Assembly: GCA_016782225.1 (NCBI GenBank)
Contig: JADDOW010000009.1
Coordinates: forward strand, 1 to 53,985
DNA length: 53,985 nucleotides
From: Nitrososphaeraceae archaeon
GTDB lineage: Archaea; Thermoproteota; Nitrososphaeria; Nitrososphaerales; Nitrososphaeraceae
Direction: 5' to 3'
The notes beneath the pieces were generated by a model that did not search any database, had not been told where the DNA came from, and worked only from the letters and a program-made list of their open reading frames with translations. Below, one piece after another: positions 1 through 53,985 of the stretch. Position 1 is the stretch's first letter; each line of letters starts with the position of its first letter. The position numbers and the translations under genes are program-made.

Positions 1-67
1 TGTACGCTTAAGTTAACAGGGCCAGTGAAACCTTGACAAATCTTTAATCAATTTCTTTATTTTTTTT

Positions 68-946
68 ATGGATCATCGAATTAAAATAATGGACAGCAAT
101 CAAAAAATTGTAATTTTTTATGAAACCTTCTTCATGATTATTACCCTTTTAATTTCTTTTTCATCGGAAAAACAACAACTACTGGTAGAACTGCCCTCAG
201 CATACGCTCAAGGTTTTGTATTTCCTGGCGAGAAACACACTATATCTGTGGTTGGAGAAGCTGAAAGAAAAATATCACCAGATGAAACCAAGGTATCCCT
301 CGCAGTAGAAAATACTGAAGCTAATGCGAATCTAGCTAGAAAAAACAATGCAGAAAAAATCGATAAAATAACTACAGTCTTAAAAAATAATGGACTGACC
401 AATGAAAACATTTCAACATCAAACTTTGAAATAAGACCAAACTATGATACCGCAAACAATAACTTTGAGAAAATTGTTTCATATACCGCATTAAACAAGA
501 TAATATTAACAACTTCTTCAAATGCAAATATTTCATCATTTATCGATTTTGCAGTAAATAGTGGGGCTAATCGTGTTGACAGTATAGAGTTTACCTCATC
601 CAAAAAAGTTCTTAACGTAAATTTCAAGGAATTGTTAAAAGATGCGTTCACTGACGCAATTCAAAAAGTAGAGATCTTATCTAATGAGGGTAATTTTTTA
701 ATAAATGGGGTGAAAAATATTGATCTTGTTCAAAACAATGGCTACAATCCTCCCATACCCTATTACGCACTTGATCAAGAAAGAATGTCATCCACTACTG
801 GAAAATCAGAAGTCCCACCTACACAAATAATCCCTCAAGAAAACACACTATCTGTTACCATACCCATAACTTTCTTCATCGACAATACCAACAGCAATAG
901 CAACAAAAGTGTAAACCAAACCCAATTATTGTTCGGTATTAAGTAG
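68..946 (+). CDS. SIMPL (DUF541) domain protein, secreted or membrane-anchored
   Basis: The 292-aa product has a hydrophobic N-terminal segment (about residues 15-33) followed by AYAQG near residue 46, which looks like a signal peptide or anchor. The body starts with TISVVGEAERKISPDETKV, the typical opening of SIMPL/DUF541 proteins, and continues through the alternating helix/strand pattern of that family to about residue 270. SIMPL proteins are extracytoplasmic and have no agreed biochemical role; some bacterial members are linked to oxidative stress. The ATG at 68 is the only start that keeps the whole signal segment. It stands alone on the plus strand and the next gene is convergent. The family call is firm; the function is unknown. 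Confidence 0.85.
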   Translation: MDHRIKIMDSNQKIVIFYETFFMIITLLISFSSEKQQLLVELPSAYAQGFVFPGEKHTISVVGEAERKISPDETKVSLAVENTEANANLARKNNAEKIDKITTVLKNNGLTNENISTSNFEIRPNYDTANNNFEKIVSYTALNKIILTTSSNANISSFIDFAVNSGANRVDSIEFTSSKKVLNVNFKELLKDAFTDAIQKVEILSNEGNFLINGVKNIDLVQNNGYNPPIPYYALDQERMSSTTGKSEVPPTQIIPQENTLSVTIPITFFIDNTNSNSNKSVNQTQLLFGIK

Positions 947-1489
947 TTCTAATGCTTGATACGCATTACTTTTAATGTTCATTTTGATGATGTTGTTGTT
1001 ATAACTTTAGTTACCAATAATGAAAAAATGATAATAATACAAATATGACATCGCGAATCTTTAAACTATTTATGAAAAACATTATAATTCACTGTTAGTT
1101 TATTTTTTTATAACCCATAGATCATAATCATTAATTTGCCCTAAAAGCGGTCTAAAACTATGCACATGCGACAATATGTCCCCTCTTTAAAGAAGGGCGC
1201 TTATAATTTTCAACAAATCAAAATGTAAAGTATTTGGCAAAATCTTTATGGAATAGTATAGCTCAAAATATGCAAAAAAGTTTCTTAAATTGCCAAAAAA
1301 AACAATTTGCCAAAAGCCACATCTAAGGCAGCGGTATTAGATTGAGAGGCAACGCGACACTTTTTTTGGAATTGTCTTTTGCAACTTTAAATGAAAATAT
1401 TACAGGTATTACTGCTGTAATGAAACACAAACAACAAAAATGAAAATAAGAAATCAAATGAATTTATGTTTGTGTTATCATAAGTAACA
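947..1489. other. Intergenic region, no gene seen
   Basis: This 543-nt gap lies between convergent genes. I see no ORF with coding character. Two slightly GC-richer patches stand out from the AT-rich background, at about 1145-1202 (with an imperfect CCTCTTTAAAGAAGG-like hairpin) and about 1316-1362 (followed by a run of seven T). A 9-bp inverted pair TTTGGCAAA (1233-1241) and TTTGCCAAA (1306-1314) is also present. A small RNA is possible but unsupported. Confidence 0.4.
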
Positions 1490-2920
1490 CTATGAATATT
1501 GAGCCATCTTTCTAATTATTTCAATAAAACATTTTGTTGCTTTGTTTAGCAAGTCAATATTCGTAAACTCATTCGGTGAATGCATTTTATTAAGCAAAAC
1601 AGTACTTCCTATGCAAATTGAATCAACATTCAATAGGTTTTTAAAGCTATACATAGGCCCAGTGCCAGGTGAAGAGATGTTTAAAATAACGTCGCTAAAC
1701 ACTTTTTTGGCAGCGTCTACAACCAAATCAACATACTCATTATTAAGCGGCGTTCTATATCCGGGTTCACCACTTATGAATGATATTTCCAGTTGCTCTT
1801 CAGAGTAACCCTTTGACCTAATGTAAGAAACCAATTTATTGAATTGTGTTTTTGGGTTCATGTTTGGGACAAGTCTAAAATCAATCTTTGCAGTAGCAGT
1901 TGATGGAATAATTGTCTTTACACCTTCATCTGCATATCCAGAAGATAAGCCCGATATATTGCATGTTGGGGCTGTTGCCAGGGATTTTTTTTGCTCAAAA
2001 CCAGAGGGATCATTAACAAATGTGTTTATCCCATATTCTTTTTTAAAAGAATCACCATCAAAGAACTCTTTTGCTATCTGTTTCAATTCTCTTTCACTTG
2101 GTTGTTGCACATCATCAAACCACCCGTCAATTAAAATTTTACCATCATTGTTGTCATATAATAGCGATAGAGCTTGTACAAGTACCCATGCTGGATTCTC
2201 AATGGCCACGGCAAGGCTGGAATGAACATCTCTCAAAGGTCCATTTACCTTTAGCTCGACATTGAGAATACCCTTTTGACCTAGAGATATTATGGCTCGC
2301 CCTTTGTCATCGATATAACCACTTTCCCAAAATACAAGATCACATTTGAATTTTTCAGCATACTTTAACAAATACTTGTCTAAATTGGGGCTTCCAATCT
2401 CCTCTTCGCCTTCGATTAAAAATTTTATGTTGCAAGGAACATCGCCTGTTTTTTTTAAAAGGAATTCAACCGCTTTCAACCTGGTTATTATCTCGCCTTT
2501 GTCATCAGATGAGCCGCGACCAAAAACCATATTTCCTTCAACCTTTCCGCTAAAAGGGTTTTCGTCCCATTTATCAATAGGATCGACTGGCTGAACATCA
2601 TAATGGTTATAGAACAAGATTGTTTTTCCGTTTGGATTTGATTTTGATTTTACCTCGCCATATACCAAAGGTGCAACGGTTAAAGCACTAACTTGGTAAT
2701 TTTTGATGCTAGATGGTTTTTCTAAATATAATAACTCTGTTTTGATTCCGGCCTTATTCATCATTTTTGATAAAACCAGAGCGCATTCTTCCAACCCCTC
2801 GTTTATCGCAGAGACACTGGGCTGCCTGATCAGGATTTGCAAGTCAGATATCATTTTATCCATATTTTCATCAACCAGTGATGATGATAATACAATACTA
2901 TCAGGCTGAGTGGTCGTCAT
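1490..2920 (-). CDS. M20 family metallopeptidase (dipeptidase/carboxypeptidase type)
   Basis: The 476-aa product matches the usual length of M20 dipeptidases of the CNDP/ArgE-like group. Metal-ligand motifs are in order: NHYDVQPVD (His and Asp, about residues 105-113), SSDDKGEI (Asp), EGEEEIGSPNL (catalytic and metal Glu pair, about 170), and a C-terminal His in LNKMHSPNEF. A lid/dimerisation domain lies between the two catalytic halves. Known M20 enzymes use two Zn ions to hydrolyse dipeptides or N-acyl amino acids; there is no signal peptide, so it should be cytosolic. A GCS2-type ligase lies just upstream on the same strand, so a gamma-glutamyl or Cys-containing peptide is a conceivable substrate, but that is inference. 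Confidence 0.9.
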   Translation of the reverse strand: MTTTQPDSIVLSSSLVDENMDKMISDLQILIRQPSVSAINEGLEECALVLSKMMNKAGIKTELLYLEKPSSIKNYQVSALTVAPLVYGEVKSKSNPNGKTILFYNHYDVQPVDPIDKWDENPFSGKVEGNMVFGRGSSDDKGEIITRLKAVEFLLKKTGDVPCNIKFLIEGEEEIGSPNLDKYLLKYAEKFKCDLVFWESGYIDDKGRAIISLGQKGILNVELKVNGPLRDVHSSLAVAIENPAWVLVQALSLLYDNNDGKILIDGWFDDVQQPSERELKQIAKEFFDGDSFKKEYGINTFVNDPSGFEQKKSLATAPTCNISGLSSGYADEGVKTIIPSTATAKIDFRLVPNMNPKTQFNKLVSYIRSKGYSEEQLEISFISGEPGYRTPLNNEYVDLVVDAAKKVFSDVILNISSPGTGPMYSFKNLLNVDSICIGSTVLLNKMHSPNEFTNIDLLNKATKCFIEIIRKMAQYS

Positions 2921-3092
2921 ATGTTGCTAAATCACCCGAACCTCCATTTACAAAAAACATAAAGTTAACCCCTCCCATCTTTATACTAAACTGATTGTTT
3001 TAGCCGCTAATCACTTTTAACCTTTTGTAATGAATCTATTGTATGTTTATTATGTGAAATTAACATATTACGTTATATTTTTTTATTGTAAA

Positions 3093-4334
3093 TTATAATA
3101 GGGGCGAATTACTTTTTGTTTTCTCCCAGACATGCTGAATGATTTCCGAAACAGTTTGGGTAACATTCCCATTGTATGTTTTTTCCCATAACCTAGAAAC
3201 ATAAATTGCTGGTGAAGTTTTGTTATTTAACCTTTTATCTAAAATACCTATAAACTCCGATCCCAAACCCAAGTCTGTCAAACCCTTTTTTGCAACTTGT
3301 AGTTGAGACCTCACTGTTTCTGAAATGTCAAAATGGGTTCTAGCTTCATAGCCAGACATGATTACAGCCATCCGCTCTTCGCGTATGGATGATAGAGGCC
3401 TTAGGGGCTTGTTCTCCATAATAGACCTGTAAAGGAACCCAATGAAAAACTCAATCATTGCAACCATTTCCTTTGGAGTTGGCTGAACAGACATTATTCT
3501 CGTCTCAACTCGGTAATACTCAGAATTTAACCTAATTCTAAGATCATCATGCCTGTCTTTTTCCAAACCAAAATAGTCTTTTGCATTTGTTCTACTCCCA
3601 GAAGTAATGTAATCAATATAGTCTTCCAACTTATCCAAATACCTAGGTAAAGCGGGAAAGCCAGATGTTTGCTGTTCAGAGTGATTGTATAAATAAATTC
3701 TTGGTGCGTACAAAGAGAATAACCTGCCTGCAAACAGTCTGCTGTTTGATCCTATTAATAGAGCTGAAGGAATTAAATTGAGTATGTAATTGAACATACT
3801 TGTGGTATAAATTGGATTCTTTCCCTGCAAATGCAGATGAAATCCCTGTATGGCCGTTGCTATATCACGGGCTTTGAATTTTTGCCCCTCAAGCTCTATG
3901 TCGGGTATTTTTCTTTGTTCATTGTATAAAGCATGATATCGCTCTTTGTTTGTTATGTATTTTCTTTTAAATATGTATGGAGATGGATTTCCGCCTAAAA
4001 AAACTGGTATTACATTTCTACTTTTATAAACCTTCTTTACGGAGATGGAAAGAAAATCCAAAAATCCTTCAAAAAATGAATTAATGCTAGAGAGATTATG
4101 CATCGATATCGGATCGGTCCTTATTTCAAATTGACATTTTCCGTATTCAGAATCGACATCGTATTTAGAGCATAGCTCTTTAATTAAAGGATGAGCATTT
4201 ACTGGCTTTGCTTTGTCATCCAGTAAGCAGGCCTCGACCTCTACACCCACTCTGTAACTCTCATCAATTCTTTGATGATCATCTTGAATCCTTTTTTTTA
4301 ATTCAAGGTATTGATCCGCCACATAGTTACTCAA
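3093..4334 (-). CDS. Glutamate-cysteine ligase family 2 (GCS2)-like carboxylate-amine ligase
   Basis: The 413-aa product begins its domain with YRVGVEVEACLLD, the GxExE-type opening strand of GCS2 enzymes. It continues with CQFEIRTDPI (the second acidic ATP/Mg strand), FHLHLQG (conserved His) and YYRVETRIMSVQPT (C-terminal Glu/Arg strand). GCS2 enzymes join glutamate to an amine, for example cysteine to give gamma-glutamylcysteine, using ATP. Haloarchaeal relatives make gamma-Glu-Cys as the main low-molecular-weight thiol. Whether this protein uses cysteine cannot be told from sequence. It is transcribed toward the M20 peptidase, 172 bp away. Family call strong, substrate unknown. Confidence 0.8.
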   Translation of the reverse strand: MSNYVADQYLELKKRIQDDHQRIDESYRVGVEVEACLLDDKAKPVNAHPLIKELCSKYDVDSEYGKCQFEIRTDPISMHNLSSINSFFEGFLDFLSISVKKVYKSRNVIPVFLGGNPSPYIFKRKYITNKERYHALYNEQRKIPDIELEGQKFKARDIATAIQGFHLHLQGKNPIYTTSMFNYILNLIPSALLIGSNSRLFAGRLFSLYAPRIYLYNHSEQQTSGFPALPRYLDKLEDYIDYITSGSRTNAKDYFGLEKDRHDDLRIRLNSEYYRVETRIMSVQPTPKEMVAMIEFFIGFLYRSIMENKPLRPLSSIREERMAVIMSGYEARTHFDISETVRSQLQVAKKGLTDLGLGSEFIGILDKRLNNKTSPAIYVSRLWEKTYNGNVTQTVSEIIQHVWEKTKSNSPLL

Positions 4335-4503
4335 TTTAACTGGGATTTTCCTCTAAAGACTATATACAGCAAAATTGTTTATTAATATATTTGTAGGATT
4401 TTTTTTATGTATTATTCGATATACTTATATAATCAACATTTAATCCCACATTTCAACATATGAGCATCGAGAATTACAGCAGTTTTTAAAAAAAATGTAA
4501 TCT

Positions 4504-5001
4504 TTAATCGGTGGAACTAACCAAACCTTTTTGCTTTCTGTGTGCTATAGTTATTTCCTTATGGCATCTGTAGCATAATGTTCTTAGATTATCTTTATTA
4601 TGGAAAAACTCTAATACTGTTTTGACTTTGTTTTCCAGCGAGTCAAATCTATATCCAAAATTATAATAATGTGATTTGGGCACAAGGTGGTCGCATTCAA
4701 GCCAATTTTGTTTTAGTTTATTGAAACGTTTTTTCTTGTGCAGTTTTATCCCGCATACCTGGCAGGTAAAATTATCTCGCTTTAAAATGCTATTTCGTAC
4801 TTTTCTCCAATAAAAGTTAGAGTTATACCATTTAGTAAACTCTTTATTGCATTTTTTTGAGCAATATTTTCTGTAGGGTTTACATACCTTATTATTACAA
4901 TTAAGGTTCCTACACAAGGGTTCACTATTCTCATCATATTTGTCAAATTCTTTTATATAGACAATAAATTTATTTATAGGCCTAATTTTATCTGATTTCA
5001 T
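4504..5001 (-). CDS. HNH endonuclease domain protein with two Cys clusters
   Basis: The 165-aa product has an N-terminal zinc-like cluster (CRNLNCNNKVC followed by YCSKKCNKEF, about residues 29-56) and a C-terminal HNH domain: CQVCG (about 101-105), LECDHLVPK (the His-containing beta-beta-alpha metal site), and LRTLCYRCHKE as the second zinc knuckle. HNH nucleases cut DNA with one metal ion. No methyltransferase or restriction partner is adjacent, so this is not a visible restriction-modification locus. It may be a housekeeping or homing-type nuclease. It lies between intact core genes and shows no flanking repeats. Confidence 0.8.
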   Translation of the reverse strand: MKSDKIRPINKFIVYIKEFDKYDENSEPLCRNLNCNNKVCKPYRKYCSKKCNKEFTKWYNSNFYWRKVRNSILKRDNFTCQVCGIKLHKKKRFNKLKQNWLECDHLVPKSHYYNFGYRFDSLENKVKTVLEFFHNKDNLRTLCYRCHKEITIAHRKQKGLVSSTD

Positions 5002-5106
5002 AAATGAGATACTTTAGTATTATTTAATTCAGGTAATAAATGAGTTCTTTGTTGGCAAAAATAAACATTTAAAACAAGATAAACAGACATAATTCAACAA
5101 TTTAAG

Positions 5107-5580
5107 TTGAATATCAGCAAACAAATTCAATTCCCAAACAAGTTTATTCTTGTTGTTATATTAGTTCTATTGGGTTTAATTTTTTCATTAATGATGTTGG
5201 GTGTATATCTTTCATCTGTAGGTCAAGGCCTCTCGTGTTTGACTTGGCCTACATGTCCTAACGGGTTTAACTTTCCGCCTACCGAGTATTTTTTGGAGCA
5301 TTTCCACAGATCTCTGGTTTTAGTTGTTGCCATAATCTTGTATTCATTTACAGTATTTTCCTTTTTGGGAGTCGGCAATAAAAATTTTAAGGTTAAATTA
5401 ATCATTGCATCAGTACTTTTAACTACTCAAATAATATTGGGTTGGATAATGATCTTAACTAGATTGAACCCAATAGTTGTTGCATCCCATCTTTCTACAG
5501 CGGTAGCACTGTTTGGAATTCTTATTGTTACCTTATTGTCGGTTTATAATGAATTGCAAAACAACAAGGTTAAAAATTAG
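5107..5580 (+). CDS. ctaA: Half-size heme A synthase (CtaA/COX15 family)
   Basis: This 157-aa membrane protein has four predicted helices (about residues 13-35, 66-87, 97-117, 123-145). The EHFHR motif at about residue 63 and the His in VVASHLSTAV (about 128) are the haem-ligand histidines of the CtaA family. Bacterial CtaA is about 300 aa with two such four-helix halves; archaeal members are often a single half, as here. Known role: oxidation of the haem O methyl to make haem A for terminal oxidases. A CxxxxxC pair, SCLTWPTC, lies in the first loop, as in Cys-type CtaA. The start is TTG at 5107, close to the first helix; no ATG fits. Convergent with the next gene. Confidence 0.85.
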   Translation: MNISKQIQFPNKFILVVILVLLGLIFSLMMLGVYLSSVGQGLSCLTWPTCPNGFNFPPTEYFLEHFHRSLVLVVAIILYSFTVFSFLGVGNKNFKVKLIIASVLLTTQIILGWIMILTRLNPIVVASHLSTAVALFGILIVTLLSVYNELQNNKVKN

Positions 5581-5591
5581 ATCATATCGTA

Positions 5592-6650
5592 TCATATTTT
5601 TGTTAATTTTAACATATTAAAAATGTCAATTTCCATTCCATACCGATTTTCCTGCATTTTCATATGGCCATAAATCTTTATCAAATCAAAAAAGTTTTTG
5701 AAAACGCTAAAGTTATTTGATATTTTCATTTTTATGAAGTTATAGACAATCGTATAAATCTTAAATTTTGTCAATACCTCCTTGTAATAACTATCTAAAT
5801 TATCCAAATTATTAATAAAAATATCCGCGCAAATAGTTGATGGTATAATACCTTCTCCAAGTAATGGATAAACCGTTCCTATCGACTCACCAACACCAAC
5901 AGTTTTTTTTCCATCGCTAAATGGAATGCATTTTGAAGGGGGTGTTATTCTAACCGGTCTGCCCACCTTTTTTATTATTGTGCATGCATATTTCTTTAAA
6001 AAGAATTCAAGAAATTCATTGGTGTGCTTTCGCCTAAAATCCCCAGATCCTATATGGGCATAACCGTTACCCAAAGGAAAATACCAAAAATAACCAGATA
6101 GCGAAGGAAATGCTTTAAGGTAAAAGTCATCAAAAGGAATATCTTTGTCATATTTTACTTTGTATTGAATGCATGGAATCCACAACTCATCTTTTAATTT
6201 CGGCAAATAGTGTCTATGGAATCCTGTCGAATCAACAATCAAGTCAAAATCTTGCTCTAATTGATTTTTCTCTGGGACTTTATTGAAAACTATATCTGTT
6301 CCTTTTATCATATCCTGAATAAGTTTTAATTTATCATAGCTTACCATACCCTTTAAGTTGATATTCATACAGTTTTTCCCATCACCACCACCACAATCAC
6401 CCTCATAATTGCCTTTTCCAACATCAACAGCCATTCTTTTTCCATCATGCAATACATAATTCTCAAAATCAAGCCCACATTTTTTAGCGTATTTACTCAT
6501 AACATTATCGCATGTTGCCCAAGCACAAACAGCATCATGATTTTTCTCTTCCATTCGCTCAAATCCAGTGACCTTAACATCATGGAAACTGCTTAACTGA
6601 TTCATCAAATAGGCTCCTGCCACACCTATTCCTATAATGGCAACCTTCAT
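5592..6650 (-). CDS. FAD-dependent geranylgeranyl-reductase-like oxidoreductase
   Basis: The 352-aa product opens with a Rossmann dinucleotide site, VAIIGIGVAGAYL (GxGxxG with A at the last glycine position). It has a mid-protein DLIVDSTGFHR strand and the GGR-family substrate motif GYFWYFPLGNGYAHIGSG (about residues 186-203, YxWxFP-x-GxG), then GVGESIGTVYPLLGEGI with the C-terminal FAD contact. Archaeal members of this family saturate the geranylgeranyl chains of ether lipids or of menaquinone side chains. Cysteines in the CAWATCDN stretch (about 43-50) sit where related enzymes carry a conserved Cys. The substrate cannot be assigned. Ends 11 bp from the convergent ctaA stop. Confidence 0.8.
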   Translation of the reverse strand: MKVAIIGIGVAGAYLMNQLSSFHDVKVTGFERMEEKNHDAVCAWATCDNVMSKYAKKCGLDFENYVLHDGKRMAVDVGKGNYEGDCGGGDGKNCMNINLKGMVSYDKLKLIQDMIKGTDIVFNKVPEKNQLEQDFDLIVDSTGFHRHYLPKLKDELWIPCIQYKVKYDKDIPFDDFYLKAFPSLSGYFWYFPLGNGYAHIGSGDFRRKHTNEFLEFFLKKYACTIIKKVGRPVRITPPSKCIPFSDGKKTVGVGESIGTVYPLLGEGIIPSTICADIFINNLDNLDSYYKEVLTKFKIYTIVYNFIKMKISNNFSVFKNFFDLIKIYGHMKMQENRYGMEIDIFNMLKLTKI

Positions 6651-6742
6651 AGTTATTGTACATCAACACAATCCAACAAATAAATTGATATCATCAATCC
6701 AAAGTTTAAGAACATAAGCACCAAAATAAAGTTGAATATAAA

Positions 6743-6964
6743 ATGAAGAAAAGAATAAGAAAAAACACCAAAATGCCAGGTTCTGCTCGAGTAGGTATTG
6801 CGCTATTGATTATGGGTGCAATAATTGTCGGTCTTGGTACGTTTCAAAACAGGCAAGCATTATCTTTGTATGGGTTAGTGTTTGTTGTATGTGGATTTTT
6901 CTTATACTTTGTATCTGTATCGTATGTTAAAAAACAGCGGGAAAAGCAAAAAAAGCAAAAGTGA
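6743..6964 (+). CDS. Small two-helix membrane protein, unknown function
   Basis: The 73-aa product has two predicted transmembrane segments (about residues 16-33 and 38-60) between very basic tails (KKRIRKNTK at the start, KKQREKQKKQK at the end). Both ends are therefore expected on the cytoplasmic side. The ATG is preceded by an AT-rich stretch (TTGAATATAAA) and no clear Shine-Dalgarno. It stands alone and I recognise no family. Confidence 0.6.
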   Translation: MKKRIRKNTKMPGSARVGIALLIMGAIIVGLGTFQNRQALSLYGLVFVVCGFFLYFVSVSYVKKQREKQKKQK

Positions 6965-7205
6965 CAATTACAATAATAATTATAATAACAAATGGGTTTG
7001 TTAAATGGCAATTCTTAAATTGAACAATAAGATCTTTAACACATCAAAGTGAAATCCAATTTCCAATTAAAAGTGGCATATTGCTCAATATTTGCAACAT
7101 GTGTTAATATTCGGGTCATAGTTTCCTTAATTATTAAACGTATTTAGGAAAAGATTGTTTCAGGATTACAAAAAAAATTCAAAAGGGTTAAAGAAACAAG
7201 CATAT

Positions 7206-10200
7206 TTATTGGATGAAAATAGCGGGTTTGAATGGCCTTGAGAATTTAGCTTTATTAGCAGGATCTATGATTTCTTTTTGCCTTTCCCTATAGATTAGAA
7301 TATTTTCTGGAGAAACATTATATTCCTTTGATAATAGAGAAACAGCATCATAAAGCGGTTCAAGCTCATCAAATCTACCAATATTAAATCTCCTTTCCCT
7401 GTCAACAGGAGCCAAGGAAAGGATGTCATCAAGTGTTTTTTTTATAAAATCAGTATTGTTCTTAATAAAGTTCTGTTTTTTAATATCCTTATTTGAGTTT
7501 GACAATAACGCCCTCATTACTTCACCAAAGTTTTTGTTGATGTTACGGTTAATCAGTATATTTAAGATTTCATAGTACAAATGGTTTTTGTCTTCCGAAG
7601 ACAGATAAATGAAAACTTTATTTATAGAAATATTTTTTGTTACCTTTATAATTTTGTTTAAATCATTAATTATATTTGATATAAATATCTCATTTTCCTC
7701 ATATACACTGTCATTTATCAATTCACCTTCAATTGATGGCCATGAACTGTTGAAAATAGAATTATCGTTACCATATTTATGCCATATTTCCTCCGAAAGG
7801 AAAGGGCAAAAAGGCGATAGAAGTTTAATCCTTTTTGTTAAAAACTGATGGATAATAAATACATCTGTTTCATTTTGGTATAACCTTCCTATTTTGGCAT
7901 ATTTTCTTTTTTCATACCAGTCAAAATCTTTATCCATCAGATAAAGAGCAGTGTTAAGGGCTTCCCTTATTTTTAATCTGTCAAAAGAATTTGAAATCTC
8001 TTTTATGTAATATTTGATTCGCCTAAGTAGCCACTGGTCTTCTAACCCCAGGTTAACCGAATCAAGAGAATTTTTTTTGTCATCATTATCCACCATATTC
8101 TCTATGAATGATTTATTATCATCATAGAAGGTACAATAAAACGTATACACATCATTTAATTTAGTGTATATGCCTTTAAGCACAGAGAACGAGAAATCAA
8201 CATCCTGCAACAATTCGCCTAAAACCAGCATTGCCACCCTTATTGAATCTGCACTAAACTGTTTGATTGCGCTTCTCAGTGGTATGATGTTTCCCATGGA
8301 TTTTGACATTTTCTTTCCATCCATTAGGACCGAACCATTGACAACAATTTGTTTGGGCCAAACCTTTGGATCAAACAGTATGGCATGATTAAATATAAAA
8401 AACGAAAGATGATTTGGAATAAGGTCTCTGCCGGAGTGCCTTGAATCTAATGGATAGTAATACTCAAACTCTTTTTTGATTTCATTGGATATTTTTAAAA
8501 AACTCTCCAAATACGCCTTTTCATTATTGTTGCTTTTTTTAAACATATCATCAGATGAGGTAACAATGCTTCCGTCATCTTTTATTTTACCAAAATACTT
8601 ATCTTTTTTATTGTATAATACATAATCAAAAAAAGATTCATCTATAAAACTCTCATAGTTTTCCAAATCTTTTGTATTTACATATTTTGCAATAATGTAA
8701 TAGATCATGTAAATAACTGAATCAGACAGGCTTTCTACAATCCAATCTTTGTCCCACGGGAGGATTGTGCCAAGGCCGGACTTTCTTGCGCAAGCCCTCT
8801 CCCGCAACCACTCAAAAACATTCTCAAATTCCCCGATTATCTCATTCGGTATTATATCCATTTGGTGTAAACATTTACTAGCTAATGCTTTCCATTCTTT
8901 GTTACCATAGTTTAGAAACCATTGGTTATTGAGAATTTTTACGTAGCACATGGATCCGCATCTACAAAATACGGGGTGGTTTGTCAATTCATAAAAAATT
9001 ATTGATTTGTTTGATCCTAAGAGCATTTGTTTGACTTTTTCTTTAGCGGTTGAAACGGAAGTGCCAGATATTGGGGTTAAGTCATTCATTTTACCCCCAT
9101 AAAACTCCAAGTTATATAATTCAGAAGTTGCCCTTTCCAAATTAGGGTCATTCTGATCTTTAATAGAGTATTTGTTGACAAAAACTTGTGAGGGTATTAT
9201 TGATGATTGACTTTCATATTTGGATTCAGAAGACTGTTTGAAATGGGGTTTTATTTTATCGTAGGGAGAATCAATTATTGTTATTGGTTCTATTTCACCA
9301 ACATCTATTTTATCTAACAGGGCATTATCTGTTTTTTTAATATCAATCAGGGCCTGTAAATCAAATGGGGCATGGGCGGGGACTGACATCACTATTCCAC
9401 TACCCTCCTCCACAGTGACAAAAGATGCAGGTAATATCGGTATCATGGAGTTAGTTAGAGGGTTACGGATATGTCGCCCTATCATGTCAGAGCCCCTGAT
9501 TTCAGAGAGAATTGTTATGTTAAAGTTCTGAAATCCCAATTTTTTTGATGCGGATTCACTAAGTAGCCAAGTTTCAATATTGTTCACCTGAACTTTAAAG
9601 TACGTTTCCTCAGGGTTTATCCATAAATTGGTAGTACCAAATATGGTTTCAGGTCGTAATGTTGCTACAGGCATAAACATCTCCTCATCGGATAATTGGA
9701 ATTTTATTAAGACATATTCTGTAAATGATGGTTCGATATCACCTAAGGTATCGTGCTGACTTACGGGGTTTTCATCGTTTGGGCACCAGCCAACAGGATG
9801 AGAGCCTTGTTCTATGACACCAATCTCCCTTAATGTTTTGAATTGCCATGAGATGAATTTTTTATATAATGCATCAATTGTTGTGAATTCTCTTCTCCAA
9901 TCTATTGAATAGCCCATTTCAATCATGCCTAACTTAATTTCATTGTGAAAGTATTTTGCAATATTTAATGGATTTACAAATGAGTGGATTGTATTCTCAT
10001 CAATACCATAGATATTTTTAAAGTTGTCAATAATTTCAATGTCCCCTGATTGTACTCTTTTTGACATACCAAGTATTGGAGTTCCAGTATAGTGGAATCC
10101 CATAGGAAATAGCACATTAAAGCCTTTTAGTTTATGATACCGGGCATGAACATCAGCCAAAGTGTATGTTCTGCCATGCCCAATATGCTGTGGAGAATTA

Positions 10201-10382
10201 GGATACGGATAGGCCACTGTGATAAAGAATTTCTTCTTAGAGTATTCAACATCCGAATTGTTTGTTTTGTTATCACCCCAAAAACTCAACCATTTCTTTT
10301 CAACCATATGCCAAAAATTTTCACTATTGTTATCATAGCCATTATTCTTTGAGGTATCACCAGCATCAAATCCTGATAACAT
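7206..10382 (-). CDS. leuS: Leucyl-tRNA synthetase, archaeal/eukaryal type
   Basis: This 1058-aa class Ia synthetase has the HIGH signature as PQHIGHGRTY (about residue 62) and KMSKS as DGKKMSKSMGNI (about 690). Between them is the large CP1 editing insertion, which includes the conserved LRPETIFGTTNLW segment, and the C-terminal anticodon-binding region follows. The length fits archaeal LeuRS (about 950-1060 aa) rather than the shorter bacterial form. It charges tRNA-Leu in the cytosol and edits mischarged products. The ATG at 10382 leaves a short acidic N-terminus before the core. mqnD follows upstream on the same strand, 127 bp away. Confidence 0.97.
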   Translation of the reverse strand: MLSGFDAGDTSKNNGYDNNSENFWHMVEKKWLSFWGDNKTNNSDVEYSKKKFFITVAYPYPNSPQHIGHGRTYTLADVHARYHKLKGFNVLFPMGFHYTGTPILGMSKRVQSGDIEIIDNFKNIYGIDENTIHSFVNPLNIAKYFHNEIKLGMIEMGYSIDWRREFTTIDALYKKFISWQFKTLREIGVIEQGSHPVGWCPNDENPVSQHDTLGDIEPSFTEYVLIKFQLSDEEMFMPVATLRPETIFGTTNLWINPEETYFKVQVNNIETWLLSESASKKLGFQNFNITILSEIRGSDMIGRHIRNPLTNSMIPILPASFVTVEEGSGIVMSVPAHAPFDLQALIDIKKTDNALLDKIDVGEIEPITIIDSPYDKIKPHFKQSSESKYESQSSIIPSQVFVNKYSIKDQNDPNLERATSELYNLEFYGGKMNDLTPISGTSVSTAKEKVKQMLLGSNKSIIFYELTNHPVFCRCGSMCYVKILNNQWFLNYGNKEWKALASKCLHQMDIIPNEIIGEFENVFEWLRERACARKSGLGTILPWDKDWIVESLSDSVIYMIYYIIAKYVNTKDLENYESFIDESFFDYVLYNKKDKYFGKIKDDGSIVTSSDDMFKKSNNNEKAYLESFLKISNEIKKEFEYYYPLDSRHSGRDLIPNHLSFFIFNHAILFDPKVWPKQIVVNGSVLMDGKKMSKSMGNIIPLRSAIKQFSADSIRVAMLVLGELLQDVDFSFSVLKGIYTKLNDVYTFYCTFYDDNKSFIENMVDNDDKKNSLDSVNLGLEDQWLLRRIKYYIKEISNSFDRLKIREALNTALYLMDKDFDWYEKRKYAKIGRLYQNETDVFIIHQFLTKRIKLLSPFCPFLSEEIWHKYGNDNSIFNSSWPSIEGELINDSVYEENEIFISNIINDLNKIIKVTKNISINKVFIYLSSEDKNHLYYEILNILINRNINKNFGEVMRALLSNSNKDIKKQNFIKNNTDFIKKTLDDILSLAPVDRERRFNIGRFDELEPLYDAVSLLSKEYNVSPENILIYRERQKEIIDPANKAKFSRPFKPAIFIQ

Positions 10383-10509
10383 TAACTTTAATCAAATAAT
10401 TATGCGGTTTATTTAGTTTATCGATGATTTTACGGCAAACATACTAAAATTAGGGCTATCCAATTCTTTTACAGAAAAGCCAAAAGCAATATTTGAAAAT
10501 TTGCAGCAT

Positions 10510-11358
10510 TTAGTAGGAGCTGCTGTACCTTATTTCGGGGATTTTAACAGAAATGCCATTTGTTTTTGCCAATTGGAACAATGTGGAAATAGAGTTTTTT
10601 CCCTCTTCCCCCATATCAATTGTAAAGTCATTGACATACATTTTAATAAATTTTGAAAGCGTGTTTTTTGATGTATTTCTTCCATATTTAGTTGAAAAAT
10701 CAACTGCTTTATCCAAATTTTCCAAACTGTATCTAATAGAATTTTTTAATATGTTGTCAAATTCAACTATTTGACGATAACTAAGGTGCTTTGTACTGGC
10801 AACATTTATTCCCAATGGAACTGGCAAACCATTAGTTTTTTTATTCCACCAAATACCCAAATCAAATATTTTGTTTAAATTCAATTCAGAAAACGTTATT
10901 TGAGATTCATGAATTATTAACCCATAATCAACCTTATCAAACAACACCGCATCTGGAATCTCACTAAAAAGCATCTGCTGGCAGTTTAGTTTACCAAAAG
11001 CTATTGACATTAATAGATAGGCGGATGTCATTGTCCCGGGTATTCCAATTAGTCCCTCTTTTATTTTATCAATAGAATGGTTTTTAGACACGATTATCGG
11101 CCCATAGTTAATGCCGAAGCTTCCTCCACTATTTAATATCACATAATCAGATAGGTATGCATAGGCATGGGCTGAAATAGCAGTTATTTCCAGCTCATGA
11201 TTTAATGCTTTTTCATTTAATTTTTCTATATCCTCTACAACATGTTCGATTTGAAACCCACCTGTAGAAACTAAACCGGATTCTATACCATAGAACATAA
11301 ACGCATCATCAGCATCAGGTGTGTGCCCTACTCTTATTTTTATAGGCATTATATACAT
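10510..11358 (-). CDS. mqnD: 1,4-dihydroxy-6-naphthoate synthase (futalosine menaquinone pathway)
   Basis: The 282-aa product opens with IRVGHTPDADDAFMFYGI, the hallmark N-terminus of MqnD (SPDxDD/TPDADD). It also has the two-lobed periplasmic-binding-protein fold with GIPGTMTSAYLLM and the central DYGLIIHESQ strand. MqnD opens the cyclic dehypoxanthine futalosine ring to yield 1,4-dihydroxy-6-naphthoate. mqnE and mqnC lie 3.5-6 kb downstream in this window. The start could be the annotated ATG or MPIKIR three codons later, which fits the family better. MqnA is a close relative, but the TPDADD signature favours MqnD. Confidence 0.88.
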   Translation of the reverse strand: MYIMPIKIRVGHTPDADDAFMFYGIESGLVSTGGFQIEHVVEDIEKLNEKALNHELEITAISAHAYAYLSDYVILNSGGSFGINYGPIIVSKNHSIDKIKEGLIGIPGTMTSAYLLMSIAFGKLNCQQMLFSEIPDAVLFDKVDYGLIIHESQITFSELNLNKIFDLGIWWNKKTNGLPVPLGINVASTKHLSYRQIVEFDNILKNSIRYSLENLDKAVDFSTKYGRNTSKNTLSKFIKMYVNDFTIDMGEEGKNSISTLFQLAKTNGISVKIPEIRYSSSY

Positions 11359-11484
11359 TTTTTTAGTATGTCTATGTTAATTATAAAAGTTAAAAAACCC
11401 ATAATTCCTGTATCACTCAAATAAAAAAACCAAATAGAGGATATGCGCATTCTAAACATGGATACATGTTTAGATAATTAACAA

Positions 11485-11500
11485 GGAACGTTTAATAATC
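11485..11500 (+). promoter_or_regulatory. Possible TATA box of the EF-2 gene
   Basis: The stretch around GTTTAATAATCC is an AT-rich archaeal TATA-like element about 30 nt before the ATG at 11527. This spacing would give a nearly leaderless transcript. Judged by eye only. Confidence 0.35.
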
Positions 11501-11526
11501 CTAAAAAAACTTTTTTGATTTATACC

Positions 11527-13731
11527 ATGCCGAAATTTAAATCGACACAGGATATTATTAGGATTATTGGAAACAGAGACCAAATTAGGAATTTTGGTGT
11601 AATCGCTCACGTTGATCATGGTAAAACCACCATGAGTGACAGCCTATTGGCCGCATCTGGAATCATTTCCCCCAGTGTAGCAGGACAAGCCCTTGCCCTT
11701 GATTCTATGAAACTTGAACAAAACAGGCAGATGACAATTAGAGGGGCAAACGTCACTTTATTTTATGAAAGCGATGAAGGTAAGGAATATGTTATAAATA
11801 TGATAGATACCCCCGGTCACATTGATTTCACAGGACGAGTGACCAGAGCTTTAAGAGCCATTGATGGAGTAGTTGTTGTTTCTGATTCAGTTGAGGGAAT
11901 CATGACCCAGACAGAAACAGTTACACGCCAAGCTTTAGAAGAAAGAGTTAGACCTGTTTTATACATTAACAAGATTGACAGATTGGTAAAAGAACTGAGA
12001 TTAGATCCGGTAGCGATGCAAAAATGGCTATCCAATATTATTGCCGAGTTCAACAGATTAGTTGATTTATACGCAGAACCTGAGATAAAGGAAAAATGGA
12101 AAGTAAGTATTCAGGGTAATACTGTTGCCTTTGGTTCAGCCAAAGATAGATGGGGATTTAATTTTCATGTTGCCCAAACAAAAGGTATAAGCTTCAAAAA
12201 TGTTTACGATGCATATACATCAACTGACACCAATGCGATAAAGAAATTGGCTGAAAGGGCACCCTTGCATGATGCAGTTTTAGGTATGGTTGTACAACAT
12301 CACCCTCCGCCTCATGTAGCTCAAAAGTATAGGATACCAAAGATATGGCCAGGTGATTTGGATTCAGATATTGGAAAGGCTCTGATAAATTGCGACGAGA
12401 AAGGCCCTGCATTGATGATGGTAACTACGATAAATGTTGACCCCCAGGCAGGAAGGGTTGCAACTGGTAGGCTATTTTCGGGTACGATTAAGGATGGTGA
12501 TGAAGTGTACCTAATAGATTCCAAGAGGGTAGGAAAGGTTCAATCTGTAAATATCTATATGGGCAATACTCGTGAAGTGGTAAGTGTCTTGCCATGTGGT
12601 AATATTCCTGCATTACTTGGGCTTGATTATGCCGTGGCAGGAGAAACGATATCGACGGTCAAAAAGGTTAACCCATTTGAATCCATCAAATATGTTTCTG
12701 AGCCAGTGGTTACAATTGCAGTTGAGCCAAAACATCCCAAAGATCTTCCAAAGCTTGTAGAAGCATTGCGAAGGATTACAGTAGAAGACCCCAATCTCAT
12801 CGTAAAGATAAATGAAGAGTCTGGAGAAACGTTGATGGCAGGAATGGGTGTACTGCATCTTGAAATTGCGTCTTCCCTATTGCAGGAAGCCGGTTTGGAT
12901 GTCAAAACTACTCAGCCCTTAATCAACTACAGAGAAACAATAAAAGGAAGGACAGGGCCCCTTATGAGCAAATCCCCGAACAAACACAATAAAATTTTCA
13001 TGAGAGCAGAACCATTAAGTGAAGAAGTTATTGAAATGATAAAATCTGGCAAAATAAGAGAAGACATGGATAAGAAAGAATTATCAAGATTATTACGAGA
13101 AAAAGGCTGGAGTACTGATGATGCAAGAAGTGTAGTAACAGTAGACAGAAGTGGCAATATGCTATCAGATGAAACAAAGGGTGTTCAGTTTGTCCAAGAA
13201 TCCATGGATTCTATAAAGTCTGGTTTTGATGACGTTATACATTCTGGACCAATAGCTCAAGAAGCTGTGAGAGGCCTGCGTTTTGTTCTGCATCACTTTG
13301 TACCCCACGAGGACCCGGCACACAGAGGACTTGCGCAATTGATGCCTGCCACAAGAAGAGCCCTGCTTGGTTGCATGCTAATGGCCGACCCAGTTTTACT
13401 AGAACCAATATTAGGCATAGAGGTAAAGTGTCCCCAGGAACAAATTGGCACTGTGGCCGGAATACTTTCCAGTAAAAGAGGCAAATTGTTAAATGTTGAT
13501 CAAAAAGGAATAATTGCAATCATGCTTGGTGAGGTACCAGCCTCTGAAACTTTTGATCTTTCAGAATTAATGAGAGGTGGTACAGCTGGTAAAGCTATGT
13601 GGAGCACGTATTTTAAAACATGGCAACCCATACCTCAATCAGTTTTTAAAACCATAGTTGCTGATATAAGGAAAAGAAAAGGATTAAACCCAGAGCCCCC
13701 AAAACCTGATGAATTTATAGACAAGGAATAA
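11527..13731 (+). CDS. fusA: Translation elongation factor EF-2
   Basis: This GTPase of about 734 aa is the archaeal/eukaryal translocase. The G1 motif is AHVDHGKTT, G3 is DTPGHIDF and G4 is NKID, all in the first 150 residues. Domains II-V follow. The domain IV tip carries DPAHRGLAQLMPATRRA, whose His corresponds to the residue modified to diphthamide in archaea and eukaryotes. A TTG four codons upstream (11515) is open, but the ATG at 11527 (MPKFKST) matches the family N-terminus, so I chose it. It moves tRNA-mRNA on the ribosome. It is monocistronic between divergent mqnD and a convergent membrane-protein gene. Confidence 0.97.
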   Translation: MPKFKSTQDIIRIIGNRDQIRNFGVIAHVDHGKTTMSDSLLAASGIISPSVAGQALALDSMKLEQNRQMTIRGANVTLFYESDEGKEYVINMIDTPGHIDFTGRVTRALRAIDGVVVVSDSVEGIMTQTETVTRQALEERVRPVLYINKIDRLVKELRLDPVAMQKWLSNIIAEFNRLVDLYAEPEIKEKWKVSIQGNTVAFGSAKDRWGFNFHVAQTKGISFKNVYDAYTSTDTNAIKKLAERAPLHDAVLGMVVQHHPPPHVAQKYRIPKIWPGDLDSDIGKALINCDEKGPALMMVTTINVDPQAGRVATGRLFSGTIKDGDEVYLIDSKRVGKVQSVNIYMGNTREVVSVLPCGNIPALLGLDYAVAGETISTVKKVNPFESIKYVSEPVVTIAVEPKHPKDLPKLVEALRRITVEDPNLIVKINEESGETLMAGMGVLHLEIASSLLQEAGLDVKTTQPLINYRETIKGRTGPLMSKSPNKHNKIFMRAEPLSEEVIEMIKSGKIREDMDKKELSRLLREKGWSTDDARSVVTVDRSGNMLSDETKGVQFVQESMDSIKSGFDDVIHSGPIAQEAVRGLRFVLHHFVPHEDPAHRGLAQLMPATRRALLGCMLMADPVLLEPILGIEVKCPQEQIGTVAGILSSKRGKLLNVDQKGIIAIMLGEVPASETFDLSELMRGGTAGKAMWSTYFKTWQPIPQSVFKTIVADIRKRKGLNPEPPKPDEFIDKE

Positions 13732-13748
13732 CCACCCCACTTCTATTT

Positions 13749-14723
13749 CTATTTTATTTTGCAAGACTCCAAATAATTTTTCTGCAATAACTTAGCCATA
13801 TATACGACCGAAAGCACTAACAAAGGTATACTTATAAAAACAAATATTATTTGATATACGCTTAAAAATGAAAATGTGATTAAGGAACTGATTCCTGCCA
13901 ACGAGTAAAAGAAACTTCCAGCACATGTTGGGCAACCGATAAACAAACCCGAAGTCATGCCAAATATGCTGAAAAAATTTCTTTTAGACAGATTCAATTT
14001 TTTTATTTGCCTAATAAGATAAATATTAAAAGTTATGTTGAAACCAACTAAAATAGAAATAACAACACCCAAAAGAAAATTGATTGGAATTAAGAGAATA
14101 GAAAAAGTACTGTTGATTGATAGTATTAACATTGGGACATAGCCTATAGAATTGCAGCAAATTATTAGATTGTATTTAGGATAAACATGATTTGTCAGGC
14201 CTTGAGAATCATTTTCATTATGTCCGTTGTTTGAATTATCATGTAGGGTAGAATTTGCGGAATGTGTGTCATTAGTCAATGTTTTTGGAAATAACGAAAA
14301 TACGGTGCCATCAGTATTAAAGAAAATAAAAATATTTGACAGAAAAGCAAAAAAAACAAAATAAATGATCGTCATAAAAAGAAAAAGCATTTTATTTTTT
14401 TTTGATTTAATGGCATATTGAACATGATACATTAATGTTGAAGGATTTGACTCACTGGTTTTTCTTGGGAAAAAGGCCTTCTTTATGCCTATAAGGAAAA
14501 CAGAAAGAAAAACAAAAAAAGAAATAAAAACTGACAAGGCAAAATTGTAAAGAGTTTGGTTTATATATACTGCATTTTCCGGAGCAGTATTTTTGGAATA
14601 TATATAAAAAATAAGAAATAAAGAGATGCCACTTAGCACAGAAAGGTAAAGTCCTTTTCTATGGCCTAAAGAAGGTGATCTTTTATTTTTATTGTCCAAT
14701 AATAGACAACAAATAAATAGCAA
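13749..14723 (-). CDS. Polytopic membrane protein with a GCPTCAG motif, unknown function
   Basis: The 324-aa product has about seven predicted membrane segments. The next-to-last one is preceded by MTSGLFIGCPTCAGSFFYSL (about residues 258-277), a CxxC pair set in small residues at a helix end. A long hydrophilic Asn/His/Ser-rich loop (about residues 145-180, including DTHSANST and NNGHNENDS) lies mid-protein. The CPTC pair suggests metal or thiol-disulfide chemistry at the membrane, but I recognise no characterised family. It ends 17 bp from the EF-2 stop (convergent) and lies just downstream of mqnE on the same strand, 97 bp away, so cotranscription with mqnE is possible. Confidence 0.65.
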   Translation of the reverse strand: MLFICCLLLDNKNKRSPSLGHRKGLYLSVLSGISLFLIFYIYSKNTAPENAVYINQTLYNFALSVFISFFVFLSVFLIGIKKAFFPRKTSESNPSTLMYHVQYAIKSKKNKMLFLFMTIIYFVFFAFLSNIFIFFNTDGTVFSLFPKTLTNDTHSANSTLHDNSNNGHNENDSQGLTNHVYPKYNLIICCNSIGYVPMLILSINSTFSILLIPINFLLGVVISILVGFNITFNIYLIRQIKKLNLSKRNFFSIFGMTSGLFIGCPTCAGSFFYSLAGISSLITFSFLSVYQIIFVFISIPLLVLSVVYMAKLLQKNYLESCKIK

Positions 14724-14820
14724 AATATTAGTTTTTAACTATAAATAAATCAACAAAATAAAGTATTTAATAACAAAATAATACAAAAAAAGAAAAATTA
14801 TTTATGTTCTTACATGTATG

Positions 14821-15915
14821 TTAATTAATAACATTAAAAAATGTATCTCTTTGTACGGGGTTTCTACCTATCTCGTTGATTAAAAACTTTAATTCGTTTG
14901 CCGAGGTATGGTTTGCTTTACCCGCAGCCCTAAAGATCTCTTCGGAAAAGGCTGTTCCAACCAAATCATTGCCACCATAACAAAGCGCCACCTGTGCTAA
15001 TTTTTTTCCCAAGGCCACCCAATAGACTGAAACATTTTTTAAAGACCTATATAGTAACAGTCTTGATACCGCAATTACTCTTAAATCATAGGTAGATGGA
15101 CTCTCTGAAATGACAGTATGCTGTTTCTCTAACTCGGTATTTTCCAAACTAAACTTCAAAGGAATAAAGGTAGTAAAACCGTTAGTTTTTTTATTTAGCT
15201 CCCGTAATTTTATTAGATGATCTATTATATCTTCAGGTTTTTCAATGTGCCCAAATAGCATCGTACAATTGCCTTTTAAACCAATTTTATGGGCCTGGTA
15301 TACAGTATCTAGCCATTCATCTCCAGAGCATTTTCCTAGGACAATTTTGTCGCGGGTTTGCTTATTGAAAATTTCAGCGCCTCCACCAGGAAGAGCATCT
15401 AACCCTGCATCTTTTAGTCGTTGAAGCACCTCTTTTATGGAATTACGGGTTACTTTAGAAATGAAGAATATTTCTGCAGGTGTTAACGCTTTGATTATGA
15501 CCTTTGGAAACTTTAGTTTTATCGATCTAAACATATTTTCATAATATTCAATACCAAGTTTTGCGTGAAACCCTCCTACTATATGCAACTCTGTAGCCCC
15601 TAAATCACTTACTGCAATTTCGGCTCTTTGAACAATTTGTGTAGGAGTCAATGTATATGCATCATCATCTTTTTCCTTTCTATAAAATGCACATAGCTGA
15701 CAACTTGCAACACAGATGTTTGTATAATTCAAATAATAAGAGGAAACAAAACTCACGTTATCGCCAACCAATTCTTTTCTTATTCTATCTGCTGCTGCCC
15801 CCAGTAAGAATAGGTTTTCGTCGTTTATCAATTCCAATCCATCATTAAAATTTAATTCCTCACCGGAGAGAACTTTTTCTAGCGATGAAGTGGGTTTGAT
15901 AATAGTTTTAGACAA
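14821..15915 (-). CDS. mqnE: Aminofutalosine synthase, radical SAM (menaquinone biosynthesis)
   Basis: The 364-aa radical SAM protein has its cluster motif as CVASCQLCAFYR (CxxxCxxC, about residues 70-77) after YLNYTNICV, then LHIVGGFHAKLG and LPGGGAEIF, all typical of MqnE/MqnC/CofH relatives. MqnE joins the enolpyruvyl-benzoate product of MqnA to SAM to give aminofutalosine. MqnE is preferred over MqnC because of the GGFHAKL signature and because the second paralogue next door fits MqnC better. It is divergent from mqnC with a 102-bp shared upstream region, so both may be controlled from it. Confidence 0.82.
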   Translation of the reverse strand: MSKTIIKPTSSLEKVLSGEELNFNDGLELINDENLFLLGAAADRIRKELVGDNVSFVSSYYLNYTNICVASCQLCAFYRKEKDDDAYTLTPTQIVQRAEIAVSDLGATELHIVGGFHAKLGIEYYENMFRSIKLKFPKVIIKALTPAEIFFISKVTRNSIKEVLQRLKDAGLDALPGGGAEIFNKQTRDKIVLGKCSGDEWLDTVYQAHKIGLKGNCTMLFGHIEKPEDIIDHLIKLRELNKKTNGFTTFIPLKFSLENTELEKQHTVISESPSTYDLRVIAVSRLLLYRSLKNVSVYWVALGKKLAQVALCYGGNDLVGTAFSEEIFRAAGKANHTSANELKFLINEIGRNPVQRDTFFNVIN

Positions 15916-16017
15916 TTAATTATCTGAATACTTTAAAAAATATAAGTGCTTTTAAACGGTTTTTTCTTTTTATGGTGGTGGTTATAAAACACACTAAATC
16001 AAAGAATAAATTATACC
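15916..16017. promoter_or_regulatory. Divergent promoter region of mqnE and mqnC
   Basis: This 102-bp AT-rich gap separates the starts of the two divergently transcribed radical SAM genes, so it must hold both promoters. It contains TATA-like stretches (near TTTAAAAAATATAAG at about 15930 on one side and near AAAGAATAAATTATA at 15999 on the other). The exact elements are not resolved by eye. Confidence 0.45.
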
Positions 16018-17166
16018 ATGATTAAGTTTAATTGTTCTTTGCAAAATATCCAATTTATTGATAATTATTCAAAAAACACTGATCTTGTCAATATAATAAA
16101 TAAGATCATCTTACAAAATGATGTACAACTCAATGATGTGATTAGCCTTTTAGAGACAAAGGACATACAACATCTTGGATTAGTAAGCAACTACCTTAGA
16201 GAAATTCAGTTTGGAAAAACTGTAACTTTCATCAATAACTTGATACTTAATTATACCAATGTGTGTATTACCAATTGCAAATTTTGCGCCTTTTATAGGC
16301 CCCCAAATCACCAAGAGTCATACACAGTATCACAGGACGAAATATTAAAGAGAATCATCTTTGCAAAGTCAAATTTTAACATAAAACAAGTGTTATTCCA
16401 GGGTGGCCATAACCCAAAGTTAAATATCGAATATTTTGAGGAAATTTTTAAAACAATAAGCCTGAAATGCCCCGATGTAGCCATTCATGGATTATCCGCA
16501 TCAGAAATAGACATGATTTCAAAGGTAAGCAGATCAAGTACCAAGGAAGTTTTGCAGAGATTGAAAAAAGCAGGATTAGCCTCCCTACCAGGTGCAGGGG
16601 CTGAAATTCTAGACGATGAAGTGAAAGATATCATCAGTCCGTTAAAGATATCCAGTGATACATGGTTAAGGATAATGGAAGAGGCCCATCTTTTGGGTAT
16701 AAAATCTTCTGCTACAATGATGTATGGAACCGTAGAATCAACTGAACAAAGAGCAAGACATTTAATGAAAATCCTAAGCTTACAGAGAAAAACAAATGGC
16801 TTTATGGCATTCATACCATGGAGTTTTGAACCAAACAAAACTGAAATGCAAGACAAAGGGTTGGTAAAGTTTCCTCTTGGAGGTTTTGAACTATTAAAAA
16901 TGATATCCGTATCTAGAATAATATTCCATGGCCTAATAGATCATTTACAATCATCTTGGCTAACAAATGGTGTTGGTATGGCGCAGCTAGCAATATTCCA
17001 TGGTTCAGACGATTTTGGTGGGACTTTAATTGGAGAGGAGGTAGTTAGTGCAACAGGGGCCCGCTCTACCGAACTGTTAGCTGGAAACATCATAAATTCT
17101 ATCAAAGCAATGAAGTTCACACCCGCCGAAAGAAATAACAATTACGAAATTATAAAATACTACTGA
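16018..17166 (+). CDS. mqnC: Cyclic dehypoxanthine futalosine synthase, radical SAM
   Basis: The 382-aa radical SAM protein has CITNCKFCAFYR (CxxxCxxC, about residues 82-89), QGGHNPKLNIEYF, LPGAGAEIL and the C-terminal IGEEVVSATGA segment. MqnC cyclises dehypoxanthine futalosine in the futalosine menaquinone route; the QGGHNP motif is typical of MqnC, in contrast to GGFHAKL in MqnE. With mqnD and mqnE it gives three dedicated steps of the pathway in this window. mqnA and mqnB are not seen here. Start ATG at 16018. A family mix-up between MqnC and MqnE is the main risk. Confidence 0.82.
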   Translation: MIKFNCSLQNIQFIDNYSKNTDLVNIINKIILQNDVQLNDVISLLETKDIQHLGLVSNYLREIQFGKTVTFINNLILNYTNVCITNCKFCAFYRPPNHQESYTVSQDEILKRIIFAKSNFNIKQVLFQGGHNPKLNIEYFEEIFKTISLKCPDVAIHGLSASEIDMISKVSRSSTKEVLQRLKKAGLASLPGAGAEILDDEVKDIISPLKISSDTWLRIMEEAHLLGIKSSATMMYGTVESTEQRARHLMKILSLQRKTNGFMAFIPWSFEPNKTEMQDKGLVKFPLGGFELLKMISVSRIIFHGLIDHLQSSWLTNGVGMAQLAIFHGSDDFGGTLIGEEVVSATGARSTELLAGNIINSIKAMKFTPAERNNNYEIIKYY

Positions 17167-17435
17167 CTATATTAAAGCAATAATCATTTTAATATCATGG
17201 TTTATTTAATATATTTTCCTCAATAAAGGGTATTTAGACAGTTAATGTAAACTTAGATTTGTCATATCAATTTAAAGTAAAAATGTACCAAAAAAACATT
17301 GATTATTTCACATTATGTTCGCACTGAGAATTTAAAGAGTAGGTTCATAATTACCACCCTATAATACATAAAATTAAACTTCAGATAACAAGTTAATTGC
17401 ACCATTTATAGTGATAAAACTCAACAGTATCGTAA
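17167..17435. other. Intergenic region, nothing recognised
   Basis: This AT-rich gap lies between mqnC and the HMG-CoA synthase promoter. No ORF with coding character, tRNA or strong hairpin was seen. Confidence 0.5.
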
Positions 17436-17437
17436 AT

Positions 17438-17452
17438 AGGTTTATAAACATA
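17438..17452 (+). promoter_or_regulatory. TATA box for the HMG-CoA synthase gene
   Basis: GGTTTATAAACAT contains a good TTTATAAA-type box centred about 28 nt before the GTG at 17473. This is the spacing expected for transcription beginning at or next to the start codon, so the mRNA is probably leaderless, which also supports the GTG start. Confidence 0.55.
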
Positions 17453-17472
17453 TAGATATAAAATCCATAATT

Positions 17473-18870
17473 GTGCCAGTAGGTATAGATGACCTGGCTA
17501 TCTATGTTCCAAAACTTTATATCGATTACAAAGACTTTGCTGAGGCAAGAGGCATCGATCCTCAAAAATTAGAATATGGGATTGGAATAAAAAAGATGGC
17601 CTTAGCAGACGCTAATCAAGATCCCGCATGCATGGCTGCAAATGCATGTATGAGAGTAATGAAAAAAAACGATCTAAACCCACAAGATATAGGTAGAATA
17701 TATGTAGCAACAGAATCCGCTTTAGACGAATCAAAAGCTATGAATTCATTTGTAATAGGAATGCTAGAACAAGTTTACGGTGAGGATTCTTTAGAACACG
17801 CAGGTGGAATAGAATGCAAGTTTGCCTGTGTGAGTGGCTCCTATGCACTCTATGACAATGCAAATTGGATCAGGGCGGGTGAAAATAGCGATAAATCCGC
17901 AATAGTCATAGTAAGCGATATTGCTAAATACGACATTGGTTCAGCCGGGGAGTACACTCAAGGAGCCGGTGCTGTAGCTTTGCTTATCAAAAACAATCCT
18001 CGCTTATTGGCCTTTGATGAAAAGGTGACATCAACAATAATAAAGAACGAATATGATTTTTATAGGCCTTTTGGAAAGGAAACCCCTCTTGTAAATGGAG
18101 TTTATTCAAATTTACTTTATCTAATCCAGGTAAGAAAAGCACTTGAAGCGTATAAGGAAAAGGCAATAAAACAAGGCTACATAAAACTCAAGGAAGGGGA
18201 GTCCATTACTGATCATATAGACTACATTAATGTGCATCTACCATATAGGAAAATGGGTGAAAAAGCTTTAGCCTATTTATTAAGACATGAATGGAGACAT
18301 CTACCTCGATGGAGAGACATAACTGCATATATTAATTTGGATGAGCCCATCCCAAAGGATCCAAGAGGGACCATTGAGTCATTACTGGCTGACACAGAAT
18401 TTATGAAAGCAGATGAAAGGTTCAGAAGGGAATTCATGAAATCACCTTATTATAGAGAAGTTTTTGACAAAAAAATGGCTTCATCATTGGAGGCTTCTGC
18501 GATAATTGGAAACCTTTACACCGCATCAATGTATATGGGCCTTAGAAGCTTGGTTGAATTTGAATACAATAAAGGAATGGATCTTTGTAGTAAAAGAGTA
18601 GGGTTTGGATCTTATGGTAGCGGTTGTAGTGCCATGGTGTTCTCCGGAGTATTTCAGGAAAAATACAAAGAAATAGCAGACAAAATGAACCTGGATAAGG
18701 AAATAGGAAAGAGAACCAAAATATCAATTAACGACTACGAAAAACTACACAGCAATACTAAAAAGTTTAATGAGGCATTTTTGAATGCAGAAAATGAATT
18801 TATTTTAGTAAGCATAGGTGGAATAACAGCAGATAGGGCGGGCTTTAGGGAATATTGCTATGCAGCATAA
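17473..18870 (+). CDS. Hydroxymethylglutaryl-CoA synthase
   Basis: The 465-aa thiolase-fold enzyme has the catalytic Cys in ECKFACVSGSYAL (about residue 119), the Glu region ATESALDESKA, and His in YINVHLPYRKMGEKAL (about 256). HMG-CoA synthase condenses acetyl-CoA with acetoacetyl-CoA in the mevalonate pathway, which supplies archaeal isoprenoid lipids and the menaquinone tail. The product is longer than the roughly 350-aa euryarchaeal form. The start is GTG (VPVGIDD read as MPVGIDD), supported by the upstream TATA box at leaderless spacing. It is transcribed alone and convergent with ilvA. Confidence 0.92.
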   Translation: MPVGIDDLAIYVPKLYIDYKDFAEARGIDPQKLEYGIGIKKMALADANQDPACMAANACMRVMKKNDLNPQDIGRIYVATESALDESKAMNSFVIGMLEQVYGEDSLEHAGGIECKFACVSGSYALYDNANWIRAGENSDKSAIVIVSDIAKYDIGSAGEYTQGAGAVALLIKNNPRLLAFDEKVTSTIIKNEYDFYRPFGKETPLVNGVYSNLLYLIQVRKALEAYKEKAIKQGYIKLKEGESITDHIDYINVHLPYRKMGEKALAYLLRHEWRHLPRWRDITAYINLDEPIPKDPRGTIESLLADTEFMKADERFRREFMKSPYYREVFDKKMASSLEASAIIGNLYTASMYMGLRSLVEFEYNKGMDLCSKRVGFGSYGSGCSAMVFSGVFQEKYKEIADKMNLDKEIGKRTKISINDYEKLHSNTKKFNEAFLNAENEFILVSIGGITADRAGFREYCYAA

Positions 18871-18948
18871 AAAAACATCTTTAGGTTTGTAGAACCCAAA
18901 TTGGGTAAGCAAGATCGAGTTAAATTCAAATAGTTTAATTTGATGCAT

Positions 18949-20184
18949 TTAGCTAATGATTTTGAAATTTATGTTTTGTTTCTTAAACAAATCAATCAAT
19001 AAATCTGATTGATCTCTATTTTCAAACTCCAGACTCAAATAAACTCCAGCAGTTCCAGCGGGTATGTTAGAACTAAGTCTATCATGAACAACCTCCACAA
19101 TATTAACATGGGCTTTAGAAATCTCATCCACTATATTTTTTAATGCTCCGGGTTTGTCTGGCAAATCCACAAATATCTTTAACAATCGTCCTGTTTGCAT
19201 CAATCCCTTTGCAACTACCTGTCCTAGAAGGTACATGTCAACATTCCCGCCAGATATTATAGAAACAATATTTTTCTTGTTTGGTGTTCTAATTCTTTCG
19301 TTAGAGATAAGGTACGCAAGTGATGCGGCTCCAGCTGGCTCTGCTACAATTTTTGATCTCTCCATTAACAAAAACATTGCTTTCACTATGGACAAATCAT
19401 CAACTAAAACAATATCATCAACATATTTTTTAACAAGTTCAAATGTTAGTTTCCCAGGGGTTTTAACAGAAATGCCATCGGCAATTGTGTACCCATTTTG
19501 AAACTTTGTTATTTTATTTTCCTGTATTGATTTTTTCATTTTGGGATAAGCGGCAGATTCTACACCTATTATTTTCACATTAGGTTTAAGGGATTTAAAC
19601 ACCAAGGCAATTCCAGCAATCAAGCCACCTCCTCCAACAGGTACATAGACTTCGTCAATATGTTTTAGGTCTTCCAATAATTCTAAACCTATTGTACCCT
19701 GGCCTGCAATAACGCTTGGATCTTCAAATGCGGGTATTATTGTTTTGTTTTCTTTGTCAGCCATCTCTTTAATTGATGCGGATGATTCGTCATAATCATT
19801 TCCATATCTTATCACTTTAGCTCCGTAGGATTTGGTAGCTGCTATTTTTGCTGGTGAGGCGTTTTTTGGCATTATAATGGTACATGGAATATTGCTCATT
19901 GCAGAAGCGTAGGCAACCCCCTGAGCATGATTACCTGCAGATGCGGCTATTACACCGTTTTTCTTTAAATCATCAGGAATGTTGTTTATCTTTGTAATCG
20001 CCCCTCTGACTTTGAAGGATCCAGTCTTTTGCAGACATTCTAGTTTAAGGTAAATATTATTACCGCAAATATTAGAAAAGGTTGTGGATTTTAGCATCTC
20101 AATTTTCCTGATATTTGACTGTGAAAGAATTTTTTGAGATTCCTTTATATGATTTAAATCTATTACGGAAATTTCTTTTCCCAA
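18949..20184 (-). CDS. ilvA: Threonine ammonia-lyase with C-terminal ACT domain
   Basis: The 411-aa PLP enzyme has the Schiff-base Lys in TGSFKVRGA (about residue 60), SAGNHAQGVA (about 87), VPVGGGGLIAG (glycine loop for the PLP phosphate, about 180) and a C-terminal ACT domain opening FVDLPDKPGALKNIV (about residue 338). It deaminates threonine to 2-oxobutanoate, the first step toward isoleucine. The ACT domain suggests allosteric control by an amino acid. The length matches the TdcB-plus-ACT form (about 400 aa). It could also act on serine. Confidence 0.93.
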   Translation of the reverse strand: MGKEISVIDLNHIKESQKILSQSNIRKIEMLKSTTFSNICGNNIYLKLECLQKTGSFKVRGAITKINNIPDDLKKNGVIAASAGNHAQGVAYASAMSNIPCTIIMPKNASPAKIAATKSYGAKVIRYGNDYDESSASIKEMADKENKTIIPAFEDPSVIAGQGTIGLELLEDLKHIDEVYVPVGGGGLIAGIALVFKSLKPNVKIIGVESAAYPKMKKSIQENKITKFQNGYTIADGISVKTPGKLTFELVKKYVDDIVLVDDLSIVKAMFLLMERSKIVAEPAGAASLAYLISNERIRTPNKKNIVSIISGGNVDMYLLGQVVAKGLMQTGRLLKIFVDLPDKPGALKNIVDEISKAHVNIVEVVHDRLSSNIPAGTAGVYLSLEFENRDQSDLLIDLFKKQNINFKIIS

Positions 20185-20287
20185 TTGAAAAAAGATTTAA
20201 GGTTTATTTAAATTTAGTTGTTTTAGATTTCAGCTGTTTTATTTTCGTGTAGGTGGTTTGGAACACTATTTCTATAAATGAGAAATT

Positions 20288-21166
20288 TTAAGAACTGTTT
20301 TTAAAGATATTGATAAGGGGAGAAAATCCTTGTTCAATTTTTGATATTTCGGTTTTATTTATTTTTTCAAAATTGATAACAGAGGTTTTTTCTTTGGTTT
20401 TTTTATTTTTTATTAACTCAAAATCTATATTGAATGCTATTCCCTCTTCTCCAATCATCAATTTGTTAGAGTCAATTGATGCAGGGTTTATTTGATATAA
20501 CTCGATTGTAAAGTTTTCTAGCTCTTTTTTTAAGGATTGTATCTTTTGTGAATTTTGGTTAAATTCTGGGAATGTACTTTCTACTTCAGATGCTTTTTCA
20601 GTCAGGCTTTTAGAAAGATCTTGTTTGGTAAAAAGTTCCTCAAACAATTTGGTATTATCCGTATCTTTATAGCCTAAATTTTCTAATTCTTGTTTTATCA
20701 ATTGATCACCTTTTATTGAAATCTCATTTTTAACATTGGAATTTCTTTCCTCCAACTCTCTGATTCTTTTACTTATGCTGATAATCTCTTTATCCGGTTT
20801 ATAATATAAAAGAGCATGGAATTGAATCCCCATATAAATATAAAAATAATAATTTCCAATTTCCGTACTGATTTGAAAGAAAATTCTATGTAAATCGTCA
20901 GTTTTTGCTGATTGAACAGGAACAACCTTCCAGTTGTTTAATGTAGCGACTTCTTTTTCCTTAATGAAAAAATAATTTAATACCCTATCTGGATCAAAAG
21001 TATTTGTTTCTATAACCGTAAAGTCAGCCAACATTACTTTTATTTTCGCAGTTTGAAGATTCTCTTTTATTGAATTTTCAAAGCTAACTCTAAGGTCGTC
21101 ATTTACCCTATTGATAAATTTAACGAATTCGAAATCTTTTCCTTTTTCATTGATGGGCAACCTCAT
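20288..21166 (-). CDS. Coiled-coil protein of unknown function
   Basis: This 292-aa soluble protein has a mixed alpha/beta N-terminal half (about residues 1-125, with the aromatic stretch NYYFYIYMGIQFHALLYY). A charged coiled coil follows (about residues 130-225: ISISKRIRELEERNSN..., then KIQSLKKELENF), and then a short C-terminal domain. There are no Cys clusters, P-loop or membrane segments. It is divergent from the RAM-domain gene with a 93-bp shared upstream region. I recognise no family; probably a lineage-specific conserved protein. Confidence 0.6.
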   Translation of the reverse strand: MRLPINEKGKDFEFVKFINRVNDDLRVSFENSIKENLQTAKIKVMLADFTVIETNTFDPDRVLNYFFIKEKEVATLNNWKVVPVQSAKTDDLHRIFFQISTEIGNYYFYIYMGIQFHALLYYKPDKEIISISKRIRELEERNSNVKNEISIKGDQLIKQELENLGYKDTDNTKLFEELFTKQDLSKSLTEKASEVESTFPEFNQNSQKIQSLKKELENFTIELYQINPASIDSNKLMIGEEGIAFNIDFELIKNKKTKEKTSVINFEKINKTEISKIEQGFSPLINIFKNSS

Positions 21167-21259
21167 TAAAATTTACAATTGAATGAATCTATTTATTATT
21201 TAAACGAGCTCTCCGCACCTATCAATAGATTAAAATAACATTTTATAAATTAATATGCA

Positions 21260-21508
21260 ATGCCTACTGCATATATTTTGATAAACAGTATTTTAGGAAA
21301 AGAAGAAGAAATAATAAAACAGATTTCGCAAATAAAGCAAGTAAAAGAGGTACGGGGCACATATGGGGTGCATGACATTTTTGTCAAGATTCAAACAGAC
21401 TCAGTAGATGAAATGAATAACACTATTACATCAAATATAAGAAAGATAAACGGCATAACATCTACCGTGACACTTGTTTCTATTCCTGAGCAGGGCGGAA
21501 GAGATTAA
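21260..21508 (+). CDS. Stand-alone Lrp/AsnC ligand-binding (RAM) domain protein
   Basis: The 82-aa product is just the alpha-beta sandwich of Lrp/AsnC regulators: MPTAYILINS as the first strand, KEVRGTYGVHDIFVKI as the central ligand-contact region, and TSTVTLVSI as the last strand. The DNA-binding helix-turn-helix is absent. Such RAM/SraA-like proteins form oligomers that bind amino acids and may act as sensors or modulate full Lrp proteins. It is paralogous to the same-length protein encoded at 42146-42394, which also begins with MPTAY. Confidence 0.88.
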   Translation: MPTAYILINSILGKEEEIIKQISQIKQVKEVRGTYGVHDIFVKIQTDSVDEMNNTITSNIRKINGITSTVTLVSIPEQGGRD

Positions 21509-21520
21509 GACAATTTCCTT

Positions 21521-21700
21521 TTATTTATTTTTCAATACCATGAAAAACAAAAGGGTAACTATAAGGACACTAGTCCATCCTATAGACCCCACTATAAGAA
21601 AGATCGAATAAATTGGTATTAGCAAAGCTATGCCCGCAACAACAGCCCCTATACACCACATAACTAGTAAAATTTGAACATTAATTTCGGAGACTTTCAT
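21521..21700 (-). CDS. Small two-helix membrane protein
   Basis: I start this 59-aa product at the ATG at 21700 (MKVSEINVQ). An upstream ATG at 21730 is in frame but would overlap the gene before it by 23 nt. Two hydrophobic segments (about residues 9-31 and 33-56) fill most of the protein. It follows the 58-aa CHH/CSSC gene on the same strand with a 7-bp gap, so the two are probably cotranscribed. The function is unknown. Confidence 0.55.
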   Translation of the reverse strand: MKVSEINVQILLVMWCIGAVVAGIALLIPIYSIFLIVGSIGWTSVLIVTLLFFMVLKNK

Positions 21701-21707
21701 AGTTTCT

Positions 21708-21884
21708 TTATCCCCTAATATCCTCATCAAAACCTTCGATGGTATTCAAAATCTTTCCGCAACTACTGCAAATTTGGTATTCGATGAAGTCAAAATCGTT
21801 GTATTTCCTATATGAAAAGGCGTCTTTGTGATGGCAAAAAAAATTTTTAAAGTTCTTTATCATATTTTCTATTAGTCCCACCAT
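21708..21884 (-). CDS. 58-aa putative zinc-binding miniprotein
   Basis: The ORF reads MVGLIENMIKNFKNFF, then CHHKDAF, then ICSSCGKILNT, ending EDIRG. One Cys-His-His group and one CxxCG knuckle make a small metal site likely. The start could be the ATG at 21884 or an in-frame ATG seven codons later. It lies between the tRNA-Phe gene and the two-helix membrane miniprotein, on the same strand as both. Short Cys-knuckle proteins are common in archaea and usually unassigned. Confidence 0.5.
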   Translation of the reverse strand: MVGLIENMIKNFKNFFCHHKDAFSYRKYNDFDFIEYQICSSCGKILNTIEGFDEDIRG

Positions 21885-21893
21885 ATCTAATAG

Positions 21894-21986
21894 TGCCGCC
21901 GGTGAGATTTGAGCTCACGACAGCTCGGTCTTCAGCTTCACCCTATATAAATAGTCGAGTGCTCTTCCAGGCTGAGCTACGACGGC
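21894..21986 (-). tRNA. tRNA-Phe (anticodon GAA) with an intron
   Basis: Read on the minus strand, a 7-bp acceptor stem (GCCGTCG with CGGCGGC, one G-U) is followed by TA, a GCTC/GAGC D stem, a 5-bp T stem GTGAG/CTCAC with loop CTCAAAT, and discriminator A. No CCA is encoded. After removing 19 nt (21937-21955) the anticodon arm is CTCGG-CTGAAGA-CCGAG, giving anticodon GAA for Phe. An AT-rich TATA-like stretch (about 22003-22020) lies upstream. Confidence 0.88.
21937..21955 (-). other. Intron in tRNA-Phe at a non-canonical position
   Basis: Nineteen nucleotides (ACTATTTATATAGGGTGAA on the minus strand) interrupt the 5' side of the anticodon stem, before the anticodon. Removing them between positions 30 and 31 restores a perfect 5-bp stem. 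Shifting the cut downstream would leave an A-C mismatch at 31-39. The insert can itself fold CTAT against ATAG. The usual archaeal position is 37/38. I could not fit a strict bulge-helix-bulge by eye. Confidence 0.65.
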
Positions 21987-22140
21987 ACAGAGTAGTTTGT
22001 GTAGTTTTATAATATATATATTATTGCTTTACTTTTATTTGCATATCATCAATCGTTTAGTTTAAATTCTTATGTTAATTCTTTAGGAAAATTTAATCTT
22101 AATCTAAATTAGTGAATTAGAGTATGTTAAAGGATTAGCT

Positions 22141-22204
22141 ATGACAAGTAAAGATGAGTTAAACAATGATGCATCAATGACAAGTAAAGATGAGTTAAAC
22201 AATG
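22141..22204 (+). repeat. 28-nt direct repeat, 36-nt period, inside the zinc-finger gene
   Basis: The 28 nt at 22141-22168 recur without mismatch at 22177-22204. The repeat begins at the start codon, so it duplicates the first nine codons (MTSKDELNN), including a second possible ATG. A recent tandem duplication is the simplest explanation. Confidence 0.9.
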
Positions 22205-22359
22205 CAGCTAATGAATCATCTATGATGGAAAGCCCTGAAGAAAAAAAAAGAAGGTTCCTTATAGAATTTGAAAATCCATTTAAGTGTGACAAATGCAATG
22301 AAAGGTTTAAAAAGAAAAAATATCTTCGCGAACACAAAGGTGAAGTTCATGCATATTAG
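22141..22359 (+). CDS. C2H2 zinc-finger miniprotein
   Basis: The 72-aa product ends in a classical C2H2 finger: FKCDKCNERF, then KKKKYLREHKGEVH (C-x2-C-x12-H-x4-H, about residues 49-70). The N-terminal part is acidic, Ser/Asn-rich and contains the duplicated peptide MTSKDELNN (residues 1-9 and 13-21), so translation could start at either copy. Single-finger C2H2 proteins in archaea are thought to bind nucleic acid or protein; the basic finger fits DNA or RNA binding. Confidence 0.7.
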   Translation: MTSKDELNNDASMTSKDELNNAANESSMMESPEEKKRRFLIEFENPFKCDKCNERFKKKKYLREHKGEVHAY

Positions 22360-22470
22360 TTTCAGGTTGGTAAACCATGACGCATTATTTTCCAGACCTA
22401 ATTTGGCATATGCAAATAAAATAGATCTGCACAATAACATTATTTAATACTGTTTAAAACAATATCCAAA

Positions 22471-23028
22471 ATGAAAATATATACCAAAACTGGTGACAAT
22501 GGAGAGACTAGCCTTTTCAATGGTGCTCGAGTTAGGAAAAACAATGCCAGAATAATAACATATGGAGTTGTAGATGAGGTTAACAGCCATGTTGGATTGC
22601 TATTGTGTTACACAAACAGGGAAGAAAAATTCAAAGAAGTTTCCGCAATATTATCAAAAGTTCAAAATCAATTATTTGTTTTGGGTAGTGACCTCGCAAA
22701 TCCAGATACAAAGTTAAAAGACTATCCAAGAATTAATAATGAGGACATAGTTTTTGTTGAAAACTCAATAGATAAGTTTGATAGGAACTTGGAGCCACTT
22801 AAGTCATTTATTTTACCAGGTGGCTCGGTAGAATCATCTTATTGTCACATAATTAGAACAATCATTAGAAGAGCCGAGGTAAACATTGTAAATTTATTTG
22901 TAAACGATGAGACAGGTAGTAAGTCATGTTTGATCTATTTGAATAGGTTATCGGATCTATTCTTTGTCATTTCAAGGGTTATTAACAAATTAAAAAACAT
23001 TCAGGATATCCCTTGGAAACCAAGTTAA
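22471..23028 (+). CDS. Cob(I)alamin adenosyltransferase, PduO type
   Basis: The 185-aa product carries the PduO/MMAB signatures: YTKTGDNGETSLFNG (about residues 4-18), TYGVVDEVNSHVG (about 31-43), and FILPGGSVESSYCHIIRTII with RRAEV (about 112-136). It moves the adenosyl group of ATP to cob(I)alamin to form coenzyme B12; the product works as a trimer in the cytosol. Thaumarchaea make cobalamin, so this fits the organism. Length is typical (about 180-190 aa). Start ATG at 22471. Confidence 0.93.
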   Translation: MKIYTKTGDNGETSLFNGARVRKNNARIITYGVVDEVNSHVGLLLCYTNREEKFKEVSAILSKVQNQLFVLGSDLANPDTKLKDYPRINNEDIVFVENSIDKFDRNLEPLKSFILPGGSVESSYCHIIRTIIRRAEVNIVNLFVNDETGSKSCLIYLNRLSDLFFVISRVINKLKNIQDIPWKPS

Positions 23029-23123
23029 AGGATTTGATTGAGCCTAATGCCAAATATTGGTTTTTTATCTCTTTCTGACACTCGTATCACCAATTTTCCA
23101 TCTTTGAATATAATTTTAGACAT
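23025..23123 (-). CDS. Possible 32-aa protein
   Basis: A short ORF, MSKIIFKDGKLVIRV... ending RLNQIL, has a charged, beta-rich composition that looks coding rather than random. It lies in the otherwise empty 395-nt gap after the adenosyltransferase gene and overlaps that gene's stop by a few nt on the opposite strand. No family recognised, and length alone makes it uncertain. Confidence 0.35.
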   Translation of the reverse strand: MSKIIFKDGKLVIRVSERDKKPIFGIRLNQIL

Positions 23124-23424
23124 CTTTAATAAAAAGAGCCACAAATCAACATATTAGGGATTAGTGATTATGCCATATTCAAAAAAAAATTTGTTTACAG
23201 TTTTACAATCAAATAATTTTACATCCTAATGATAATCTAATAAATCACTAGTCTAAATCAAATTAAGAATACGGATATGTGGATTTATGAATGATTTTTA
23301 AAGAGATATCAATCAAAACAAAAAAAAGGAACATATGCAAAATTACAAATAACGAAATAAATTCATCTAATTCCACACCCATCTTAAAAAGAATTAAATT
23401 GTTTTTAATTTTACGTTTGAATTA

Positions 23425-23592
23425 ATGACTCAGGTTATCAATGTCTTGCTTATAGTGCTTGTTACAGTTTTTCTCTCTGTAATTGCATCTTTATTAACAG
23501 TTCTTTTAGATAATACGGTGGACATAAGAGGTTTTATAACAAGCATTCCAAAATTGATATTGCATGAGAATTCGGTATCTGATATTTTATAA
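23425..23592 (+). CDS. 55-aa single-helix membrane protein
   Basis: The ORF starts MTQVINVLLIVLVTVFLS with one strong transmembrane segment (about residues 4-28), then a short soluble tail ending HENSVSDIL. It ends 27 bp before the HD-domain gene on the same strand and may share its transcript. No family recognised. Confidence 0.5.
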   Translation: MTQVINVLLIVLVTVFLSVIASLLTVLLDNTVDIRGFITSIPKLILHENSVSDIL

Positions 23593-23619
23593 AAACAGGT
23601 TTGCACTATATGATACAAT

Positions 23620-24252
23620 ATGAATAAGGAACCAGAGTTTAGCATTGGAGAGATTTCCTCATTTTTGGATCATTTTTATAAACTTAAGGAGATAAAGCGA
23701 ACAGGTTGGAAAACAAAACTGCATTTAGATGATGCGGAATCAGTGGCGGAGCACACCCTTGCCATGATCGTTTTTGCCCTGTTATTTTCAGAGTATAGCA
23801 ATTATTCCTTAAATAGAACAATAAAAATAATCAAAATGATATTGATTCACGATTTAGGAGAATCAATAATTGGAGACTATGAACCAAAAACAATAGAATT
23901 TGCTAAGAAAAAACATTTGGAAAATATTGCGATCAATGCCATAATTGCAAAGATTCCGTGGAACGCAATTAAAAGTAATTATTATGGATTATGGAAAGAA
24001 TTTGATGAAAACAAAACAGAAACATCAAAAATAATTCATTTGATTGACAAACTCGAAATGGCAATTCAGGCAAAATATTATTTGGATAATAGAAAAGGCA
24101 TTAAAAAAGAAGACATAAGGCCATTTTTGGAATCAGCCTCAAGCTATGTCATTCAAAATCACAACAACAAAGACATCACAAAGAGCATTAACATAGACAT
24201 TGGAAAAGACATTGAGGAAATAGAACAAATATTACTTTATTTATGTAAATAG
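23620..24252 (+). CDS. HD-domain phosphohydrolase (YfbR/HDDC2-like)
   Basis: The 210-aa product has the HD-domain ligands in order: DDAESVAEHTLAM (first His, about residue 44), LIHDLGES (the HD pair, about 79-80), and HLIDKLEMAIQAKYY (the last Asp, about 147). The arrangement matches the HDDC2/YfbR group, which removes phosphate from deoxynucleoside 5'-monophosphates with divalent metal. A 5-bp gap to the next ORF suggests an operon of this gene, a 111-aa protein and possibly the LOR/SDH gene. Confidence 0.85.
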   Translation: MNKEPEFSIGEISSFLDHFYKLKEIKRTGWKTKLHLDDAESVAEHTLAMIVFALLFSEYSNYSLNRTIKIIKMILIHDLGESIIGDYEPKTIEFAKKKHLENIAINAIIAKIPWNAIKSNYYGLWKEFDENKTETSKIIHLIDKLEMAIQAKYYLDNRKGIKKEDIRPFLESASSYVIQNHNNKDITKSINIDIGKDIEEIEQILLYLCK

Positions 24253-24257
24253 TATAC

Positions 24258-24593
24258 ATGCAATATTTTGTGGCCCTAAAAATTGGTGAAAAAAGAGTTA
24301 AGGATGCTCGAGAGTTGTTATCCAAATTTCTAAATGGTAAATATAACCAAGCTATGCCCGCACTGGCTCTTAAAGATAATAAAACTAACGTTTGGGAACC
24401 GGTTGGTGAAGAAAATTATTTTGCTGTAGTAGAATCACAACAAGGATACCTTATTGCGATTTGCGACAAAAATGGCATTGCCAAATCTATTGCAAACTGG
24501 TTTCCCGAAGGGGAAAAAAACGAAATAGTAAACATTTTAAAAACAAAAGCAGGATTGGAGCAGCATTTAGGGGACATATCATTGCCAGTTTAA
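24258..24593 (+). CDS. Conserved hypothetical 111-aa protein
   Basis: This small alpha/beta protein begins MQYFVALKIGEKRVKDAREL, with a central NYFAVVESQQGYLIAICDKN strand pair and a charged C-terminal helix (EKNEIVNILKTKAGLEQHLG). There are no Cys, P-loop or membrane features. It starts 5 bp after the HD-domain gene and so is almost surely cotranslated with it. I recognise no family. Confidence 0.6.
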   Translation: MQYFVALKIGEKRVKDARELLSKFLNGKYNQAMPALALKDNKTNVWEPVGEENYFAVVESQQGYLIAICDKNGIAKSIANWFPEGEKNEIVNILKTKAGLEQHLGDISLPV

Positions 24594-24650
24594 CTTTGAT
24601 TTTATCCATGGAAAAGAAATTTTAAAAACCACTTAGATAAACTAACATAG

Positions 24651-25889
24651 TTGGAAAAATTTGAACAAGAGATTGAAGTTAAAGGGCACCTGGTAGACTC
24701 GTCGATTCTGACCCGCATATTTGACAAGATTATGGACTTAAAGGGAGATTTTACGGTTGTAGAGTTTTCAATTGGAAAAAGAAAGCAGGATCACAGTTAT
24801 GCCCGCTTACTAGTTAAGGGAAACAACGAAGAACACTTGTCAAATATTTTGGAGTTTATTTATAGAGAGGGAGCAACTTCTGTGTCTTTAGATGAGGTGA
24901 AATGTATAGCATCACCAAATGATATGGTTTTACCAGATGATTTTTATAGCACAACAAACAACCTGACGCAAATATTTTTTCACGGTCAATGGATAGATGT
25001 CGATAACATGATGATGGACAAATGCATTGTTTTAGATCCAGACAGAATGACAGCCCAATGCAAAATCATTCGAGATGTCAAAAGGGGGGAACTAGTAGTT
25101 ACCGGAGAAAGGGGAATCAGAATAATACCACAGGAACGGCCAAGGGAGGGGGTCGATATTTTTCAATTCATGAGCAGCACTAGCTCAAGTGAACGGCCTT
25201 CACAGCAGATAGCGATAAAAGTTGCACTTGACATATACAAAACAAAACAAGAAGGGGGAAAAATCATCGTTGTGTCGGGTCCAGTAATAGTTCATTCAGG
25301 TTCTTCAGATATTTTGGCGAAACTAATCAGGTATGGTTACGTAAACGGAATTTTGGCCGGAAATGCATTAGCTGTGCATGATATTGAGAATTCACTACTA
25401 GGCACTTCATTAGGAATGCATGTTGTTGATGGAACTTTGGCAGTTCGCGGACACCGCAATCACATGATAATTGTAAACGAAGTTTTTAAAGCTGGTTCGA
25501 TTAAATCAATGGTTGAGAAAAAGACACTAAAAAGCGGAATAATGTATGAGTGCATAGTTAATAAAGTTCCTTTTGTGTTATGCGGTTCAATAAGGGATGA
25601 TGGACCGATACCTGATGTTATTACAGATATTGTGGACGCCCAAAGACAATACAAAGAACTACTTAAAGATGCAAAGTTGGTATTGATGTTTTCCTCCATG
25701 CTTCATTCAATAGCAGTTGGTAACATGATACCTGCTTCTGTCAAGGTTATTGCAGTTGATATAAACCAATCAGTAGTTACAAAACTGCTTGACAGAGGAA
25801 CAACGCAGGCAATAGGAATCGTAACAGACATTGGTTCATTCCTGCCCCTAGTAATGAAACACTTGCAATCACTGATGAACTCAAATTAA
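24651..25889 (+). CDS. LOR/SDH-domain protein, TIGR00300-type, probable ornithine cyclodeaminase
   Basis: The 412-aa product has an N-terminal LOR/SDH regulatory-like domain (EIEVKGHLVDSSILTRIFD, about residues 6-24) and a C-terminal Rossmann-like domain with VVSGPVIVHSG, GILAGNALAVHDIENSL and VIAVDINQSVVTKL. This architecture is the TIGR00300 family, whose archaeal and cyanobacterial members include NAD-dependent ornithine cyclodeaminases (ornithine to proline plus ammonia). The activity is inferred from the family. The start is TTG at 24651, directly before the conserved first strand; no ATG lies nearby. Confidence 0.78.
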   Translation: MEKFEQEIEVKGHLVDSSILTRIFDKIMDLKGDFTVVEFSIGKRKQDHSYARLLVKGNNEEHLSNILEFIYREGATSVSLDEVKCIASPNDMVLPDDFYSTTNNLTQIFFHGQWIDVDNMMMDKCIVLDPDRMTAQCKIIRDVKRGELVVTGERGIRIIPQERPREGVDIFQFMSSTSSSERPSQQIAIKVALDIYKTKQEGGKIIVVSGPVIVHSGSSDILAKLIRYGYVNGILAGNALAVHDIENSLLGTSLGMHVVDGTLAVRGHRNHMIIVNEVFKAGSIKSMVEKKTLKSGIMYECIVNKVPFVLCGSIRDDGPIPDVITDIVDAQRQYKELLKDAKLVLMFSSMLHSIAVGNMIPASVKVIAVDINQSVVTKLLDRGTTQAIGIVTDIGSFLPLVMKHLQSLMNSN

Positions 25890-25975
25890 AACACAACATT
25901 TACGCTTATGGTTTTTACAATAAAGATATAAAGGCTTGACACAGCCTCAAATATGGCAAAAAGGGTTCTGTTTGT

Positions 25976-27544
25976 TTATTTACGCTCAATTGACTCTCTA
26001 ATCAATTTTAACGTTAATTGTGGATCAGCCCTTCCGCCAGTTTTTTTCATTATTTTTCCCAAAATGAAATTAGCAACATTTGGGTTGGTGCTGGATTGCT
26101 CAATTAGGTGTTTTTCGTCACTTAAAACTTCACCAATATATTTTCTTATAGTTTCAGAATCCCGGATTTTCCTTATTTCTACATTCTCGATTAATTTTAG
26201 CGGGCTTTCACCTGTCTTTATGCTTTTACCGAAAATATCTTTAGCAATATTTCTGTTAATAGATTTTTCCTCAACCAGTTTTGCTATGTCCGCGATTTGT
26301 TGAGGGGTTACATGGCTAATAAATCCCCTTTGTTTATTGGATTTATTATCAGTGGGCTCATTTTTTTCCAAATCATTAGTTTTTGAGAGGAGTTCATTTA
26401 CAATCCAGTTGGATATTTCTTTTGGTGAATTGTATATCTTTAAAGACTCTTCATAGAAATCACTTACTTTTTTGTTGTTTATTAGTATATCAGAAACATG
26501 GTTAGACAGTTTATGGATGTCGACATACCTTTTTAGTCTCTCAATCGGTAGTTCTGGCATGTTATTTTTGATTTTTTCCCTATAACCCGAACCCAAAACG
26601 ATTCGTGGTATATCAGGCTCTGGAAAATACTTGTATTCGTCTTCCTCCTCCTTTGTTCTTGCCGGTATTGTTATTTTTCTTTTCTCATCCCAGTGCCTGG
26701 TCTCTGACTTTACACTTATTTGATGCATGGACAACGTTTTTTGCCTTGTAATTTCATAAATAATTGATTTTTCCACATCTTTGAATGAACTGATATTTTT
26801 TATCTCAACCTTCTTTCCACCCTTAACTGATACATTCACATCACATCTTACGGCCCCTTCAAGGTTTGGATCCGAAACACCCAAGTACTCAAAAATATTG
26901 GTGATTTTATTTAAAAAAAGACGCACATCGTTAGCATTCCTAAAATCGGGTTCCGTAACAATTTCAACCAAAGCCACACCTGCCCTGTTGTAGTCTATCA
27001 AGCAATAGTTATTTATTTTGGAATTGTTTTCTTCATAAATAATTTTCCCGGGATCCTCTTCCAGTTGGATTCTTTTTATTCGTACAGTTTTGCCTTTTGT
27101 CTTTTCTTCACGGTCTGATTCAACTTTGTCATTAAAGTACGATATTAATCCATCATACCCAATGCTGCTTAGCTCATAAGAATTATATTGTGTTATTTGA
27201 AAATTTTTTGGCAAATCAGGATAAAAATAGTTTTTGCGGTAAAAGGTTATTTTTTCAGGAATGTTACAGTTAAGGGAAATACACATCATGGATGCGTATT
27301 CAACAGCTTTTTTGTTTAAAAGTGGCAAGGACCCAGGAAGGCCTAAACAAATTGGGCATGTATTCTCATTTGGTTTGATGTCCCTGTAATTAGAAAAACA
27401 CCCGCAAAATAGCTTCGTATCCAGCCTTGTCAGCTGGGAGTGAATCTCTAAACCAATCTTTATGTTTTCATCCACATTACCATCATCGTCATCATTTTTC
27501 AAACTAATGCCCAATTGTTGGGTTTTGGATTCAGTCCGAGTCAT
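25976..27544 (-). CDS. gatB: Asp/Glu-tRNA amidotransferase subunit B
   Basis: The roughly 522-aa product opens the GatB domain with IKIGLEIHSQL. It has the zinc site FCGCFSNYRDIKPN then TCPICLGLPGSLP (CxC...CxxC), RIQLEEDPGK, the cradle region around YKYFPEPDIP, and a C-terminal YqeY-like tail ending PQLTLKLI. GatB binds the misacylated tRNA and activates it with ATP. The ATG at 27544 overlaps the gatA stop as ATGA; an upstream GTG at 27559 is also open. Third gene of gatC-gatA-gatB. Confidence 0.95.
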   Translation of the reverse strand: MTRTESKTQQLGISLKNDDDDGNVDENIKIGLEIHSQLTRLDTKLFCGCFSNYRDIKPNENTCPICLGLPGSLPLLNKKAVEYASMMCISLNCNIPEKITFYRKNYFYPDLPKNFQITQYNSYELSSIGYDGLISYFNDKVESDREEKTKGKTVRIKRIQLEEDPGKIIYEENNSKINNYCLIDYNRAGVALVEIVTEPDFRNANDVRLFLNKITNIFEYLGVSDPNLEGAVRCDVNVSVKGGKKVEIKNISSFKDVEKSIIYEITRQKTLSMHQISVKSETRHWDEKRKITIPARTKEEEDEYKYFPEPDIPRIVLGSGYREKIKNNMPELPIERLKRYVDIHKLSNHVSDILINNKKVSDFYEESLKIYNSPKEISNWIVNELLSKTNDLEKNEPTDNKSNKQRGFISHVTPQQIADIAKLVEEKSINRNIAKDIFGKSIKTGESPLKLIENVEIRKIRDSETIRKYIGEVLSDEKHLIEQSSTNPNVANFILGKIMKKTGGRADPQLTLKLIRESIERK

Positions 27545-29019
27545 ATGTTTGGAATCCACTCATTGAATTTATCTTTATTTTCAAAAAAAGTTGCAATATC
27601 AATTAGTATTTGTTCATTGAACTCATTTGACAAAATCTGTAAACCAATAGGCAGCCCCTTTTTGCTGAATCCCGCGGGTATGGACATTGCAGGTATTCCA
27701 GCCAAGTTCGCCAGGATAGTATAAATATCCAAATTAAACAGATCCAAAGGCTTTGCGCCTTTTTCACCAATCTTAAAAGGAAGTATAGGCATTGTTGGCA
27801 ATATCAAAACATCAAAAAGTTTGAACAATTTGTTAAACTCATTTTTTATAGCATTTCTTACCTTTTGGGCTTTCAAGTAATATTTCCCATAGTAGCCGGC
27901 AGACAAGACAAAAGAGCCAACCAATATTCTCCTTTTTACCTCGTCCCCAAAATTTGATCTCACGTGAGAGGAATAACTGTTCCATTCATACCCTTGGGGA
28001 TTATGGCTAAAACCATACCGAATGTTATCAAAACGGGATAAATTGCTGCTTGCCTCCGCAGTAGCAATTACATAATATGCAGCCAAGGCAAAATCTGAAT
28101 AATTTATTTTGGTTTTCTGTACATCAAAACCATGTTTTTTTAGCAAGTCTATTTTTTTGAAAACAGTTTCCATGACCTGACTTTCAGAACTGAGTATTAA
28201 ATTGTCTATGATTCCGACCTTATAATTTTTGCCTAATACGCCATCAACAGTATTTATTTTATATTCAAATTGCTGATCTAAGGTAGCAGCAGTAGTAGAG
28301 GTGCTATCGCTAGAATCTTTACCACAAATAGTATTAAGAGTCATGGCAATATCAATAATTGTTCTTGCCATTGGGCCTATTTGTTCGAGTGAATTGGAAT
28401 AAGATACCAACCCATATCTGCTCACCAATCCGTAGGTTGGTTTTATACCTATAACAGAACAAAAGCTAGAGGGGCATCGGATGGAGCCTCCAGTGTCTGA
28501 TCCTAAAGATATGGGGATCTGTAATGACGAAACAGCGGCAGCACTTCCACCAGATGAGCCCCCAGCAACATAGTCCTGGTTCCAGGGGTTATGGACAGCG
28601 CCGTAATGAGAAAATTCAGAACTGGTACCCATCCCAAATTCATCCATGTTTAGTTTCCCTATTATCAGGGCATCTTGTTTTTCCAACCTGTCAACTACCG
28701 TGGCATTATAAGGAGATACATATTCTTGCAACATTTTCGAAGCGCAGGTAGTTTTCAAACCCAAAACAGAAATATTGTCTTTAATGCCAATGGGGATGCC
28801 AAGCAAACTACCTAATTTTTCATTGTTTCTGATTTTTTTGTCGATTTGTTTGGCTTTTAGTAATGCCGATTCATGGTTTTTTGATATGAAAGAATTGATT
28901 TTTGAATCAACATTGCTGATTCTTTCAAACACCAAGCTAATGTATTCTTCTGCGAAAATCTCTTGGTTTTTTATTTTTTGGGACACCTGGTACCCAGCTA
29001 GTTTGTGTAAATTAGTCAT
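27541..29019 (-). CDS. gatA: Asp/Glu-tRNA amidotransferase subunit A
   Basis: This amidase-signature protein has all three catalytic residues: Lys in GIPIGIKDNISV, and the Ser pair in VAGGSSGGSAAAVSS and SDTGGSIRCPSSF. GatA releases ammonia from glutamine for transfer to Asp-tRNA-Asn or Glu-tRNA-Gln. The frame stays open back to 29112, but the family N-terminus is MTNLHKLAG at 29019, which gives 492 aa and a 4-bp gap to the gatC stop. A variable Ser/Thr-rich patch (DSSDSTSTTAATL) lies mid-protein. Confidence 0.95.
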   Translation of the reverse strand: MTNLHKLAGYQVSQKIKNQEIFAEEYISLVFERISNVDSKINSFISKNHESALLKAKQIDKKIRNNEKLGSLLGIPIGIKDNISVLGLKTTCASKMLQEYVSPYNATVVDRLEKQDALIIGKLNMDEFGMGTSSEFSHYGAVHNPWNQDYVAGGSSGGSAAAVSSLQIPISLGSDTGGSIRCPSSFCSVIGIKPTYGLVSRYGLVSYSNSLEQIGPMARTIIDIAMTLNTICGKDSSDSTSTTAATLDQQFEYKINTVDGVLGKNYKVGIIDNLILSSESQVMETVFKKIDLLKKHGFDVQKTKINYSDFALAAYYVIATAEASSNLSRFDNIRYGFSHNPQGYEWNSYSSHVRSNFGDEVKRRILVGSFVLSAGYYGKYYLKAQKVRNAIKNEFNKLFKLFDVLILPTMPILPFKIGEKGAKPLDLFNLDIYTILANLAGIPAMSIPAGFSKKGLPIGLQILSNEFNEQILIDIATFFENKDKFNEWIPNI

Positions 29020-29023
29020 TTTG

Positions 29024-29341
29024 TCATATCCTAGGGCCAATAACATACCCATTTTTACTGTTGAGAAAACTAAACGGGGTTGCTTTTTCAACGCCACCGC
29101 CATCAGCATCATTCAAGTTTAAAGTTGTTAAGTCGTCACGCAGCTCATCAACTTTTTTTTCCGTTTTCATATAGTTATACGGTATTTCCTGCACACCATT
29201 TGACTCGAATTCATCTAGTTTATTAAAAAACGATATAATTTCTTTAATCTTATCTGATGTTTTTTGAATTTCAGACTCATCAATTTCCAATCTTGAGAGT
29301 GTACACAATTTCTTTATATCATTATTATTGTTAGTTGACAT
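29024..29341 (-). CDS. gatC: Asp/Glu-tRNA amidotransferase subunit C
   Basis: The 105-aa product reads MSTNNNNDIKKLCTLSRLEI with the GatC-typical helix KTSDKIKEIISFFNKLDEF and the C-terminal belt LRDD...VIGPRI. GatC stabilises the GatA-GatB complex. The frame runs upstream to 29446 as a hydrophobic stretch that no GatC has, so I chose the ATG at 29341. First gene of the gatCAB operon. Confidence 0.92.
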   Translation of the reverse strand: MSTNNNNDIKKLCTLSRLEIDESEIQKTSDKIKEIISFFNKLDEFESNGVQEIPYNYMKTEKKVDELRDDLTTLNLNDADGGGVEKATPFSFLNSKNGYVIGPRI

Positions 29342-29854
29342 CTTTTTGTATAATAAAAATTGTTTTTGCCTTTCGTATATAATTTTTCGTAAAGGCAGGC
29401 CAAAAATAAGGAGGAAAAAAAGAAATGTCAAATCAGGTATTAACAAATACTCGTTGTTCGATATGCCTTATTTAGGGTTATTTTTGCTAGATAATAAATA
29501 ACAATAAACCAAATAGACTCCAGATACTATTTTAATGCAATAGGATTTTTCTTAACTGAACAGGACTCACAATAATAAAGCACCAGTTCTTACAATAAGA
29601 ACTGCACTTCGTTAATTGCTTTCATTATTAGGAATAAAAACTCAAACTAGAACCTATAAGTACAGGTGTTATCACTTTAGGTTTTCATAACAAGGAATCA
29701 AAAAGATCATGTGACCTGAGATCATCAAACAAATTCCAAATTGACTGAACAAAATCCCATTTCATCAGAATAATTTTTATAATTTAAAAGAGAGGGGTTC
29801 TAGAAGACAATACGGTATGAACTTTTAAAACAATTAATCGCAAATAAAGCCATC
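29342..29854. other. Intergenic region between aspS and gatC
   Basis: This gap of about 510 nt holds the gatCAB promoter on its left side. Apart from a 9-bp inverted repeat at 29584-29604, I see no gene or structured RNA; short AT-rich stretches dominate. Confidence 0.45.
29584..29604. repeat. Perfect 9-bp inverted repeat (operator-like)
   Basis: CAGTTCTTA and TAAGAACTG are perfect reverse complements separated by CAA. It lies about 240 bp upstream of the gatC start. The size and symmetry resemble a dimeric regulator site, but no T-run follows, so it is not an obvious terminator. Confidence 0.5.
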
Positions 29855-31243
29855 TTATGGTGTTAGCCTGTCTATGTCACGTGGATAAAATGTCGTATCT
29901 CTTATATTTTCTACTTTCAGTAATGCCATTATTAGTCTCTCAAGGCCCAACCCAAAACCAGCATGAGGTGGAATGCCATAATCAAATACCCTTAGATGAT
30001 AATCAAATGCGGAAGAATTGAGTCCCTTTTTTTTCATGCTATCCAATAAGACATTTTTATTGTTAACACGTGTGCTTCCTGAGGACAATTCCAATGGGCC
30101 GAACATCAGATCAAATGACTCACTCACCATCATATTTTCACTTTCAGATGAATCAACAGTGGAATCAGATCTAAAGAGGGCAGCATCGGAATTTATCTTT
30201 GATTTTACATAAAATGGTTTGGTTGACAAGGGCCAATCCACAATATAATAAAAGTCATCCCCAATAACATCCTTTAGAATTTTGGGCGAAATATCATCTC
30301 CCCACCTAATATATTTATGACTCTTTTGCAGTTTATCTATCAGTTCTGAATATGTATGTCTTGGGAAAGGGATTTTGATTTCTGATAATTCTATATCCAA
30401 ATTTTTTAATTCAATTGAGTTTACATCCTTTATTCTTAAAATTATATACGCTATGAGCTCATCAAGTAAATCCATTATATCATAATAATTAACAAATGCT
30501 TTTTCAACATCAATTGAGATTGCCTCAGAAAGATGTCTGTTGGTTCTCGAAGGTTCAGCTCTAAAAATTGGGGCTATTTCAAAGACATTCTCAAAAGCCA
30601 TTGTTAATTGTTCTTTATATAACTGCGGACTTTGAGCCAAAAATGCTTCTTTATCATAGTAAAAAATTGGAAAGAGTGCTGCGCCCCCCTCTGTGGCCGT
30701 TGAAATCATTTTTGGTGTGTTTATCTCAATGAAATGATTTTTGGTCAGAAATTCCCTTACAGAGTTTAATATGGTAAATCTGATTCTGAATATATTCTGT
30801 AAATAATTTCTTCTCAAATCAAGTGCCCTTAACTCCAATCGGGTATCTATTCCTATAGTCGAAATAGAGTTTGTTAAAAACGGTGCAGACTTTGCTGAAA
30901 CGGACAATACCTTAATTTCATGTGGAATTACTTCAACACCATTTGGAGATTTCTTTTGTTCAACAACCTTTCCCTTTATTCCTACCGAAGAATGCTCTTT
31001 TAGACCTTTTAAAATGTCAAATACCCTGTTTTCTGAATTCTCTTTTCCTTTTTTCACAACTATTTGAATGTCCCCAAATTTATCTCTTAATTGAATGAAT
31101 AAAACATTCCCATGATCGCGTTTGGAGGATATCCATCCCATTATTATTATTGTTTTATCTATAGTGGAACCATTAACCTGGTACGAATAATGCGTTCTCC
31201 TCCAATTTTCAAGGTCTTGCTCATTAATTATTTTATCTTCCAA
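29855..31243 (-). CDS. aspS: Aspartyl-tRNA synthetase, probably non-discriminating (Asp/Asn)
   Basis: The 462-aa class IIb synthetase has an N-terminal OB-fold (IIIMGWISSKRDHGN) and class II motifs: motif 2 EIAPIFRAEPSRTNRHLSE and motif 3 GFGLGLERLIMALL, plus FLAQSPQLYKEQL for aspartate binding. Archaeal AspRS that also charge tRNA-Asn lack the Trp of discriminating enzymes after the GW of the OB fold; here the position holds Ser. A Pro in KKSPNGVEV sits where non-discriminating forms often have Pro. With gatCAB next door, the indirect Asn-tRNA route is likely. Confidence 0.93.
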   Translation of the reverse strand: MEDKIINEQDLENWRRTHYSYQVNGSTIDKTIIIMGWISSKRDHGNVLFIQLRDKFGDIQIVVKKGKENSENRVFDILKGLKEHSSVGIKGKVVEQKKSPNGVEVIPHEIKVLSVSAKSAPFLTNSISTIGIDTRLELRALDLRRNYLQNIFRIRFTILNSVREFLTKNHFIEINTPKMISTATEGGAALFPIFYYDKEAFLAQSPQLYKEQLTMAFENVFEIAPIFRAEPSRTNRHLSEAISIDVEKAFVNYYDIMDLLDELIAYIILRIKDVNSIELKNLDIELSEIKIPFPRHTYSELIDKLQKSHKYIRWGDDISPKILKDVIGDDFYYIVDWPLSTKPFYVKSKINSDAALFRSDSTVDSSESENMMVSESFDLMFGPLELSSGSTRVNNKNVLLDSMKKKGLNSSAFDYHLRVFDYGIPPHAGFGLGLERLIMALLKVENIRDTTFYPRDIDRLTP

Positions 31244-31429
31244 CCTAATACAATAAATTCAAAATTTTATTAAAATATAACCGTTATTGATACTATGGCT
31301 AGCCTGTCTATAAGAATACGAAATTAAAAGATCCCCTTATTTCCTTTTTCTTAACTTAATCGGATGATCACAAATTTTCTTATAACATTCCCTGCAAATA
31401 TTAAAATATGTTTATACAATTAAATTATT

Positions 31430-31765
31430 ATGGTTAACGAAAAATTAGTGCAAATAAATTCCACAAACTGGGAATCTGAAGTCCTTAAATCAGATAAACC
31501 AGTCTTTGTAGATTTTTGGGCAGAATGGTGTGGCCCTTGCAGAATGGTTGGACCGGTAGTAGAGCAAATAGCTCAAACACATGCTGATAAAATCAAGGTT
31601 GTTAAACTCAATGTGGATGAAAATCAAGAGATTGCAATGAAGTATGGTATTCAGTCAATCCCTTCGTTATTGATTTTCAACAAAGGTAAAGAGGTTGGAA
31701 GAACTATAGGTGCAGCGCCAAAAGATACATATGTGAAATTTATAAATGATACATTGTCAAACTAG
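31430..31765 (+). CDS. trxA: Thioredoxin
   Basis: The 111-aa product has the classical fold and active site FWAEWCGPCRM (WCGPC, about residues 34-38), the cis-Pro loop QSIPSLLIF and the C-terminal glycine strand GKEVGRTIGAA. It reduces protein disulfides in the cytosol; there is no signal peptide. A TATA-like element (TTTATACAA, about 31409) precedes the ATG at short distance. The AlaRS gene follows on the same strand after 63 bp. Confidence 0.95.
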   Translation: MVNEKLVQINSTNWESEVLKSDKPVFVDFWAEWCGPCRMVGPVVEQIAQTHADKIKVVKLNVDENQEIAMKYGIQSIPSLLIFNKGKEVGRTIGAAPKDTYVKFINDTLSN

Positions 31766-31828
31766 GTTTTTTTGTACCTATAATAGGATGTTAAAGCATT
31801 AATAACCTTAATTCTCAGATAATTTTTA

Positions 31829-34612
31829 TTGAATAAAACAGAGATTCTTTCCATTTTTTCCTCTAATTATAAAAAATTCTACAAGGTATCACTTTTTGAA
31901 AGACTGGGTTTCTCAAGGCAATCATGCAGTATTTGTAAAAAATTTTATTGGTCACTAAATCCTCGCTCATGCTGTCCGGATCATGAAAATTACTCTTTTA
32001 TCGGCAATCCGCCAACATCAAAAAGACTGGGTTATACTCAATCTTGGGAAGAAACTAAAAGGTATTTTGAAAAAAATGGGCACAAGATAGTAAACAGGTA
32101 CCCAGTTGTATGTAGGTGGAGAGACGACCTATATTACACCATTGCCTCAATAGTGGATTTTCAGAGAATTGCTGAAAATAAAATAGTATTTGAACTGCCT
32201 CAAAACCCCCTTGTTGTGCCTCAAATGTGCCTTAGGTTCAACGACATAGAGAATGTAGGGGTCAGCGGACGCCACTACACCTCATTTTGCATGGTGGGTC
32301 AAACATGCAATGCCGATATAGAGGGAGGGTATTGGAAAGACAGATGCATAGATTTGAATTTTGGTTTATTGGTAGATGTACTTGGTATCTCTCCAAATGA
32401 AATAACATTTGTAGAGGATGTTTGGATTGGTGCAGGAGCTTTTGGCGCTTCTTTAGAATACTTTGTCAGGGGATTGGAATTGGGAAATGCGGTTTTTACG
32501 GAATTTGAAGGTACAGAAAAAAAATATCGCACCATGAACAACAAAATTATTGATATGGGTGCTGGACTGGAAAGATTTTCATGGATAACAAATGGAACAT
32601 CCACTAGTTACGATTGCACTTTTGAGCCTGTTTTAAAAAAAATTTACAACACATTGGGTTTGGAACATTTTTCATCATTAAATAATAATAACTACCACTC
32701 AGAAATACTTGCAAATTACTTTAGCAGGGTTTCATCAAAGCTTGAATCGAATACAGATATAGGTGCAATAAAAAAGCAGATTTCCAAAGAGCTACAAACA
32801 GATTATGAAAAACTGGTCAAAATAACAACGCCATATGAATCGCTGTTTACAATTCTGGACCACATAAAAACACTGATTTTTGCCATAAGCGATGGCTCTT
32901 TGCCCTCCAATGTGGGAGGTGGCTATAATCTAAGGGTATTGCTAAGAAGGTCATTGTCAATACTTAGAAAAACTGGTTTCAACTTTAGGGTTTCAGATAT
33001 AGTAGACCTACATATTGATCAATTGCAAACACTTTATCCTGAATTGAACTATTTTAGAAATGACATTCTCACCATTTTGGATATAGAATCAAAACGATTT
33101 TCCGAAACTCAAACAAGAATCAACTCCATCTCTGCGAAAATAATGAAAGAGAGCAACAGATTGGAATTGGAGGATTTGATAAGGCTATATGAATCAGACG
33201 GCATCACACCAGACCATCTTGTTGATATGAGGTTATTGAGTTCCATACCTCCTAATTTTTATACAAAACTTTCAGAGTTACATTCATCCATTCAATTAAA
33301 CAAAAAAGACAAAAACGAAATAACAATAAGCAGTGATTTAGATTTAGATTCACTAACAAAAACACAATTAACTTATTATCAACATCCAACCAAATACATT
33401 TTTGAAGCAAAAATAATAAAGAAAATTGATGAGAATACCGTAATACTGGATAAAACTTGTTTTTATCCCAGAGGTGGAGGTCAAGAACCTGATTCAGGGT
33501 ATATTGGGTCTTTCAAAGTAGACAATGTCATAAAAATCAAAGATATAGTGTTCCACCACACTCCGGAAAAAAACAATTTGATGGAAGGTGGGATGGTGAA
33601 TTGTGTTGTAGATAAAGAGCGTCGTCAATCAATAACAAAAAATCACACATCCACACACATCATAAACCAATCATCTAAAAACATATTGGGGTCATGGGTA
33701 TGGCAGAACTCTGCGTTTAAGGAAGAGAACTATGCTCGCCTTGATATAACACATCACTCGGCTTTAGGCAAAAATGAAATTCAAGAAATAGAAAAAAAGG
33801 CAAACGACATTGTAAGAAAAAACCTACCTGTTCATATCAACGCTTTTGAAAGGGGAATAGCCGAACAAAACTATGGCTTTAGAATCTATCAAGGGGGTGT
33901 TGTGCCATCAAACAATGTGAGAATAGTAAACATTGGGGGTTTAGATATAGAGGCCTGTGGGGGAACGCATGTTTTCAATACCGGTGAGATAGGCCTGATA
34001 AAAATCATAAAAACGGAAAGAATCCAAGATGGCGTTGTGAGGCTTGAATTTGTATCTGGAGAAAATGCACTAAAATATATTCAGAAACAGGAAGATCAAC
34101 TGCAATACATTGTCAATAGTCTTGGCACCAGCAAAGATAAAGTATTGGACTCATTTTCAAAGAATTTACAGGAATTTGAAAACTCAAAGAAAAAGATAAA
34201 AAACATGATAAAGAACATCTCCAAAGTATACCTACAGTACATTCTAAACAACGCCACAACATTAAGATCTAAAACCACCATAAGCAAAGATGTTAAACTG
34301 TTTTACACTATAGACGAGGAGCTCGGTGAGGAGTTCCATCTGGCATTAGGTCAAAACTCCACAGAATATGATCCCGACCTGATATACATTGCAGTGATTA
34401 ACGGTAAAAGCTCTGCCAAAGTAATATCCTATTGCGGCAAAAACTCTTCAAAAATCATAAATGCAGGTTTTATTGCTAAATCTGCCTCCCTAATATTAAA
34501 TGGCTCAGGGGGCGGCACACCATATTTTGGGCAAGGTGGTGGAAAGTCGATTGAGAAAATAAACGACATAAAACCAACGATAGAGAACCTCATAGTTCAA
34601 AAATTGGTGTAA
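31829..34612 (+). CDS. alaS: Alanyl-tRNA synthetase, archaeal type
   Basis: The 927-aa product has the archaeal N-terminal Cys-rich extension (CSICKKFYW, then CCPDHE), the class II catalytic core (motif 3 MGAGLERFSW), and the editing domain metal site HTSTH (about residue 608) with CGGTH (about 713). It ends in a C-Ala/DHHA1-like domain with GSGGGTPYFGQGGGK. It charges tRNA-Ala and clears Ser/Gly mischarging. The start is TTG at 31829, just before the conserved region; no ATG is available upstream. Confidence 0.95.
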   Translation: MNKTEILSIFSSNYKKFYKVSLFERLGFSRQSCSICKKFYWSLNPRSCCPDHENYSFIGNPPTSKRLGYTQSWEETKRYFEKNGHKIVNRYPVVCRWRDDLYYTIASIVDFQRIAENKIVFELPQNPLVVPQMCLRFNDIENVGVSGRHYTSFCMVGQTCNADIEGGYWKDRCIDLNFGLLVDVLGISPNEITFVEDVWIGAGAFGASLEYFVRGLELGNAVFTEFEGTEKKYRTMNNKIIDMGAGLERFSWITNGTSTSYDCTFEPVLKKIYNTLGLEHFSSLNNNNYHSEILANYFSRVSSKLESNTDIGAIKKQISKELQTDYEKLVKITTPYESLFTILDHIKTLIFAISDGSLPSNVGGGYNLRVLLRRSLSILRKTGFNFRVSDIVDLHIDQLQTLYPELNYFRNDILTILDIESKRFSETQTRINSISAKIMKESNRLELEDLIRLYESDGITPDHLVDMRLLSSIPPNFYTKLSELHSSIQLNKKDKNEITISSDLDLDSLTKTQLTYYQHPTKYIFEAKIIKKIDENTVILDKTCFYPRGGGQEPDSGYIGSFKVDNVIKIKDIVFHHTPEKNNLMEGGMVNCVVDKERRQSITKNHTSTHIINQSSKNILGSWVWQNSAFKEENYARLDITHHSALGKNEIQEIEKKANDIVRKNLPVHINAFERGIAEQNYGFRIYQGGVVPSNNVRIVNIGGLDIEACGGTHVFNTGEIGLIKIIKTERIQDGVVRLEFVSGENALKYIQKQEDQLQYIVNSLGTSKDKVLDSFSKNLQEFENSKKKIKNMIKNISKVYLQYILNNATTLRSKTTISKDVKLFYTIDEELGEEFHLALGQNSTEYDPDLIYIAVINGKSSAKVISYCGKNSSKIINAGFIAKSASLILNGSGGGTPYFGQGGGKSIEKINDIKPTIENLIVQKLV

Positions 34613-34881
34613 GGAATACCTATAACATTGTCAGATGTTATAAAAGAAGGGGTTCTGGCTTGCCAAAACAACCTAATCCCCATTTTTAGTCTAGGTGCCC
34701 CATAATTCAACAATAAACAGTCAGGTCAAACCTGAAAAAATATAACTACAACCACACCGTATCATGACAAAACAATTTCGAAAAATACGTAAAATAAGGA
34801 TTTTTCAACATACAGAAATATTAACTATGCAACAATGCCTTAAAAAATAATTTTTAAACTTAAAACCCCAACCCAATTATT
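34613..34881. other. Intergenic region between convergent alaS and purP
   Basis: A 269-nt gap containing only the two convergent gene ends. No coding ORF or tRNA is seen. T-runs that could terminate both transcripts are present on each strand (for example near 34799-34803 and near 34858), with no strong hairpin. Confidence 0.4.
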
Positions 34882-36039
34882 TTAGGTTACAATTTTAATT
34901 ACATTATCCGGGCTTTGCAGCGATTTTTTGATTTCCATCGCTATGCGTCTTCCCACACCAAAGGTTTCACCATATTTGTATTTTGTGTACGGAGTGGTAG
35001 TAGCGAGAATCGGATTTCCAGGCACTCTCAAAGAGACATCATAAACAATCATATCCAAATCAATGGTAATAACGCTCTGTAGTGAAAAAGGACCTATAAT
35101 TCCAGGAGGATACTCCTTTTTTGTGCTTTTTACAAACTTTTCACCCATTTTGAAGACATTGTCTAAAAGAGACTCCCGAATGCTTGCAGGTGTATGCCCA
35201 ACCTCAATGTTTTGTAGTTCAACATCCATTTCGAGTTGGTTTCTAGCAGGTATAGATGTGGTAAAATCATGAATATTTGTCTGCAGTCGTCTCTCAATTC
35301 CCAAAAATTCAGTCTCATCGTCAAGTGGGGAATAAAAAAAATTAAAGTTAAAGTATGTGCCTATCAGATATTGCTCGATTACAGAGTTATTTTTCAGAGT
35401 TTCTTTGTCTATTATTCCTTTGTCAATCCTATCTTGCGACTTTTTTTTATAATCATCAAAAGATGTGACAATAAAAAACGCCCGTTCTAGCTTTCTTTTA
35501 GCTTCCTGAATTTTTACGAGAGCGGGCCCTTCAATTTCCTCAGGGCCTGAATAAATTTTAGGATGAGGAATACCTGCCTTCTCCAATAGATAATATTGAT
35601 TTCTCGGCAAATTCCGCTCTTCAGCTTTCAACAACCATCGGTTACCAAAAATAGGCACATGAAAATTATTCTCAATGTTATCATATCCAAGATAAACCGA
35701 AAAGGATCTGTGAGACACCATTATTGCGTTAAGATTCAAGAGTTTTTCTTGATTCTCTTTAAAAAGAATATCTGAGAATCTGTCTAAAACCAGCATTTCG
35801 TCTGACAGTCGACTATACTTTAGGTAGGGTAGATCCCTTCCCTTTTGACAAATACAAACTGTCTTAAGTCCTTCATCCTTGGCCCCATCCATTATTTCAA
35901 GGGCAGAATGACTTCCTATAACACCCACTGAAACGTTATCTAAATCATACCTGTTGACAACACAGTCATTTATTTCAGATTTGTTGTTTTCTTTACTTTG
36001 CAAATCAGATCCACCGGGCATTTTAAAGCACTGTACCAT
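34882..36039 (-). CDS. purP: 5-formaminoimidazole-4-carboxamide ribotide synthetase
   Basis: The 385-aa ATP-grasp enzyme has an N-terminal nucleotide-binding domain opening VGVIGSHSALEIMDGAKDEG. It also has ICQKGRDLPYL (about residue 62), IFGNRWLLKAEERN and the C-terminal FSLQSVITIDLDMIVYDVSLRVPG strands. PurP joins formate to AICAR with ATP in archaeal purine synthesis, replacing the folate-dependent PurH step. Several archaea have paralogues of unclear role, so this may be one of two. The start is ATG at 36039, 3 bp after tatA. Confidence 0.9.
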   Translation of the reverse strand: MVQCFKMPGGSDLQSKENNKSEINDCVVNRYDLDNVSVGVIGSHSALEIMDGAKDEGLKTVCICQKGRDLPYLKYSRLSDEMLVLDRFSDILFKENQEKLLNLNAIMVSHRSFSVYLGYDNIENNFHVPIFGNRWLLKAEERNLPRNQYYLLEKAGIPHPKIYSGPEEIEGPALVKIQEAKRKLERAFFIVTSFDDYKKKSQDRIDKGIIDKETLKNNSVIEQYLIGTYFNFNFFYSPLDDETEFLGIERRLQTNIHDFTTSIPARNQLEMDVELQNIEVGHTPASIRESLLDNVFKMGEKFVKSTKKEYPPGIIGPFSLQSVITIDLDMIVYDVSLRVPGNPILATTTPYTKYKYGETFGVGRRIAMEIKKSLQSPDNVIKIVT

Positions 36040-36042
36040 GCA

Positions 36043-36351
36043 CTATTGTTCGCTATTTTGTTTTTTTAATTCATATTCAATTGAATTTTTTAGGTCCTGA
36101 TCGTTTTTGTTAGAATAATCCACCCCCAATGTTTCGGCTATTGATTCTAGTTTTTCCCTGTCAACTGATTTCTGTGATGATTTACCAATTTCAGTCTCAA
36201 GGGTTTTTTTTGATTCAATTCTTGCTTTTTGGAATTCACTTGATGCTTTTCCCAAAGACTTGGCTAATTCCGGAATTTTTCTAGCTCCAAAGAAAAGCAC
36301 AACAATAATCAGTATAACGATAATCCATTCAGCACCATTAATAAAAGCCAT
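36043..36351 (-). CDS. tatA: Twin-arginine translocase subunit TatA
   Basis: The 102-aa product has one N-terminal membrane helix (EWIIVILIIVVLFFGARKIP), the FGxxKIPE-type hinge, and an amphipathic helix LAKSLGKASSEFQKA, then a charged Lys/Glu tail. TatA forms the pore that exports folded proteins with RR signals. The frame is open to 36384, but MAFINGAEW at 36351 fits the family. tatC is not in the window. It is directly upstream of purP on the same strand (3-bp gap). Confidence 0.92.
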   Translation of the reverse strand: MAFINGAEWIIVILIIVVLFFGARKIPELAKSLGKASSEFQKARIESKKTLETEIGKSSQKSVDREKLESIAETLGVDYSNKNDQDLKNSIEYELKKQNSEQ

Positions 36352-36548
36352 AAATGTTATGTCGCAATTCCCACTAATAAACAATAATGTTTAATCTAAA
36401 GAAACTCGAAACCAACACCGGTAAAAAATATGATCTGGGACCATTTACGAGTCTAAGCAATAGTTAAAAAAGACAAAACAAACAGCTTAAACTTCACGGA
36501 CAGAGACTTTAATTAATATAATTTATAAAAAAATATGGAAGGAAACAT

Positions 36549-36869
36549 ATGAGATACAATGAAGCTGCTTTTATTGGCCAAAAGAATTCAAAAGACGCTC
36601 AAATAAAGTTATTTAATTACACAGGATTTGCAATGTTAACATATACAATAAAACAAATACCCGGTGGAAAAGGTTTTCTTCCAGTTGGAGAAAAGATATT
36701 TGCAGCCAAGGCAATTTATGGTGATCAGATAATCCTATACATAACTGATGAGGATGGTTTTGCAAAAGCTCAATCAAAACCACTGGGAATTGAGGATGGA
36801 GAAAAGTTGTTTGATAAAATGTTACAGGACGGAATTGAAAAATATCAAGGTCAAATTAAAACTATATGA
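36549..36869 (+). CDS. Conserved hypothetical 106-aa protein
   Basis: A small alpha/beta protein starting MRYNEAAFIGQKN, with YTGFAMLTYTIKQIPGGKGF and IILYITDEDGFAKAQ strands and a C-terminal helix KLFDKMLQDGIEKYQ. A good ribosome-binding site (GGAAGGAAA) precedes the ATG. It overlaps the convergent UMP kinase gene by 8 bp at the 3' end. No family recognised. Confidence 0.65.
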   Translation: MRYNEAAFIGQKNSKDAQIKLFNYTGFAMLTYTIKQIPGGKGFLPVGEKIFAAKAIYGDQIILYITDEDGFAKAQSKPLGIEDGEKLFDKMLQDGIEKYQGQIKTI

Positions 36870-37545
36870 TTATCTCTGTACCCATCTTTGCGTTTTCCAG
36901 GACAACTTTATGAATGTTATAAGTTGACAGTTTAAAAACAACAGTTGGTAAACCCGATCTCTCAATCACTTTCAGACTGATCAGGTCCATCAAGTCATAC
37001 GTTCCAGCCATGGAGTTTTCCACCCTTAACAAATCAATGCAATCTTTAATGCCTATGGATTCAAATAACCTTGCGTCAGGGTTGCTCCTTGGATCAAAGT
37101 TAAAAATCCCCTCCACATCCGTTGCATTGAAAAACTTTATTGCCTTTACCTTTTCGGCAATCAATGCAGAAGTAGCGTTTGTGCTTTGTCCAGGGTACAG
37201 GCCTCCCGTGACAACTATCTTATTTGCGAGCACCGCAGTTGAAATATCATCCAAGTTTTGCGGGGTTAATGGATAGCAGAGGTCCCCAAGTCCTGATATC
37301 AACAACTTTGCGTTCAAATGAGACACTTGTATGCCAATTGCATCAAGTGACGATTCGTCAAAACCTAATGATCTGGACAAATTGATATAGAATCTTGCAA
37401 TTTTTCCCCCTCCAGTTATCACGATAGGCTGATAGGTTTGGTTTATTTCTTTAATAAGGTTAACATACTCAAATAGCATTTTGTAATCTGTTTCAAAATT
37501 AAAGATACTTCCACTGAGTTTTATAACAATTCGTGGTTTGATCAT
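36862..37545 (-). CDS. pyrH: UMP kinase, archaeal type
   Basis: The 227-aa amino-acid-kinase-fold protein has VIKLSGSIF (about residue 7), VITGGGKIARFYIN (UMP/phosphate loop), LDAIGIQVSHLNA, and FNATDVEGIFNFDPRSNP (about residues 137-154). Archaeal UMP kinase makes UDP from UMP. The short form (about 225 aa) fits archaea. It is the last gene of the run tmk, HD protein, pyrH on the minus strand, so a pyrimidine-nucleotide operon is likely. Confidence 0.9.
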   Translation of the reverse strand: MIKPRIVIKLSGSIFNFETDYKMLFEYVNLIKEINQTYQPIVITGGGKIARFYINLSRSLGFDESSLDAIGIQVSHLNAKLLISGLGDLCYPLTPQNLDDISTAVLANKIVVTGGLYPGQSTNATSALIAEKVKAIKFFNATDVEGIFNFDPRSNPDARLFESIGIKDCIDLLRVENSMAGTYDLMDLISLKVIERSGLPTVVFKLSTYNIHKVVLENAKMGTEIII

Positions 37546-37596
37546 TCGTTCGTTTGTTTGTTTTTCTTCCTGATTATATAAATTTCGTTATGAATG

Positions 37597-38910
37597 CTAA
37601 TTGAAATGGCTGTCAAAAACATTCTCAAAAAATTGCCTATTATCCCTAGTCGTGTAAATCCTAATCATATCCAAATATCCACTGATAGCGTTAATCAAGG
37701 GAATCTGATCAAAGGATTTTTCATATTCTGATTTTTTATCTATTATCATTATGGATGTAACCTCCCTTTTTTTTGGAGCCAATGGGATTGAGGGTGCTCG
37801 AGAAACATCCAAAAAAATCGGATAGCCGGATTTCCGATATTCCTCGACTATTTTTGTTAGTTTTTTTATTTGATCATCAAATAGCTCAATTCCATCAATG
37901 TTACCCTTTTCAATATCCATTTCTGAAGCAGAAGATGGCACCTTGTTTTTGTTCCTTTGGCTAGACAGTAAGAAAAACTCATAAACGCATTTCAGGAGAT
38001 TTCTGTTTTGATAGTCTTTTGCCAGTTTAATTCCAATATTGTTGCCAACCCCATTGGCTTGGCGGTGGTTTGATAAACTTGACAATTTTTCCAAAACCAT
38101 TTCATCATGCAAAACAAAAAACTCTTCCAAAGAATTGGGAGGGGCAAGGTTTAAAGCATCGTTTTGGATTTTCATGGAATGAACTAGCATTACCTCACCT
38201 GATCTCACAGATTTATGGAAATACACCGCTTTAAACATTTGATATCTTGATATCAGCATTGACTCATACGAATACAGAGACGATTTGTTTATTCCCAAGT
38301 TATTATTGGATGACACCTCCAGTGAGTTTATTATCCTATGATAATCTATTTTACCGTATTCAGTACCAGAAAAATAACTGTCCCTTGGAAGGTAATCCAT
38401 CAAATCCACGGATAACCCACCGGATATGATTTCGTTTAAAAAGTTCATCTTGTGCCTTCCAAAGCTAATGGAGGCTATTTCCTTTGAATCATAGCCATTT
38501 TTTTCTATTATGTCAGAGATTATTGTGTTTGTGATGATTTTATGCCCAAAAATTTCATGTGAAAATTTAACACCATTTTTTGAAACTTCTTCAAAAAGAT
38601 GAGAAAAAGGACCGTGACCAACATCATGCAACAACGCAGCAATTCTCAGTTTTTGGATAACATCCATGTCGGTAAGGTAATCTTTGCTGTATAATGTTTG
38701 ACCCGACAACCCGGCCAGAAACATTGAACCAAGAGAATGCTCAAAACGAGAATGCAACGCCCCAGGATATACCAAATGCGCCCCAGCAAGTTGCCGAATC
38801 CTTCTCAGCCTTTGAAAAATTGGTGTGTCTATTAACTCTTTTTCAATTTGAGTGAATTTTATATTTTTATGGATTGGGTCAGTAATCTCTCCAACAAATT
38901 TGAAATTCAA
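37597..38910 (-). CDS. HD-domain phosphohydrolase, SAMHD1/COG1078-like
   Basis: The 437-aa product has the HD metal site spread as HSRFEHSLG (about residue 53), ALLHDVGHGPFSHLFE (HD pair, about 93-94) and SVDLMDYLPRD (Asp, about 174). The motif set and length match COG1078 proteins related to SAMHD1 and bacterial dGTPases. They hydrolyse dNTPs to deoxynucleosides and triphosphate. The location between dTMP kinase and UMP kinase genes fits a role in nucleotide-pool control. The precise substrate is unknown. Confidence 0.88.
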   Translation of the reverse strand: MNFKFVGEITDPIHKNIKFTQIEKELIDTPIFQRLRRIRQLAGAHLVYPGALHSRFEHSLGSMFLAGLSGQTLYSKDYLTDMDVIQKLRIAALLHDVGHGPFSHLFEEVSKNGVKFSHEIFGHKIITNTIISDIIEKNGYDSKEIASISFGRHKMNFLNEIISGGLSVDLMDYLPRDSYFSGTEYGKIDYHRIINSLEVSSNNNLGINKSSLYSYESMLISRYQMFKAVYFHKSVRSGEVMLVHSMKIQNDALNLAPPNSLEEFFVLHDEMVLEKLSSLSNHRQANGVGNNIGIKLAKDYQNRNLLKCVYEFFLLSSQRNKNKVPSSASEMDIEKGNIDGIELFDDQIKKLTKIVEEYRKSGYPIFLDVSRAPSIPLAPKKREVTSIMIIDKKSEYEKSFDQIPLINAISGYLDMIRIYTTRDNRQFFENVFDSHFN

Positions 38911-38956
38911 TCTAATTGATCACAAACCGCACAATAAAAAATATTAATTTTATTTC

Positions 38957-39565
38957 TTATTTATTTTTAATGTGATCAACAATTAATTGCGATATGGAGT
39001 TGGCATCATGGTCCGAATTAATCACGGTCCAGTTAAACTTTTTGGCTAAATAGAGGTAGTTTTTTCTAGCCCTCTCTAAAAAGTCCTTATTTTTCTCAAA
39101 CTCATCAAGGATAAAGTTGTTTTCTATGCTCCTTTTGTGGGAAAGGGATGGGTCAATATCCAAGACAATTACTATATCTTCCTTGGGCATGCCTAAATCC
39201 AAATTTATTAGCCAATCTAAATCCACATCATTGGACAACCCATAAACCAAATTGGATTGGTAATATCTATTTAGAATGACAATATTGCCTTGATTTCTCA
39301 ATGTTTCTATTTCAGATTTTTTTTCCCACCTGTTTGCAGATAATAGAATATGCTTCACTTCGTTATTGTATTGGATTTTTCCCTCCAAAAATAATCGGAT
39401 TTCTTGTCCTATTCTTGTTGTATAGTCGGGGAAATTAAACAAACTAACATGGCCCGGATAAAGTTTGTTATAAAACTCAAATAGCAGTTTAGATTGAGTA
39501 GTCTTTCCGGATTTATCCAGTCCCTCTATGACAATTAGTTTTCCTTTGGCCCTGCCTGCTCCCAA
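38957..39565 (-). CDS. tmk: Thymidylate kinase
   Basis: The 202-aa P-loop kinase has the Walker A site as IEGLDKSGKTTQSKLL (about residues 13-28), VILNRYYQSNLVYG for dTMP binding (the DR(Y/H) motif appears as NRYY) and VIVLDIDPSLSHKR. dTMP kinase makes dTDP for DNA synthesis. The LDKSGKTT form is closer to the eukaryal/archaeal enzyme than to the bacterial LEGAGKTT. First gene of the tmk, HD, pyrH run. Confidence 0.88.
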   Translation of the reverse strand: MGAGRAKGKLIVIEGLDKSGKTTQSKLLFEFYNKLYPGHVSLFNFPDYTTRIGQEIRLFLEGKIQYNNEVKHILLSANRWEKKSEIETLRNQGNIVILNRYYQSNLVYGLSNDVDLDWLINLDLGMPKEDIVIVLDIDPSLSHKRSIENNFILDEFEKNKDFLERARKNYLYLAKKFNWTVINSDHDANSISQLIVDHIKNK

Positions 39566-39645
39566 ACTCCTTTATCAAAATCTATAGATGTTATACCTAC
39601 AAAAAAGTTTTAGTTTATAAATCCATCATGATATAAAATACAAAG

Positions 39646-39981
39646 TTGAAAAAGGGACATATCAGGATAAGCATAATTTTGGCAAGTGTTTACATTGTCA
39701 TTTTTTATTCATTTACTTCAGGTATAATTAACGCGTTGATAGAGGGACAGAATTACAACAATATTGACGGGTTCATTCCATCTCGCTCAGTACAAAACAA
39801 TTATGAAACCATAATCGGCATTCTCACACTAATGTTTGGTTTTATAGGCATGGTGGTAATGCACAGGGCCTATAACACCATAAAGAAAAATGAAAAATAC
39901 ATCTACCTTAGTGTTGGATTGATTATATTCGCATTATCTGTTACCGCAATGTATAAGATTGCAGAGCTAAAAATGGGATAA
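39646..39981 (+). CDS. Three-helix membrane protein, unknown function
   Basis: The 111-aa product has helices at about residues 9-30, 53-72 and 84-104, with a polar loop (GQNYNNIDGFIPSRSVQNN) after the first, probably outside the cell. The start is TTG at 39646. The overall shape recalls small oligosaccharyltransferase-associated subunits, but I cannot support that from motifs, so the function stays open. Convergent with the next gene. Confidence 0.55.
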   Translation: MKKGHIRISIILASVYIVIFYSFTSGIINALIEGQNYNNIDGFIPSRSVQNNYETIIGILTLMFGFIGMVVMHRAYNTIKKNEKYIYLSVGLIIFALSVTAMYKIAELKMG

Positions 39982-39998
39982 GAAAAACAATTTTGTAA

Positions 39999-40679
39999 TC
40001 ATGGTTTAATAAAATTGTAATAAAGCCATCTTGAATAAGGGAAAAAAATATTTGCATATTTAGTCAAGGGAGTGGAAGTGTATGAATAGGAAACAGGCGA
40101 GTTTTTTTTTAATAGTGTAAGTCCTGTTCTATCCTCCCTTTCATCAAACTCTAAAAACAGTACATTGCTAGAGATTCTCAAAAAGTGGTTGTTTGTTTCT
40201 AAATCATCATTATTCAACAGTAATTCATTGACCATTTTCTTTGACCTTTCCAATGATTGATATATTGTAATCACGATTGGTATTTTTTTGTTTTCTGTTT
40301 TCTTTAACAATAGCGACAGAATATTTAAGCTTTGGTATCCACCTGATTTTTGTCTCGAGGCTTTAGTACCTTTGGTTAGTTTTTTGTTTTTCATTTTGTA
40401 AAGGTTTAGCAGATTCAAAGAATCAATCAGGCCGTTTAAAGAATCAAGGATTAATATGGAATTACATGACAATGAATCCACCATGTCCTTTATAAAAAAA
40501 TCCATATTTTTTATTCCGGGCAAAACTATCCTAAAATCTGAAAAATCACTTTTGTCAAATGCCAATGTAACGGTGTTTTGAAAATATGATGAAAAGGTGG
40601 TATCAAAATCAATAAAAAGTATTTTTTTCTGTTTACAATTCAGAAGCAGAAACGATAAAAAGTTAATCTTGCTGTTCAT
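39999..40679 (-). CDS. RecA/RadA-superfamily-like protein lacking a P-loop
   Basis: The 226-aa product shows KKILFIDFDTTFSSYF (like the strand after the P-loop in RadA/KaiC proteins) and SILILDSLNGLIDSL (a Walker-B-like strand), then a basic linker and IPIVITIYQSLERS. No GxxxxGKT Walker A is found upstream; the protein starts only 18 residues before the first strand. It may be a degenerate, non-catalytic relative or a partner of RadA-type recombinases. The family call is tentative. Confidence 0.5.
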   Translation of the reverse strand: MNSKINFLSFLLLNCKQKKILFIDFDTTFSSYFQNTVTLAFDKSDFSDFRIVLPGIKNMDFFIKDMVDSLSCNSILILDSLNGLIDSLNLLNLYKMKNKKLTKGTKASRQKSGGYQSLNILSLLLKKTENKKIPIVITIYQSLERSKKMVNELLLNNDDLETNNHFLRISSNVLFLEFDEREDRTGLTLLKKNSPVSYSYTSTPLTKYANIFFPYSRWLYYNFIKP

Positions 40680-40792
40680 GTTGTAAAAATACGAAAGGTT
40701 GATACCGTCAGATACAAGTTCAGATAGGTTGCATGAATGAGAATAATTTAATTTACAACACCTTAAATAATTATAGATTAGTCTAATATTTA

Positions 40793-42139
40793 ATGCTAAA
40801 GAACGGAAAAAAAATGGAAGGCGAAGAGGATGAAGCAGCAGCTGGAGGAGGAGGAGGAGGAAACACTGTTAACGATGCAGAACTTGATGAGAAAATACAT
40901 GGAGATTTCTTAATCTCAAAAAAAAAAATATATTTGAACAATGGATCTGTCGGTCCGGTTCCGATTTCAACTGTTAAAGCCATCACTGATTTTTACCTGA
41001 GATATTCAGAGCAGGGTCCTGATTCCACAGAATCCAATGAGTATTTGGAAAACCTAAAAATGGAGACAAGGAGAAGAGTTGCAGACTTAATTAACTGCGA
41101 CAGCGACGAGATAATTTTTACATCCAGTACTACAGAGGGAATCAACTTTGTCACAAATGGTATTGCCTGGGGGGTAAATGACAGGATATTGCTGAGAAAT
41201 TCTAAAAGCGAGCACTTTTCAAACTATTTGCCGTGGATTAAGGCAGCTAATGACAATGACTTGCAGATAGAGAGATTTCCCTTTGAAAACGAAAACATGG
41301 TTATAGAAGACCTTACAAAACTAATGGAATCACCTCCATCACCATCGCCATCACCGAGATTTCCTCGAATTGTTTCCACAAGTCATGTAATGTACAACAA
41401 TGGCTCAATCACCCCTATCGAAAAAATGGGAAGCATCATTAAAAAAAAAAATAAAAAAACATTATTTTCGATAGATGGAGCACAAAGTGTTGGTGCGATT
41501 GAAGTTGATGTAAAAAAAATCAAATGCGACTTTTTGTCTTTTCCAGCGTTTAAGTGGATTTGCGGACCACTGGGAATTGGTGTTTTATATGTTAATAAAA
41601 AAGTGATGAATGACGAATTTGAGCCGGTATTTGTGGGCTCAGGCACCGCTCAAACTGAGTCAATCAAAGAAGGAAAAGATAATATCAAAGGTGGCAGTTC
41701 CGCAAACAAAAAACAGGAAACACTAAAATATTATAAATACCCGCAAAAGTATCACTCCACTTTTAGAAATTATCCCGGTTTGGCTGGGCTTGAGTCCTCC
41801 ATAAGGTATTTGCTTAGAATAGGCATCTCAAACATATGTAAAAAAAACAAAAAGCTATCTAATATCTTCAGAGGGGAAATCTCAAAAATAAAGGAGATTG
41901 CCATCCATGAAGCATCTGAAGAAAGCATGCGCTCATCTATGGTTAGCTTTTCATTTAGGAATAACAACAACAACAGGGTTAAGATTTTAATTGAAAAACT
42001 GCAAGAAAAAGGGATAATATTGGCTGAAAGAGAAATAGGCATGAAAAAAATTGTAAGGGCTTCCCCTCATTTTTATAATACCGAAAACGAAATCATAAAA
42101 ACAATTAATGAGATAAAAATCATAACAAGCAAGATATAG
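40793..42139 (+). CDS. Class V aminotransferase (cysteine-desulfurase/epimerase-like)
   Basis: The 448-aa PLP enzyme has IYLNNGSVGPVP (about residues 46-57), FTSSTTEGINFV, SIDGAQSVGAIEVD, and FPAFKWICGPLGIG with the PLP Lys (about residue 254). The architecture is that of class V aminotransferases such as SufS or isopenicillin-N-epimerase-like enzymes; the usual desulfurase Cys loop is not evident, so the substrate is unknown. The N-terminus carries an acidic, Ala-Gly tract (AAAGGGGGG) encoded by GGA repeats, and a second tract SPPSPSPSPRFP lies mid-protein. Confidence 0.85.
   Translation: MLKNGKKMEGEEDEAAAGGGGGGNTVNDAELDEKIHGDFLISKKKIYLNNGSVGPVPISTVKAITDFYLRYSEQGPDSTESNEYLENLKMETRRRVADLINCDSDEIIFTSSTTEGINFVTNGIAWGVNDRILLRNSKSEHFSNYLPWIKAANDNDLQIERFPFENENMVIEDLTKLMESPPSPSPSPRFPRIVSTSHVMYNNGSITPIEKMGSIIKKKNKKTLFSIDGAQSVGAIEVDVKKIKCDFLSFPAFKWICGPLGIGVLYVNKKVMNDEFEPVFVGSGTAQTESIKEGKDNIKGGSSANKKQETLKYYKYPQKYHSTFRNYPGLAGLESSIRYLLRIGISNICKKNKKLSNIFRGEISKIKEIAIHEASEESMRSSMVSFSFRNNNNNRVKILIEKLQEKGIILAEREIGMKKIVRASPHFYNTENEIIKTINEIKIITSKI
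40844..40861 (+). repeat. GGA microsatellite, six units
   Basis: Six tandem GGA units encode six glycines at the N-terminus of the class V aminotransferase. Being trinucleotide, length change would not break the frame. Confidence 0.9.
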
Positions 42140-42145
42140 AGCCTG

Positions 42146-42394
42146 TTATTTTTTTTGCCCTTGTCCTTCTATTACAATCATTGTCAGTGTTGAGCGGACC
42201 TTATCGATTTTTCTAATGTTCCATGTTATAATTTCTCTTAATTTGTCCATATCATCTGATGTAACCCTAACAATAATATCGTAAACTCCAAAAACACCGC
42301 TAACTTCCACCACTTCTGGAACTTGTTTTATTTGCTTTATTATGTCACTTTCAGCACCTAAATCACAGTTTAATAATACATAGGCAGTTGGCAT
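42146..42394 (-). CDS. Second stand-alone Lrp/AsnC ligand-binding (RAM) domain protein
   Basis: The 82-aa product reads MPTAYVLLNCDLGAESDII, with GVFGVYDIIVRVTSDDMDKL in the middle and STLTMIVIEGQGQ at the end. Like its paralogue at 21260-21508 it is only the RAM sandwich without a DNA-binding part. It is convergent with the class V aminotransferase gene (6-bp gap) and is the last core gene before the tRNA-Ser integration site. Confidence 0.88.
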   Translation of the reverse strand: MPTAYVLLNCDLGAESDIIKQIKQVPEVVEVSGVFGVYDIIVRVTSDDMDKLREIITWNIRKIDKVRSTLTMIVIEGQGQKK

Positions 42395-42536
42395 GAGGAC
42401 TTTAGTTGGAATAAATTATTAAACTTTTTGCAAATTCTTTTCGATGGTCATCAACGGAAATTCTAAAAGACGCCTTAAGATAACTGTGTTTTGCACAATA
42501 AGTGATTATAGCTCGACTTCGACAACATATGCAAAT

Positions 42537-42547
42537 AATTAATATAC
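42537..42547 (+). promoter_or_regulatory. TATA-like promoter of tRNA-Ser
   Basis: AATTAATATA-type box about 28-30 nt before the mature 5' end of the tRNA gene, the normal archaeal spacing for tRNA transcription. Confidence 0.5.
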
Positions 42548-42571
42548 CCAATAAAAAAAACTAAATTCAAA

Positions 42572-42655
42572 GCGGGGGTCGCCTAGCCTGGTAGGGCGTG
42601 GGATTGCTAATCCCATGTTCGCAAGAACTCATGGGTTCGAATCCCATTCCCCGCG
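42572..42655 (+). tRNA. tRNA-Ser (anticodon GCT)
   Basis: The acceptor stem GCGGGGG pairs with TCCCCGC (one G-U), followed by discriminator G, as in serine tRNAs. The anticodon loop TTGCTAA gives GCT. A long variable arm (GTTC-GCAA-GAAC) marks a class II tRNA, and the T arm is ATGGG-TTCGAAT-CCCAT. No CCA is encoded. An integrase gene starts 58 bp downstream, so the 3' half is the probable attachment site. Confidence 0.95.
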
Positions 42656-42660
42656 CTTCA
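42632..42660 (+). other. Probable attachment-site region at the 3' end of tRNA-Ser
   Basis: tRNA-targeting tyrosine recombinases normally recombine in the T arm/acceptor 3' part, which the element then restores. The integrase gene directly downstream makes this part the likely attL. No second copy of the T arm and 3' acceptor sequence was found in the remaining window, so the other end is outside. Confidence 0.4.
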
Positions 42661-42713
42661 AACGTGTATTCTCCTTATATCGTTAAATATCTAAAAAGTG
42701 ACAATTGTAATAG

Positions 42714-44137
42714 TTGAACTTCCATAATGAATCTAATGGTTTAATACAAGAGAATACAAATGAAAAAGTTCTTACCGCTTTAGGGAAAAAAATAGATTCA
42801 ATTACAAAATCTTTATCAAAGCCATATTATAACAAAATATTAAAGGATCTCTTAAAGACTAATCCATTTAATACCAATATAATTTATGACTATATAACTA
42901 CAGAACAAACAGAATTAAACATCAAGGATTCAACTATAGAAACCAAAATAAAGATATTAGTTTGGCTTTCAAAACATCACGAAAACAAATCTTTTAAAGA
43001 AATGACAAAACAGGATATACTTGAATACTTAAACAATTTACGGAAACCATCTACAGAAGACCCTGCAAACAAATGGGTTGGAACTTACAATGGCAGACAG
43101 ATGATCTTGCTAAAGTTTTTTAAATGGCTATATTATCCTGAAGAAGATTACAGAAAAAGACCAACCCCAATCTGCATTCAAAGTTTAAGAATACTTCCAA
43201 GGAAAGAAAAAACATCCTACAAGCCTTCTGATATTTGGGAGGCAAGAGAGCATGCAGTTTTCTTAAAATATTGTCCATATAAAAGAGACAAATGCTACCA
43301 TGCTTTGGCCAATGATATGTCTGCAAGGCCTCATGAAATTCTGAATCTAAAAGTTAAGGATATTAAATTTAATGTTACGGACGAAGGCATTCATTATGCG
43401 GAAGTAAGGATCACACAAGGCAAAACCGGACCTAGAACCGTACCTCTAATTGACTCATTACCATATCTTAAGGAATGGCTAGAAGAGCATCCCATGGGAA
43501 ATGTACTTGATTCCCATATTTTTATATCACAAGGAAATAACCATATGGTTCTAAATTAACTTTAAATGGTCTTTCCAGACATTATAATTATTATAAGACA
43601 AGGTATTTTCCAAAATTACTTGATGATAGTACTATTCCCTTATGTGACAAAGCATTTATTAAAAATATGCTAACAAAGCCCTGGAACCTGTATGTTTTTA
43701 GGCATAGTGCTTTAACAGAGAAAAGCCAGATATTGTCCGAATCAGTTCTCAAAGACCATGCAGGATGGACTATGTCAGGCAAAATGACTCAAGTTTATAT
43801 ACATTTGAGCGGGGAGTCATCGAAAATACTGCTGCAGAGGAGGGGTGTGATTAAGCAAAACGATATTGGAAAAGACAATGCCTTAAGAACAAGGCAATGC
43901 CCAAACTGCTTTGAACCCAATAGACCGGATTCTCAATTTTGCATAAAGTGCAGAATTGTATTGTCCTTAGAATCTTATAATGATGTGTTAAAACGACAAA
44001 AAGAAAAGGATCTAGAAGTTAAGCAGTTAAGAGAACAACAGGCCAATGATATAAAGGTGATAAGAGAACACATGGAAAACAGGTTCCAGCAAATACTCTT
44101 AAAGGTTAATGTTGATAATTTAAGAAAGGGGGAATAG
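42714..44137 (+). pseudogene. Tyrosine-recombinase integrase with C-terminal zinc ribbon, frameshifted
   Basis: Frame one (42714-43559) holds the N-terminal SAM-like core-binding domain and the first catalytic Arg in NDMSARPHEIL, then Lys in QGKTGPRTVPL. Frame two (open from 43541, ending 44137) carries LYVFRHSALTEK (Arg/His box), KDHAGWTMSGKMTQVYIHLSGE (His/Trp and nucleophile Tyr), the zinc ribbon CPNCFEPN...FCIKC and a coiled tail. All catalytic residues are present, so a single lost base near 43538-43559 (-1) splits an otherwise complete gene of about 475 codons. It may be inactive, recoded, or a sequence error. The start is TTG at 42714. Confidence 0.85.
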
Positions 44138-44576
44138 CAGTAAGTTTAGCAACAAGCCCATCATTTGCTTCTCTTTGTGTCATTTAGTTAATTTGGTATT
44201 GTAAATTATAGGTTGCAGCTATCGAAATTGGCTTTTGTGTATGCGATTATTAAATGATCTCTATAATTATGTGCTACAACTTTTTAAATTAAAAATATGA
44301 TGGTCATACATTGAATGAACCTATCTGACAATCATCATCATATCAAAGAATATGTATGTAATCCCACTATATCAAATTTAAATTCAGAGGACTAGCATTT
44401 CATATATGCATCTAAACACAAAATATATTTTCGGTATATGTAGGTTATTACAAAATATGTATTATTTTTCAATTTAGTCTATAGATTTATATTATACATA
44501 ATAGGAATATAAGGTATATAGCGTAAGCTAAAACTAAATAAACAAATAAGTAAGACAATCATATAAAATATTTAAG
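44138..44576. other. AT-rich intergenic region in the island
   Basis: This gap of about 440 nt after the integrase has no convincing ORF. It is unusually AT-rich with short palindromic stretches such as AAATTTAAATT near 44370 and TATTATACATAATA near 44492. It could hold promoters or an origin, but nothing specific is recognised. Confidence 0.4.
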
Positions 44577-44765
44577 GTGGAATTTAAAATTTTAATACAA
44601 ACTAAGAATATCCATTCGGTTAGAAAGAACAAATACAGTGCAAGTTCAAATTTATTTAAACCTGCTACTTTTGTTAAAAAAATGCCTCTTATGCTGTGTT
44701 TAGTAGACCAAGAAATACCTGTTGAAAGTTTCGTAGGCTCCTCAACAGGTATCTCTGTTAGTTAA
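44577..44765 (+). CDS. Doubtful 62-aa ORF (GTG start)
   Basis: The GTG at 44577 follows TTAAGG and opens a 62-codon frame with a basic N-terminal part and an ordinary C-terminal part (PLMLCLVDQEIPVESFVGS). Its 3' part coincides with an 11-bp inverted repeat (44715-44752), so the DNA there may be a hairpin or binding site rather than coding. No family recognised. Confidence 0.25.
   Translation: MEFKILIQTKNIHSVRKNKYSASSNLFKPATFVKKMPLMLCLVDQEIPVESFVGSSTGISVS
44715..44752. repeat. Perfect 11-bp inverted repeat, 16-nt loop
   Basis: ATACCTGTTGA (44715-44725) and TCAACAGGTAT (44742-44752) are exact reverse complements. The repeat lies 28 bp before the first gene of the small-protein row, a position fit for an operator, a leader hairpin or an iteron-like site. 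Confidence 0.75.
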
Positions 44766-44780
44766 ACGAGACGATTAAAC

Positions 44781-45095
44781 ATGACAAATGAGCAACCAAT
44801 CTCTAACAACAATTTACAATATGAGGCAACAGGATATAAAGATAAGCATGTACTTTGCATGGCCAGAGATTGCAGTAATAGTGCATCATTTGAAGTGAAG
44901 TTAGCCATTGTAAATCGATATGGTGATTTTTGCAAAGGCTGCAAAAGATACTTTGAAGAAAAAGACCTGATTGTTTCTTGCTCCACAATTAATTTGGGGG
45001 TTGGAGAAGGAAAGATTGTCAACCTCTCCACATACAATAAAGAGAATAATAGTTCAAAGGATACACTAGGGGAAACGAAGTTAAATGCTCAATAA
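44781..45095 (+). CDS. Island zinc-finger-like protein, 104 aa
   Basis: The product carries HVLCMARDCSNSASFEVKL and FCKGCKRYFEEKD, two Cys pairs (about residues 26-31 and 51-54) that look like one four-Cys zinc site, followed by a flexible Ser/Asn-rich tail. It is the first gene after the 11-bp inverted repeat. The stop overlaps the next ORF by 11 nt, so translational coupling is likely. No named family recognised; a small nucleic-acid-binding or regulatory protein is plausible. Confidence 0.6.
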   Translation: MTNEQPISNNNLQYEATGYKDKHVLCMARDCSNSASFEVKLAIVNRYGDFCKGCKRYFEEKDLIVSCSTINLGVGEGKIVNLSTYNKENNSSKDTLGETKLNAQ

Positions 45096-45231
45096 TTTGC
45101 ATCTTAACTACAACATCCGCAGATATAAGTTAGATTTTCCCTCAAACATCAAAGCCAAATCAGCAGACTCATTGATTGCTGTAGCAGAAAAATGCAGCAG
45201 GACTATAACTGCTACTATGGTATGCGGGTAA
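45085..45231 (+). CDS. 48-aa island protein
   Basis: The ORF reads MLNNLHLNYNIRRYKLDF and ends TITATMVCG. It overlaps the stop of the zinc-finger gene (11 nt) and ends 9 bp before the next ATG, so it fits tightly in the row of small genes. No domain recognised; evidence is position and open frame only. Confidence 0.4.
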   Translation: MLNNLHLNYNIRRYKLDFPSNIKAKSADSLIAVAEKCSRTITATMVCG

Positions 45232-45240
45232 GTAAGAAAA

Positions 45241-46526
45241 ATGGAAAATAATTTATCCGATTCAAATTGTTATTGCGAATGTGATGGAGATAAGTCATAT
45301 AATGAATACCTAAATGACTTTTCAACCGGTAACTTTTGGATTTCAAGTCTGCAAAAGATGATAATGAGAAGACCAACACTACAGAATCTACGGAAACTGC
45401 AGAAACAATCTCTGACAATCAAGAAGATATAGCAGAAAAGGTCGAGGGGATAGACAATGCATTTCACGACCGCCGCCCTAATGCAGGCGGCGGCGGGTGT
45501 ATTAATGATGAACACAACATATCAAAAGAAAATAGAACAAATTCAGAAGATTTGGTTAGGGAATTGGAATCCCGATTGGGAACTAGAAACAAATCACCAA
45601 AGAGAAGAAAAGTTCTCTTGCTTACTGGATCCCTGAACCTTGGGAGAGGCATAGGCATGACTGTTAAGGAATTAGAAAAAAGGGGTTTTGGAAAAGACCA
45701 CGCGGAAAAAATGTTACGGGATTTAAGGGATTCAGGATTCCTATCAGAGCTTGACAAAAGGGTTGGTCATATGAAACAATATGCACTACCTAACTGCATG
45801 CATTTAGTGGAGGCCAAGACCAATGGTAAGGAAAAAGAAGAAATCCTGCCCAATGACTTTACCTTACTCATAGCCAACAGGCTTTCACTCATGGAAGATG
45901 GTTACCATAACATCCACATGGAAACTTTCCTTAACTATAGGGAAGACTATGACTTATTGGGTTGGCCAGTCTCTAGTACGCTCAACAAGCAAAAGGTGAA
46001 GACATTTAAGCTTGATATGAAAAGAAGTGTCACATTTACGATAGCACCAAATGGAGCGGTGAACATTGCAATAGGGTGTACCCACAAACCATACAAATTC
46101 CATTCCGCTGCAGGCTTGATTGATTTTTTTGTAGCCTGTGGCCAAATATTTAATCTGTTGCAGATGGCAACCATCAACAGGTTTAATGTAGTTCCAAGGG
46201 TTGGCGATTGGCATCTAACGCAGTTTGACTATAACAAAGACATTCCTATCAAAGACCTGCAGGACAAATATTCTACCAATGTTATAAGCTGGTCATCCAA
46301 GGGAGTGCTTAAGCTAGATTATCTGGGAACCATCTTTCAAGTCTACTGCAAATTTATGCCCTTTGTTGGTGAATGCCTTCGGTTTGAGGGGCACTATAAC
46401 GCAAAATCAAAGGTGAAGTTAGAGGACATGGTTGCGGATATTGCTAATGGAAATAAACACCCGTTTACTACACTTGAGGAGATGATTTTGAATGGAAGAA
46501 GTAAGATTGCAGATGATCGAAGTTAA
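45241..46526 (+). CDS. Winged-helix-like island protein, possibly frameshifted at its N-terminus
   Basis: The main frame (45336-46526, TTG start, 396 aa) has an acidic, Thr/Glu-rich N-terminus, then a winged-helix-like region (GMTVKELEKRGFGKDHAEKM then LRDLRDSGFLSELD, about residues 107-140). An uncharacterised domain follows, with RSVTFTIAPNGAVNIAIGC and SAAGLIDFFVACGQIF. An ATG-started frame at 45241 (MENNLSDSNCYCECDGD...) runs into the same position. Adding one T to the TTTT at 45334-45337 would join them into one protein starting at 45241. Alternatively two genes overlap. The unknown C-terminal domain may be the element's core function, such as replication or regulation; this is inference. 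Confidence 0.55.
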
Positions 46527-46658
46527 GATAATTAGAGGTGGGAATCAACTCAATCATGCCCCCATACACCATAGTAGGGAATCCATATGCAACAACCAAA
46601 GAGGCGTCAACCCATCAACTTCGCCCTATAAGCATTTGTTAATATGCACAAGGTGATA

Positions 46659-46871
46659 ATGTTGCAAAAACAATATTTTATACGTCCTTATCCTGTTGGA
46701 ATAGACAAAAGGTCACTGGCCATGATTCTCCCCTTTGACCTGGTTAAATCTCTTAACATAAACTCATCTACCATGTTTTTTTTATTAAAGGTCAGAGAAA
46801 ATGATGAGTTACAGTTAAGGATTATCAGACAAGAGCATCTGGAGAAAAAGGACATCTGTTACTGCCACTGA
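46659..46871 (+). CDS. AbrB/MazE-like swapped-hairpin protein
   Basis: The 70-aa product (MLQKQYFIRPYPVGIDKRSL) carries IDKRSLAMILPFDLVKSLNI and MFFLLKVRENDELQLRII, the strand-helix-strand pattern of AbrB/SpoVT-type DNA-binding proteins. An AAGGTG ribosome-binding site precedes the ATG at 46659; an ATG five codons upstream (46644) is also open. It is cotranscribed with the next gene. It could be an antitoxin-like or element regulator, but no toxin partner is recognised beside it. Confidence 0.55.
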   Translation: MLQKQYFIRPYPVGIDKRSLAMILPFDLVKSLNINSSTMFFLLKVRENDELQLRIIRQEHLEKKDICYCH

Positions 46872-46876
46872 ACAGG

Positions 46877-46882
46877 AGGTCC
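46877..46882 (+). promoter_or_regulatory. Strong Shine-Dalgarno site deciding a TTG start
   Basis: AGGAGG lies in the gap after the AbrB-like gene, 7 nt before the TTG at 46890. This full-match ribosome-binding site supports the TTG as the real start of the following gene. Confidence 0.7.
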
Positions 46883-46889
46883 AACAGAA

Positions 46890-47839
46890 TTGAAAAACTA
46901 TGAGGATGAACCTTGGGCCTACAACTACACATCTACAACAGATGATGATGAGGATGTATTTGACCCAACTAAACATAAAATGGGTGCCGAAGAAGGCCAT
47001 GATGCAGAGGTCACCAAGCTGTTTGTAGATGCAAGGGACAAACTAGAAAAGGTTGAAGCGAACGCCATAAAGCAAAAAAAGCAAATTGTTGTAGATTTGG
47101 CAAAAAGCCTTGAGGGAAAGATTGCAACAGACACCATATATATGGAGATAACTAACCAATTGCGTGGCCAAGTAAACGAGCGGACTGTTCGGGCATATCT
47201 TGATAAAAAATACAAACAAAAACCCGAGGTAGAAAATGCAACAAAGCAGATGAAGCGACAACAGGAACCTGATAGGTTAGCGGCATTATCGCTGCTAAAT
47301 CGGGAAGATGCTGAAAACAAAAAGGAGATTATCGTGGTTGATGTAGGTGGTAGCCAAACAATGATTCAGGATGATAGAAAGGAGGATGACAAGGATGCTG
47401 ATGATGAAATGCATTCCATATCCAATGAATCACCCATCACAAATGATGAGTATAATGGCGCCAACCCCCCACTGATTCAAATACAGGAGCAGCAACAAAC
47501 CCAAAAACTCAAGACAGGCATTTTGAATCAGAAACAGCAAATCCAGTTCCCAAAGATCAACACTTTGACGGTGTCGAACTAGAGAATATCCCTGATAATT
47601 CAGGCCTAAAAATTGGAGCAAACAATACGGTATCTACTGCATTAATCAACCACAACAAATCAAATAATGACAAGGCCAATATAGTGCCCTTTGAGTTTTC
47701 TTTGCCATATTGGAAAGTATCTGAATATTTGCGCCCTTTATTTAGAAGAGTTGGCAATAATGGTGATGTGTGGTTTAATGACAGCATTGACAAAAGGACA
47801 GGAAGAGTCTTATCTCCCAACATTGGAAGAATGGATTAA
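46890..47839 (+). pseudogene. Acidic/Gln-rich island protein, frameshifted in its linker
   Basis: The first frame (46890-47582) gives a charged product with a helical region DARDKLEKVEANAIKQKKQI, a winged-helix-like stretch IYMEITNQLRGQVNERTVRA, then a low-complexity Gln/Asp linker. A second frame, open from about 47456 to 47839 and without its own start, continues as HFDGVELENIPDNSGLKIG, IVPFEFSLPYWKVSEYLRPL and VGNNGDVWFNDSIDKRTGRV. Joining them needs one extra base, most simply a T in the TTTT at 47521-47524 (-1). The combined protein would be about 315 aa. No named family. Confidence 0.5.
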
Positions 47840-48177
47840 GCAACAATATGATGTAACAACAATATACATATTATTTGAATAATGGAGATGGCGAGAATGT
47901 GGTGTTAACTTTCAAAGACTTGTCTCCATGTCAAGTTTAACTATATTATTGGGGCCAAAGTTTAATATCGTATTGGGTTGATACAAGTTCCTTTTGTCGT
48001 CAAATCCTATTCTTCATTTTCCAACAAGAGATTTCGTTGACAAGGTGAGCATATTCAAGTTGCAAGTTAAAAACTCATGGTGCTAAGGTGGAAGGCAGAA
48101 GTGGTGGAAAATCTTTTACTTTGATTTACAAATAAATTAAACTCAGAATTATTAGTAATAGATTAATTAGTCTTATT
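47840..48177. other. Intergenic region, nothing recognised
   Basis: About 340 nt between the broken island gene and the methyltransferase gene. No coding frame of note and no transposase remnant was seen. An AT-rich stretch just before 48178 may hold the methyltransferase promoter. Confidence 0.4.
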
Positions 48178-49119
48178 ATGAAGCAAAGAGATGATAATGG
48201 ATGGGACGCAGAAACATATGATAATGTTTCTACTCCACAAGAAGACTTCGCATTAAAACTTGTTCAATTAAGGAATTGGGCAGGCAATGAGATTGTAATG
48301 GATGCAGGATGCGGCTCTGGAAGGGTTACCAAAATTTTGGCAAAAAGGATTCCAAATGGAAGGATATATGCAGTGGACAACGATGTAAATATGATTGATA
48401 AAGCAAAAGATAACCTATCGGAATTTGAAAACATAGCCCTTATTAATTCAAATCTTCTTTATCTTAGCCTAAAGATAATTCCATCCAAAGTGGATGTCAT
48501 ATTTTCAAATGCTGTCTTGCATTGGGTATTGGATCATCCAAAGATATTCAGAAGTTTTTTTGACCTATTAAACCATAATGGACAATTACTCATTCAATGT
48601 GGCGGATATGGAAATTTAAGAAAAGCTATATCTGTTTTTGACAATTTAAAGGATTCAGTAAAATTCAGACATTTTTTTAAAAATTGGAAAGATGAATGGT
48701 ATTTCCCAAAGCCATTAGAAACTGAAAAACTTCTCAAAGAAATAGGGTATAGCAATGTCAATGTATACCTAAAGGAGACTCCAATATCATTTCCAGACAG
48801 AAATAGCTATTCCCTATATCTAAAGACCGTTATACTAGGACCTTATTTGCGACATATCAAGTCGGAGAATGGTAAAGAGGAATATCTTGAATATGTATTG
48901 GAAGAGATAGAGCAAAATCATTCCGAGATGATGTGGAACTTTGACTATGTAAGATTGAATATTTTAGCTGATAAATCATGTAATACTTTTCTTACACAAG
49001 GTAATCACCATCTACAACATGTGGAAAGCGAATGTGTCTCCTCAACTTCAAGAGATACATCACCACATCATGTTGTATGGCGGCCACAACAACATGGAAA
49101 AATTGAATGGAGCGATTAG
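48178..49119 (+). CDS. Class I SAM-dependent methyltransferase (trans-aconitate-methyltransferase-like)
   Basis: The 313-aa product has motif I VMDAGCGSGRVTKIL (about residues 40-54), the acidic motif II AVDNDVNMIDKA, post-I DVIFSNAVLHWVLDHP and the methyltransferase core up to about residue 265. The HWVLDHP pattern resembles trans-aconitate 2-methyltransferases, but the substrate is unknown. The last 45 residues (from about KSCNTFLTQG) are low in similarity to the family and His/Ser-rich, perhaps an extension by a lost stop. It is probably cargo of the island. Confidence 0.8.
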   Translation: MKQRDDNGWDAETYDNVSTPQEDFALKLVQLRNWAGNEIVMDAGCGSGRVTKILAKRIPNGRIYAVDNDVNMIDKAKDNLSEFENIALINSNLLYLSLKIIPSKVDVIFSNAVLHWVLDHPKIFRSFFDLLNHNGQLLIQCGGYGNLRKAISVFDNLKDSVKFRHFFKNWKDEWYFPKPLETEKLLKEIGYSNVNVYLKETPISFPDRNSYSLYLKTVILGPYLRHIKSENGKEEYLEYVLEEIEQNHSEMMWNFDYVRLNILADKSCNTFLTQGNHHLQHVESECVSSTSRDTSPHHVVWRPQQHGKIEWSD

Positions 49120-49150
49120 AGATAGAGAAAGACAATGAGAGTATAAGAAA

Positions 49151-49305
49151 ATGAACATACCCATATTAAAGGGGTATCAATATACCACAACCATATCAGA
49201 GGATATCCAGCATTGGGTTGAAAGACACCTGCAGAGCAGGCGGCGATAGAGATAGAAGAGGAGAATAGGTGGAACACGCTGATTGAAAATGCGGTTAATG
49301 GTTAG
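49151..49305 (+). pseudogene. Short broken ORF (frameshift remnant)
   Basis: ATG at 49151 opens MNIPILKGYQYTTTISEDIQ then HWVERHLQ before a stop at about 49249. The -1 frame continues as AEQAAIEIEEENRWNTLIEN to a stop at 49305. The two halves form a plausible small alpha-helical protein if one base is added near 49231. No family recognised. Confidence 0.35.
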
Positions 49306-49383
49306 CTTTAAATTCAATTCTTTATAAATTATTATGAAGTTCTGTCATAAACGCTTTATACCACAGATTTAATTTAGATAGAC

Positions 49384-49610
49384 ATGGGAGACAATTGGGA
49401 GAATTTCGATACATGGCAAAAAGGAAAAAAGATGATGATAGTGTTTTGAACTTTTTGATTGGATTGGTAGGGGGAATACATAAACGAAGGTATGGCAACA
49501 TAAAAAGCATAAGACGTGGATGTAATGATAAAATATATAGCACATTACCACTTTTTACAAAAAAAAGTCAGTCCTACAAAAAATATGCTATTCAATATTG
49601 TATATCTTGA
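49384..49610 (+). pseudogene. Short ORF, possibly frameshifted
   Basis: ATG at 49384 gives MGDNWENFDTWQKGKK and stops soon after. The -1 frame (open from 49395, ATG at 49413) continues as DDDSVLNFLIGLVGGIHKRR to 49610. Adding one A to the run of six A near 49435 would fuse them. Alternatively the 65-aa ORF at 49413 is a separate small gene with one weak hydrophobic patch. Confidence 0.35.
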
Positions 49611-50104
49611 AGACATACATATCATACAATGTAGTTTATTGTAATAATAATCATATCATAGAAACAGTATCAATGAAACAGTAATGATAGGTTTCCTTAA
49701 GGAGTCTTTGATAACATAGTTAATATTTGTCCATTTGATAAAATGATTTTCATAATTAGGTGTTTTCCATATTCCATTTACAGATAGGAAATCCATAATT
49801 AGCAAAAATCCTATTTCTCTTTCATAATGTAAATCATCCTAAACTAAAATGACCTTGATTAAGGTTCATATCGTATTATATCCCATAATGGCAAATACAT
49901 TTAATTTGTTAAAAGAATTTGTTTTATCGTTGCAACAAACATAAATACAGATTTGTCTTATGTTGAATTAGTTGTCTTTATTGTCTTTATAATTTTCCTG
50001 ATTCATGCATAATTGATGAGTGGAGATAATAAATTCAATTAAAACAACAAATCCGAATTCTAATAGATCAGGTTACAGATTCCCTATATCTTTTTTATCA
50101 ATTA
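49611..50104. other. Intergenic region, nothing recognised
   Basis: About 490 nt of AT-rich DNA between the short ORF and the kinase remnant. Only very short ORFs (18 codons or fewer) and a minor 5-bp palindrome (ACCTT-GATT-AAGGT, about 49851) are visible. Confidence 0.4.
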
Positions 50105-51850
50105 TCATTCCGTAAGAAGAGTAAATGCAAAATTCACGCCATCGGGGTTTTTGTTGTTCTCCGCCCATATCCTTCCACCATGTGCTTCAACTATGTTTTT
50201 TCAAAGATACAATCCCAAACCCGTTCCCTGAAATGATTTTGTTGCAAATTTGCTGAACAGTTATGGAAATATTTCCTCATCGATCGCTTTCCCTGAATTA
50301 AACACACTAAACTTCACCTTGTCTTCCCATATTTCAACGAGGACTTTAATAATCCCTGATTCAGTAAACTTGTTTGCATTATCTATCAAGTTATACAGTA
50401 CCCTAGACAACCGGAAACAATCTGCAGACACTTCAAAATACTTTTTGTCATACCCTTATTTTAGTTCGTCTTTTAACGCGTCTTTTGACTCCAAAAGCAG
50501 TTTGTTGTTATGTTTAAACTCCAATTCCATGTGGTTGTTTTTGTCTTGCAAAAGGGTTTGGTATTCCTTTGTTAAGCTTGAGAGATATGGATACAGATCA
50601 ATTTTTTCCTTGTTTAGCACCAAGATTTTCTCCTCAATGCGCGTCAGATCCAGTATGTCATCTGCTAGATGCAACAGCTTTTTGGCATTCTTTGTTATAA
50701 TGCTTAGCATTTTTTTCTGCCCTTCATCCGTTATTTTATCGCGAACCAAATCCGACAATCCCAAGATTGGCTGTATGGGATTTCGCAATTCATGCGCTGC
50801 CAGGTTTACAAACTCTTTTTGAAGATTGGCAGAATCCTCCACATTTTGAAATAACTTTGTCTGATACCACAACCTCTCAAATGACAATATGCTGGGTGTG
50901 ATAGGCTCTTTTCTGGCTGTGTATACTCCAGGTTCAATTAACTGTGAGAATGTATCAACCGAAGTGTAATCTTTATCTTGATTAAATTTGATGGTCAGTG
51001 ATTTGTTCCTATCACATATGGCTGTCATGGTGTTTGTTTGAACTTCAAAATCAGTTGTTAATCTCGTGTTTTCAATCTTTCTGAATTCAATATTACTTTT
51101 ATCTGAGTGCACATTCCCTACTTCATTTGTAGCGTTAAATTGGGCTAATTCAGAAGGTTTTATTGTTTCAGTATTTTTAGTTGTTACTAAAATCCTTACT
51201 CCTGCCTTTTCTTGGAATGATGGTAAAACGGATAAAATATTAAAAAATCTTTGTGTGTTTTCAAAAATTGTATAGGAGGAAAATAAAAGCCAAACCTCTT
51301 TAGGTGGGGATAGAAGCAAGTTTATTAGCATATTTGAACATTTAAAGGATTATTCAATACCTTTAGTTGAGGTATTTCAAGCTTTTCTATCTCTTTTATT
51401 TTTTCTACCGCAGGTATTGCTTGATCCCATAAAACATCAAAATACTTTTGTTGTGAATAAATTAGTCTTTGTCTAGTACTAAAAATGCACTGCTGTGTGG
51501 GATATTGTGTTTTGTTGATGCCTTCAACAGTTTTTACCTTTCCTTCATCATATAGCATTATAGAGGTAAAAAGGTAATGCTTATCAGAAACCACAAACGT
51601 GCCTACGATGCCATCCAGATGCCTGACTTCAGAAAAATATTGCGATCCCTCTCTTACATAAAATATGTTATCTTTAGTAACTTCGAGTATTGCTCTTACC
51701 TTTATGCCCCGTTCAAGTGCTTTTTTGTAAGCTTTTCTTAGATCTGTCATATAGTAAAACAACGGAACAAGTTCTTTGGGAACTACTACATCTCAACTAT
51801 CATTAGTTTCACCAACGCTATTTAAAAAAAGGTTGTTTATTCTCCATCAT
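50105..51850 (-). pseudogene. Sensor histidine kinase, decayed
   Basis: The minus strand encodes a long kinase: an N-terminal sensor part (51762 to about 51325: ERGIKVRAILEVTKDNIFYV), then after a -1 shift near 51331 a second sensor part (SPPKEVWLLFSSYTIFENTQ). The HisKA H-box is NLAAHELRNPIQPILG (about 50790), followed by the ATPase domain VLYNLIDNANKF...GTGLGLYL...KNIVEAHGGRIWAEN ending at 50105. In-frame stops break it at TAA 50456-50458, TAA 50261-50263 and TGA 50201-50203, with TGA 51793-51795 upstream. The ATG at 51850 is a likely original start, with a possible +1 slip in a run of seven T. All other frame content is preserved, so decay appears recent. Confidence 0.85.
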
Positions 51851-52321
51851 TTCCATCATTCACGGAGATTAGATTATGTGAGTTTGTATTATATAGGGAT
51901 TTAATTATTGGTTAGAGTAAATTATAATTGGATAGATTGGTGTATTTCTTCTAATCTTCTAATTGTAAATCAAACCATGTATTAATGATTAGCCATAAAA
52001 TCTACTTATTTTGATTTTTTTTAGAAAGCAATATATTCTAACTCTTAATCTGATTGTAGTGTAATAAAATATAATATGAATAGAAAACGCGATATGTTAT
52101 TATGAGTGTCATAATGCCAATATCATATTCATTAACTAAGATTAAATTATTTATAATCACATAATTTTAAGTTTGGCCGCTATACGAAAAAAAATGATTA
52201 TAGGGTAAAGAAATAGACAATAAATAAAGCAACGGTTTTTGGATGTGATGCTTATCTTTCGCTTCTATTTGAGTGTCATATTAAAGGATGATGATTCACA
52301 TTCACCCTAATGGCAGTGTGA
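51851..52321. other. Intergenic region, nothing firm
   Basis: About 470 nt of AT-rich sequence. A short frame at 52288 (MMIHIHPNGSVMLYV) abuts the next remnant in another frame and could be its original start, but this is weak. Confidence 0.35.
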
Positions 52322-52708
52322 TGCTTTACGTTAGCTGAAGCAACAAGCCGTTTAGGCTCTGATGACCAGGATGTTTCGGATATCCTTTTCTTTCTTGGCA
52401 GGGTAGAAGAGAGAAGCAGATTGCTTTTGTTGGATGTAAGAGATTATGTGATTCCACCTGTAAGAAAGTGGATTTTAAAGGCCTGCGACGTAAGCAAGGA
52501 TGTAGAGATAGACGGGGTTGCACAATTGACATTGCCCGATATACAAGTACCCATGTTTGAGAAAGACCTAAGCGGCTATGTAAAACCCCTTGGGGACAAA
52601 GTGTTTTACTGAGTTGAGTTTGCCCTTATACTCAATAGGCCAATAGCAGAGGCTTTGGAGACATTAATAACAGATGTTGTAATAGACAAAGATGTTTTTA
52701 GACTGTGA
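52322..52708 (+). pseudogene. Unknown gene with an in-frame TGA
   Basis: One plus-strand frame runs open from 52322: LAEATSRLGSDDQDVSDILF, then VRDYVIPPVRKWILKACDVS and DLSGYVKPLGDKVFY. It then meets TGA at 52610-52612 and continues VEFALILNRPIAEALETLIT to TGA at 52706-52708. The text on both sides of the TGA looks coding and of one protein (about 128 codons). No family recognised. A nonsense mutation (Trp TGG to TGA, for example) is the simplest cause. Confidence 0.55.
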
Positions 52709-52964
52709 GTATATTATTAAGTAATGTTTAACAGGTAGCATGAGAAGATTGCCGAATTCTGTTATTCAATCAGCTGATAGTTTTTTTATAATATATTTAT
52801 CTAAACTGAGACCATAATATTGCATTATATCAAAACAAGCCTTTAGGTGAATCATTCATTGACAAGATGAAAGAGGTTGTTAAAGATGGTGATGGTGATG
52901 GCGGCTCAATATCTTGACTAAACTATTATCATATTATTTACATTCATCATATCTAATCTACAAA
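52709..52964. other. Intergenic remnant zone
   Basis: About 255 nt. A short frame KPLGESFIDKMKEVVKDGDG (about 52837-52918) ends at a TGA and may be a fragment of a lost gene. Otherwise nothing is recognised. Confidence 0.3.
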
Positions 52965-53110
52965 GGTAGGGCAAATGAAAATGTTGCATCCTTCCCATAC
53001 TCGTTGTTTTCTGCCCATTCTTCCTTTGTGTGCTTCAATTATGTTTTTTGTCAAGTACAATCCTAAACCTGTTCCATTTGTTGGTTTACTGGTGATGAAG
53101 AGAAAAACTA
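52965..53110 (-). pseudogene. Histidine-kinase ATPase-domain remnant
   Basis: Reading the minus strand from 53110 gives FITSKPTNGTGLGLYLTKN and IIEAHKGR, the G2 box of a HATPase domain, then after a shift WAENNEYGKDATFSFALP. Nothing of the rest of the kinase is left. It resembles the end of the larger decayed kinase at 50105-51850, so either gene duplication or independent decay of two related kinases occurred. Confidence 0.7.
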
Positions 53111-53186
53111 TTGTTATGTAATAACTGTTGGATGACTCGACATATCATTCCATTAGGTTTATTATTTTCAAATGTATAATTGTCAT

Positions 53187-53423
53187 ATGGGATCTATTTT
53201 TAGACCCAAAGACCTATCAGAAAAACACCGAAGAATAATCATTAATGATGCTATAAGAGACTTAAGCCCGAATACCAAAGAATCTGTTTTGGATATTCTG
53301 GAACAATGGAAAGAGGATGAATCAGAAAGAAGGCTGGATGATATTTTAGGAATGGATGAGCGTGAAAAACTAATCCATCGTATTATGGATAGATCGAATC
53401 AGTTACAGGATGAAAGAGAGTAG
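53187..53423 (+). CDS. Small charged protein, unknown function
   Basis: From the ATG at 53187 the 78-aa product reads MGSIFRPKDLSEKHRRIIIN and continues as an acidic-basic helical protein (SVLDILEQWKEDESERRLDD). An ATG five codons upstream (53172) is also in frame. It looks intact and lies in the decayed zone of the island. No family recognised. Confidence 0.45.
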   Translation: MGSIFRPKDLSEKHRRIIINDAIRDLSPNTKESVLDILEQWKEDESERRLDDILGMDEREKLIHRIMDRSNQLQDERE

Positions 53424-53748
53424 CATACATAGGAGAAATTCAACATTCAATATTCAGGGCTCTCATATGATCAATGAGGAATTATAGATCTTGATTTTTT
53501 TATATTTTCTAGCATTATCTAAACTAATGAAAAGATTGTAGATTGTAGTCTTGCAACAGGAGAACATGATTTCCAATTCTAATGAATCACAAAGCGTATG
53601 AGATCTGACTGTCAATGCAATCAACTTTTAAGTTAGAGCAATTTCAGGTTAAAATATTATATTTTTCTATTTTTACCATTTCGATCATCCTAAACAAAAC
53701 AGAAACAGATAATGCTAAGTTTATTAATAAATTAATGTTAATGTAAGT
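53424..53748. other. Intergenic region, nothing recognised
   Basis: About 325 nt, AT-rich, no coding frame or hairpin of note. Confidence 0.4.
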
Positions 53749-53880
53749 ATGTGTCTATTTAAATTTCATAAAAAGGGATCTAAAGAAGACGGCTATACTG
53801 ATGAAGAAAATCAAAAGTAAGAAACTAATGCTTTTTTGAATCTTATCACCAATGTACCTGTCATTTGAGGGGGGCTTTGA
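53749..53880 (+). pseudogene. Short gene start with in-frame stops
   Basis: ATG at 53749 gives MCLFKFHKKGSKEDGYTDEE then NQK and TAA (53818-53820). The same frame continues ETNAFLNLITNVPVI, TGA (53866-53868), then GGL and a TGA at 53878-53880. The stretch between the stops reads like protein, so a broken or recoded gene is likely. No family is recognised. Confidence 0.35.
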
Positions 53881-53985
53881 CATAGCATAACCGACTTTCT
53901 GTACAATAGTCTTAATTATTTCAATATGTTATTAATAATAAAGTGAAAGTAGGTAAAACAATATGGATGTAAATATTATAAACTA

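Follow-up and report, generated by a model that had tools for sequence, protein, structure and literature searches.

Introduction

Elements integrated at tRNA genes and carrying decayed integrase genes are known from Thaumarchaeota, for example from 'Ca. Nitrosocaldus cavascurensis' (PMC5797428). In prokaryotic pseudogenes an excess of deletions is usual (PMC2916853, citing Kuo and Ochman 2009), and insertions gave only 17% of 346 Salmonella pseudogenes (PMC2916853). Programmed −1 frameshifting also exists in archaea, as described for an alpha-fucosidase (PMC8037382).

Here we analysed a stretch of 53,985 nucleotides (the window), which is contig C76 of a genome of 2.62 Mb in 118 contigs. An original prediction, made from this DNA without homologues, had noted frame breaks of the same −1 polarity at six loci of a genomic island, mostly at homopolymers and each repaired by one added base. 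As causes it offered a decay that favours the loss of single bases, programmed −1 frameshifting, or an assembly error confined to the island. Our comparison with related genomes identifies the region of 42.7–53.9 kb as an ordinary decaying tRNA-Ser-linked integrative element of a Nitrososphaeraceae (Nitrosocosmicus-like) archaeon of ammonia-oxidiser type.

Results

Borders of the island

42572–42656, plus strand: tRNA-Ser(GCT) (ARAGORN, Rfam RF00005); the island starts immediately 3′ of it
53937–53985, plus strand: flanking DNA, probable right island limit (92% identity to G010 over 49 aligned bases)

Identity between the window and contig C70 of genome G010 ends at the 3′ end of the tRNA-Ser gene, and the match resumes in G010 about 320 bp past this tRNA gene with the final 49 bases of our stretch. 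As matching G010 DNA lies on both sides and the two matches are only about 320 bp apart there, the island represents an insertion of roughly 11 kb. Its right edge is given by one short match of 49 bases and is therefore a probable limit. An integrase gene lies beside the tRNA gene, and G010 carries DNA from beyond the island near the same tRNA, as far as the 49-base right flank tells. No direct repeat that could represent an attachment site was found; the window has just one copy of the tRNA 3′ end, and the contig stops at 53985. Besides the tRNA, Rfam revealed nothing above the gathering score in the window. Open reading frames with 100 aa or more make up 52% of the island versus 86% of the core.

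Integrase and winged-helix-like genes

42714–44137, plus strand: tyrosine integrase pseudogene (Pfam PF00589), one frame lesion (+2 at about 43541–43544)
44781–45095, plus strand: small intact ORF of 104 aa with a CxxC-type motif, conserved in G001:C206 (dN/dS 0.25)
45241–46526, plus strand: winged-helix-like gene, frame broken at 45333, where TT has become TTTT (+2)
52306–52718, plus strand: C-terminal remnant of a second winged-helix-related gene, aligned with a G000:C16 ORF of more than 329 aa

The two frames of the integrase gene overlap at 43541–43559. Intact ORFs of 507 aa (G006) and 509 aa (G005) span the whole integrase including both frames, and a frameshift-aware alignment places a single shift at 43539. 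On the DNA level the window copy has two extra bases at 43541–43544, a duplication of AT, which is absent from all six aligned copies (G021:C319, G006, G014, G012, G001:C140 and G000:C101, the last from the same genome). The break is an insertion private to the window copy and not a lost base.

A similar picture was obtained for the winged-helix-like gene. The window copy carries +2 at 45333 relative to both G001:C206 and G000:C51 in the DNA alignment. The G001:C206 copy reads through the break in one uninterrupted frame (MENN...TGNLDFEPAKDD...), and an intact homologue of 397 aa is present at G000:C16. The G000:C51 copy has a shift of its own elsewhere, in the class opposite to that of the window copy. 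Because the integrase and the winged-helix-like gene each carry a single frame lesion, their inactivation is recent and their loss of function putative.

The mostly non-coding segment 44100–44990 shows 93–99% identity to G001:C206, a level otherwise seen for core DNA, whereas its flanks are only 80–89% identical and the integrases to its left differ. This segment looks like a shared module or a recombination segment.

Acidic island gene

46890–47836, plus strand: acidic island gene with one frame break at about 47515–47550 (−1 or +2)

The 0-frame of this gene runs to 47582 and the downstream frame is open from about 47456. In G000:C16 and G021:C109 the homologues are single ORFs (293 aa and 263 aa, respectively) that span the two halves, matching the first frame to about 47515 and the second from about 47550. 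The stretch in between is too diverged from the homologues to distinguish the two shifts, so that the break may be −1 or +2. A run of TTTT at 47521 is a plausible site of the break. Scans of genome contigs and viral contigs yielded no closer relatives of the acidic protein.

Methyltransferase gene and transposase fragment

48178–48972, plus strand: class I SAM methyltransferase gene (Pfam Methyltransf_31), essentially intact, with a G001 homologue
49067–49293, plus strand: C-terminal part of an IS transposase gene, aligned with a G003:C42 ORF of 111 aa; contains the ORF at 49151
49384–49610, plus strand: open reading frame without support as a gene

The methyltransferase shares 180 of 266 residues with its G001 homologue, which stops at residue ~268. 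The final ~45 codons of the window ORF (48970–49119) lie outside the family and represent unrelated sequence adjoining the transposase fragment. This fragment has lesions at 49127 (−1), 49141 (−2) and 49181 (−1) and a stop codon at 49219. The break predicted near 49231 in the ORF at 49151 was not recovered; there is no lesion at this position, and the ORF belongs to a shredded transposase remnant with lesions of both classes. Likewise, the ORF at 49384, for which a break in an A run near 49435 had been postulated, lies in a stretch without homologue in 25 related genomes. For the non-coding segment 49635–49829 an identity of 75% to G013:C1:1126491–1126683 was reported, which was not reproduced on re-alignment, probably due to the strand.

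Histidine kinase pseudogene

50118–51933, minus strand: histidine kinase pseudogene, 82.8% DNA identity to the intact 629-aa ORF of G010:C257

Compared to the G010:C257 gene, the kinase gene has a 28-base deletion at 51842 and a 1-base deletion at 51333, where one base is gone from a two-base run. In addition, five in-frame stop codons are present (51915, 51796, 50459, 50264 and 50204). One added base would not restore this gene. The synonymous distance of the kinase to G010 is 0.50 versus 0.95–1.27 for core genes; at about half the core value, it suggests that the gene was probably transferred between lineages. The dN/dS ratio of the kinase is 0.21 versus 0.01–0.10 in four core genes, and the synonymous sites of the integrase are saturated. 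C-terminal fragments of kinase type are repeated around the island: the segments 50153–50251 and 52925–53092 both match positions 5320–5494 of G000:C51.

Core genes

The prediction that core genes are intact despite long homopolymers was confirmed: two runs of A11 (40918–40928 and 41441–41451) lie inside an unbroken aminotransferase gene. The DNA search for core genes used 22.5–42.4 kb of the window. Over about 17.2 kb of coding sequence compared with G001 (96% identity) six indels were detected, three of them triplet and three non-triplet. The non-triplet indels sit at the margins of ORFs, beyond the sequence that is likely to be coding, and no clear frame-breaking indel was seen. Indel counts for G010 versus the core were left out due to many compensated gap pairs.

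Classes of lesions in the window and in sister copies

Frame breaks were confirmed at four of the six predicted loci, namely in the genes for the integrase (~43541), the winged-helix-like protein (~45333), the acidic protein (~47515–47550) and the kinase (~51333), but not at 49151 and 49384. At these four genes the net class is −1 modulo 3, as predicted; nevertheless the lesions differ and do not represent one repeated single-base loss. That one added base repairs each break holds as modulo-3 arithmetic only, as the integrase and winged-helix lesions are +2 insertions. The association with homopolymers applies to the winged-helix-like gene and possibly to the acidic gene, but not to the integrase with its AT duplication or to the kinase.

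All five supported shifts in the four confirmed genes fall into one class (two-sided P = 0.06, before allowing for the selection of sites by the original prediction). When the window and its sister copies are taken together, 25 of 35 frame lesions belong to the −1 class (P = 0.017, kinship ignored), which is a mild bias. Most of these 25 are 1-base deletions, in line with ordinary deletional bias. The 35 lesions comprise 18 that leave the gene one base short (including the 28-base deletion), five of +1, six of +2 and five of −2, while that of the acidic gene is unsized. The 1-base deletion is the most frequent frame lesion among the sister relics. Sister copies of the same gene families are broken at other sites and in mixed classes; the opposite class was seen in the G001:C140, G021:C319, G000:C51 and G021:C109 copies.

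One pair of relics, G000:C101 (673–1600) and G001:C140 (2639–3910), consists of orthologous truncated integrase genes with a common old deletion of ~71 bp and a common 3′ truncation. Within 875 bp of 96.5% identity they differ by 11 small indels. This number shows how quickly indels pile up after selection has ceased.

Discussion

Homologues of the broken island genes are contiguous and intact, the core genes are intact, and several independent lesions of mixed kinds are confined to the island, with further independent lesions in the sister copies. We are confident that the island is an old mosaic mobile element that integrated beside tRNA-Ser(GCT) and whose genes decay as ordinary pseudogenes. 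We infer a loss of selection and an order of events as follows. The island genes would have been freed from (full) selection, or lost one at a time, and replication slippage together with other ordinary mutations would then have introduced small insertions, deletions and stop codons. The common "−1" polarity is explained by the fact that −1, +2 and −28 form one class modulo 3, and by the surplus of 1-base deletions that is usual for prokaryotic DNA without selection.

Like the Thaumarchaeota elements (PMC5797428), the island combines a tyrosine integrase gene beside a tRNA gene with mosaic cargo, integrase inactivation and traces of transposons. Unlike them it measures about 11 kb, and neither conjugation genes nor attachment repeats were recognised. 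It shares small indels, premature stop codons and an excess of deletions with prokaryotic pseudogenes under deletional bias (PMC2916853), but its two best resolved lesions are insertions.

That the decay follows a special preference of the whole lineage for losing single bases is improbable. Decay as such was correctly proposed by the original prediction, and a preference for one-base loss agrees weakly with the data as a family-wide tendency, since lesions leaving a gene one base short outnumber each other type over the window and sister copies. However, the two clearest lesions of the window are insertions, four sister copies carry the opposite class, and a deletion excess is normal for prokaryotic pseudogenes (PMC2916853).

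Still less credible is an assembly or sequencing error limited to the island. Such errors might be suspected in a genome of this many contigs, with one break in a short T run, but they do not explain five nonsense substitutions, a deletion of 28 bases and insertions of 2 bases, all restricted to the island, and the long A runs of the core aminotransferase gene show no break. Furthermore, the independently assembled G001 contains related decayed copies, one of which has a deletion in common with the C101 copy of the present genome.

Programmed −1 ribosomal frameshifting, by which slippage at one or more junctions would yield a full-length product, is very unlikely. As in the alpha-fucosidase case (PMC8037382), two ORFs stand in −1 relation, and formal 0-frame heptamers of the type X XXY YYZ occur in the acidic overlap (CCCCCCA at 47465, CCCAAAG at 47549) and in the kinase gene (TTTAAAT at 51346, minus strand). 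By our estimate chance would give about 0.8 such heptamers in these overlaps. Those at the acidic and kinase breaks are at chance level, and no in-frame heptamer is found at the integrase and winged-helix breaks. Downstream RNA structure was ordinary where tested, close to the mean of shuffled sequences (z −0.5, −0.5 and +0.5). Unlike the alpha-fucosidase gene, the island has no conserved split and no common slip site, and two of its remnants are multiply lesioned, the kinase by five stops in addition to its shift. The possibility that homologues are naturally two genes was checked: they are single contiguous ORFs across the breaks, the frame break is not conserved, and none of the aligned relatives carries the insertion of the integrase or of the winged-helix-like gene. 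Expression of the acidic gene as a single protein through −1 ribosomal slippage that compensates for a recent indel, in this lineage alone, is equally unlikely in spite of the in-frame C CCA AAG heptamer at 47549 within its 126-base overlap.

The present case is of little biological weight. It demonstrates for methodology that the net shift class in a single sequence does not identify the mutation; on alignment with homologues, two breaks that had been taken for 1-base losses proved to be 2-base insertions. The C101/C140 relic pair could serve as a small natural gauge of the indel spectrum in Nitrososphaeraceae.
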